Assembly: GCA_003155655.1 (NCBI GenBank)
Contig: PMDS01000055.1
Span: 1 to 40,446, forward strand
Direction of reading: 5' to 3'
Source of the DNA: Melioribacter sp.
Lineage (GTDB): Bacteria; Bacteroidota; Ignavibacteria; Ignavibacteriales; Melioribacteraceae
DNA: 40,446 bases
Made by a program: the position numbers and the translations under genes. Positions 1 to 40,446 of this stretch are shown piece by piece (position 1 is the first letter of the stretch; each line of letters starts with the position of its first letter). The notes below the pieces were generated by a model. That model had not been told where the DNA came from. It saw only the letters and a program-made list of their open reading frames with translations, and did no database searches.

Positions 1-221
1 TCACACAGCCTCTTCACGGCGGAGAAAAAGGACAACAAAAAAGAAAAGGGCTTCAGCCCAAATAATTCCGCGGCTTAAAATTCGTGATTATAAATTAAAT
101 AATGCGTAATGTAAGTAAGTAATATCCGGCATCAATAGCTTGAAAATACTTATATTTTTTTTATTTTTACTTTTATGGAAAGTTGAAGCTAAAAATTTTA
201 CTCATTAATATAGCCTATAAT

Positions 222-1823
222 ATGAAAAACAAATTATTCTCTTGTGTTTTAGTTTGCTTCCTGACTGTAGTGTTTCCTTTGAAAAACATTTTAGCCCAGG
301 AAAGAGTTATTCAATTAGAGCAAAGCCTTCCTTCAAGTTCCGTGACTGCGGATATGAAAGAATCAATCATTGATTCAAACCCGAAAAGAAGAGCTGTTTA
401 TAATGTTGTAAAACCTTCTTTGCTTTACTTCCCTGGAAAGAACAATATTTCCGGTACGTCTGTCATAATTGCGCCCGGAGGTGCATTACAATTGTTATCC
501 ATGGATAATGAAGGTTATGAAGTTGTAAAGTACCTTAACGATAACGGAATTGACGCGTTCATATTGAAGTATACTCTTATTCATACTAAAAGTAATCCCT
601 TTAAAGAATCAAGTGAAAACTTTTTCAGCGGTGATGCCAAAAGAGATTCTCTGATTGCTGCGGTGATCCCTTATTCTATGAAGGATGGATTAAATGCAAT
701 TTCTTATGTAAGAAAAAATGCGGCGGAATTTGGATTAAATCCAAATAGGATTGGCTTTATGGGATTTTCAGCAGGCGGCAGTGTAACTCTGTCGGTTGTG
801 TACAACTGCAATAATGAGAACAGGCCGAATTTCATTGCGGCAATTTACCCATGGATTGGTGAACTGGGTAATAAAGTTCCGGAACAGAAAACCCCTGCAT
901 TTATTGTTGTAGCCAATGACGACAACCTGAAACTTGTTCCGCAAAGTCTGAAAACTTTTGACAGATGGGAAAAGGCAAATCAGCCTGTTGAACTGCATGT
1001 TTATGGTCATGGCGGCCATGGTTTTGGTGCTGATAAAAATTATGGTTCTACCGACGGCTGGACCAAAGCATTTGTTGATTGGCTTGGCGGTGAAGGTTTT
1101 CTATGGCCTGAAAACCCGCAGGGATTCTATTCTAGAATGACATATAAAGATATGCAAAGAATGCAGTCTATGCAGGCAGATTTATTAAAGACTGATTGGG
1201 CTAACACAAACAGGTATAATAATGAAAATAAAGAACTATCCTCGAAAGCTGTTATGAACCAGGTTGTGTTTTACGGAAATTCAATAACTGAAAATTGGAA
1301 ACGGTTTGATAAAGATTTCTTTGAAAAAAATCAATTTGTCGGCAGAGGAATAAGCGGACAAACTACTTCGCAGATGCTTGTGCGTTTCCGCCAGGATGTT
1401 GTAAATCTAAAACCATCGGCTGTTGTTTTTCTTGCCGGTACAAATGACATTGCGGAAAATACTGGTCCTATTTCCGTAGAGAATATTTTCGGCAACATCG
1501 TTTCAATGGTTGAAATTGCCAGGGCTAATAATATTAAACCTATACTGTGTTCGGTTCTGCCTGTATTTCAATATTCTTGGAATAAAGCGGTCAAACCTGT
1601 CGAGAAGATCAGTAAATTAAACCAGATGATGAAAGATTACGCGGAAAAAAATAATTTGTCCTATGTCGATTATTATTCTCCATTTGTAGATGAAAAGGGA
1701 GGGTTTCCTCAGAAATATTCTCCCGATGGTGTTCATCCTAATCTAGAAGGATATAAGATCATGGAGAAAATTGTTGGTGATGAAATAATAAAACTTAAGT
1801 TAAGAGAAAATGTAACTAATTAA
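222..1823 (+). CDS. Secreted two-domain esterase: alpha/beta hydrolase plus SGNH/GDSL hydrolase
   Basis: The N-terminal half is an alpha/beta-hydrolase of the acetyl-xylan-esterase/BD-FAE type, with nucleophile elbow GFSAG (Ser at about residue 183), an oxyanion-type APGG segment and a late GHGGHGFG containing the likely catalytic His. The C-terminal half is an SGNH hydrolase: block I GNSIT (usually GDS), the Gly of GRGISGQ, GTND, and the catalytic DGVHP near the end. I start at ATG 222 because it gives a clean signal peptide (MKNKLF... to ILAQ); an upstream TTG at 183 would add 13 residues in front of it. It is probably exported to the periplasm or outside. Deacetylation of polysaccharide or sialic-acid-like substrates is inference from family membership. 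It stands alone and is followed by a strong terminator. Confidence 0.82.
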   Translation: MKNKLFSCVLVCFLTVVFPLKNILAQERVIQLEQSLPSSSVTADMKESIIDSNPKRRAVYNVVKPSLLYFPGKNNISGTSVIIAPGGALQLLSMDNEGYEVVKYLNDNGIDAFILKYTLIHTKSNPFKESSENFFSGDAKRDSLIAAVIPYSMKDGLNAISYVRKNAAEFGLNPNRIGFMGFSAGGSVTLSVVYNCNNENRPNFIAAIYPWIGELGNKVPEQKTPAFIVVANDDNLKLVPQSLKTFDRWEKANQPVELHVYGHGGHGFGADKNYGSTDGWTKAFVDWLGGEGFLWPENPQGFYSRMTYKDMQRMQSMQADLLKTDWANTNRYNNENKELSSKAVMNQVVFYGNSITENWKRFDKDFFEKNQFVGRGISGQTTSQMLVRFRQDVVNLKPSAVVFLAGTNDIAENTGPISVENIFGNIVSMVEIARANNIKPILCSVLPVFQYSWNKAVKPVEKISKLNQMMKDYAEKNNLSYVDYYSPFVDEKGGFPQKYSPDGVHPNLEGYKIMEKIVGDEIIKLKLRENVTN

Positions 1824-1835
1824 AATGTAGGCCGC

Positions 1836-2135
1836 ACACCGAAGTTTTACACGTAGGCGCAATAGAAAATAATAGTCAGTAACTTTACTCAACCTCCGAG
1901 GTCTATTCTTTACCTCGGAGGTTTTTATTTCCCCTGCCGTCAAGACTTCCCTCCGAAGTTTTACACATAAGCAGTGCCTGTCTACCGAAGATATGTTTTC
2001 AACCGTAGATAGATTTTGGGTACTAAATTTAGTCCTGCACTTTATAGGTAAGTTTTGGCGCAACTTGGCCCGGTAATGCCTGTCTTGTGTAGTTATATGT
2101 AAATACTTTAGGTAAGTTCCGGCACATTCCGGCAT
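1836..2135. repeat. Short degenerate direct repeats in a gene-free stretch
   Basis: Two pairs of short repeats are visible. CCGAAGTTTTACAC followed by RTARGC occurs near 1840-1860 and again near 1953-1973. TAGGTAAGTT followed by YGGCRCA occurs at 2045-2063 and 2109-2127. No convincing reading frame runs through them. They precede an R-M enzyme relic and mark the left edge of the accessory region. The origin is unknown; they may be remnants of recombination sites or of a decayed cassette-like array. Confidence 0.4.
1891..1930 (+). terminator. Rho-independent terminator after the esterase gene
   Basis: A perfect 12-bp stem (1891-1902 with 1912-1923, core ACCTCCGAGGT / ACCTCGGAGGT) has a 9-nt loop and runs into a T-rich tail (TTTTTATTT). 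It lies about 70 bases past the esterase stop codon. The stem would also form on the other strand, but the T-tract favours plus-strand termination. Confidence 0.85.
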
Positions 2136-2245
2136 AGAATAGCCCGCTTTTGTGCACCAATATTATTCTGGGTTACCAATTTTAACAATAGATAATTCTT
2201 TAAACATTCCTTAATTTGTAAAAAGATTTTTTGAGGGAATCTTGT

Positions 2246-2399
2246 CCGGTCAACAAACTGCTTTTAATGTTATATCTAACCTTGTTGCTGATTTCAAAGC
2301 AAACGAATCTAATATTTTAAGACAATAGACCAGCTTGTTTATGAGTTGTATGGGTTGACGGAAGAAGAAATTGAGGTAGTGGAGAAGAGTTTTAATTAA
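2246..2399 (+). pseudogene. C-terminal relic of a restriction-modification enzyme, frameshifted
   Basis: The frame ending at the TAA at 2397-2399 reads DQLVYELYGLTEEEIEVVE plus a few residues. This is the signature tail of Eco57I/type IIG-like N6-adenine methylase-restriction proteins (typical form: IDxLVYxLYGLTEEEIxxVE). The frame continues upstream only after a one-base shift near 2323 (...KANESNILRQ, then IDQLVYELYG). No start codon or catalytic part is present. I read it as the leftover 3' end of a decayed or excised R-M gene. Identification rests on the short tail only. Confidence 0.55.
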
Positions 2400-2515
2400 T
2401 AAATGAGTTTTTTGGCCACCACTGTGTACAGTGTCGTGCTTAAAAATTAATTGTAATGATTTAAATATGCTTATCTGATTATATATCTTACAGTGAGAAA
2501 TGATTAAAGATATCA

Positions 2516-2541
2516 TGCATGAGATATATTATCTCTATGCA
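2516..2541. repeat. Inverted repeat upstream of the SIR2-like gene
   Basis: TGCAT GAGATA TAT TATCTC (T) ATGCA forms an 11-bp stem with one bulged base and a 3-nt loop, 30 bases before the ATG at 2571. It could be an operator or a 5'-UTR hairpin. A second small palindrome (CACTGT-GT-ACAGTG, 2420-2433) lies further upstream. Function is not shown by the sequence. Confidence 0.4.
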
Positions 2542-2558
2542 AGTTAATTAATAATTAT

Positions 2559-3617
2559 GTGCTTAAAAATATGAGTAGTGTTGAGTTAAAAGATCCAATA
2601 AAATCTAGTCGATTATTTCTAATTGGTGCCGGTTTTTCTCTTGATGCTGTTATTCCATTAACTAATGACTTATTTAAGTTGTCTATGTACAATTTTAGCT
2701 TGGATTTTCCTAACGTTTATAAACGTATAATTAATATTGCTAAAACCTGTTTTTCAATTGATGGAGATATCGATTTTTCAAATCTTTCTTTTGCCAATTT
2801 TTGTACCTTTCTGGAATATAAAGAACTAAGAGAATTTGCCGGTGGTGAAAGATGGTCGGAAAATGGATCACGTGAGAAGTTATCATTTAAATATTTTTTA
2901 TCAAAGACTATTTCGGATTATACTCCAGAAAAAGAATTTATTCCTGAAATATATCTTGAATTTGTTGACCAGTTGGATAATAAGGATATCATTTTAACAT
3001 TTAACTGGGATTGCCTTTTGGAAATTGCACTAGAAAGAGTTGGTAAAAAATATACTTACAAATACAATGGCGAGGGCATTAAAATCTTCAAAATGCACGG
3101 GTCAATAAATTGGCGTTTAGGGCAACCTAATGATTTGGGCCGTCCTATTAAAGACGATTTTCTTGGTTGGCAATCAATGGGACTTAGTGATGATTTGATG
3201 CCAAAAGAAATTTACTATTCAAAAAAATTGTTAAATCCACATGTCTGGTCAAACTATACATGTCTTGGTGAGGTAGAACCGTTCATTATTTTACCGGGAT
3301 ATGGAAAAGCGTTTGATGTTCGTAATGTCGCACATTTTTGGTATAAACCGGAATATGTTTTTGCTTTAACACATGATGTATTCATAATAGGACTAAGTTT
3401 ATCACATGATGATTTTTTTATAAGGAGTTTTTTCTTAGATAATATGACATCTCTTAATTCTTTTACTGGCTATGAAGACAGAAGAATATATATAATCAAT
3501 CCTTCTCAAGATGCAAAGTATAATTATGGTTATATTCTCGAAACTGATTATACTTTTTTACTCAATGAAGGATTTAGTAAAAAACATATTAATTTGATGA
3601 AAGAAAGGCGCACATAA
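2559..3617 (+). CDS. SIR2-like (SIR2_2 family) protein, likely NAD-hydrolysing defence effector
   Basis: The N-terminus carries the NAD-binding GAGFS (residues 23-27). TFNWD (147-151) and KMHGSINW (179-186, with candidate catalytic His180) follow, and then IIGLSLSHDD (276-285), the usual order in bacterial SIR2-like proteins. No other domain is attached: the protein is 352 aa, much shorter than DSR2/ThsA-type fusions. Family knowledge says such proteins often deplete NAD+ in anti-phage defence; that role here is inference. The start is GTG 2559 or ATG 2571 (residue 5), and no strong RBS decides. The stop codon lies inside a repeat also found at the end of the next gene. The sequence is AT-rich and isolated from housekeeping genes, which suggests acquisition. 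Confidence 0.78.
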   Translation: MLKNMSSVELKDPIKSSRLFLIGAGFSLDAVIPLTNDLFKLSMYNFSLDFPNVYKRIINIAKTCFSIDGDIDFSNLSFANFCTFLEYKELREFAGGERWSENGSREKLSFKYFLSKTISDYTPEKEFIPEIYLEFVDQLDNKDIILTFNWDCLLEIALERVGKKYTYKYNGEGIKIFKMHGSINWRLGQPNDLGRPIKDDFLGWQSMGLSDDLMPKEIYYSKKLLNPHVWSNYTCLGEVEPFIILPGYGKAFDVRNVAHFWYKPEYVFALTHDVFIIGLSLSHDDFFIRSFFLDNMTSLNSFTGYEDRRIYIINPSQDAKYNYGYILETDYTFLLNEGFSKKHINLMKERRT

Positions 3618-3657
3618 CCCATTTTCCAAGTCTATCGTGTTTCCAGTTAGGCATTTA
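3612..3657 (+). repeat. Gene-end repeat copy 1, attC-like candidate
   Basis: It begins ACATAACC with the SIR2-like gene's TAA stop embedded, and ends with GTTAGGC (3646-3652), which fits the GTTRRRY core of integron attC sites. It aligns with the sequence at 4705-4750, which begins ACTTAACC around the stop of the next gene; both then share TTTCC and a GTTT segment. Internal pairing is weak here, so assignment to attC is only a hypothesis. Confidence 0.4.
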
Positions 3658-3789
3658 TGTAAAAAAATTAGTTGTAATAGTATGTAGTTCTTTGAGGTTG
3701 GTAAAAAAAATAAATTTATAAACAGTATTGGTGTTTTTATTAAAACTAAGAAGATTAATAATACAAGTGAAATAGAAACATTTAATGAG

Positions 3790-4710
3790 GTGAATTCGGA
3801 ATTAAAGGACACCGACTACCTGATATTTCCAAAGTTACCAATATCTGATGTGGTCGATGCAAGCATTAAACAATATTTGACCAAACAAGAAAAAAACTAT
3901 TTTGAAAAATCGCACTTTGATTTTGTGATAGCAGACAAAAATCATTATCCAGCTTTTGTAATAGAATTTGATGGACCTTATCACTTGGAGAAAAAAGAAG
4001 TTAAGTTACGCGACATTAGGAAAAATAGAATATGCCAAATTGCAGGACTTCCGCTTTTAAGGATAACTGATTATGAATTAGAGAAAAAAGACTCGTTTTC
4101 TATTGTTAGGTTTATAATTTATCGTTTTATTAAATGGTCTCATAATTATGAAAAGATAAAAAAGAAATTAGAAAATGAATTGACTAACATGTCAAAAGAG
4201 GAATATGAATTGGTTGTTTCTGACAGATATATTGATGTGGGATATAATCCTGACTATATCTTTCATATTGAACATCCATTTCCTTTGAAAAAAAATGTCA
4301 TTGATGAATTATATAATAAACATAAAGTTGCAAACGAACCAACCGAAAATAATTATTGGTATTCTATTAACAAATATGGATGTTCTTCAATAGATGGGTT
4401 TCATTCAGCCTCATTTACTTATGGTATTTATAAGGGTAAAAGGAATAATTCAACATTTACTTTTAACGAAGGTAAATTAAAAACGAAAGGCATAGAAATA
4501 TTAAGTGAAGAGAAAATCGATTATGTAATGAGATATGATTTAGTAACTGTTGAAAATCTGAACCATAAAGTTATTTCTATAGAAGACAAATTAATACTAC
4601 CAATTTATTACTCGGATATTCCTGGCGCAAATATACCCAACATATGTGAGGCTGTTGCAGAATATGTTTGTTATAAAAAAGTACTAATGTGGATGGAACA
4701 AAACACTTAA
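3790..4710 (+). CDS. DUF2726-domain protein with PD-(D/E)XK-type nuclease fold
   Basis: Residues 10-95 match DUF2726: FPKLPISDVV, then HFDFVIADKN (Asp44), FVIEFDGPYH (Glu59, Asp61), Lys72 and Lys78, and the GLPLLRI strand, in the order expected of a PD-(D/E)XK nuclease core. The remaining ~200 residues are unrecognised. The first canonical start is GTG 3790, but it has no properly spaced RBS. The same frame stays open back to a TAG at 3685-3687 and reads plausibly (SEIETFNEV) where DUF2726 proteins usually have an extra helix, so the true 5' end may be upstream with a non-standard start, or the gene may be 5'-truncated. It sits between SIR2-like and Mrr genes, which suggests a defence or DNA-processing role (inference). 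Confidence 0.68.
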   Translation: MNSELKDTDYLIFPKLPISDVVDASIKQYLTKQEKNYFEKSHFDFVIADKNHYPAFVIEFDGPYHLEKKEVKLRDIRKNRICQIAGLPLLRITDYELEKKDSFSIVRFIIYRFIKWSHNYEKIKKKLENELTNMSKEEYELVVSDRYIDVGYNPDYIFHIEHPFPLKKNVIDELYNKHKVANEPTENNYWYSINKYGCSSIDGFHSASFTYGIYKGKRNNSTFTFNEGKLKTKGIEILSEEKIDYVMRYDLVTVENLNHKVISIEDKLILPIYYSDIPGANIPNICEAVAEYVCYKKVLMWMEQNT

Positions 4711-4851
4711 CCAGCTTTCCCACTCGACAGCGTTTACATTGCAGTATTAGTATTATTTTCGGATTTTGTAGTAAAGGAAAGAATTGTTGTACGATTTTGT
4801 TCATATGTGTAATACTACTTCTAAGCATGTAACGTGGCGAGTCAGTTAAAT
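4705..4851 (+). repeat. Gene-end repeat copy 2, possibly a long attC-like site
   Basis: The first 46 bases (4705-4750) align with the repeat at 3612-3657 and again contain the upstream gene's TAA stop in ACTTAACC. ACTTAAC fits the RYYYAAC core. Further downstream GTTAAAT (4845-4851) fits GTTRRRY. TTAAC (4707-4711) can pair with GTTAA (4845-4849), and CCAC (4720-4723) with GTGG (4834-4837), giving two separated stem boxes as in attC folding. No integrase gene is in the window. The assignment is tentative. Confidence 0.35.
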
Positions 4852-4939
4852 AAATAGATAAATAAATAATGTTGCTTCGATTTTAATGACGTATGCTTAA
4901 ACGCAGCAGTCTTAACTGTTTACAAAATATGAGGTGATA

Positions 4940-5866
4940 ATGTCTATTCCGGATTTTCAAAGTATTATGTTACCATTACTAAAATTTTGTTGTGATGAGC
5001 AGGAACATTCAACAAAAGATACTATAGAAAATTTATCTAAACAGTTTAACTTAACCGAAGATGAACTGTCCCAACTTCTGCCAAGCGGAACACAATATGT
5101 ATTTTATAACCGTGTTTTTTGGGCTAAGGCGCATTTAAAAATGGCTGGTTTGATTGAAAATACCAAACGGGCTCATTTTAAAATTGCACAAAGTGGTTTG
5201 GATCTATTGAAGACTAATCCGCCTTTGGTGAATTTAAAAACATTAAAATCAATTCCGGAATATATTGAACACACGAAAACATATAAAAAGGACCGGACAG
5301 AAAAAGTTGACAATGAATCAGAGATTGAATCTGAAAACGATAATGAACTTACACCGGAAGAAAGTTTAGAATATTCCTACCAAAAAATCAGGAAGTCTCT
5401 TGCTCAGGATTTATTGTCAAAAGTAAAAATTCTGCCGCCATCATTTTTTGAAAAACTGGTTATTGATTTGCTTGTAAAAATGGGCTATGGCGGTTCTATA
5501 AAAGATGCTGGTAAAGCTATTGGGAGAAGCGGAGACGAAGGAATTGACGGAATAATCAAAGAAGATAAACTTGGTCTAGATGTAATTTATGTTCAAGCTA
5601 AGAGATGGGAAGGTGTAGTCGGTAGACCGGAGCTGCAGAAATTTGTAGGTGCATTAGCGGGTCAAGGTGCAAAAAAAGGAATATTCATTACAACTTCATA
5701 TTTTTCTAAAGATGCTTTGGATTATACTCCTAAAAATGAAACAAAAATAGTTCTGGTTGACGGAGAACAATTAGCTCAATATATGATTGATTTTGATTTA
5801 GCTGTATCAACTCTCTCAACTTATCAAATTAAAAAAATCGATTTAGACTATTTTGGTGAGGAATAA
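4940..5866 (+). CDS. mrr: Mrr-type restriction endonuclease
   Basis: The N-terminal ~95 residues form the Mrr winged-helix domain (MSIPDFQSIMLPLLKF, LLPSG, RVFWAKAHLKMAGLIE). The C-terminal ~150 residues form the Mrr_cat nuclease domain, with FEKLVIDLLVKMGYGG, the catalytic GDEGIDGII and the QAK of VQAKRW. An acidic, Glu/Asn-rich linker joins them. Family knowledge: Mrr proteins cut DNA bearing certain methylated bases. I start at ATG 4940, two codons after a GTG at 4934, because GAGGTGAT directly precedes it and family members begin with this ATG. The protein is 308 aa, the usual size. It forms a putative restriction/defence cluster with the SIR2-like and DUF2726 genes, but lies ~90 bases beyond the second gene-end repeat, so it may be a separate unit. 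Confidence 0.92.
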   Translation: MSIPDFQSIMLPLLKFCCDEQEHSTKDTIENLSKQFNLTEDELSQLLPSGTQYVFYNRVFWAKAHLKMAGLIENTKRAHFKIAQSGLDLLKTNPPLVNLKTLKSIPEYIEHTKTYKKDRTEKVDNESEIESENDNELTPEESLEYSYQKIRKSLAQDLLSKVKILPPSFFEKLVIDLLVKMGYGGSIKDAGKAIGRSGDEGIDGIIKEDKLGLDVIYVQAKRWEGVVGRPELQKFVGALAGQGAKKGIFITTSYFSKDALDYTPKNETKIVLVDGEQLAQYMIDFDLAVSTLSTYQIKKIDLDYFGEE

Positions 5867-5910
5867 AAAAGAAAGCAGTTAACATGCCTGAATTAAATTG
5901 AAATTTTTTA

Positions 5911-5933
5911 CCCCTCTCTTTTTAAGAGAGGGG
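5911..5933. repeat. CCCCTCTC hairpin repeat
   Basis: CCCCTCTCTT TTT AAGAGAGGGG is a perfect 10-bp hairpin followed by TTGGGGTGAG. A relative (CCCTCTCCTT GGC AAGGAGAGGG followed by GGGTGAGG) occurs at 6782-6804, so this is a dispersed repeat rather than only a terminator. It may still end transcription of the mrr gene 45 bases upstream, but there is no T-tract. Confidence 0.6.
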
Positions 5934-6006
5934 TTGGGGTGAGTTCGGTAGGAATTTACACACGCTCTTAAAATAATTGTGTTAAAAATCTGAATTGTAA
6001 AAATAG

Positions 6007-6076
6007 GGTGTCCGAGTTCCCCTCATCCGGCATCCGTTAGCTAACGGAGCCGGATGAGGGGAGTATCGAGGACACC
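6007..6076. repeat. 70-bp structured palindromic element, copy 1
   Basis: The outer stem is GGTGTC/GACACC (6007-6012 with 6071-6076). An asymmetric internal loop follows, CGAGT on the left and GTATCGAG on the right. Then comes a perfect 14-bp inner stem (6018-6031 with 6049-6062, core CCCCTCATCCGGC), and the loop itself holds the perfect palindrome TCCGTTAGCTAACGGA (6033-6048). The layout is the same as at 6882-6937, where both stems differ. No gene lies within. Confidence 0.75.
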
Positions 6077-6143
6077 ATGAAATGCGGAAAATATTTTAAG
6101 CTCTTCTCTCGCCATATTACACCGTGGTGCAATATAATAAGTC

Positions 6144-6172
6144 TTGATTCTGTCTTAATATAGACTTAAATT
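6144..6172 (+). promoter_or_regulatory. Candidate sigma70-type promoter with overlapping operator for the antitoxin gene
   Basis: TTGATT (6144-6149), a 17-bp spacer and TAAATT (6167-6172) lie 35 bases before the antitoxin ATG. A near-palindrome, GACTTAAATTTAGTC (6163-6177), covers the -10. Phd/YefM antitoxins usually repress their own promoter through such palindromes, so this is a plausible operator. It is inferred from spacing and symmetry only. Confidence 0.4.
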
Positions 6173-6206
6173 TAGTCCAAAATAAAGTCGGTATAAGGAT
6201 ACAAAA

Positions 6207-6491
6207 ATGAAAAACATTTCGGTATTAAATGATATAATTCCGGTAGGTCAATTCAAATCCAACCTGGCTAAATATCTAAAAGAAATACAAAATAAAAGAA
6301 ATTCTATAATTATCACTCAAAACGGCAAACCTGCCGGAGTCTTAATATCTCCATCGGAATTTGATGATCTTAACCAAACAAAGCTTTTCATTGATTCTAT
6401 TTCGCGTGGTTTATCCGATTCTGGAAAAGGAGAAGTTTTATCAACTTCACAGCTCCGGACTGAACTCCAAAAATCACGAGTTGGTAAGTAA
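6207..6491 (+). CDS. Type II antitoxin, Phd/YefM family
   Basis: The 94-residue protein has the family core: PVGQFKSNLAKYLKEIQNKR, then IIITQNGKPAGVLISPSEFDDL (the beta-hairpin region of Phd/YefM). The N-terminal half should bind DNA and repress the operon; the C-terminal half should wrap the toxin. AAGGA (6195-6199) sits 7 bases before the ATG. The cognate toxin begins 2 bases after the stop but is cut short after about 20 codons, so the antitoxin is an orphan here. A near-palindromic candidate operator overlaps its promoter. Confidence 0.87.
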   Translation: MKNISVLNDIIPVGQFKSNLAKYLKEIQNKRNSIIITQNGKPAGVLISPSEFDDLNQTKLFIDSISRGLSDSGKGEVLSTSQLRTELQKSRVGK

Positions 6492-6493
6492 AT

Positions 6494-6562
6494 ATGAAGT
6501 TATTTTGGACAAAGGAATCGCTTCTTCGGTTACAGGAAATAATTGGAGGAATTGAGAATTGA
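6494..6562 (+). pseudogene. Truncated ParE/RelE-type toxin gene
   Basis: Two bases after the antitoxin stop, an ATG opens MKLFWTKESLLRLQEIIGG, which matches the first strand and helix of ParE/RelE toxins (typical M-x-h-x-W-T-x-x-A-x-x-D-L-x-x-I). After about 19 recognisable codons it runs into the AATTGAGAATTGAG repeat and stops at TGA 6560-6562. The rest of the ~95-residue toxin, including the catalytic C-terminus, is absent nearby. I read this as a toxin destroyed by the insertion or rearrangement that starts at the repeat. Confidence 0.65.
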
Positions 6563-6574
6563 GAATTTAGAATT
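6550..6574. repeat. Left arm of a 25-bp perfect inverted repeat
   Basis: The arm is built from AATTGAGAATTGAGAATTT plus AGAATT and is exactly the reverse complement of 6996-7020. It sits precisely where the toxin gene loses homology. The 421 bp between the arms contain only relics and hairpins. Confidence 0.8.
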
Positions 6575-6578
6575 TTAA

Positions 6579-6671
6579 GAGAAACAATTAAAAGACTGCT
6601 TCGAAAATAAATTTGAATATGATTTTTTTGCGGTGCTTAAACACATACCTAATTTTAATCTTAATAAATAA
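6579..6671 (+). pseudogene. Relic of an HpnC-like (squalene/phytoene synthase family) gene
   Basis: The frame reads QLKDCFENKFEYDFFAVLKH and then stops at TAA 6669-6671. It aligns with QLKNCLKNKFDSGFWTALKN of the hpnC gene 770 bases downstream, with about half the residues identical, and the DNA is clearly similar (CAATTAAA-GA--TGC, AATAAATTTGA). The level of divergence suggests an old duplication or a separately acquired homologue, not a recent tandem copy. A TAA immediately precedes it and no start is present, so it is non-functional. Confidence 0.55.
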
Positions 6672-6692
6672 TTTATATGCTTGCCGCAACCT

Positions 6693-6730
6693 GTCCCGTT
6701 TGTCTCGTTCCTTTTGCGGGGACGTTTTTT
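6693..6730 (+). terminator. Possible terminator-like hairpin
   Basis: GTCCCG (6693-6698) can pair with CGGGGAC (6717-6723) with one bulge, and a run of six T follows (6725-6730). It may be a relic terminator within the rearranged segment; no intact gene ends just upstream. Confidence 0.3.
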
Positions 6731-6759
6731 GTTGGAGGTGTAAGGTGACGCACAAAACT

Positions 6760-6818
6760 GACCTCACCTGACCTTCGGTCACCCTCTCCTTGGCAAGGAG
6801 AGGGATACGGGTGAGGTC
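6760..6818. repeat. Three-branched palindromic element
   Basis: The outer stem GACCTCACC/GGTGAGGTC (6760-6768 with 6810-6818) encloses two hairpins: TGACC-TTC-GGTCA (6769-6781) and CCCTCTCCTT-GGC-AAGGAGAGGG (6782-6804). All three stems are perfect. The second inner hairpin is related to the one at 5911-5933. Confidence 0.7.
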
Positions 6819-6881
6819 GAAAGACTTGCCCACCTCTGATATTTTATCGCTTGAAGTTTACACACCATTTAAGCTTGTTAC

Positions 6882-6937
6882 GGTCATCGAGTGTCCCGAA
6901 ACCGTTGCGAACGGATTCGGGACGTATCGAGATGACC
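6882..6937. repeat. 56-bp structured palindromic element, copy 2
   Basis: The outer stem is GGTCAT/ATGACC (6882-6887 with 6932-6937), with left internal loop CGAGT and right internal loop GTATCGAG. The middle stem GTCCCGAA/TTCGGGAC (6893-6900 with 6916-6923) leads to the inner hairpin CCGTT-GCG-AACGG. Loop sequences match the element at 6007-6076 while the stems differ but remain paired. A further hairpin with TTTCTGTTA/TAACAGAAA arms follows at 6946-6965. Confidence 0.75.
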
Positions 6938-6995
6938 CGCTTCCGTTTCTGTTAGTTAACAGAAAACGTATTGCTGTGCTAGATTTTTCATTCTC

Positions 6996-7020
6996 AATTC
7001 TAAATTCTCAATTCTCAATT
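6996..7020. repeat. Right arm of the 25-bp perfect inverted repeat
   Basis: The exact reverse complement of 6550-6574 (AATTCTAAATTCTC and on). With the left arm it brackets a 421-bp segment of relics and hairpins lying between the broken toxin gene and hpnC. Confidence 0.8.
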
Positions 7021-7106
7021 TCTTATTAGTTTTTATTCACCATGCAAAAATGTTTAAGTAGCATTATATTTCATCAATTCATTCAATTAAGTTTAGCGAG
7101 GCTCCC

Positions 7107-7985
7107 ATTTCTCTTGATACAGCATATATTAATTCTCTTCACTTTACAAAATCCCATTACGAAAACTTCCCCGTAGTATCTCTATTCCTTCCCAAAAAAT
7201 TAAGAAAGCACGTTGCTGTTGTATATCAGTTTGCGCGTCAAGCGGACGATCTTGCAGACGAGGGAGAAAACTTAGGAGAATTTGCCCATCGTAGCCTGCC
7301 TGCCGGCAGGCAGGGCGGATATAGAACGAAGAATTTAGAAGAGTACGAACAACAATTAAAGAATTGCCTCAAAAATAAATTTGATTCCGGGTTTTGGACG
7401 GCCCTTAAAAATACTATTGATGAATATCAACTTACACCTCAATATTTTTTTGATCTGCTTTCCGCTTTTAAGCAGGATGTTGTAAAGAACCGCTATAATT
7501 CATTTACTGAAATATTGGACTATTGCACACGCTCTGCAAATCCGGTGGGCAGACTTGTCCTGGAGCTATTTGGTGTCAGGGACGCCCTTACAATCCGCTA
7601 CTCCGATGCTGTCTGTACAGCTTTACAGTTAACCAATTTTTACCAGGATGTTTCAATCGATATTCAAAAAAACAGGATTTACATATCCCTTGATGAAATT
7701 GAAAAATTTGGTGTAAGTCTAAATCAATTCCAGTTAAAGGAAAATAGCCCTAATTTAGAAAAGCTATTGAAATACCAGGTTGATAGAACAAAAGACCTCT
7801 TTACACAAGGGCAAAATATAGTTGACCGGTTACCGGCAAATTTGAAAAAACAAATAAAAATGACTATTCTTGGCGGAGTAAAAATTTTAGATAAAATTGA
7901 ATATCTGAATTATAAGGTAATTAATTACCGTCCAAAACTTTCGAAAATTGATTACTTGAAAATATTTATTAAGGCAATGATTTAG
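7107..7985 (+). CDS. hpnC: HpnC-type squalene/phytoene synthase family protein, unusual start and in-frame insertion
   Basis: One uninterrupted frame reads SLDTAY, SHYENFPVVS, QFARQADDLADEG (first Asp-rich motif, Asp47/48 and Asp51) and later LTNFYQDVSID (second motif, Asp181/185), the order of HpnC, which converts presqualene diphosphate to hydroxysqualene. No ATG, GTG or TTG precedes these motifs in frame; the first is TTG 7515, past the first active-site motif. The most likely start is ATT 7107, 5-6 bases after GCGAGG, giving 292 aa, the usual length. An ATG at 7050 in the same frame is followed two codons later by TAG. Residues 61-72 (HRSLPAGRQGGY) are encoded by a palindromic repeat inserted in frame. 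hpnD follows after 4 bases. The gene is either functional through a rare start or newly crippled. Confidence 0.72.
   Translation: MSLDTAYINSLHFTKSHYENFPVVSLFLPKKLRKHVAVVYQFARQADDLADEGENLGEFAHRSLPAGRQGGYRTKNLEEYEQQLKNCLKNKFDSGFWTALKNTIDEYQLTPQYFFDLLSAFKQDVVKNRYNSFTEILDYCTRSANPVGRLVLELFGVRDALTIRYSDAVCTALQLTNFYQDVSIDIQKNRIYISLDEIEKFGVSLNQFQLKENSPNLEKLLKYQVDRTKDLFTQGQNIVDRLPANLKKQIKMTILGGVKILDKIEYLNYKVINYRPKLSKIDYLKIFIKAMI
7295..7314. repeat. 20-bp perfect palindrome inserted within hpnC
   Basis: CCTGCCTGCCGGCAGGCAGG is a perfect palindrome, far more GC-rich than its surroundings, in a flank reading GTAG...GGCGGATATAG. It encodes LPAGRQ in the hpnC frame and does not disrupt it. A similar CTTGCCTGCCTCGGC occurs at 38569-38583, suggesting a dispersed element. 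Confidence 0.75.
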
Positions 7986-7989
7986 TATT

Positions 7990-8835
7990 ATGATAGATTC
8001 TTCAAAACAAATTGCTAAAGAGAGCAACAGCAGTTTTTATTATGCGTTCTCTCTATTATCAAAGCCCAAACGCGATGCAATGAATACCGTTTATGCTTTC
8101 TGCAGGCGTACGGATGACATCGTTGATGAAGGCGACGAATCCGAAGAGATAAAATATGAACATCTCCGCAAATGGAGAATTGAACTGGAAAAAGCTTTGT
8201 ACGGCGGCACTTCTGACTATCTTCTTTTCAATAAACTTGCCGCAATAATTAAACAGTTTAACATTCCGTTTGAACCATTCTTTGAGTTGATTGCAGGCAT
8301 GGAAATGGATCTGCAGCGAAAGCGTTATCTCAGCCCGGAAGACCTGATGCAGTATTGCTACTGTGTTGCTTCTACTGTTGGTTTAATGTGCATTGAAATT
8401 TTTGGATATAAAAATAAATCTGCCAAAGATTACGCTATTAATCTTGGGCTGGCTATGCAGATGACCAACATTTTAAGAGATGTTAAAAAAGATTCCGACA
8501 AGGGAAGAATATATCTGCCGCAGCAGGATATGAATATTTTTCAGTATTCGGAACAGGATATTTTCCAGAGAAATTATAATTCAAATTTTATTTCCTTAAT
8601 GAAACATGAAGCTGATCGGGCTCAAGGTTTCTTCATTAAAGCAAATGATGCTCTTGATTTTGATGATAAGCCTTCAATGTTCCCGGCGCGCGCCATGCAG
8701 CACATTTATCATAGGCTTCTTAAAAAAATTGAAGTTGAAAACTATGATGTGTTCAATAAGAAAATAAAAGTGGGCACTTTTGAAAAAGCCGCAATTTCTG
8801 TCGGCGTTTGGGCTAAGTACAGTCTTGTTTATTAA
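7990..8835 (+). CDS. hpnD: HpnD-type presqualene diphosphate synthase
   Basis: A trans-isoprenyl diphosphate synthase of the squalene/phytoene synthase family. FCRRTDDIVDEGD (Asp42, 43 and 46) and NILRDVKKD (Asp164, Asp168) are the two Mg-diphosphate binding motifs. In the HpnCDE route HpnD condenses two farnesyl diphosphates to presqualene diphosphate. It lies 4 bases after hpnC and its stop overlaps the hpnE start (TAATG), so the three are cotranscribed. The 281 aa length is typical. A carotenoid (CrtB/CrtM-like) role cannot be excluded from motifs alone, but the hpnC/hpnE neighbours favour squalene. Confidence 0.9.
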   Translation: MIDSSKQIAKESNSSFYYAFSLLSKPKRDAMNTVYAFCRRTDDIVDEGDESEEIKYEHLRKWRIELEKALYGGTSDYLLFNKLAAIIKQFNIPFEPFFELIAGMEMDLQRKRYLSPEDLMQYCYCVASTVGLMCIEIFGYKNKSAKDYAINLGLAMQMTNILRDVKKDSDKGRIYLPQQDMNIFQYSEQDIFQRNYNSNFISLMKHEADRAQGFFIKANDALDFDDKPSMFPARAMQHIYHRLLKKIEVENYDVFNKKIKVGTFEKAAISVGVWAKYSLVY

Positions 8836-10136
8836 TGAAACGTATTATTGTAATTGGCGGTGGATTTGCAGGGTTAAGCGCCTCGGTTTACCTGTCTGAA
8901 AAAGATCACAAAGTTACACTTATCGAATCAGCCCCAAAACTCGGCGGGCGTGCCTATTCACTCTTAAACAAAAAAATCAATGATGTTTATGATAACGGTC
9001 AGCATATAATGATGGGCTGTTATAATGATACTATCTCATTCCTGCAAAAAATAAACTCACTTGATAAAATTTCAATTCAAGATTCCCTTAACATTAATTT
9101 TGTTAAAAAAGGTGGAGAAATTTTCAAACTGCAGGCGCCCAAAAATTTTTATCCGTTTAATCTGGGTTATGCTCTGTTAAATTTTAAAGCGCTGAGTATC
9201 AAAGAAAGATTTAAGATAATAGATTTTATTCTTGATCTTATGTGCTGTTTCTCCTGCGACTTAAAAGATAAAACTGTGCAGGAATGGCTGGAGTGTAAAA
9301 AACAAAGCCCAAATTCAATAAAGTCATTTTGGCAAATATTGGTTGTTGGTGCATTAAACACTACAATTGATAAAGCATCCGCAGAAATATTTCATGAAAT
9401 CCTATGCCGGATATTTCTTGACGGTAATAATTCAGCGTCCATTGTTATTCCAAATGTTGGTTTAACACAAGTTTATGCTGAGGGCGCAGCACAATATATT
9501 ATTGAGAGGAAAGGGAAAATACTTCTATCTGAAAAAGTAAAGCACATTACCTGTAAGGGTAATAAAGTTAAAGAAATTGTTACAGATAAAAACATATATA
9601 AAAATTTTGATTATGTAATAAGTGCAATTCCCGCGCAAGCCTTTGAATATATAATTTGTAATAACTCAAAATTTAAAACACTTCAGGGTATTCCATCCTT
9701 TAATTATTCTCCTATTCTTAATGTTCATTTCTGGTTAAAAGAAAATCCATTTAAGGAAAAATTTTACGGCTTAATTGATTCAAAAATTCACTGGTTATTC
9801 AATCACGGCAAACACATTAGCCTTACAACAAGTGCTGCAGACTGGAGCATTGGTCTTGATAATTCTGATATTATGAAAGATTTTTGTTTCGAGTTGGAAA
9901 ATTATTTTCCTATATTCCATTCAAATTTGATAATGGATTATAAGGTCTTAAAAGAAAAACGTGCCACCTTTATTCCTGATATTGAATCTAACATGGTAAG
10001 AAAAAATTTTTTAAGCAAGTTTGACAATTTGATTTATGCCGGTGATTGGACCAACACAGAACTGCCCTCAACAATTGAGAGCGCTGTTTTGAGCGGCAGG
10101 TTAGCTGCCGGGAAAGTAATCACTGCAAGTAAGTAA
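8835..10136 (+). CDS. hpnE: HpnE-type squalene-associated FAD-dependent desaturase/reductase
   Basis: An FAD amine-oxidoreductase/phytoene-desaturase-like fold. The Rossmann GGGFAG is at residues 8-13, IESAPKLGGRAYS follows, and the C-terminal FAD-contact segment is YAGDWTNTELPSTIESAV. In HpnCDE this enzyme reduces hydroxysqualene to squalene. Its ATG shares the A of hpnD's TAA, which indicates translational coupling. At 433 aa it is the usual length. No squalene-hopene cyclase or later hopanoid gene is in the window, so whether the product feeds hopanoids, sterol-like compounds or carotenoids is unknown. Confidence 0.9.
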   Translation: MKRIIVIGGGFAGLSASVYLSEKDHKVTLIESAPKLGGRAYSLLNKKINDVYDNGQHIMMGCYNDTISFLQKINSLDKISIQDSLNINFVKKGGEIFKLQAPKNFYPFNLGYALLNFKALSIKERFKIIDFILDLMCCFSCDLKDKTVQEWLECKKQSPNSIKSFWQILVVGALNTTIDKASAEIFHEILCRIFLDGNNSASIVIPNVGLTQVYAEGAAQYIIERKGKILLSEKVKHITCKGNKVKEIVTDKNIYKNFDYVISAIPAQAFEYIICNNSKFKTLQGIPSFNYSPILNVHFWLKENPFKEKFYGLIDSKIHWLFNHGKHISLTTSAADWSIGLDNSDIMKDFCFELENYFPIFHSNLIMDYKVLKEKRATFIPDIESNMVRKNFLSKFDNLIYAGDWTNTELPSTIESAVLSGRLAAGKVITASK

Positions 10137-10184
10137 ATAATCTAAAAAAATAATTATAAATCAACTACTAAACATGGAGGAATT

Positions 10185-11489
10185 ATGTCCATACTTAAAG
10201 AAAAGCTGAATGAAAAAATTTTAGCTGAACGCCCTAGAACTGAAAGATTAAACAAAGAATATGGGAATGTTAAAGTTGATGAGGTAACAATTGGACAGAT
10301 CATTGGCGGTATGCGCGATATAAAAAGTCTTGTTACAGACATTTCCTATCTGGATCCGTTTGAAGGGATTCGCTTTCGTGGGTTAACTATTCCCGAAGTG
10401 TTTGAAAAAATTCCTAAGGTTGCCGGCTCCGAAATGCCTTCTGTTGAAGGTTTCTTTTATTTCCTTCTTACTGGCGATATACCAACTGAATATGAAGTTG
10501 CTGAAGTACGGTCTGAATTTGATAAAAGAAGAGAAGTTCCTGCTTATGTATTTAATATTTTGCGGGCAATGCCTCTGGATTCTCATCCTATGACTATGTT
10601 TGCTACCGGGATTATGTCGATGCAGAAAGATTCAATTTTTGCAAAAGATTATCATCACGGTCTTAAAAAAGGTCAGTACTGGGAAGCTTATTATGAAGAT
10701 GCAATGAATCTTTTGGCAAAACTTCCTGAACTTGCTGCTTTCATTTATAGATTGAAATATTGTGAGGGTGTAATTATTCCAGGCAATCCGGAGCTGGATT
10801 TTGGCGGAAACTTTGCTCACATGATGGGAATTCCTAAACCGTATGATGATGTTGCTAGAATGTACTTCATTTTACACTCCGATCATGAAAGCGGTAATGT
10901 TAGCGCACATACCGGGCATTTGGTTGCAAGCGCGTTATCGGATATGTATTATGCAATTAGTGCTATGCTCAATGGTCTTGCCGGTCCGCTGCATGGTTTG
11001 GCAAATGAAGAAGTTTTGCGCTGGCTGCACGGAGTGATTGATTCAATGGGTGGCAAAGTTCCTACTGAAGATGATATGAAAAAATTTGTTTATGACACAT
11101 TAAAAACGGCTGTAATTCCCGGATTTGGTCACGCGGTCCTGAGAAAAACTGATCCGCGTTATACTGCTCAAAGAGAGTTCTGCCTGAAGCATTTACCTGA
11201 TGATAAATTATTCAAATATGTTGATATGCTTTACAAAGTTGTTCCTCCAATACTTCTTGAGCAGGGAAAGGCAAAAAATCCATGGCCGAATGTGGATGCG
11301 CAGTCAGGTGTTATTCAATGGTATTATGGCGTAAAAGAATATGAGTTTTACACCGTATTATTTGGTGTTGGACGTGCGCTTGGTGTATGCTCAAATATTA
11401 TTTGGGCGCGCGCGCTTGGTTACCCTCTCGAACGGCCAAAATCTCTAACAACAAAAATGTTGGAAGATATTGCCTTCGGCAAAAAATAG
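10185..11489 (+). CDS. gltA: Citrate synthase, eukaryote-like (mitochondrial-type) family
   Basis: Condenses acetyl-CoA and oxaloacetate in the TCA cycle. The three catalytic residues are visible: His234 in HSDHESGNVSAHT, His270 in GPLHGLAN, and Asp323 in KTDPRYTAQRE. The GRALGVCSNIIWARALGYPLE segment and long N-terminus place it with the mitochondrial-type enzymes, also reported in Geobacter and Ignavibacteria, rather than the hexameric E. coli type. GGAGG (10176-10180) gives a strong RBS. It is monocistronic by appearance, with its own hairpin 18 bases after the stop. Confidence 0.96.
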   Translation: MSILKEKLNEKILAERPRTERLNKEYGNVKVDEVTIGQIIGGMRDIKSLVTDISYLDPFEGIRFRGLTIPEVFEKIPKVAGSEMPSVEGFFYFLLTGDIPTEYEVAEVRSEFDKRREVPAYVFNILRAMPLDSHPMTMFATGIMSMQKDSIFAKDYHHGLKKGQYWEAYYEDAMNLLAKLPELAAFIYRLKYCEGVIIPGNPELDFGGNFAHMMGIPKPYDDVARMYFILHSDHESGNVSAHTGHLVASALSDMYYAISAMLNGLAGPLHGLANEEVLRWLHGVIDSMGGKVPTEDDMKKFVYDTLKTAVIPGFGHAVLRKTDPRYTAQREFCLKHLPDDKLFKYVDMLYKVVPPILLEQGKAKNPWPNVDAQSGVIQWYYGVKEYEFYTVLFGVGRALGVCSNIIWARALGYPLERPKSLTTKMLEDIAFGKK

Positions 11490-11506
11490 ATACAGCTTTA
11501 AATTTG

Positions 11507-11534
11507 GAAAGCCTCTCCAAAGAGGCTTTCTTGT
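11507..11534 (+). terminator. Terminator hairpin after citrate synthase
   Basis: GAAAGCCTCT (11507-11516), loop CCAA and AGAGGCTTTC (11521-11530) form a perfect 10-bp stem. The tail TTGTAT is only modestly T-rich. Confidence 0.72.
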
Positions 11535-11573
11535 ATACAATCAAGTCTTTCTTCAAAATAAAATGATAAAAAA

Positions 11574-12524
11574 ATGATTGATAGGAAAAAACTTTTTTTA
11601 ATTATTGCAATTCCAATTGCATTTACAATTTTGGTTGCTCTTCTTGTTTTTTACTATTTGAAAAGTGAAAAAGCCGACCGCCGGATTCCAATCGTTTTAA
11701 CTGAAAGAGAAAAAGCTATTTATTCACCTCCAATACCGGATACGCTCGATTTTTGCACCGAAAGAGTGCCTCTTGAAGATTTTGATGTTAAAGAAAGAAT
11801 GGATAGGGAATTTCTTGTTAACTCATACTGGCATTCTGCAACCCTGCTTTATTTGAAACGGGCAAACAGGTGGTTCCCGGTCATTGAACCTATTCTTAAA
11901 AAGAATGGCATCCCGGACGATTTTAAATTTATGTCGGTTGCTGAAAGCGGCTTGATAAATACCGTCTCGCCGGAACTGGCTACGGGATTTTGGCAATTAA
12001 TGGAACCGGTTGCAAAAAAATACGGGCTTGAAGTAAATAAAGAAGTTGATGAAAGGTATAACATAGAAAAATCCACCCAGGCAGCTTGCGATTATCTTAA
12101 AGAAGCGCATGCAAAATTTGGCAACTGGACCTTGGCAGCCGCTTCTTATAATATGGGAATTGATGGTATTCTTAAGCAAATTGAACGCCAAAAAAGTCAC
12201 AATTATTATAACATGTTTTTGAATGATGAGACTTACCGTTTCGTTGCAAGAATTATTTCACTTAAGGAGATCTTTAAAAATCCGCATAAATATGGATTTT
12301 ATTTTTCTGAAAATGATGTGTATCCCTTAATAAAGACTGAGGAAATTAAGGTTAATTACCCTGTTAATGATCTTGCAGATTTTGCTATAGCGCATAAGAT
12401 CAATTATAAGATATTAAAGGTATTTAATCCCTGGCTTAGGGATAATACATTAAAAAATAAGGCGCGCAAGACCTATATTATCAAAATTCCTTTAGATGGA
12501 GAGATAAAAATTATTCCGGAATAA
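11574..12524 (+). CDS. Membrane-anchored lytic murein transglycosylase (SLT domain, MltD-like)
   Basis: Residues 7-29 form a membrane anchor. The SLT domain spans about 100-225: FKFMSVAESGL with catalytic Glu124, ATGFWQLM, and the AAASYNMGIDGI motif. It cleaves peptidoglycan glycan strands to 1,6-anhydro ends in the periplasm. The last ~50 residues (VNDLADFAIAHKINYKILKVFNP...) look like a LysM-type peptidoglycan-binding repeat, as in MltD. The gene sits between a terminator and pyrG, apparently as its own unit. Confidence 0.87.
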   Translation: MIDRKKLFLIIAIPIAFTILVALLVFYYLKSEKADRRIPIVLTEREKAIYSPPIPDTLDFCTERVPLEDFDVKERMDREFLVNSYWHSATLLYLKRANRWFPVIEPILKKNGIPDDFKFMSVAESGLINTVSPELATGFWQLMEPVAKKYGLEVNKEVDERYNIEKSTQAACDYLKEAHAKFGNWTLAAASYNMGIDGILKQIERQKSHNYYNMFLNDETYRFVARIISLKEIFKNPHKYGFYFSENDVYPLIKTEEIKVNYPVNDLADFAIAHKINYKILKVFNPWLRDNTLKNKARKTYIIKIPLDGEIKIIPE

Positions 12525-12612
12525 TCAAAATAGTTGTTGATTATTGAACATTTTGTGCTGTGGAATAAAATATTTTTTTTATTTTTGGCAAACTAATTGT
12601 CCAACCAATTGA

Positions 12613-15740
<3,128 letters not shown>

Positions 15741-15837
15741 AAGTTCATTTTTTTTCTGAAATTTGAAGAAAAACCGGCTCCAATAATTGATTATTTATCC
15801 TCATTTCAATAATATTTCATTACTAAATAATTTAACT

Positions 15838-16446
15838 ATGTTTAATATTGCTGTTTTTGTTTCAGGCAAAGGATCAAATTTAAAATCTGTTTTTGAAAAG
15901 GTTCCTAAAGAAAAGATTAGAATTTGTGCTGTAATTAGTGATAAAGAAGATTGCGGAGCTGTTCATTTTGCCGATGATTATGGTATTCAAGTTTTTTTTG
16001 TTGATGCTAAAAATGTTCTTAATTCCTGCGGTTATTCTGAACTGGCTAAAATATTAAAAAAGATTCAAGTTGATTTAATTGTTCTTGCTGGTTTTTTAAA
16101 AAAGATTCCAGATGAATTTATTGATGAGTTCGAAAATCGGATTATAAATATTCATCCTGCATTGTTGCCAAAATTTGGGGGTAAAGGTATGTATGGGATG
16201 AATGTCCACAATGCTGTTTTCGATTCTGCTGCAAAAATTTCAGGTGCTTCAATTCATTTTGTTGATAAAATATATGACAATGGGCTTATTATTGCTCAAA
16301 GAACTGTCGATATTTCTGATGCGAAAGATCCTGATGATATTGCTTCGAGGGTTTTGAAAATTGAGCATGAACTTTTGCCGTTTGTAATTGAAAAATTTGC
16401 TGATAATAAAATTTTTATTAATCAAGGTAATGTAGTAGTAGAATAA
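15838..16446 (+). CDS. purN: Phosphoribosylglycinamide formyltransferase
   Basis: Transfers formyl from 10-formyl-THF to GAR, the third step of purine synthesis. The phosphate-binding FVSGKGSNLKS is at the N-terminus; the catalytic Asn/His lie in IINIHPALLPKFGGKGMYG and the Asp in VDKIYDNGLIIAQ. I start at ATG 15838, since the upstream in-frame ATG 15787 would add 17 residues not found in PurN. At 202 aa it is standard. purH follows 17 bases later, so they form a purine operon. Confidence 0.95.
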   Translation: MFNIAVFVSGKGSNLKSVFEKVPKEKIRICAVISDKEDCGAVHFADDYGIQVFFVDAKNVLNSCGYSELAKILKKIQVDLIVLAGFLKKIPDEFIDEFENRIINIHPALLPKFGGKGMYGMNVHNAVFDSAAKISGASIHFVDKIYDNGLIIAQRTVDISDAKDPDDIASRVLKIEHELLPFVIEKFADNKIFINQGNVVVE

Positions 16447-16463
16447 TCCAACGGAAGGTGTGT

Positions 16464-17981
16464 GTGAAGAAATATGCTCTCGTCAGTGTTTCTGATAAGA
16501 CAGGTATTGTTGATTTTACCCGCGAATTAAATTTACTTGATTATCAAATTATTGCTACCGGTAATACATTTAAAATTCTTAGTGAAAATAAAATTAACTG
16601 TATTGAGATTAAAGATTTTACAGGTTTCCCGGAAATATTTTCAGGAAGAGTTAAAACTTTACATCCCAAAATATTTGGCGGAATTTTGATGCGCCGTCAA
16701 AATATGCAGGATCAAAAAGAAGCTGAACAAAATAATATTTCTCCAATTGATATTGTTTGTGTTAACCTGTACCCGTTTCCGCAAGTTGTAAATAAAACAG
16801 GTATTACTTTTGAAGAAAAAATTGAAAACATTGATATTGGCGGTCCAAGTCTTATAAGGGCATCGGCGAAAAATTTTGAATTTATTTCGGTGCTTACTAA
16901 TCCGTCTCAATATTCCGGATTTATTTCTGAGCTGAAAGCTGGAAACGTTAGTAAAGAAACTCGCAAAAAATTAGCTTATGAAGCGTTCAGCTATACTTCA
17001 TTCTACGACACTTTAATTGCTAACTATCTGGAAAAAGAATTTGCTCTTCAAAAAACAGCAATACGCTTGAATTACAAATCTTCATTTGATTTGCGTTACG
17101 GCGAAAACCCTCATCAAAAAGCTTATTTATTTGGTGATTTTGATAATTATTTTGATATTCTTCATGGCAAAGAACTTTCATACAATAATCTTGTTGACCT
17201 TGCTGCCTCAGTTGACTTGGTGCATGATATCAAGGAAAATGCATGCGTAATTATTAAGCATACAAACCCTTGCGGAGCGGCAACAGGTAAAAATGCTCTT
17301 GATGCTTTTGAACGCGCCCTTTCATGTGATCCTGTCTCTGCTTACGGAGGAATTGTTGCTTTTAATAATGAAGTTGACGAAACGGCTGCTGCAAAATTAA
17401 ATGAAATATTTCTTGAAATTGTTGTGGCTCCTTCATATTCTGCAAAGGCTATTGAGTTACTTAAGACAAAAAAGAATCGCAGGGTAGTTTTAATTAAGCA
17501 GTATGTTGAATCTGACCAGTTCCAGGTGAAGTCGATTGTAGGCGGTCTCTTAGTCCAGGAAAAAGATAATTCCAGCCTGGATAATGCTGAAATAAAGCTT
17601 GTTACAAATAAAAAATATTCTGATAGTGAATTTGAAGATTTAAAATTTGCCTGGATAGTTTGCAAGCATACAAAATCGAATGCAATTGTATTTGTTAAAG
17701 ATAAAAAAGCAATAAGTGTCGGCGCCGGCCAGATGTCTAGAGTTGACTCAACAAAAATTGCGGCTGCTAAGGCAAAACAGTTTGGTCATGATCTTAAAAA
17801 CTCTGTTGCTGCATCTGATGCTTATTTTCCTTTTGCAGACGGCTTGCTGGAAATTATTTCTAATGGAATTACTGCTGTTGTGCAGCCTGGCGGTTCTATT
17901 CGTGATGATGAAGTTATTGCTGCGGCAAATGAAAAAAATATCTCAATGATTTTTACAGGAATAAGAAACTTTAAACACTAA
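16464..17981 (+). CDS. purH: Bifunctional AICAR formyltransferase / IMP cyclohydrolase
   Basis: Carries out the last two steps of IMP synthesis. The N-terminal MGS-like cyclohydrolase domain has SVSDKTGI, SGRVKTLHPKIFGGI and NIDIGGPSLIRASAKN. The C-terminal AICAR transformylase has LRYGENPHQKAYLFG, IKHTNPCGAA and DAYFPFADGL. I choose GTG 16464, preceded at 5 bases by GGAAGG; an in-frame GTG at 16458 overlaps that RBS. mreB starts 27 bases downstream, so read-through into the rod-shape operon is likely. Confidence 0.97.
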   Translation: MKKYALVSVSDKTGIVDFTRELNLLDYQIIATGNTFKILSENKINCIEIKDFTGFPEIFSGRVKTLHPKIFGGILMRRQNMQDQKEAEQNNISPIDIVCVNLYPFPQVVNKTGITFEEKIENIDIGGPSLIRASAKNFEFISVLTNPSQYSGFISELKAGNVSKETRKKLAYEAFSYTSFYDTLIANYLEKEFALQKTAIRLNYKSSFDLRYGENPHQKAYLFGDFDNYFDILHGKELSYNNLVDLAASVDLVHDIKENACVIIKHTNPCGAATGKNALDAFERALSCDPVSAYGGIVAFNNEVDETAAAKLNEIFLEIVVAPSYSAKAIELLKTKKNRRVVLIKQYVESDQFQVKSIVGGLLVQEKDNSSLDNAEIKLVTNKKYSDSEFEDLKFAWIVCKHTKSNAIVFVKDKKAISVGAGQMSRVDSTKIAAAKAKQFGHDLKNSVAASDAYFPFADGLLEIISNGITAVVQPGGSIRDDEVIAAANEKNISMIFTGIRNFKH

Positions 17982-18008
17982 TTTACCTGCTTATTGCAGG
18001 GAGGCACT

Positions 18009-19034
18009 ATGGGAATTCTTGATTTCTTTTCAACTGATGTTGCTATTGATCTTGGCACTGCAAATACTCTAATATATATTAAAGGTAAGGGAATTGTTCT
18101 TAATGAACCGTCTATTGTTGCTTTTGATAGAAATACAAAAAAAATTATTGAACTTGGAAATAAAGCAAAAGAGATGCAGGGTAGGGAACATAGAGAAATT
18201 CGCGTTACTCGGCCTATACGTGATGGGGTTATTTCAGACTTTGAAATTGCTGAAGGTATGATTCGTGCATTTATTAAAAAAGTTACTCCAAACACTTTTT
18301 CTAGCAAAAGAATAGTTATTGCTGTTCCAAGCGGGGTTACTGAAGTTGAAAAAAGAGCTGTGCGCGATGCGGCTGAACATGCTGGTGCAAAAGAGGTTCA
18401 TTTGATTGCTGAGCCTATGGCGGCTGCTATTGGTATTGGTATTGATGTCGAAGCTCCGGTCGGAAACATGGTTATTGATATTGGAGGTGGTACAACAGAG
18501 ATCGCAGTTATTGCTCTTGCCGGTATTGTTAATGAAGAATCTGTCCGCATTGCTGGCGACGAAATGAATAATGCTATTATGCAGTTCTTCAAAAAAAATC
18601 ATAATCTGCTTATTGGCGAACGTACGGCTGAATCTATTAAGTGTGAAGTTGGTAGTGCTGTTCCTCTCAAAGAAGAAATTACAATCCAGGTTAAAGGCAG
18701 GGACTTGGTTGGCGGTATTCCTAAAACAGCTGAAGTGAGCTCGGTAGAAATACGGGATGCGCTTAACGAAAATGTTGCCCTGATTATTGAATCAATTAAA
18801 CAAACTCTTGAAAGAACTCCGCCCGAATTATCTGCTGATATTCTTGATAGGGGTGTAATGCTTACTGGCGGTGGCGCTCTTTTGAAAGGGCTTGATGAAA
18901 GAATTAGGATGGAAACAAATCTGCCTGTTCATGTGGCTGATGATCCTTTAACTGCTGTTGTTAGAGGCGCTGGAAAATGTATTGAAAACTTGAATAAATA
19001 TTCTAAGGTTTTTATTCGTAAAAGAACTTACTAA
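18009..19034 (+). CDS. mreB: Rod-shape-determining actin-like protein MreB
   Basis: An actin-fold ATPase that positions the wall elongation machinery under the inner membrane. FSTDVAIDLGTANTLIY (phosphate 1), VIDIGGGTTEIAV (phosphate 2) and MLTGGGALLKGLDE (adenosine) are all present. The N-terminal GILDFF stretch is a typical membrane-binding start. ATG 18009 has GGGAGGC at 17999-18005. The protein is 341 aa. The gene heads mreB-mreC-mreD-mrdA-rodA, and its TAA overlaps the mreC ATG. Confidence 0.98.
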   Translation: MGILDFFSTDVAIDLGTANTLIYIKGKGIVLNEPSIVAFDRNTKKIIELGNKAKEMQGREHREIRVTRPIRDGVISDFEIAEGMIRAFIKKVTPNTFSSKRIVIAVPSGVTEVEKRAVRDAAEHAGAKEVHLIAEPMAAAIGIGIDVEAPVGNMVIDIGGGTTEIAVIALAGIVNEESVRIAGDEMNNAIMQFFKKNHNLLIGERTAESIKCEVGSAVPLKEEITIQVKGRDLVGGIPKTAEVSSVEIRDALNENVALIIESIKQTLERTPPELSADILDRGVMLTGGGALLKGLDERIRMETNLPVHVADDPLTAVVRGAGKCIENLNKYSKVFIRKRTY

Positions 19035-19861
19035 TGTTAAAATTTTTAAAACGCATTCTCTTTCAATTCAAAGAATATTTTCTTCTTGTTGTATTATTAG
19101 TTATTAGCTTATCATTACTTTCTACAAACGAAAAACAACAGTCTAAGCATTTAAACTCATTCGCCTTGCAAAATTTTTCTTTTTTTAGTGATGCTATAAA
19201 TTCAATGACATCAATCTTTAGAAAAGATATCTCTTATGCAAAGCTAAAAGAGGAAAATGCTGAATTAATGCTGGAAGTTAACCTTTTAAGAAAATTTAGT
19301 CTTGAAAATGAGAAACTTCGCTCTCTTATTGGTCTGAAAGATTCATCAAAGTTCCCGCTTATACCGGTAAAAGTTGTTTCCAAACTGGTTACTAAAATTC
19401 AGGGTAATTTTATTATTAACAAGGGTACTGGTAACGGAATAATTAAAGGTATGCCTGTTATATCTGAGAAAGGATTAGTGGGTATGATTATGGAAACTAC
19501 TGAAGACTGTTCTGTTGTTAGAACCCTTTATAATAGCAACCTGAATGTGGCCGTTACAATTCAAAGAGAAAATGTTGATGGGGTGCTTTCTTTTGATGGC
19601 AAGGATTTGATAATAAAAAATATACCGACTTCACAGGATATTCAAGTCGGAGACCGTGTTGAGACTTCTGATTTCAGTTCACTTTTCCCGGCATACGTTC
19701 CTATTGGCGAAATAATTCTTAAAAAAACGAATGATGTCGGTTTGCTTTATAACCTGACAGTTAGACCATTCGCTGATATTCCAGGGGCTAATGTCCTGTT
19801 TGTAATCAAGATAGTGCCAAGTAAAGAAATTAATCACCTTGAGATGAATTTGATGAAATAA
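19034..19861 (+). CDS. mreC: Rod-shape-determining protein MreC
   Basis: A periplasmic elongasome scaffold. One N-terminal membrane helix (about residues 13-29) is followed by a coiled coil (about 70-97: KLKEENAELMLEVNLLRKF), then the double beta-barrel domain with GTGNGIIKGMPVIS and GLVGMI motifs. It lies in the canonical order directly after mreB with a one-base overlap, and 6 bases before mreD. Confidence 0.95.
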   Translation: MLKFLKRILFQFKEYFLLVVLLVISLSLLSTNEKQQSKHLNSFALQNFSFFSDAINSMTSIFRKDISYAKLKEENAELMLEVNLLRKFSLENEKLRSLIGLKDSSKFPLIPVKVVSKLVTKIQGNFIINKGTGNGIIKGMPVISEKGLVGMIMETTEDCSVVRTLYNSNLNVAVTIQRENVDGVLSFDGKDLIIKNIPTSQDIQVGDRVETSDFSSLFPAYVPIGEIILKKTNDVGLLYNLTVRPFADIPGANVLFVIKIVPSKEINHLEMNLMK

Positions 19862-19867
19862 AACCTA

Positions 19868-20356
19868 ATGAATATTAAGAATTTCAAACCTATTATTTAT
19901 TTTATTCCCCTGGCTGTCATTCAATTGACTGTTATTCCATTAATTGCGGTTGATAATATTACTCCCAATATTATTTTTATACTTATAGCGTATTATACAT
20001 TAATGTTTGGGCAGTCTTATGGTACTATTCTTGGATTTGCACTTGGTTTTATTTTTGACATTATTTCCGGCGGCTTAATTGGTGCATCTATGATTTCTTT
20101 CACTCTGTCTGCTTTTATTGCAGGATACTTTTATAGCGATAATAAAATTGATTTCAATACTAAGTCGTTCTTTTTTTTGCTGATTATATTTATTTGCGGA
20201 AGTATTAATTCATTTATTTATGCGGTAATTTCAAATTCAAACACCAGTGTAAACACGTTCTATATTATTCTTTTTGAAGGATTGCTGCCTGGTCTGTATA
20301 CATCTTTATTCGGATTACCATTTGTAATTATTAGTCCAAAAAAAGGCTTGTCATGA
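19868..20356 (+). CDS. mreD: Rod-shape-determining membrane protein MreD
   Basis: A small integral membrane protein (162 aa) with about five hydrophobic helices and the family's NITPNIIFILIAYYTLMFGQ and GFALGFIFDIISGGLIGAS segments. MreD sequences diverge fast; position between mreC and the class-B PBP gene supports the call. Its end overlaps the mrdA start by 4 bases (ATGA). Confidence 0.9.
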   Translation: MNIKNFKPIIYFIPLAVIQLTVIPLIAVDNITPNIIFILIAYYTLMFGQSYGTILGFALGFIFDIISGGLIGASMISFTLSAFIAGYFYSDNKIDFNTKSFFFLLIIFICGSINSFIYAVISNSNTSVNTFYIILFEGLLPGLYTSLFGLPFVIISPKKGLS

Positions 20357-22173
20357 ACGATAGTTTGTTTGGGTCACCTATAAGAAGAAGAATAGTTTAC
20401 TTTATTGTAATAAGTTTTTTTTCTCTTTGTGTGCTTCAATTGTTTAATATGCAGATTATTCAACAGCCTCGGTATTCTGAAAAATCTGCTGAAAATAGCG
20501 TTAAGCCAATCTATCAAATGGCGCCGCGAGGCGTGTTTTATGATCGTTTTCATAGAATTCTTGTCGGTAATAAACCCTCCTTTACTTTACGCATAACACC
20601 ATCTGAATATGATAAAAAATTAACACCGTACATCGAAGCTATACTTGGTGCTTCTCCAGGTTATATAGACAAAATATTAAAACAAAATGAGTTGTATTCT
20701 AAATTCCTTCCAAGAAGAATTGCAAAGGATGTTAGTTATAAAGTTATTGCATGGTACGAAGAAAATATGTCTAAGCTTCCCGGTGTTGATTATGTCATGG
20801 AAACCCGGCGTGATTATTCCTTTGGTGTAATGGGTTCTCACATGTTTGGTTATTCAAAAGAAATACCTATGGATATCTTTCAGCAAAGAAAAGATGAATA
20901 TAGTATTGGAGATGAAATTGGTTTTAATGGTATTGAAAAATCTTACGAAGATATGTTAAGAGGAAATAAAGGAACCAGATATGTTTTAGTTGATGCAAAA
21001 CAAAAAACCATTGGACCTTATAAGAACGGTACTGAAGATCAAAATACTGTTAAGGGCGATGATCTCACCCTCACAATTGATAAAGACGCACAGCAGGTTG
21101 CAGAAGAGGCGTTCAAAGACAAACGCGGCGCTGTTGTTGCCTTGGATCCGGCTAATGGTGAAATATTGGCATTTCTAAGCGCTCCGCAATATGATCTTAA
21201 TGATTTTGCTAAAGTTACATCAACTGAAATATGGAACCAGCTTAATAATGATGAAGAGCGTCCTATGTTTAACCGCGCTACTATGTCCTATTACTCGCCC
21301 GGATCCACTTTCAAAATGGTTTCAGCTATTGCTGCTCTTGAAGATGGAATTATTGATACTACTTTCAAGGTTAATTGCAACGGCGGTTTTCAATTTGGTG
21401 ATCATTATTTTAAATGTCTTGGTCATCATGGTCCTATAAATGTTATCCATGCTATTGAACATTCGTGTAATACCTTTTTTTATCAACTCATTTTAAAAAA
21501 TGGTCTTGACCGATGGTCTTTGTATGCTAACAAATTTGGTTTTGGTAAAAAATCCGGTTTAGATATTGGCGAAGAAACTGCTGGTATTTTACCATCTACT
21601 CAGTATTATGATAAAGTCTACGGCAAAGGCAAGTGGACAAAAGGATTTTTAGTCAGCCTGGGTATTGGACAGGGTGAATTAAATGTTACTCCGATGCAGC
21701 TTGCAGAATATATTGGTCTCATTGCAAATTATGGGAAAACAGCAAAACCACATTTCTTAAAAGATTATCAGGATATTAAAACTTCTAAATTAGTTAATGT
21801 TAAACCTCAATATTATGATATTGGAATAAGCAGAAATACTTTCGACATTGTTAGAAAAGCCTTGTATTTGGTTGTTAATGCTTCTGGTACTGCTGGTAAT
21901 ATCAGGTCACAGGAACTTCAGATTGCTGGTAAAACCGGTACTGCTCAGAATACTCAAGGCAAAGAGCATTCAGTTTTTATCGGTTTTGCTCCGTATAATA
22001 ATCCAAAAATTGCTATTGCTGTTATTGTTGAAAACGCTGGTCATGGAAACGTTATTGCCGCTCCAATTGCTCGTGATATTATTAAAGCATATTTGCAAAA
22101 AGATAAAAAAAATGATCCGAAAATTCTTGCTGGTTTTAATTCTACATTAAGCGGAAAACTAAATGCAAATTAG
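20353..22173 (+). CDS. mrdA: Penicillin-binding protein 2 (elongasome transpeptidase)
   Basis: A class-B PBP anchored by an N-terminal helix (about 15-33). A dimerisation region includes [14 protein letters not shown]. The transpeptidase domain carries SxxK (Ser318-Lys321 in SPGSTFK), SxN (SCN, 371-373) and KTGTAQ (527-532). It cross-links new peptidoglycan during side-wall growth, paired with RodA, whose gene overlaps by 11 bases. The 606 aa length is standard. Confidence 0.97.
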
Positions 22174-23392
22174 TTATAAGCTGCAGGATAGATTTGACTT
22201 CGCTATTTTTATTCCGACTATTATTTTAATAATCTTCGGACTCCTTGCAATTTTCAGCTCCACTTATAGTCATCCAACTGCTCATGGGAATTTTCAAAAG
22301 CAGGTTTTTTTTGTTGTAGTTTCTATTATTGCTTTTCTTATCACATTTTCTTTGCCCCAGCGCACTTTCAACGTTTTTGCTATTGGGATTTATTTTGCGT
22401 CTTTATTCTTTTTGGTTGCTGTGCTTATTGCTGGTAAAACTATATTTGGAGCAAAAGCCTGGTTTGGAATTGGGGGTTTTGGTTTCCAGCCTTCTGAATT
22501 TGCTAAGCTTGGTACTATTTTAATGCTTGCATCATGGTTAACTTATAAAAACCGTGATATTAATAACCTTAAAGATATTGGCGTGGCTTTCATGATTGGC
22601 TTTGCTCCAATTATGTTAATCATGTTAGAACCGGATACGGGTACTTCAATTGTTTTTTCAATCATAACTGTAGCTATCATTTTTTGGAGCGGTATAAGTC
22701 TGTTTGGTATGTTTGTTGTAATTTCTCCTCTGATTGTAGTTCTGGCTTCAATGCTGGGTACTATTGCATTTATTATTGCTCTATTATTAGTTGTTGCCGC
22801 TCTTTTCTTTTTTAAAAAAGATATTTTTAATTGCGTTGTTGTTTTTGTTATTAATTTATCCTCCGGCTTTTTCTTTGACTATATTTATAAAGTCCTAAAA
22901 CCGCACCAGCAAAAAAGAATTTTAACTTTTCTGGACCCTACTTCAGATCCGCTTGGTTCGGGTTATAATGCTCTTCAGGCTAAGGTTGCTATTGGTTCAG
23001 GTGGAATATTAGGTAAAGGATATCTGCATGGAAATCAAACTCAACTTAGATTTATTCCTGCACAATGGACTGATTTTATATATTGCGTAATTGGTGAAGA
23101 ATTCGGATTTATTGGAAGTATTATTGTTATAACTTGTTTCTTTATAATATTTATTAGATTATTAAAATTATCTTCTAATGCTAAAGATCAATTTAGTGTT
23201 CTGGTAATTATTGGTGTGCTCACACTTTTATTTTCTCATTTCGCTATTAATGTGGGGATGAATCTGGGTATTACACCGGTTATTGGTTTACCTCTACCAT
23301 TCCTTAGTTATGGCGGCAGTTCTCTTTTAGTGAATATGATTTTGATTGGTATTGTATTAAATATTTATAAAAATAGAAAACTTCATACTTGA
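22163..23392 (+). CDS. rodA: RodA peptidoglycan glycosyltransferase (SEDS family)
   Basis: A polytopic protein with about ten membrane segments and the SEDS signatures [19 protein letters not shown], the large periplasmic loop with [32 protein letters not shown] and [18 protein letters not shown]. It polymerises lipid II with PBP2. It ends the rod operon; pyrF begins immediately after its TGA. Confidence 0.97.
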
Positions 23393-23401
23393 GTGTTTTT
23401 A

Positions 23402-24208
23402 ATGGATGCTAATCAGAAATTACAGAAAAAATTTGATGATGGTTTTCATATTTGTGTTGGACTTGATACTGATATTAAAAAAATTCCCGGATTCCTATTA
23501 TCATGTAAAAACCCTATCCTCGAATTCAATAAAATAATTATTGATAGCACCTTTAAACATGCAGCATCTTACAAAATTAATTTCGCCTTTTATGAGTTGT
23601 ATGGCTCAAAAGGATTTGATGATATATCACAAACACTTGAATTAATTCCTAATGATGTCTTAACTATCGCTGACGCTAAAAGAGGGGATATTGGAAATAC
23701 CTCGCAAATGTATGCGCAATCCATTTTTAATTATTTTAATTTCGATGCTGTTACTTTAAATCCATTCATGGGTTTTGATTCCCTTAGCCCTTTTTTAGAA
23801 TATCCGGATAAATTAAATTTTATTCTTGCTTTAACATCAAACAATGGCGCTAAAGATTTTGAAAAACTGATGTTATCTAATAACAAATTTCTCTTCCAGC
23901 ATGTAATTCAAACGGTTAATGGTTGGAACACAAATAATAACTGTGGAATTGTTTTTGGGGCAACTAATGTAAAAGAACTTGAAGAAAACATTCAATCTTT
24001 CAATTCTATGCCAATTCTCCTGCCTGGTGTTGGAGCTCAGGGTGGAAGCCTGGAGGATGTTGCAAATACTTTTTCTTTACACAAAAAAAAGAATTATTTA
24101 GTAAATATCAGCCGTGCTCTCCTTTATTTAGATAATTCTGACAATCTAAGTATTAGTGTTGCCAAAGCCATTAAAGACCTTAACTCTATTATTCAAATTT
24201 ATATTTAA
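23402..24208 (+). CDS. pyrF: Orotidine 5'-phosphate decarboxylase
   Basis: The last step of UMP synthesis. The catalytic LTIADAKRGDIGNTS (Asp-x-Lys-x-x-Asp) and the VTLNPFMGFDSLSPF phosphate-side motif mark the longer type-2 PyrF family (about 270 aa). LLPGVGAQGG is the second phosphate-binding loop. GTG 23393 directly abuts rodA's stop; ATG 23402 three codons later is the more usual start, and no RBS decides between them. It pairs functionally with pyrG in the same block. Confidence 0.94.
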   Translation: MDANQKLQKKFDDGFHICVGLDTDIKKIPGFLLSCKNPILEFNKIIIDSTFKHAASYKINFAFYELYGSKGFDDISQTLELIPNDVLTIADAKRGDIGNTSQMYAQSIFNYFNFDAVTLNPFMGFDSLSPFLEYPDKLNFILALTSNNGAKDFEKLMLSNNKFLFQHVIQTVNGWNTNNNCGIVFGATNVKELEENIQSFNSMPILLPGVGAQGGSLEDVANTFSLHKKKNYLVNISRALLYLDNSDNLSISVAKAIKDLNSIIQIYI

Positions 24209-24271
24209 AAGTTTATAGCTTTTACGATTTCATTATATTAAATTATTTAAGGAAAACATTTCATTCAGGGC

Positions 24272-25780
24272 GTGCCATCGCCTTTCAATGGTGATGAGAT
24301 GGATGGTAATAATTTCAACTTAAGCGAAAAAAACCTTTACGAGATCTGGAAGGGGCAGAATTTTAAAAACTCTCTTAAAACTTCTGACGGTGAAATTATT
24401 TCAGTTCTTGAAATTGGTACACACAATACGGATTCAGCTGGTCCGGATTTTAAAAATGCCCGTATCAGAATTGGTAATTTTACTTTTGTTGGTGATATTG
24501 AAATTGATAGTAATTACAGCGACTGGAAATCTCACGGTCATAATATTGATAGTAAATACTCCAAGGTTGTTCTTCACGTTACTCTTCAAAACAAAAATAA
24601 TTACGGGTATGTTTATACGCGCGACGGCAGAAAAGTTCCTTCTATTTATTTATCAGAACAGATTGACCCTGAAATATTTAAAAAAATAACTGTTGAAAAT
24701 AATAATAAAAAAAATGAAGCTAGTGGTATAAAGTGTTCCAATAGCATTAAAAAGATATCTGATAATGAAAAAGAGAAATTTGTACAAAAATTGGGAGTGA
24801 TAAGGTTTGAGAAAAAATGCAGCAAAATTTTTCAGCGTATTAAGGAACTCCACTTTCTAAAGGAATTAAACGTTAAAGAGCCTGTAATTTCTTATGATCT
24901 TACAGCAGAGTTTCAACAGCGAAAATATACTCACTCTGAACTGGCAGTTAAAGAAATATGGCAGCAGCTTTTTTATGAATTGATTTTTGAAGCTTTAGGG
25001 TATTCAAAAAATAAAATACAAATGGTTAATCTTGCTCAAGCCGCTAATATTAATTTTATTAAAAATATTGAAAAGGACGGAATCATTATTGAAAAATATG
25101 AGGCTGTTTTATTCAAAATTAGCGGTTTAACAAAAGATCAGGGTGCTGTATCAGAAATGCATGCTAAAAATTATTTGGAAAGGTCTTCACTTCTCTGGAA
25201 TTCCATTTCACCATTCTATGATGGGAAAATTTTTGAAGAAACTGACTGGCATTTTTTCAGGCTGCGTCCTCAAAATTTTCCTACTGTTAGAATAGCTGGT
25301 GGTGCTCGAATTCTTTACGCCATTCTTTATAATGATTTGATTTCAACTATAGTTAAAAAGATAACGGAAATTAACAACTTATCTGTTCTTATTAATTCAC
25401 TTCGTTCACTTTTTGTTATTAAAACTGACGGATTTTGGAAAAAACACTATGTCTTTGATCAATTAACTGAAAGTGAAATAAAATATTTCGTTGGAGCTTC
25501 TCGTGCCGATGAAATTGTAGTTAATGTTATTATTCCGTTCTTTGCTGTCTATTTCGATGTGTTTGGTCATTCAGCTAATTCAAAAAAGATTGTTAAACTT
25601 TATAGCATGTATCAGCAAAAATCCGAAAATCAAATAATAATTGATGTTGCGCAGGCTTTGGATTTTGGCGAGCAATTGAAAAAAACTGTTCTTGCCCAGG
25701 GAATGCTTGAACTGTTCAGGAATTATTGTTCTAAAAATAAATGTTTGGAATGTGAAATTGGTAAAACAATATTCAACTAG
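24272..25780 (+). CDS. DUF2851 family protein of unknown function
   Basis: Matches the DUF2851 pattern: LYEIWKGQNF near the N-terminus, VLEIGTHNTDSAGPDFKNARIRIG, VGDIEIDSNYSDWKSHGH, and later LRPQNFPTVRIAGGARIL. It ends with a small Cys cluster (NYCSKNKCLECEIGK). The function is unknown. The start is GTG 24272 or ATG 24299; neither has a clear RBS. The 3' end overlaps by 4 bases the end of the convergent nuclease-like gene. Confidence 0.82.
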   Translation: MPSPFNGDEMDGNNFNLSEKNLYEIWKGQNFKNSLKTSDGEIISVLEIGTHNTDSAGPDFKNARIRIGNFTFVGDIEIDSNYSDWKSHGHNIDSKYSKVVLHVTLQNKNNYGYVYTRDGRKVPSIYLSEQIDPEIFKKITVENNNKKNEASGIKCSNSIKKISDNEKEKFVQKLGVIRFEKKCSKIFQRIKELHFLKELNVKEPVISYDLTAEFQQRKYTHSELAVKEIWQQLFYELIFEALGYSKNKIQMVNLAQAANINFIKNIEKDGIIIEKYEAVLFKISGLTKDQGAVSEMHAKNYLERSSLLWNSISPFYDGKIFEETDWHFFRLRPQNFPTVRIAGGARILYAILYNDLISTIVKKITEINNLSVLINSLRSLFVIKTDGFWKKHYVFDQLTESEIKYFVGASRADEIVVNVIIPFFAVYFDVFGHSANSKKIVKLYSMYQQKSENQIIIDVAQALDFGEQLKKTVLAQGMLELFRNYCSKNKCLECEIGKTIFN

Positions 25781-26379
25781 TTGGGGCTGCTCATTTTATT
25801 AATTTCATCACGCAGTTTGGCAGCTCTCTCATAATCTTCCTTTTCAATTGCCTCTCGTAGTAAATCCTGTAAATGGGCTAATTTTGTTTCTGGAATATTT
25901 TTCTTAGGTCCTTTTGCATCAAGATCTTTTTCTTCAGTTACTTCATGGATTTCTTCTTCACTGTCTTCACTCGAAGGAACAAATGCAGCAAGTTTCATTA
26001 CATCTTCCGCAACAAAAAGAGGTGTGCCGGTTCTTACTGCAAGCGCAATTGCATCGCTTGGGCGGGAATCAATTTCGTTTGTAATTGTAGACATCTCAAG
26101 CTTTATCTTGGCATAGAATGTATTTTCTTTTAGTTCATTTATAATAATTTCTGTTATCGACGCGCCAAGATTATCAATTACATTTTTTAAGAGATCATGA
26201 GTGAGAGGTCTTGGCGGTTTGATCCCTTCCATCTCTAATGCAATTGATTGTGCTTCAAATTGACCAATAATTATCGGAAGGCGGCGTACTCCATAAACTT
26301 CTTTTAACAACAAAGCATACGCGCCGCCTGCTGAGGGGCTTGCTGAAAGTCCTAATATTTCAACTTGTACTTTATGCAC
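25777..26379 (-). CDS. Bifunctional nuclease (BFN/DUF151) family protein with UvrB/UvrC motif
   Basis: Residues 1-135 are the BFN/DUF151 domain, with LPIIIGQFEAQSIALEMEG and the hallmark IDSRPSDAIALAVRTGTPLFV. An acidic linker leads to a C-terminal UvrB/UvrC-interaction helix pair (LLREAIEKEDYERAAKLRDEI, about 170-195). Family proteins have reported DNase/RNase activity; the role here is inferred. It is last in etfB-etfA-bfn, 11 bases after etfA. Confidence 0.88.
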   Translation of the reverse strand: MHKVQVEILGLSASPSAGGAYALLLKEVYGVRRLPIIIGQFEAQSIALEMEGIKPPRPLTHDLLKNVIDNLGASITEIIINELKENTFYAKIKLEMSTITNEIDSRPSDAIALAVRTGTPLFVAEDVMKLAAFVPSSEDSEEEIHEVTEEKDLDAKGPKKNIPETKLAHLQDLLREAIEKEDYERAAKLRDEINKMSSPN

Positions 26380-26390
26380 AATTCCTTCTG

Positions 26391-27356
26391 TTATTTTATT
26401 TTCTTAATCTCTTCTATCATTGAAGGTACAATTTCAAATATATCGCCAACAATTCCATAATCTGCTATCTGAAAAATTGGTGCGTCTTTATCCTTGTTTA
26501 CAGCTACAATGTATTTTGAGGAACGCATACCTGCAAGATGCTGAATTGCACCGGAAATACCAAGCGCAACATACAAATTTGGTGAAACAGTTTTTCCGGT
26601 CTGGCCTACTTGCTCTGAATGTGGTCTCCAGCCGGCATCTACAACTGCTCTTGATGCTCCTACTGCTCCTCCAAGTGTTGATGCAAGTTCCTCTACTAAA
26701 TGGAAATGCTCTGGTCCCTTCATTCCTCTGCCGCCTGATACTATAATATCTGCCTCTGCTACATCTAGTTTTCCTTCAGATTTTTTGAGATCAGTAACTT
26801 TTACATTCAAGTTTGGAGGATCTATTTCTATAACATTTATTTCAGCTTTCGCGTCTGTTAAAGTACCTGGATTGAAAACATTAGGTCTTAAAGCATAAAC
26901 CTTTTTCGCTGAATTTATTTTCAAATCTACTAATGCTTTACCTGCATAAACTGGTCTTGTTGCAATTATTTCTTCATTTTCAAAATTAAGTGCCACACAA
27001 TCCATTGCAAGTCCGGCGTCAATTTTAACTGATACGTAGGGTGCTAAATCCTTCCCAAGTGCACTCGCACTAAAAACGGCAATGTTAAAAATGTTTTCAT
27101 TAATGAATTTTGCAATTAAACTGCTGTATGCACTGGATGAGTAATTTGCCAGTTCTTTATTTTTTAGATGGGTTACCTTTGAAACGCCGTATTTTCCAAG
27201 ATCTTCCAATCCTTCAATTGAATTCCCTATAGCTAAAGCTTCCACACTACCGGCAAGTTTAAGTGCCATATTTGAACCAACCTTGGCAGCTTCCAAAGAC
27301 GATTTTTTTACTTGTCCGTTTCTCTGTTCAATATAAACTAGAATTTTATTTGACAT
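26391..27356 (-). CDS. etfA: Electron transfer flavoprotein alpha subunit
   Basis: The C-terminal FAD domain shows VSGGRGMKGPEHF, GASRAVVDAGWRPHSEQVGQTG and ALGISGAIQHLAGM, ending in GIVGDIFEIVP. It forms a heterodimer with EtfB (gene 10 bases upstream) to pass electrons from acyl-CoA and other dehydrogenases to the quinone pool. At 321 aa it is typical. AAGGGAAA precedes the ATG. A functional link to the acyl-CoA synthetase at 31277 (fatty acid oxidation) is plausible. Confidence 0.97.
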   Translation of the reverse strand: MSNKILVYIEQRNGQVKKSSLEAAKVGSNMALKLAGSVEALAIGNSIEGLEDLGKYGVSKVTHLKNKELANYSSSAYSSLIAKFINENIFNIAVFSASALGKDLAPYVSVKIDAGLAMDCVALNFENEEIIATRPVYAGKALVDLKINSAKKVYALRPNVFNPGTLTDAKAEINVIEIDPPNLNVKVTDLKKSEGKLDVAEADIIVSGGRGMKGPEHFHLVEELASTLGGAVGASRAVVDAGWRPHSEQVGQTGKTVSPNLYVALGISGAIQHLAGMRSSKYIVAVNKDKDAPIFQIADYGIVGDIFEIVPSMIEEIKKIK

Positions 27357-27366
27357 ACATTTTCCC

Positions 27367-28113
27367 TTAAATTACTTTGGCTTCTTCTCTTAATAATCTA
27401 ATTAGTTCAGGAACTACTGTAGCGTCACTGCCTAAAATCTTACCTGCCTGTTTTCCCATCGGTTTTTTCATTGAACGAACTTCTATGTAATTATTTGCAG
27501 CAACCGGTAGTTTTTCAATTATCTCTTTCTTTTTTGCCGACATAATACCTTTTAATGAAGCATAACGTGGTTCATTCAAACCCTTTTGAGTTGTAATAAC
27601 GGCTGGCAGGGTTGTTTCAACTATTTCTTTACCGCCTTCAATTTCTCTTTCACAATTAATTTTACTGCCGTCAAACGAAAAACTTACTGCAACTGATATG
27701 CAATTATAACCAAGAAGTTCTGCCGTCAACTGACCGACAATTGAGTTATCGTGATCAACAGATTGTTTTCCGCAAAAAACAAGTTCTGCGCCTTGAGCCT
27801 TAATTTCTTCTGCTAATGCACGTGCAACAGATAAGGAATCGCGGTAACTTTCATCTTTTAGAAGTACAGCATTATCAATTCCCATTGCCAAAGCTTTGCG
27901 TAAAGTTTCTTTATTTGCATCTCCGCCCAGGCTTATTGCAACAGTTTCGCCGCCAAGTTTTTCTTTTGTCTTTAATGCTTCCTCAATTGCAAATTCATCA
28001 TAAGGATTAACTACAAATGTTACTCCATTGGCATCTATATTTTTGCCATCACTTCCAATATTAATTTTAGCAGCTGTATCCGGAACGTGACTTACGCAGA
28101 CTGCAATTTTCAT
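27367..28113 (-). CDS. etfB: Electron transfer flavoprotein beta subunit
   Basis: The AMP-binding partner of EtfA. VNPYDEFAIEEALKTKEK, VFCGKQSVDHDNSIVGQLTAELLG and the C-terminal region are characteristic. GGAGG sits 6 bases before the ATG on the minus strand (28119-28123). It starts the minus-strand operon etfB-etfA-bfn, divergent from clpS with 123 bases between. Confidence 0.97.
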   Translation of the reverse strand: MKIAVCVSHVPDTAAKINIGSDGKNIDANGVTFVVNPYDEFAIEEALKTKEKLGGETVAISLGGDANKETLRKALAMGIDNAVLLKDESYRDSLSVARALAEEIKAQGAELVFCGKQSVDHDNSIVGQLTAELLGYNCISVAVSFSFDGSKINCEREIEGGKEIVETTLPAVITTQKGLNEPRYASLKGIMSAKKKEIIEKLPVAANNYIEVRSMKKPMGKQAGKILGSDATVVPELIRLLREEAKVI

Positions 28114-28236
28114 TTAGCCTCCAAAGCTTATTAATTTCATTGATTGAAAGAAACCAAACTATCTTTTCACAAATATAATTAAAATTTTTTTTTGTGATGC
28201 AATTTTATATTTTATCTCCTTAATTAGAGTGAAAAT

Positions 28237-28524
28237 ATGCTCGAAGATAAACCATCTGATATAATTGAGACCGAAAATGATGAAAAAGCGGGTATTAAGC
28301 AGCCGTACAAGGTACTCCTTTTTAATGACGACTGGCATTCTTTTGATGATGTGATCAATCAATTAATTAAAGCTGTTAAATGCAGTTACGAAGAAGCCCG
28401 TACTTTTGCTTTTGAAGCTCATGTTAAAGGAAAAGCTGTTGTTTTCAATGGTGAATTAAGTGAGTGCTTAAAAATTACTTCTATTCTTGAAGAAATTGAG
28501 CTTCATACTCAAATTATTTCTTAA
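28237..28524 (+). CDS. clpS: ClpS-like adaptor of the Clp protease
   Basis: Residues about 20-93 form the ClpS fold: YKVLLFNDDWHSFDDVI (canonical NDDxTPMEFV form), then EARTFAFEAHVKGKAVVFNG, matching the helix and strand where the His of the N-degron pocket lies, and LKITSILEEIEL. ClpS delivers N-end-rule substrates to ClpAP. The gene stands alone; the clpA partner is not in the window. DDWHSFDD deviates from DDxTPM, so substrate preference may differ. Confidence 0.88.
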   Translation: MLEDKPSDIIETENDEKAGIKQPYKVLLFNDDWHSFDDVINQLIKAVKCSYEEARTFAFEAHVKGKAVVFNGELSECLKITSILEEIELHTQIIS

Positions 28525-28567
28525 TTTACAAAAATTTTTTACTGGCAAAATTGGATACGAAAATCCT

Positions 28568-28575
28568 TATATTTG
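28568..28575 (+). promoter_or_regulatory. Possible Bacteroidetes-type -7 box before ychF
   Basis: TATATTTG fits the TAnnTTTG -7 consensus of Bacteroidetes promoters and lies 36 bases before ATG 28612. No properly spaced -33 TTTG is seen, so support is partial. If real, the TTG at 28573 inside it cannot be the gene start. Confidence 0.3.
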
Positions 28576-28611
28576 AAAAGAATTTCTCTATTATTAATTT
28601 CGGGCAATAAA

Positions 28612-29691
28612 ATGCAAATTGGGCTTGTTGGTCTTCAACACTCAGGAAAAACAACTTTATTCAATACGTTATCAAAAAATAGCTCTAACCCTACTGCTGT
28701 TAAAGAAGAAGCTGCCGTTGAAGTAGTTAAAGTTCCGGATGAACGGCTAAATCATCTTACACAGATTTTCAATCCGCTAAAACAGGTTAACGCAACTATA
28801 GAAATCTTTGACCTGCCGGGTCTTAAAATGTCTGATGACAATAAAGTTAAGATTACAAATATCTTTTTAAATGGTGTAAAAAATAACGATGCCTTATTTT
28901 ACATTATACGGGGTTTTAAAGATGATACAATAATGCACCCAATGGAAAGCATTAATCCTTTGAGAGATATTGAATTTCTTGAAACTGAATTCCTTCTTTC
29001 TGACATGGCTTTTCTAGAATCAAGATTAGAGAAACTGAAAAAAGAAGTACTGAAATCTAAAGATGAAAAAATTAAAAAAGAGATTCCTGTAATTGAAAAA
29101 TGTCTTTTTCATTGTGAAAAAGAACTTCCTTTAAGGACAATCCATCTTGATGAAAATGAACTAAAACTTTTATCCGGTTACCAGCTTTTAACTATCAAAC
29201 AACTGGGAATTGCAATTAATTATGATGAAGATTCTATTTCAACAGTTGATGGGGATATTGCTCAATTCAAATCAAAATTAGAAAAATCTAATGCTACAAT
29301 TATTCCTTTCTTTGCTAAAATTGAACTTGAACTTTGCCGCATGTCCGAAGAAGACCAGTCTGTCTTTATGAAAGACTATGGAATAAATGAATCAGCCCTT
29401 AGTAAAATATTAAAAACTTCTTACCAAATTCTTGGTCTTCATTCATTCTTTACTGTCGGCGAAGATGAATGCCGCGCTTGGACAATCAAGAAGAATTACA
29501 CTGCCCAACAGGCAGCAGGAGTTATTCATACTGATTTTTTTAATAAATTTATTCGTGCTGAAGCTGTCCATTATGATGATTTTGTAAAACACGGCTCTTT
29601 CAATAAGTGCAAAGAAGCTGGGGCATGGCGGCTCGAAGGAAAAGAATATATTGTGAAGGATGGAGACATCCTTAATATTCGTCACAGCTAA
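28612..29691 (+). CDS. ychF: YchF/OLA1-family translation-associated ATPase, divergent
   Basis: The P-loop GLQHSGKTTLFN replaces the usual GLPNVGKSTLFN. FDLPGLK is the G3 region and TIKQLGIAINYDED fits the altered G4 (NxxE) of YchF. The C-terminal TGS domain is present (FTVGEDECRAWTIKKNYTAQ ... KEYIVKDGDILNIRHS). The middle helical arm (about 125-175) is rich in Lys/Glu. Start ATG 28612 puts the P-loop at the N-terminus; an upstream TTG at 28573 would overlap a promoter-like box. 359 aa is near the normal 363. The altered P-loop suggests a divergent lineage-specific member. Confidence 0.88.
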   Translation: MQIGLVGLQHSGKTTLFNTLSKNSSNPTAVKEEAAVEVVKVPDERLNHLTQIFNPLKQVNATIEIFDLPGLKMSDDNKVKITNIFLNGVKNNDALFYIIRGFKDDTIMHPMESINPLRDIEFLETEFLLSDMAFLESRLEKLKKEVLKSKDEKIKKEIPVIEKCLFHCEKELPLRTIHLDENELKLLSGYQLLTIKQLGIAINYDEDSISTVDGDIAQFKSKLEKSNATIIPFFAKIELELCRMSEEDQSVFMKDYGINESALSKILKTSYQILGLHSFFTVGEDECRAWTIKKNYTAQQAAGVIHTDFFNKFIRAEAVHYDDFVKHGSFNKCKEAGAWRLEGKEYIVKDGDILNIRHS

Positions 29692-29728
29692 TTGAAAACC
29701 GGAAGTAACATCAAATACGGGAGTATTT

Positions 29729-31207
29729 ATGCCAATGTCTGTTGTTGAAGGTTTAAGTCCTGCGGTTGTTTGGAAAAGGTTTTATGAAATTTGCCAAATT
29801 CCAAGACCTTCAAAAAGTGAGGAAAGGATTCGACTTTACCTGCGCAATTTTGGTGGACAAAATAACTTTGCTATGAAGGAAGATAAAGTTGGGAATATAG
29901 TAATTCTTATTCCTCCAAAACCCGGATTTGAAAACGCTCCGACAGTTGTTTTGCAAAGTCATATTGATATGGTTTGTGAAAAGAATAAAGAAAGTAATCA
30001 TGATTTTCTTCAAGATCCGTTAAAGCTGATTCGTGAAGGTGAATGGATAAAAGCCGATGGTACTACTCTTGGTGCTGATAATGGAATTGGCGTTGCTGCT
30101 GCACTTGCAATAGCAAATGATGATTCGTTCAATCATGGACAGCTTGAACTGCTTTTTACTGTTGATGAAGAAACTGGTCTGACTGGTGTTAATAACTTGC
30201 AGAGGAGTTTTATCAATGGAAGATTGTTATTAAACTTGGATACTGAGGAAGACGGTGCATTTTATGTCGGATGCTCAGGCGGCATTGATTCAGTTGGCAG
30301 GTTTAATATTGAATATGATAAGCTACAAGACGGTTATATGCCTTATAATATTTTTGTTGCCGGATTAAAGGGCGGACATTCCGGAGTTAATATTGCTGAT
30401 GGACGTGCAAATTCAATAAAACTTTTGGGTATTTTATTGAATCGTATGAAAGAATGCAATCCTCAATATTCGGAAATATTAGGTGGCTCAAAACGAAATG
30501 CAATTCCAAGAGAAGCAGAAGCTAAGTTATTCTTGAATCCCGATATTGAATCCAATTTTAGGGAAATTATTAATGAAGTCTCAATTGAAATGTCTCTTCA
30601 ATTTAGAGCTGCTGATGAAGGAATTAAAATCTCATTTGAAAAAAATAACAATGGTATTGTTGCTAAACCAAAAGTTTTTTCAAATTCATTTTCATCCAAA
30701 ATAATAAATACTATTTTAGCTATGCCGCATGGAGTAATTTCAATGAGTAGCAGTATTCCGGATCTTGTTGAAACATCTACAAATCTTGCTACTATTGTTA
30801 TGGAAAGGGACAAGTTAATAATTGGAACAAGCCAGCGTAGTTCTGTTGAAAGCGCAAAGAAAAATATTGCAGAAATGGTCAAAGCTATTTTTGATCTTGG
30901 TCAGGCTGAGGTGATTACTAGCGATGGTTATCCGGGATGGCAGCCGGATATTGATTCGGATCTTTTAAAACTTTCTAAATCTGTTTTTCAAAAATTATTT
31001 ATTAAATCTCCCGAGATTAAGGCTGTTCACGCAGGTCTGGAATGCGGTATTCTTGCAGATAAATATCCGGGAATTCAAATGGTGTCATTTGGACCTACTA
31101 TTGAAGGTGCACATTCTCCTGATGAAAAAGTTAAAATAGTTGATGTCGATAAATTTTATAGGCTGCTAAAAAGTATTTTAGAGGAATTGGCTATTAAAAA
31201 TCAATAA
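29729..31207 (+). CDS. pepD: Aminoacyl-histidine dipeptidase (PepD, M20C family)
   Basis: A zinc peptidase for Xaa-His and other dipeptides. Metal-site motifs in order are LQSHIDMV (His, Asp), GADNGIG (Asp), VDEETGLTG (catalytic Glu-Glu), LDTEED (Asp) and late GAHSPDEKV (His). A lid domain sits between about 200 and 390. GGGAG precedes the ATG by 7 bases. The 492 aa length is typical of PepD. It appears to be a single gene. Confidence 0.93.
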   Translation: MPMSVVEGLSPAVVWKRFYEICQIPRPSKSEERIRLYLRNFGGQNNFAMKEDKVGNIVILIPPKPGFENAPTVVLQSHIDMVCEKNKESNHDFLQDPLKLIREGEWIKADGTTLGADNGIGVAAALAIANDDSFNHGQLELLFTVDEETGLTGVNNLQRSFINGRLLLNLDTEEDGAFYVGCSGGIDSVGRFNIEYDKLQDGYMPYNIFVAGLKGGHSGVNIADGRANSIKLLGILLNRMKECNPQYSEILGGSKRNAIPREAEAKLFLNPDIESNFREIINEVSIEMSLQFRAADEGIKISFEKNNNGIVAKPKVFSNSFSSKIINTILAMPHGVISMSSSIPDLVETSTNLATIVMERDKLIIGTSQRSSVESAKKNIAEMVKAIFDLGQAEVITSDGYPGWQPDIDSDLLKLSKSVFQKLFIKSPEIKAVHAGLECGILADKYPGIQMVSFGPTIEGAHSPDEKVKIVDVDKFYRLLKSILEELAIKNQ

Positions 31208-31276
31208 GTATTTTTATATCTGACCCGGTTATTCGTTTATTTTGAATAGACATTTCAACCATAAAATAAATTATCT

Positions 31277-32989
31277 ATGAAAAAGGAAATCAAACGTTAT
31301 TCTGTTCCTAGAATTGAATCAATCCAGGACATGATCATTAAATCTGCAAAGAATTTTGGAACTAAACTAGCTCTTGAAGATTTGCATGACACACCTATTA
31401 ACAGAGTCTCTTATAGAGAACTTTTAGAGAATATATTAAAATTTGGCACAGCCCTTCAGGAACTTGGTGTTAAAGATAGAACCCACATTGCAGTAATTGG
31501 CGAAAATAGGGTTCAGTGGGCTTTAGGATATCTTACTGCATTATGTTTTAATTTTGTTATTGTACCAATTGATAAGAATCTTACAACTAATGAAATAATG
31601 AATATTATTTATGAATCTGATGCTGAGGCAATTATTTTTTCAGGCAATTTTTCTGGTGTTATGGCTGAAGGAAGAAATTTCTTAAAGAAATTGAAATATT
31701 TTATTTGCATGGATGAAACAAGGGAAGAAAAAGATTTTCTTAATATGCCGGAATTGATACGCAAAGCAAAGCCAATTGATGTTAATGATCTTCCAAAGGT
31801 TGATCCAAATGAGCTTTGTGAAATTATTTTTACTTCCGGTTCGTTAGGTAGGGCAAAAGGCGTTATGCTCTCCCAAAAAAATCTCGCTGTCAACCTTATG
31901 GATATGGTCAGTTTGGTTATGCTTTACGAAACAGACCGTTTTCTTTCTGTTCTGCCTATGCATCATACTTATGAATGTACATGTGGTTTGCTCTGTCCAT
32001 TGTATTCCGGTGCCTCTGCCCATTATGCGCGTTCATTAAAAACTATTGTTGATGATCTTCAAAATGTTAAAGCGACTATGATGCTTGGCGTTCCGCTCCT
32101 TTATGATAAATTATTCAGGCGTGTAATGAAGGGAATCAAAGAGGATAGAATTAAATCCAAGATTGTTCCGCCCCTGGTAAAATTTACTAATCTCTTTACT
32201 ATGGTTGGACTTAAAGAAATTAAGAAAAAAGTATTTTCCGAATTGCATCATAAATTTGGTGGCTCTATAAGATTGTTTGTTGCGGGTGGCGCTGCGCCTG
32301 ATCCTCTTGTTGCAAAAGGCTTGCGCGAATTTGGTTTTAATTTTATTCAGGGCTATGGGCTTACTGAAGCATCTCCTATTCTTGCCTTAAATCAAGTTGA
32401 TAATTTTAAGGATGACGCTGCTGGCATTCCTTTGAGTAGTGTGCAAATTAAAATCAATTCCCCGGATGAAAACGGCAGTGGTGAAATTTGGGCTAAAGGC
32501 CCTAGTGTTATGCTTGGATATTATAAAAATGAAAAGGCAACTTATGATGCATTTTCTAATAACTGGTTTAAAACTGGTGATATCGGTTTTATTGATATTG
32601 ATGGTTTTGTTCATATTAACGGTAGAATGAAAAATGTTATTATTTCTAAAAGCGGCAAGAATGTTTTTCCGGAAGAAATTGAAGACGTTTTGTGCAGAAG
32701 TCCGTTTGTTTTGGAATGTCTTGTTTTTGGTGAAGATGATCCTAAACAGGGCGAAATTATTTCTGCACAGATTGTTGTTGATGCTGAAGCCTTTATTGAA
32801 CTTGTTGAATCAAAAAATATTCAGATTGACGACAAACTTCTTCGCGATACTATTGCCGATGAAATTGATAAAACGAATAAACAGTTAGCTGCTCATAAAC
32901 AGATTAAGAAATTTTACATCCGGGAAAAAGAATTTGAAAAAACTACTACACAAAAAATTAAAAGATATTTGGTTAAAAACGGTCACTAA
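31277..32989 (+). CDS. Long-chain fatty-acid-CoA ligase (AMP-forming)
   Basis: An ANL-superfamily adenylating enzyme. The A3 motif IFTSGSLGRAKGVMLSQKN is a variant of TSGTTGxPKG; QGYGLTEASP (A5), WFKTGDIGFID (A7), GRMKNVIISKSGKNVFPEE (A8) and the C-terminal Lys in TTQKIKRYL follow. It activates fatty acids to acyl-CoA at the membrane. 570 aa. The Leu-for-Thr/Gly and Ala-for-Pro changes in A3 are worth noting but keep the essential Gly/Lys. Confidence 0.9.
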   Translation: MKKEIKRYSVPRIESIQDMIIKSAKNFGTKLALEDLHDTPINRVSYRELLENILKFGTALQELGVKDRTHIAVIGENRVQWALGYLTALCFNFVIVPIDKNLTTNEIMNIIYESDAEAIIFSGNFSGVMAEGRNFLKKLKYFICMDETREEKDFLNMPELIRKAKPIDVNDLPKVDPNELCEIIFTSGSLGRAKGVMLSQKNLAVNLMDMVSLVMLYETDRFLSVLPMHHTYECTCGLLCPLYSGASAHYARSLKTIVDDLQNVKATMMLGVPLLYDKLFRRVMKGIKEDRIKSKIVPPLVKFTNLFTMVGLKEIKKKVFSELHHKFGGSIRLFVAGGAAPDPLVAKGLREFGFNFIQGYGLTEASPILALNQVDNFKDDAAGIPLSSVQIKINSPDENGSGEIWAKGPSVMLGYYKNEKATYDAFSNNWFKTGDIGFIDIDGFVHINGRMKNVIISKSGKNVFPEEIEDVLCRSPFVLECLVFGEDDPKQGEIISAQIVVDAEAFIELVESKNIQIDDKLLRDTIADEIDKTNKQLAAHKQIKKFYIREKEFEKTTTQKIKRYLVKNGH

Positions 32990-33007
32990 TTAATGTAAGG
33001 AGAGATC

Positions 33008-33394
33008 ATGGGTCAACAGCAGCTTTTATTAATTGTATTGGGAGTGATTATTGTCGGAATTGCAGTTGTTGTTGGTATTAATTTATTTTCTGCAAATAGT
33101 TCCAGTTCAAACCGCGACGCCATTGTAACCCATCTTTTGACTTTGGGATCCAATGCACAACTTTATTACAGAAAACCGGTACCGCTGGGCGGCGGTGGTA
33201 TTACATTCACAAACTGGACAATCCCGGCTGGGTTATCATCTAATGCAAATGGAACGTTTACGGCTACTGTTACGGCTACATCTGTAACTTTAGTAGGTGT
33301 TGGTACTCAGACAGGTAATGATGGCTCAACAAATGTTAAGGTAACAATGGTTATTGGACCTTATGCAGTTACTTCAACTACTATTAATAATTGA
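33008..33394 (+). CDS. Small pilin-like membrane-anchored protein, copy 1
   Basis: I do not recognise an established family. Right after MGQQQ there is a 23-residue hydrophobic helix (LLLIVLGVIIVGIAVVVGINLF), then a short amphipathic stretch with AQLYYRKP, a GGGG turn, and a beta-rich Thr/Val part (TFTATVTATSVTLVGVGTQ) ending in TSTTINN. This resembles type IV pilins and pseudopilins in layout, but there is no prepilin leader longer than MG and no Glu at +5. AAGGAGAG gives a strong RBS. The second copy 195 bases downstream shares the same plan. Confidence 0.62.
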   Translation: MGQQQLLLIVLGVIIVGIAVVVGINLFSANSSSSNRDAIVTHLLTLGSNAQLYYRKPVPLGGGGITFTNWTIPAGLSSNANGTFTATVTATSVTLVGVGTQTGNDGSTNVKVTMVIGPYAVTSTTINN

Positions 33395-33588
33395 TTATAT
33401 TTTGTTAAACTAGTAACTAATAGTTTTTTTGAATTTTTGTTTAATATTACGCTATTGTTGTTCTAAACTGCTAAGATTATATTAATAAGTTGCAGCAATA
33501 TAAAACTTATAGACTAATTTTTTTGTTATTGAGTTAGATGTTATAATGCCAATAGTTAACCTGTTTCCATAACAGTGGAGAATGAAGT

Positions 33589-33975
33589 ATGGGTCAACAG
33601 CAGATTTTATTAATCGTTCTTTCCGTAATTGTTATTGGAATTGCTATTGTTATAGCGTTAACACTTTTTAGCACAAATTCTACTATTACTAATCGCGAAG
33701 CGATAATTGCTGGTTTAACTAATCTTGCTACTGTTGCACAATCGTATAATATGCATCCTACAAACCTGGGTGGTGGAGGCAATACTTTTACAGGGTGGTC
33801 TTTACCTCCAAACCTTGCATCTACGGCTGATGGTACTTATACTGCTACTGTTACAGCTAATTCTGTAACTATCGTCGGGGTTGGGAACCAATTGGGTAAT
33901 GACGGTTCCACTAATGTTAAAGTAACTATGGTTGTTACTTCAAATGCAATTACATCAACAACTATTAATAATTAA
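33589..33975 (+). CDS. Small pilin-like membrane-anchored protein, copy 2
   Basis: Same length (128 aa) and plan as the preceding gene: MGQQQILLIVLSVIVIGIAI membrane helix, NREAI...LATVAQSY, LGGGGNTFTGWSLPPNL, YTATVTANSVTIVGVGNQ and the end STTINN. Identity is highest in the N-terminus and the GNDGSTNVKVTMV segment. RBS GTGGAG lies 11 bases before the ATG. The 194-bp gap before it is AT-rich and holds a TATAAT box, so it may have its own promoter. Its last codons begin a direct repeat found again at 36357. Confidence 0.62.
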   Translation: MGQQQILLIVLSVIVIGIAIVIALTLFSTNSTITNREAIIAGLTNLATVAQSYNMHPTNLGGGGNTFTGWSLPPNLASTADGTYTATVTANSVTIVGVGNQLGNDGSTNVKVTMVVTSNAITSTTINN

Positions 33976-34092
33976 ACTTACTTAAAGTATTTTATTAAAG
34001 GGGTTAAGAGGCAGTCTGTTACATTCCGGTTTGAGATAATCCGAAATGCTCTTCTCTAAAAAACACTACTTTTGAAGATATTTACGTCTAAA
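33964..34092. repeat. ~125-bp direct repeat, copy A
   Basis: It starts in the last codons of the second pilin-like gene (ATTAATAATTAAAC), runs through GAGGCAGTCTGTTACATTCC and GGTTTGAGATAATCC, and ends within the first codons of the next ORF (GATATTTACGTCTAA). About nine in ten bases match copy B at 36357-36485. Confidence 0.85.
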
Positions 34093-34314
34093 GCTGAAGG
34101 CTATGTTACAATTTCAGGCAAAGCTGTACTTCTAACGGATAAAGCTGAAATACAAAAAAGAAAAAGAGAATATTGGGATCAAGCTTTCCCTGATTTTAAA
34201 TATTTGGTTCTTATTAAAGTAGTTCCTGAAAGATTGGAAGTGATTAATTATAAACGCAAAATGTCTAATGCGCCTATTGGCTGGCAAGCGCCTTTTGTAG
34301 AATTTAAAAAATAA
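34072..34314 (+). CDS. Partial pyridoxamine-phosphate-oxidase-like (split-barrel flavin) ORF
   Basis: 80 residues: GYVTISGKAVLLTDKAEI, then LVLIKVVPERLEVINYKRKM and WQAPFVEF. This resembles the C-terminal half of general-stress/PPOX-like FMN-binding split-barrel proteins, in which the strand GxaxxvxDk is followed by LxrxxPeraEyxxy. The N-terminal half (about 60-70 residues) is missing; upstream the frame is stopped at 34057, within the direct repeat. The start is a TTG without RBS. It may be a 5'-truncated relic placed next to the repeat. A terminator follows. Confidence 0.42.
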   Translation: MKIFTSKAEGYVTISGKAVLLTDKAEIQKRKREYWDQAFPDFKYLVLIKVVPERLEVINYKRKMSNAPIGWQAPFVEFKK

Positions 34315-34341
34315 AGGCAAAAAATATTTTAAAGCAATATC

Positions 34342-34370
34342 AAGACCTCCTTAACGCGAGGTCTTTTATT
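34342..34370 (+). terminator. Rho-independent terminator
   Basis: AAGACCTC (34342-34349), an 8-nt loop and GAGGTCTT (34358-34365) form a perfect stem followed by TTATT. A second weak hairpin with a T-run (AAAGC...GCTTTTTT, 34371-34387) comes directly after. Confidence 0.75.
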
Positions 34371-34387
34371 AAAGCGCTGGGCTTTTT

Positions 34388-34850
34388 TATGTCAAAAGTA
34401 AATGATCGCTTTGAAATGTTTTTCTTTAATACTTATATTTTATTAAAAGCATGGCTTAACAGGTTATCAAATTTCAGCGCTTTTATAATTAATACAATAA
34501 TGGTATTTTAAATTAAAACTTACAGATTATTTCTGTAATTTAATAACTATTGTTCAAATAAATGAATCTATTGTTGTATTTATTGGTAAAAAATTTAGAA
34601 TTGAGCGCTGCTCTTGTGATGGAAAATAATTAACATAACACGAAGAATTGAAGAGTCTGTAGGTAAATCAAGTAATTTGTATGCAGACATGTTAAAACTA
34701 ATTGAGCAAAGGAAGCTTGAAAAAATATTCTATATCGTTACTTACTTAAAAAGATATTGAAACCGGGTTTTTGTATTGGTAGGGACTTATAATACCGAAG
34801 ATATATTTAGTCAATTTAACTGGTAATACATAATTTTTTTGAGACAAAAC
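34388..34850. other. AT-rich gap with a possible coding relic
   Basis: No intact gene is seen in this ~460-bp gap. A 46-codon open frame on the plus strand at 34620-34760 (including IEESVGKSSNLYADMLKLIE) has a protein-like composition but no start near its 5' end, and may be a decayed gene. Nothing else is recognisable. Confidence 0.3.
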
Positions 34851-36329
34851 ATGGTAAATAGAACCGACAAAACGAAAATACCGCATGGCAAATCTCAGTT
34901 GTCAAAAAATACACCGGTCGATAGATCAGCACAAAAGATTTATCTTATTACTGTTGTTTCAATGTTTCTTATTGCCTGTTTAATTGCTTCCATCTATCCA
35001 AGGTTTATTGTAGACGATTTTTGGATACTTTGCAGGTATGCCGATAACTTTAGAACAAGCGGACATCTGGTTTATAACATGGGAGAATATTTAGAGGGCT
35101 GTACAGGAATTTTATTATTGTTCCTTTTAATAATTTCGCCTTTAAAATACATCCTAACGGTTCACTTATTGACTGTAATAAGTTTTATTATCGGCGGAAT
35201 AACTTTAAAATTACTCGTTGAACAACGTCCGCAAAAGTTTTTAATTTTAGGAATGTATCTTTTTGCGCCTATTATTTACACACACATATTTAGCGGTTTA
35301 GAAACTATTCTTTTTACTACCCTAACACTTCTTGGATTTTATTTCTACATCAAAAAAAATAACCATGGTTTATTAATTACTGCCGTTCTAATTTCACTTT
35401 GCAGACCCGAGGGAATACTTTTTGCGGTTGTTTTACTTTTTGATAATAAAAAATTACGGATTAAATATCTTGCTATTCTTCTAGTTTACCTGGCAGTAAA
35501 ATATTATTACTACGGTGATTTATTCCCTGGTTCATATTACCGCAAAGATATGAATATCGAGAAAAATCTTTTAAGCAATTGGATACAATTTAGAGGGTTC
35601 TTATTGTTTTATTTTCCGTTTGTTCTAATCTTCTATTCCAAACTGAAACAGCATTTAAGATTTGTAATTTTCTGCCTGGTCCTTTGGGGCTATTATTTAG
35701 TTTCAAACTTAGAAACAAATTTTAGTTACAGATTTTTCTTCCATTGCTACCCGCTTTTACTTGCTGTTGTGGGTGTAACCGCACAAAAAATAAACAAGAA
35801 ACTTTTAATAGGGTTATTTGTTATTCAGGGTGTGCTTTTTACTTTCAGTTTCATTCGTGAGTTCAGCTATGTGAAAGAGCACGTCAAAATGAATTCTTAT
35901 GTTGAAAAAACCGGTATACTGTTGAGGGATAATTATTCACCTTCTCTAAAATTGGCTGTTTATTATGATGCGGGATTAATACCTTATCTTTCTAAAATGA
36001 ATACTTTGGATTTAAGCGGGTTGTTGAGCAAAGATATTGCTCAATTTGAACACTATAACAAAGGTAATGTATCGGAAATTTTTACTTATAAAATTAATCG
36101 TTTGTTAATGTATGAACCCAGCATTTTTGTTATAACCTCTTATTACAGGGATAGTGTCCTTAAGCGTGATGCTTTCACAAATGTGTTAAAACAATATTAT
36201 TCATGGAACGATTACAAATTAGTCGGGATTATTGGTGACACAACTAAAGAAGGTTATACTACCGATGACGGCATCAGTCAAATAAATTTTGGCGGATATT
36301 ACGAATACGTATTTGTAAGACATCATTAA
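34851..36329 (+). CDS. GT-C-type membrane glycosyltransferase
   Basis: A polytopic protein of about 490 aa with around ten hydrophobic segments. The first extracytoplasmic loop has IVDDFWILCRYADNF ... GHLVYNMGEYLEGCTG. This matches the DDaxIxxRYaxNl...GhGLvyNxGErvEGytsp pattern of GT-C polyprenyl-phosphate-sugar-dependent transferases (arabinofuranosyl/mannosyl type), with Asp-Asp as likely catalytic base. A C-terminal periplasmic part follows. ATG 34851 is preferred over TTG 34839. It probably adds a sugar to an envelope glycan; substrate and acceptor are unknown. It lies between the two copies of the direct repeat. Confidence 0.75.
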   Translation: MVNRTDKTKIPHGKSQLSKNTPVDRSAQKIYLITVVSMFLIACLIASIYPRFIVDDFWILCRYADNFRTSGHLVYNMGEYLEGCTGILLLFLLIISPLKYILTVHLLTVISFIIGGITLKLLVEQRPQKFLILGMYLFAPIIYTHIFSGLETILFTTLTLLGFYFYIKKNNHGLLITAVLISLCRPEGILFAVVLLFDNKKLRIKYLAILLVYLAVKYYYYGDLFPGSYYRKDMNIEKNLLSNWIQFRGFLLFYFPFVLIFYSKLKQHLRFVIFCLVLWGYYLVSNLETNFSYRFFFHCYPLLLAVVGVTAQKINKKLLIGLFVIQGVLFTFSFIREFSYVKEHVKMNSYVEKTGILLRDNYSPSLKLAVYYDAGLIPYLSKMNTLDLSGLLSKDIAQFEHYNKGNVSEIFTYKINRLLMYEPSIFVITSYYRDSVLKRDAFTNVLKQYYSWNDYKLVGIIGDTTKEGYTTDDGISQINFGGYYEYVFVRHH

Positions 36330-36356
36330 TTATCTATTTGTTGTGCATATTTATAC

Positions 36357-36485
36357 ATTAATAATTAAACTCACTTAAAGTGTTTTATTTAGTGGAGTTA
36401 AGAGGCAGTCTGTTACATTCCGGTTTGAGATAATCCAAAATGCTTTTCTCTAAAAAAAACAACTTTTGAGGATATTTACATCTAA
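36357..36485. repeat. ~125-bp direct repeat, copy B
   Basis: Matches copy A (33964-34092). It includes ATTAATAATTAAAC, which in copy A encodes the final residues and stop of a pilin-like gene, and TTGAGGATATTTACATCT, which corresponds to the first codons of the PPOX-like ORF and here runs into TAA. No pilin-like gene precedes it now. Confidence 0.85.
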
Positions 36486-36486
36486 T

Positions 36487-36592
36487 TAAAAGTAATAACA
36501 AATTAGTAGCCGTATTCTATTTTATCTTTTTTCTAGGTTTTATTTCAGCAGGTATAAATGTTTTTGCACAGGGAAAACCAGCTCCGGTTTAG
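36487..36592 (+). pseudogene. Relic of a secreted protein: signal peptide ending at a nonsense codon
   Basis: The frame reads NNKLVAVFYFIFFLGFISAG, then INVFAQGKPAPV and TAG (36590-36592): a complete signal peptide with an A-x-A-like FAQ cleavage site. The same frame continues after the TAG with protein-like RYSVIKTAEITIQFPM before a second stop. No ATG is present. It follows the direct repeat immediately. I read it as a decayed secreted-protein gene. Confidence 0.45.
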
Positions 36593-36934
36593 CGCTATTC
36601 CGTTATTAAAACCGCCGAGATTACGATACAATTTCCAATGTTAGTGAGGACTCTAGGTATTTAGATTAGTAATTATTTGTACTTCGTTGATTTAAATTAT
36701 AAAAATTTTTATTTATATTATTAAATATAATATTGGGTGCTTATAATAATTCCCTTTCCAATATTCCTTATAATTAAATAACGATCAGAATTATCTGGCA
36801 ACAAGATTAATGATTTTAAAAACTTCTTGGTGCTTTTATTCTTATAAATATTTCAATTCTTGACCGGTTATAGTCTTGTACAAAGTTGAACGGATAAAAA
36901 TAAAATTCAATTTTTTAATTATTAGGGAGGCATT
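36593..36934. other. AT-rich gap before the secreted-protein gene
   Basis: Apart from the continuation of the relic above (to about 36665), no gene, hairpin or convincing promoter is visible. The RBS AGGGAGGC of the next gene is at 36924-36931. Confidence 0.4.
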
Positions 36935-38461
36935 ATGTTCCGATCATTTATTTTTTCACTTCTTCTGTTAGTTATGGCAAGTGCATTATTTAATTCTGTT
37001 TATTGCCAAGAAATAACATATGATTATTCTACTGGGAAAATTAAAGATCTCTGCAATACTGTAATGGAAGGTAAAAGCATTACTTTTACTTTAAAAAATA
37101 TAAACCCGTTTTATTATAATATAAAAATTAATCAGATAGCATACAGCTTACAAGCGCCGGCAATAAGCATTTTCTCATCGGATTTGATAAATGGTAAAGC
37201 TGATCTTTCGACGCTAACAACAAAATCTGTACCAAATTCTACAATTAAAATGAAGTCAACCGATTCAGTGAGATCCTTTAAGACTAATAAAGAAAAAGCT
37301 GATATGCAAATTATGTTGGATAAACTGATTCAGAACTTTAATCAAAAGAAAGAATTATTTAGAGAAATAGTAAAAATTTTTAATGATGATTTGAACAACT
37401 TTAACAATTATCTAAAAATTGGTAATGATATAATAGCTTTAACATCGGTACCAAAGATTGATGGCGAAATAGTTAGAGGGAACATAAAAGAGGAAATTAA
37501 AGGATTTTTTAAAGATAAAGATGCATCAAAACTAACATTACAGGATTTTCGGGATACGAGCCAAACATATTATGATAAGATAGTAAGCTTATATGATAAA
37601 ATAGGAAAATCTAAAGATACTCTTTACCAAGATTCTTTAAAAGTAGCAAAAATTAAAGAAATAAAAAATGATCCATCAGTTCAAGAATTAAATAGTCAAA
37701 AGAAACAGATAAATAAGATTTTCGATCAATGTACAGTATCTTACAATAAATTAATAAAGATTGGAAGAGATGGCTGCGATTCGCAATCCGAGAAAGCAGG
37801 GACACTTTATTTAAAAGTTCTGCAAGCAAAATTTGAGACTGCCTCGACTATACAGGCAACAAGCTTAATGGACTTAATAAAATTTTCTCCGGTATTAATT
37901 CCGATAGATACGAATAATAAAGACACCGTAAAGAATTTCTGTAACTGGGAGGTTATTGTTACAAATGGATTCAGATTAGATTATAGTACAGGCGTAATAA
38001 TTAGCGGACTCACAGATGGATCTTTCGGCGTAGTCGATACGATTTATAGGAAGACAAAGATTGTGAATAATAAGGACACGGTTATGACTATAAATGGAAA
38101 ATATTATTATAAAAACCAGGAAAGCCGGATTAGTTATTCACTGGTTAGTATGATGCATCTTTACTGGCGGGCTAACGCATGGTTAGGAATAGGTGCTAAT
38201 ATTGGGATTGGATTAAGAAACGGTGTATCAACAAATATTCAATTCCTTGGAGGGGCTTCATTGATAATTGGAAGAGAGCAACGTTTCTTATTAAATGGTG
38301 GCGTAATAGTCGGTACTGTGAAAAGGATAGATGATTATTACGAGACTCATCATGTCTATGAAACTACGTCAAATACTGTTCCCTTAATTGATAAAACAAA
38401 ATTTAGCTGGTATGTTGGTTTAACGTATAGTCTTGGCACTAGGAAAGAAGTAACTAAGTAA
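36935..38461 (+). CDS. Unrecognised secreted protein with helical middle and probable C-terminal beta-barrel
   Basis: I do not recognise the family. A clear signal peptide (MFRSFIFSLLLLVMASALFN to VYCQ) is followed by an N-terminal beta-like region (residues 25-60: SITFTLKNINPFYYNIKI). A Lys/Glu-rich helical stretch comes next (about 95-290, coiled-coil-like), with three Cys around 249-280 and later. The last ~110 residues look like a small outer-membrane barrel (WRANAWLGIGANIGIGLRNG, FLGGASLIIGREQRFLLNGG, SWYVGLTYSLG). It is likely envelope-associated. It has a strong RBS (GGGAGG) and is convergent with the metallopeptidase gene. Its role is unknown. Confidence 0.6.
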   Translation: MFRSFIFSLLLLVMASALFNSVYCQEITYDYSTGKIKDLCNTVMEGKSITFTLKNINPFYYNIKINQIAYSLQAPAISIFSSDLINGKADLSTLTTKSVPNSTIKMKSTDSVRSFKTNKEKADMQIMLDKLIQNFNQKKELFREIVKIFNDDLNNFNNYLKIGNDIIALTSVPKIDGEIVRGNIKEEIKGFFKDKDASKLTLQDFRDTSQTYYDKIVSLYDKIGKSKDTLYQDSLKVAKIKEIKNDPSVQELNSQKKQINKIFDQCTVSYNKLIKIGRDGCDSQSEKAGTLYLKVLQAKFETASTIQATSLMDLIKFSPVLIPIDTNNKDTVKNFCNWEVIVTNGFRLDYSTGVIISGLTDGSFGVVDTIYRKTKIVNNKDTVMTINGKYYYKNQESRISYSLVSMMHLYWRANAWLGIGANIGIGLRNGVSTNIQFLGGASLIIGREQRFLLNGGVIVGTVKRIDDYYETHHVYETTSNTVPLIDKTKFSWYVGLTYSLGTRKEVTK

Positions 38462-38521
38462 AAATCTCAAAAGAATTTCAAAATTTATTTTGAGGCGCTA
38501 ACCTAGGCTCCTTACTAATTT

Positions 38522-38583
38522 CGGTCGGCGCCTACCGACCTCCGTTAACTAACGCATTGCTTGGAGGACTTGCCTGCCTCGGC
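38522..38583. repeat. Palindrome-rich intergenic segment between convergent genes
   Basis: GGTCGG-CGCCTA-CCGACC forms a 6-bp hairpin (38522-38539). CCGTTAACTAACG then recalls the CCGTTAGCTAACGG loop of the element at 6033-6048, and CTTGCCTGCCTCGGC recalls the palindrome inside hpnC. This may be a degraded composite of the dispersed repeats seen elsewhere, and could also act as a two-way terminator. Confidence 0.4.
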
Positions 38584-38698
38584 TGTCTGTATCAAGTTTA
38601 ATGCTTAGAAGTTAGCTCATTCTATTTATTGGATTTCTACGACGATAGAGATCATTACACTAAAGCAGCCTAAACAACTCATTACTTAAAACTTATAC

Positions 38699-40446
38699 TT
38701 ATTTTAATAACATTAATTTTTTTGTCTGAATAAAATTACCGGCAGTCAGAGTGTAGAAATATACTCCGCTTGGAATATTTATTCCGGCAAATTTTACATC
38801 ATAACTTCCCGCTGGTTTTTCTTCATTAACTAGAACTGCAACCTCTCTTCCTAAAATATCATAAACCTTTAATGTAACGTTACCTGCTGCCGGTAACTGA
38901 TAACTGATAACCGTTGAAGGGTTAAACGGATTCGGATAATTCTGCTCAAGTTTATAAGTCCCGGGCATTAGTTCTATTGATTTTTGTACTCCTGTAATAT
39001 TATAACTAACATATGCGCGGATTAAATAAGTAACTATCACACCATTTGCAACATCAAAAGCCGCACGCCATAGATTGTCTGCAAAAGATCCGTTTCTTCC
39101 ATGTTTCAGTTTCTCAAAACTGTGGAATGTCGATACATATGGTCTTTTTGTAATCATTATTCTGTTATCACCTGTTTCCGAATCGGTAAAAAGACCGTTC
39201 ATTCCGAAAGAAACTACGAAACCGTCCGTAGCGTCAATATTTAATGATGTTAAATTAATTTTCACCCAATTGTTCCAGGGTACCGGATAATTCGAAGATG
39301 GTCTTATAGCTATATTTGATGTAGCAGTTATAGGGTTTGGCGTTAGTAATTTACCTATAGGTGTGGGTGTATATGATCCGGAAAATTTATAGATATTTCC
39401 GCTTAATGAACCGGCTTGTCTTAATGCAACTCTGATTGAATCAAGTTTTGCTCCTACAATATTCAGACCGTCAAAAACTACTGCAATTGAATCTCCACCT
39501 ACTAATAAAGGATATTCGGCGGCAGTAGGTTCAGTTTGATCATACATTAATTGATACGGCTGGTTTCCTGTTATCCCGGTTGACATATAGGAAAAATCTG
39601 ATGATATTATTCTATTTCCATTTAACGTACTTGTGCTGTCATAGATCATAAATGTCACATCATTATTTAAAGTTGTACCGGTACCTGCGTTTGGAATTGA
39701 AAATGCATTATTTAAAGTTGAACCATCTACCACACTTTTAGGGCCAGGACTAATATTAAGTTTTCTAACGAGAACATTATTGTTGGTAAACCCGCTGAAT
39801 TTAACTGAAAGGTTTTGTCCATTAATAAATGAAATATATTGGGCTGAAAGAGGATTCACTTTTAAAGTCGTTATGGGATTATTTGGTAAAAGTTGGATAT
39901 TTGAAGCAACTTTTGAAAGTCCCTTATACTTGTATCCCCATTTAGGATCGATATTAATATCGTTTATATAATTGGCAGTTAACCAATCTGGTACAATATT
40001 ACTAAATCTTCTTGTTGATGAAATAGTCGATAGAGCCTGATTCAATCCGGGCACACCGGTAATACCGCAGGTTACAAAATTCTTAAAGAAATTTTTATTG
40101 GTATCAAAAAATTGTTCCTTTAGATAAAGGAAAAATCTTGCCGCTCTTGAATAATCATAAATAACTTTTATATTATCATATGTACGCCATTCAAGAAGGT
40201 AGTGATTTGGCTCGTTAATAAAATAAGACTGATCATAAAGAGAATAACCGTTTATATATTGAGCAATTACTGAACATCCCTCATTAAAAAACACATCCTG
40301 ATTATCTTGATTATAATTATATTCAATCATATGCTGAAATTCATGTGCAGTTATAGACATTGCGTCTTGCAATCCACTCGAACTATTCAGGTCTTGGGGA
40401 TTTGCATCAATAAATAATATCTCTGCATTATTATCTGATGTTTCAA
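38699..40446 (-). CDS. Secreted HExxH metallopeptidase with type IX secretion sorting domain (5' end outside the window)
   Basis: The frame is open to the window edge; an internal TTG at 40372 is not the real start, because EILFIDANPQDLNSSSGLQD upstream of it is clearly coding. The zinc motif ITAHEFQHMIEYN, with a third-ligand Glu in FFNEGCS, marks a gluzincin-like peptidase (M30/hyicolysin-like). A beta-sandwich region follows. The last ~80 residues are a Por/T9SS type A sorting domain: LEQNYPNPFNPSTVISY, VTLKVYDILGREVAVLV, PSGVYFYTL and terminal KKLMLLK. It is exported across the outer membrane and probably surface-attached or released, degrading external protein. Confidence 0.87.
   Translation of the reverse strand, partial: ETSDNNAEILFIDANPQDLNSSSGLQDAMSITAHEFQHMIEYNYNQDNQDVFFNEGCSVIAQYINGYSLYDQSYFINEPNHYLLEWRTYDNIKVIYDYSRAARFFLYLKEQFFDTNKNFFKNFVTCGITGVPGLNQALSTISSTRRFSNIVPDWLTANYINDINIDPKWGYKYKGLSKVASNIQLLPNNPITTLKVNPLSAQYISFINGQNLSVKFSGFTNNNVLVRKLNISPGPKSVVDGSTLNNAFSIPNAGTGTTLNNDVTFMIYDSTSTLNGNRIISSDFSYMSTGITGNQPYQLMYDQTEPTAAEYPLLVGGDSIAVVFDGLNIVGAKLDSIRVALRQAGSLSGNIYKFSGSYTPTPIGKLLTPNPITATSNIAIRPSSNYPVPWNNWVKINLTSLNIDATDGFVVSFGMNGLFTDSETGDNRIMITKRPYVSTFHSFEKLKHGRNGSFADNLWRAAFDVANGVIVTYLIRAYVSYNITGVQKSIELMPGTYKLEQNYPNPFNPSTVISYQLPAAGNVTLKVYDILGREVAVLVNEEKPAGSYDVKFAGINIPSGVYFYTLTAGNFIQTKKLMLLK

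Follow-up and report, generated by a model that had tools for sequence, protein, structure and literature searches.

The window, that is, the whole 40,446-nt stretch of DNA analysed here, comprises the first 40,446 bases of a 67.5-kb contig belonging to a 4.62-Mb draft genome in 137 contigs. An hpnC gene is followed in the window by a second squalene/phytoene synthase gene and an amine-oxidase family gene, which we take to be the usual squalene gene order. A short insert built around a perfect palindrome lies within the hpnC coding sequence, and two heptamer arrays and a fragment of a second hpnC copy are found upstream. The features are as follows.

6546–6645, forward strand: fragment of a second hpnC copy, EELRIENLEF*EKQLKDCFENKFEYDFFAVLKH, carrying the site without the insert (75% identity over 79 nt to the hpnC of relative L040, E 9.7e-10).
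6549–6574, forward strand: heptamer array GAGAATT/TAGAATT (GAGAATTGAGAATT array), a dispersed AT-rich repeat in which several of the genome's own palindrome copies are nested.
6996–7023, reverse strand: another heptamer array, opposite in orientation to the first.
7107–7985, forward strand: hpnC coding sequence (TIGR03464 HpnC, 297.7 bits against an equivalog cut-off of 250.45; SQS_PSY, E 3.6e-57).
7283–7321, forward strand: in-frame insert of 39 nt (13 residues), made of the palindrome plus 12 nt to its left and 7 nt to its right, the placement being ambiguous by about 1 nt.
7295–7314, no strand assigned: perfect 20-bp palindrome CCTGCCTGCCGGCAGGCAGG, encoding SLPAGRQ(G) in the hpnC frame.
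7990–8835, forward strand: second squalene/phytoene synthase, HpnD by position (PF00494, E 9.3e-76).
8835–10136, forward strand: amine-oxidase family gene, HpnE-like by position (PF01593, E 7.8e-36).

Immediately upstream of this group, an antitoxin-like ORF of 94 aa (6207–6491) precedes an apparent toxin-like gene that is cut off where the hpnC fragment starts (6207–6560 in all, both named by eye). Towards the end of the window, two pairs of duplicated segments were observed, 33237–33392 with 33818–33973 and 33990–34091 with 36384–36485, which are 76% and 89% identical, respectively.

The hpnC frame of the window contains no ATG, GTG or TTG before 7515, and an ATT start was therefore inferred, with GAGG at 7098–7101. 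A standard start codon is also missing from hpnC in six of the ten genus relatives with an HpnC (L034, L035, L037, L039, L040 and L041). Compared across the window's 7098–7109 region and those relatives, the conserved ATT is the best candidate start codon of hpnC, in some cases with GAGG(T) directly upstream; a clear ribosome site upstream of the ATT was not seen in L037, L039 and L040. From the inferred start, 292 codons are open. The insert totals 39 nt and thus keeps the frame, so that both Asp-rich motifs remain, and alignment columns D47, D48, D51, D181 and D185 are invariant. To judge by these conserved motifs, HpnC with its insert apparently still works, and the insert probably serves no purpose but is tolerated.

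The initial annotation had described a perfect 20-bp palindrome lying in frame inside hpnC, after a DDLADE motif and ahead of the following helix, and had held that it left the frame unbroken. All of this was borne out, the palindrome being exact at 7295–7314, hpnC being open throughout, and the position, which follows the motif QADDLADE, agreeing with an AlphaFold2 model of HpnC (mean pLDDT 91.7). In the model, residues 55–62 have pLDDT values under 50 and fall between helices 30–52 and 66–88, so the insert is predicted to form a low-confidence loop joining two helices. The residues coded at the insert in the hpnC frame are DEGENLGEFAHRSLPAGRQGGYRTKNLEEYE. They had been described as about a dozen and as unexpected in HpnC; the insertion was confirmed, the 20 bp of the palindrome being exact, but 13 residues are added where 12 had been listed. 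In a MAFFT alignment, the HpnC studied here is 13 residues longer at this point than 29 of 29 HpnC sequences of the same genus, family and order; these were the best-scoring loci among the 94 of 96 genomes (own included) with an HpnC match, the remainder being left out of the alignment. The solved HpnC structure 4hd1 is also without the insert.

Excision of the 39 nt (7283–7321) gives GGAGAATT/TAGAACG, coding for GEFRTKNLE. The rejoined pre-insertion site, GGAGAATTTAGAACGAAGAATTTAGAA, is two mismatches away from the heptamer repeat, a match equalled by 0.14% of the 27-nt segments drawn at random from the window (5000 draws). As RNA the palindrome folds into a perfect hairpin (−13.9 kcal/mol), and in the whole 39-nt insert this hairpin is held within an outer stem, AUUUGCCC/GGGCGGAU. 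The insert is 39 nt and not 20, and the 19 nt outside the palindrome count against an explanation by a 20-bp unit. As to where these 19 nt came from, a tRNA-Glu 5′ end was considered and its pattern is absent from the genome; the best match to the genome's 37 own tRNAs was equalled by 11.8% of shuffles, and a tRNA source was rejected.

Within the window, no second copy of the 18-mer of the palindrome was found at up to three mismatches, a level at which it occurred in none of 100 shuffles of the window. The related partial copy that had been proposed near 38570 did not hold up, as TTGCCTGCC is half an arm with a non-complementary right side. Beyond the window the palindrome is dispersed, with 17 sites in the genome and copies in other genomes and phyla. 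The exact 18-mer occurs once in the own genome, and the 17 sites at up to three mismatches compare with one for the reversed pattern; among the 15 of these sites with loci, two (L012 and L015) look like chance by eye. The palindrome was detected in 17 of 96 relatives' genomes. A sample of 395 genomes from the phylum included 28 with exact copies; the reversed pattern turned up in a single genome, with six occurrences. A longer form occurs in records of Buchananbacteria, Parcubacteria and Omnitrophota, whose genomes have 3, 24 and 3 exact copies, respectively, and the palindrome was also present in 35 stretches of viral contigs.

The 18-mer is flanked by C (by G at its other end) in 98% of 92 distinct exact sites. 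Outside the resulting 20-mer the flanks show no more than a purine bias (next base A 45%, G 30%), and 55 of the 92 sites have no symmetric extension past 20 bp. Short palindromes of other types were also observed, including a TCCGTTAGCTAACGGA type and a TCCGCC...GGCGGA type (around 1500 of L003; 6029–6050 of the window), one of which shares a heptamer array with a CCTGCC palindrome inside a T9SS protein gene. LPAGRQ was not found in the literature searched, the coverage of which excluded most subscription journals and bioRxiv preprints. With the same coverage, a sub-string of the palindrome occurs in two papers, both with unrelated titles, and the titles and abstract openings listed for Rickettsia elements, in-frame repeats, GIY-YIG with tRNA and candidate-phyla palindromes held no description of the element.

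Several other protein genes contain the palindrome in an open frame. For hpnC, RsmA and a XerD-like recombinase the in-frame assignment is based on alignment gaps, while for TsaB, DnaE, PurL and the T9SS domains it is based on position in an open frame; open frames through the palindrome in viral contigs were left out of the gene count, because several frames are often open there. In Parcubacteria genome G097, the palindrome lies in RsmA/KsgA, with a 7-residue gap against 6ifs, in DnaE, outside the region that aligns with the solved chain, and in TsaB at residues 109–129, a stretch flanked by aligned segments that the solved chain bridges with a single residue. This unaligned stretch of TsaB, at about 20 residues, is longer than the palindrome. 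The purL copy, in single-contig genome G070, is in a divergent linker, and the XerD-like recombinase shows a 5-residue alignment gap. T9SS sorting domains carry the palindrome in an open frame at three loci of genome G017 (L202, L203 and L205). These are three different T9SS-sorted proteins with the same sorting-domain place, reading INYS[LPAGRQE]LP or IRYS[LPAGRQE]LP, and gene conversion may have spread the copies among them. Open-frame copies in the own genome lie in a GH18 protein that has a T9SS sorting domain (L003) and close to the end of a protein matching a glycosyltransferase only weakly (L218).

To define the unit, occupied sites were compared with empty ones. At L210, the tRNA-Leu sequence GCCGGGATGGCGGAATTGGTAGACGC is present both with and without the palindrome (97.6% identity over 82 nt). 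An excised length of 20 was best in 16 of 16 site/partner pairs, although this count is biased, because the partners were found with 20 bp removed. A two-flank search with no assumed length found a partner for 21 of 180 sites, and a net length of 20 was the mode (11 of 21). The other 10 sites gave scattered lengths only, several of them at tandem or self-similar loci, which counts against a 20-bp unit. No target duplication was seen at length 20 in the empty-site comparisons. Taken together, the comparison of these sequences indicates an exact 20-bp unit that would insert without target duplication. In RsmA the insert amounts to 7 residues (21 nt), which may mean that the unit varies by a single base or that rarer 21-nt events were retained there by selection.

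Where the palindrome lands was examined through the heptamer repeat and through hairpin loops. The heptamer repeat occurs at 76 genome sites at up to one mismatch, against three for the reversed pattern. At the insertion spot in hpnC, the native codons match the array with no or one mismatch in nine of ten genus relatives, the tenth (L042) having four. An array (up to two mismatches) lies within 40 nt of the palindrome, on one or other side, at 5 of 15 own loci, compared with 0.36% of 4000 random 40-nt window segments and none of 4000 flank segments. Hairpin loops, tested at excised sites with a stem of 6 or more, contained 3 of 13 own-genome sites (controls, 5 of 260) and 8 of 121 sites in other bacteria (controls, 45 of 2315). 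No enrichment was found at viral-contig sites (2 of 62 against 22 of 1219).

A further group of sites is in tRNA sequence, which was detected by BLAST against 48 local tRNAs at 12 of 200 sites and at none of 1252 controls. In 11 of the 12 the tRNA is interrupted between nt 10 and 26, and in L201 at nt 50. The tRNA sites inspected are partial copies, and a downstream copy was called as tRNA by ARAGORN in most of them, L126 and L130 being the exceptions. Run on 90 excised sites, ARAGORN recovered a single tRNA (L117) because the other copies are partial. One viral contig has a whole tRNA-Met with the palindrome in its variable loop.

A GIY-YIG domain was encoded 17–188 nt downstream of the palindrome, in the same orientation, at 7 of 147 exact sites. 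The search used a home-made profile from four seeds (E up to 1e-4), with a truncated ORF at L017 seen by eye only. All six such ORFs submitted to Pfam match PF01541. About 0.07 upstream coincidences would be expected on the rough assumption of 10 such genes per 4 Mb. No GIY-YIG domain was found in the available sequence within 1500 nt of the remaining 140 of the 147 exact sites, which counts against a GIY-YIG link. In a typical cassette, a tRNA 5′ part bearing the palindrome (mostly in the D-arm) is followed by a GIY-YIG gene, starting from near the anticodon position, and then by a second tRNA copy; L146 is atypical, with the gene after an intact tRNA. A GIY-YIG gene stands beside a duplicated tRNA part at L041, L052, L059, L126, L130, L172, L186 and L210, and by eye at L017, but not at the hpnC copy of the palindrome. 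Viral contigs were scanned twice for GIY-YIG genes, which yielded nothing in one scan and only the already known L126 contig in the other.

Loci chosen for HpnC, without regard to the palindrome, offer a separate view of these cassettes. Among 30 hpnC loci, all four tRNA-Leu-half cassettes carry the palindrome (L041, L052 and L059 twice), one of them in degenerate form. In L041 and L059 it lies at nt 15 and nt 23 of the same tRNA, so these are probably independent events. Of 13 hpnC loci scanned, 9 have a tRNA-Leu(CAG) upstream of the gene (L034–L037, L039–L041, L043 and L047), as do L052 and L059. In the own genome, tRNA-Leu(CAG) is at C1:41137, not upstream of hpnC, and the window has no tRNA. 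The own genome has 12 GIY-YIG matches, six of which are downstream of a called tRNA, two of these in tandem after one tRNA-Asp; no palindrome was found within 220 nt upstream of the six. One own copy of the palindrome (L007, the same as L230) lies about 30 nt before an ORF with a weak GIY-YIG match. At L318, a cassette recognised by eye, a degenerate palindrome is in the first tRNA part and none is in the second part, nearest the GIY-YIG gene. A tRNA-Gln half-cassette from Parcubacteria (L325, 1370–1480), likewise recognised by eye, has a different, longer GC-rich hairpin in the D-loop at the equivalent place.

The reading we favour, and hold to be probable on the strength of these sequence comparisons, is that hpnC received a small non-coding mobile element, a perfect 20-bp palindrome, along with 19 nt of flanking sequence and tolerated it, and that this element moves as a hairpin or as a filler of breaks, perhaps through GIY-YIG nucleases. 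The palindrome and its flank would have entered heptamer-like codons of hpnC that encode a loop. The lack of target duplication and the over-representation of hairpin loops among bacterial genome sites lead us to infer that the element either moves in the form of a single-stranded hairpin or fills a break. The tRNA-half cassettes, in which the palindrome lies in the 5′ tRNA half, mostly in the D-arm, encode a small GIY-YIG nuclease that may mobilise the element. That the nuclease itself moves the palindrome is the weaker part of this reading, for which the GIY-YIG cassettes are the best lead. More tentatively still, the palindrome could belong to a cross-phylum system in which an exact 20-bp unit is moved by, or marks the cut site of, small GIY-YIG nucleases residing in duplicated tRNA 5′ halves, with off-target insertions adding loops to HpnC, RsmA, TsaB, DnaE and PurL.

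Two simpler accounts would make the insert an accident of the data or of a dying gene. An assembly or binning artefact is extremely improbable: the draft assembly is split over 137 contigs and several copies elsewhere are close to contig ends, but other copies are found in single-contig genomes (G070, inside purL, as well as G057 and G068), diverged copies exist, and the hpnC copy is 7.3 kb into its 67.5-kb contig. Nor do we find it likely that hpnC is a decaying pseudogene with the insert as one of its lesions. Decay would agree with the lack of a standard start before 7515, with the absence here of the tRNA-Leu neighbour that relatives have upstream of hpnC, and with the fragment of a second hpnC copy upstream, whereas the 292 open codons, the invariant Asp-rich motifs and a score above the HpnC equivalog cut-off all speak for an intact gene, and the missing start is shared by six of ten genus relatives with HpnC.

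The other two accounts accept a real element and differ over what moves it. It could be a REP-type element of the GTAG/CGTC class that is mobilised in trans by a Y1 (RAYT) transposase and lands in genes by chance, which we regard as rather unlikely. Lack of target duplication is compatible with Y1 chemistry, Y1_Tnp was detected in seven of eight genomes searched, with 10 matches in the own genome, and GTAG stands directly 5′ of the palindrome in the hpnC copy. The length, palindromic form and occasional intragenic insertion also fit REPs as described in the accessible text of PMC3733652. However, a conserved unpaired tag is absent from the 92 exact copies, only 2 of 30 Y1 loci examined have a copy at up to three mismatches, and G105, with 13 copies, gave one weak Y1 match. 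Parcubacteria G097, with 24 exact copies, gave no Y1 match, although that genome may be incomplete, and this weakens Y1 transposase as a universal driver. Alternatively, the palindrome could serve a function in the tRNA-half GIY-YIG cassettes, breaking the D-arm and preventing self-cleavage, misfolding or recombination loss, with all other copies, that in hpnC too, being stray by-products. This is a possibility of some substance, though we do not think it probable. It draws on the four hpnC-locus cassettes, each with the palindrome in its tRNA 5′ half and between them showing two distinct positions within one tRNA, on further cassettes with the palindrome in G075, G090 (two), G097, G098, G105 and viral L126, and on the different hairpin at the equivalent place in L325. 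Against it, the cassettes outside hpnC loci were mostly found through the palindrome, the second tRNA part of L318, nearer the gene, is without one, and the six own GIY-YIG matches after a called tRNA, of 12 in all, have none in the 220 nt upstream, while L230, another match, does.

If the favoured reading of a small mobile palindrome is true, it describes a very short mobile unit that is all hairpin and occurs in several phyla, with exact empty sites from which movement and target choice are directly readable. It would also link REP-like palindromes with nucleases outside the Y1 transposase family that is usually invoked, and offer a concrete route to short new loops in proteins, including replication and ribosome-modification proteins.

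Intragenic palindromic insertion is already known for Rickettsia palindromic elements (RPEs) and for REPs (in the accessible parts of PMC2229807 and PMC3733652). According to the former, RPEs are 105–146 bp long and occur in Rickettsia between genes, in frame in conserved protein genes and also in RNA genes. Both they and the palindrome studied here are dispersed palindromic repeats found in intergenic regions and in frame inside conserved protein genes. The initial annotation's analogy with the Rickettsia elements stands as far as an apparently tolerated in-frame palindromic insertion is concerned, since relatives lack the insert and the palindrome recurs in the genome, in other phyla and in open frames of other conserved genes. 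It does not extend to identity: the unit is 20 bp, in an insert of 39 nt, and not a long stem-loop of 105–146 bp, and it occurs in several other phyla, with empty sites and with connections to tRNA copies and GIY-YIG genes that are particular to it.

REPs, in the portion of PMC3733652 available, are palindromes of 20–40 bp in GTAG and CGTC super-families, found mainly between genes and at times within them, genes of DNA replication and repair among these. The likeness is in length, palindromic form and occasional intragenic insertion. The differences, measured against that same text, are the lack of an unpaired GTAG or CGTC end tag, with only the purine bias beyond the 20-mer in 92 exact sites, the low copy number (17 own sites at up to three mismatches), and Y1 transposase not having been found in G097, which has the most copies among the genomes counted but may be incomplete. 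A third comparison is with SegB, a free-standing GIY-YIG homing endonuclease of T-even phages, which cuts within tRNA genes, with tandem tRNA-segB repeats arising (PMC13096335, in part). The likeness here is a GIY-YIG nuclease beside tRNA genes, whereas SegB is phage-encoded, and the accessible text of PMC13096335 does not contain the string 'palindrom' and describes no truncated tRNA half with an inserted hairpin. As both the RPE length and the REP tag are lacking, the element is classed apart: the palindrome works like an RPE or a REP while falling under neither definition, and is best placed as a variant acting like these two families.
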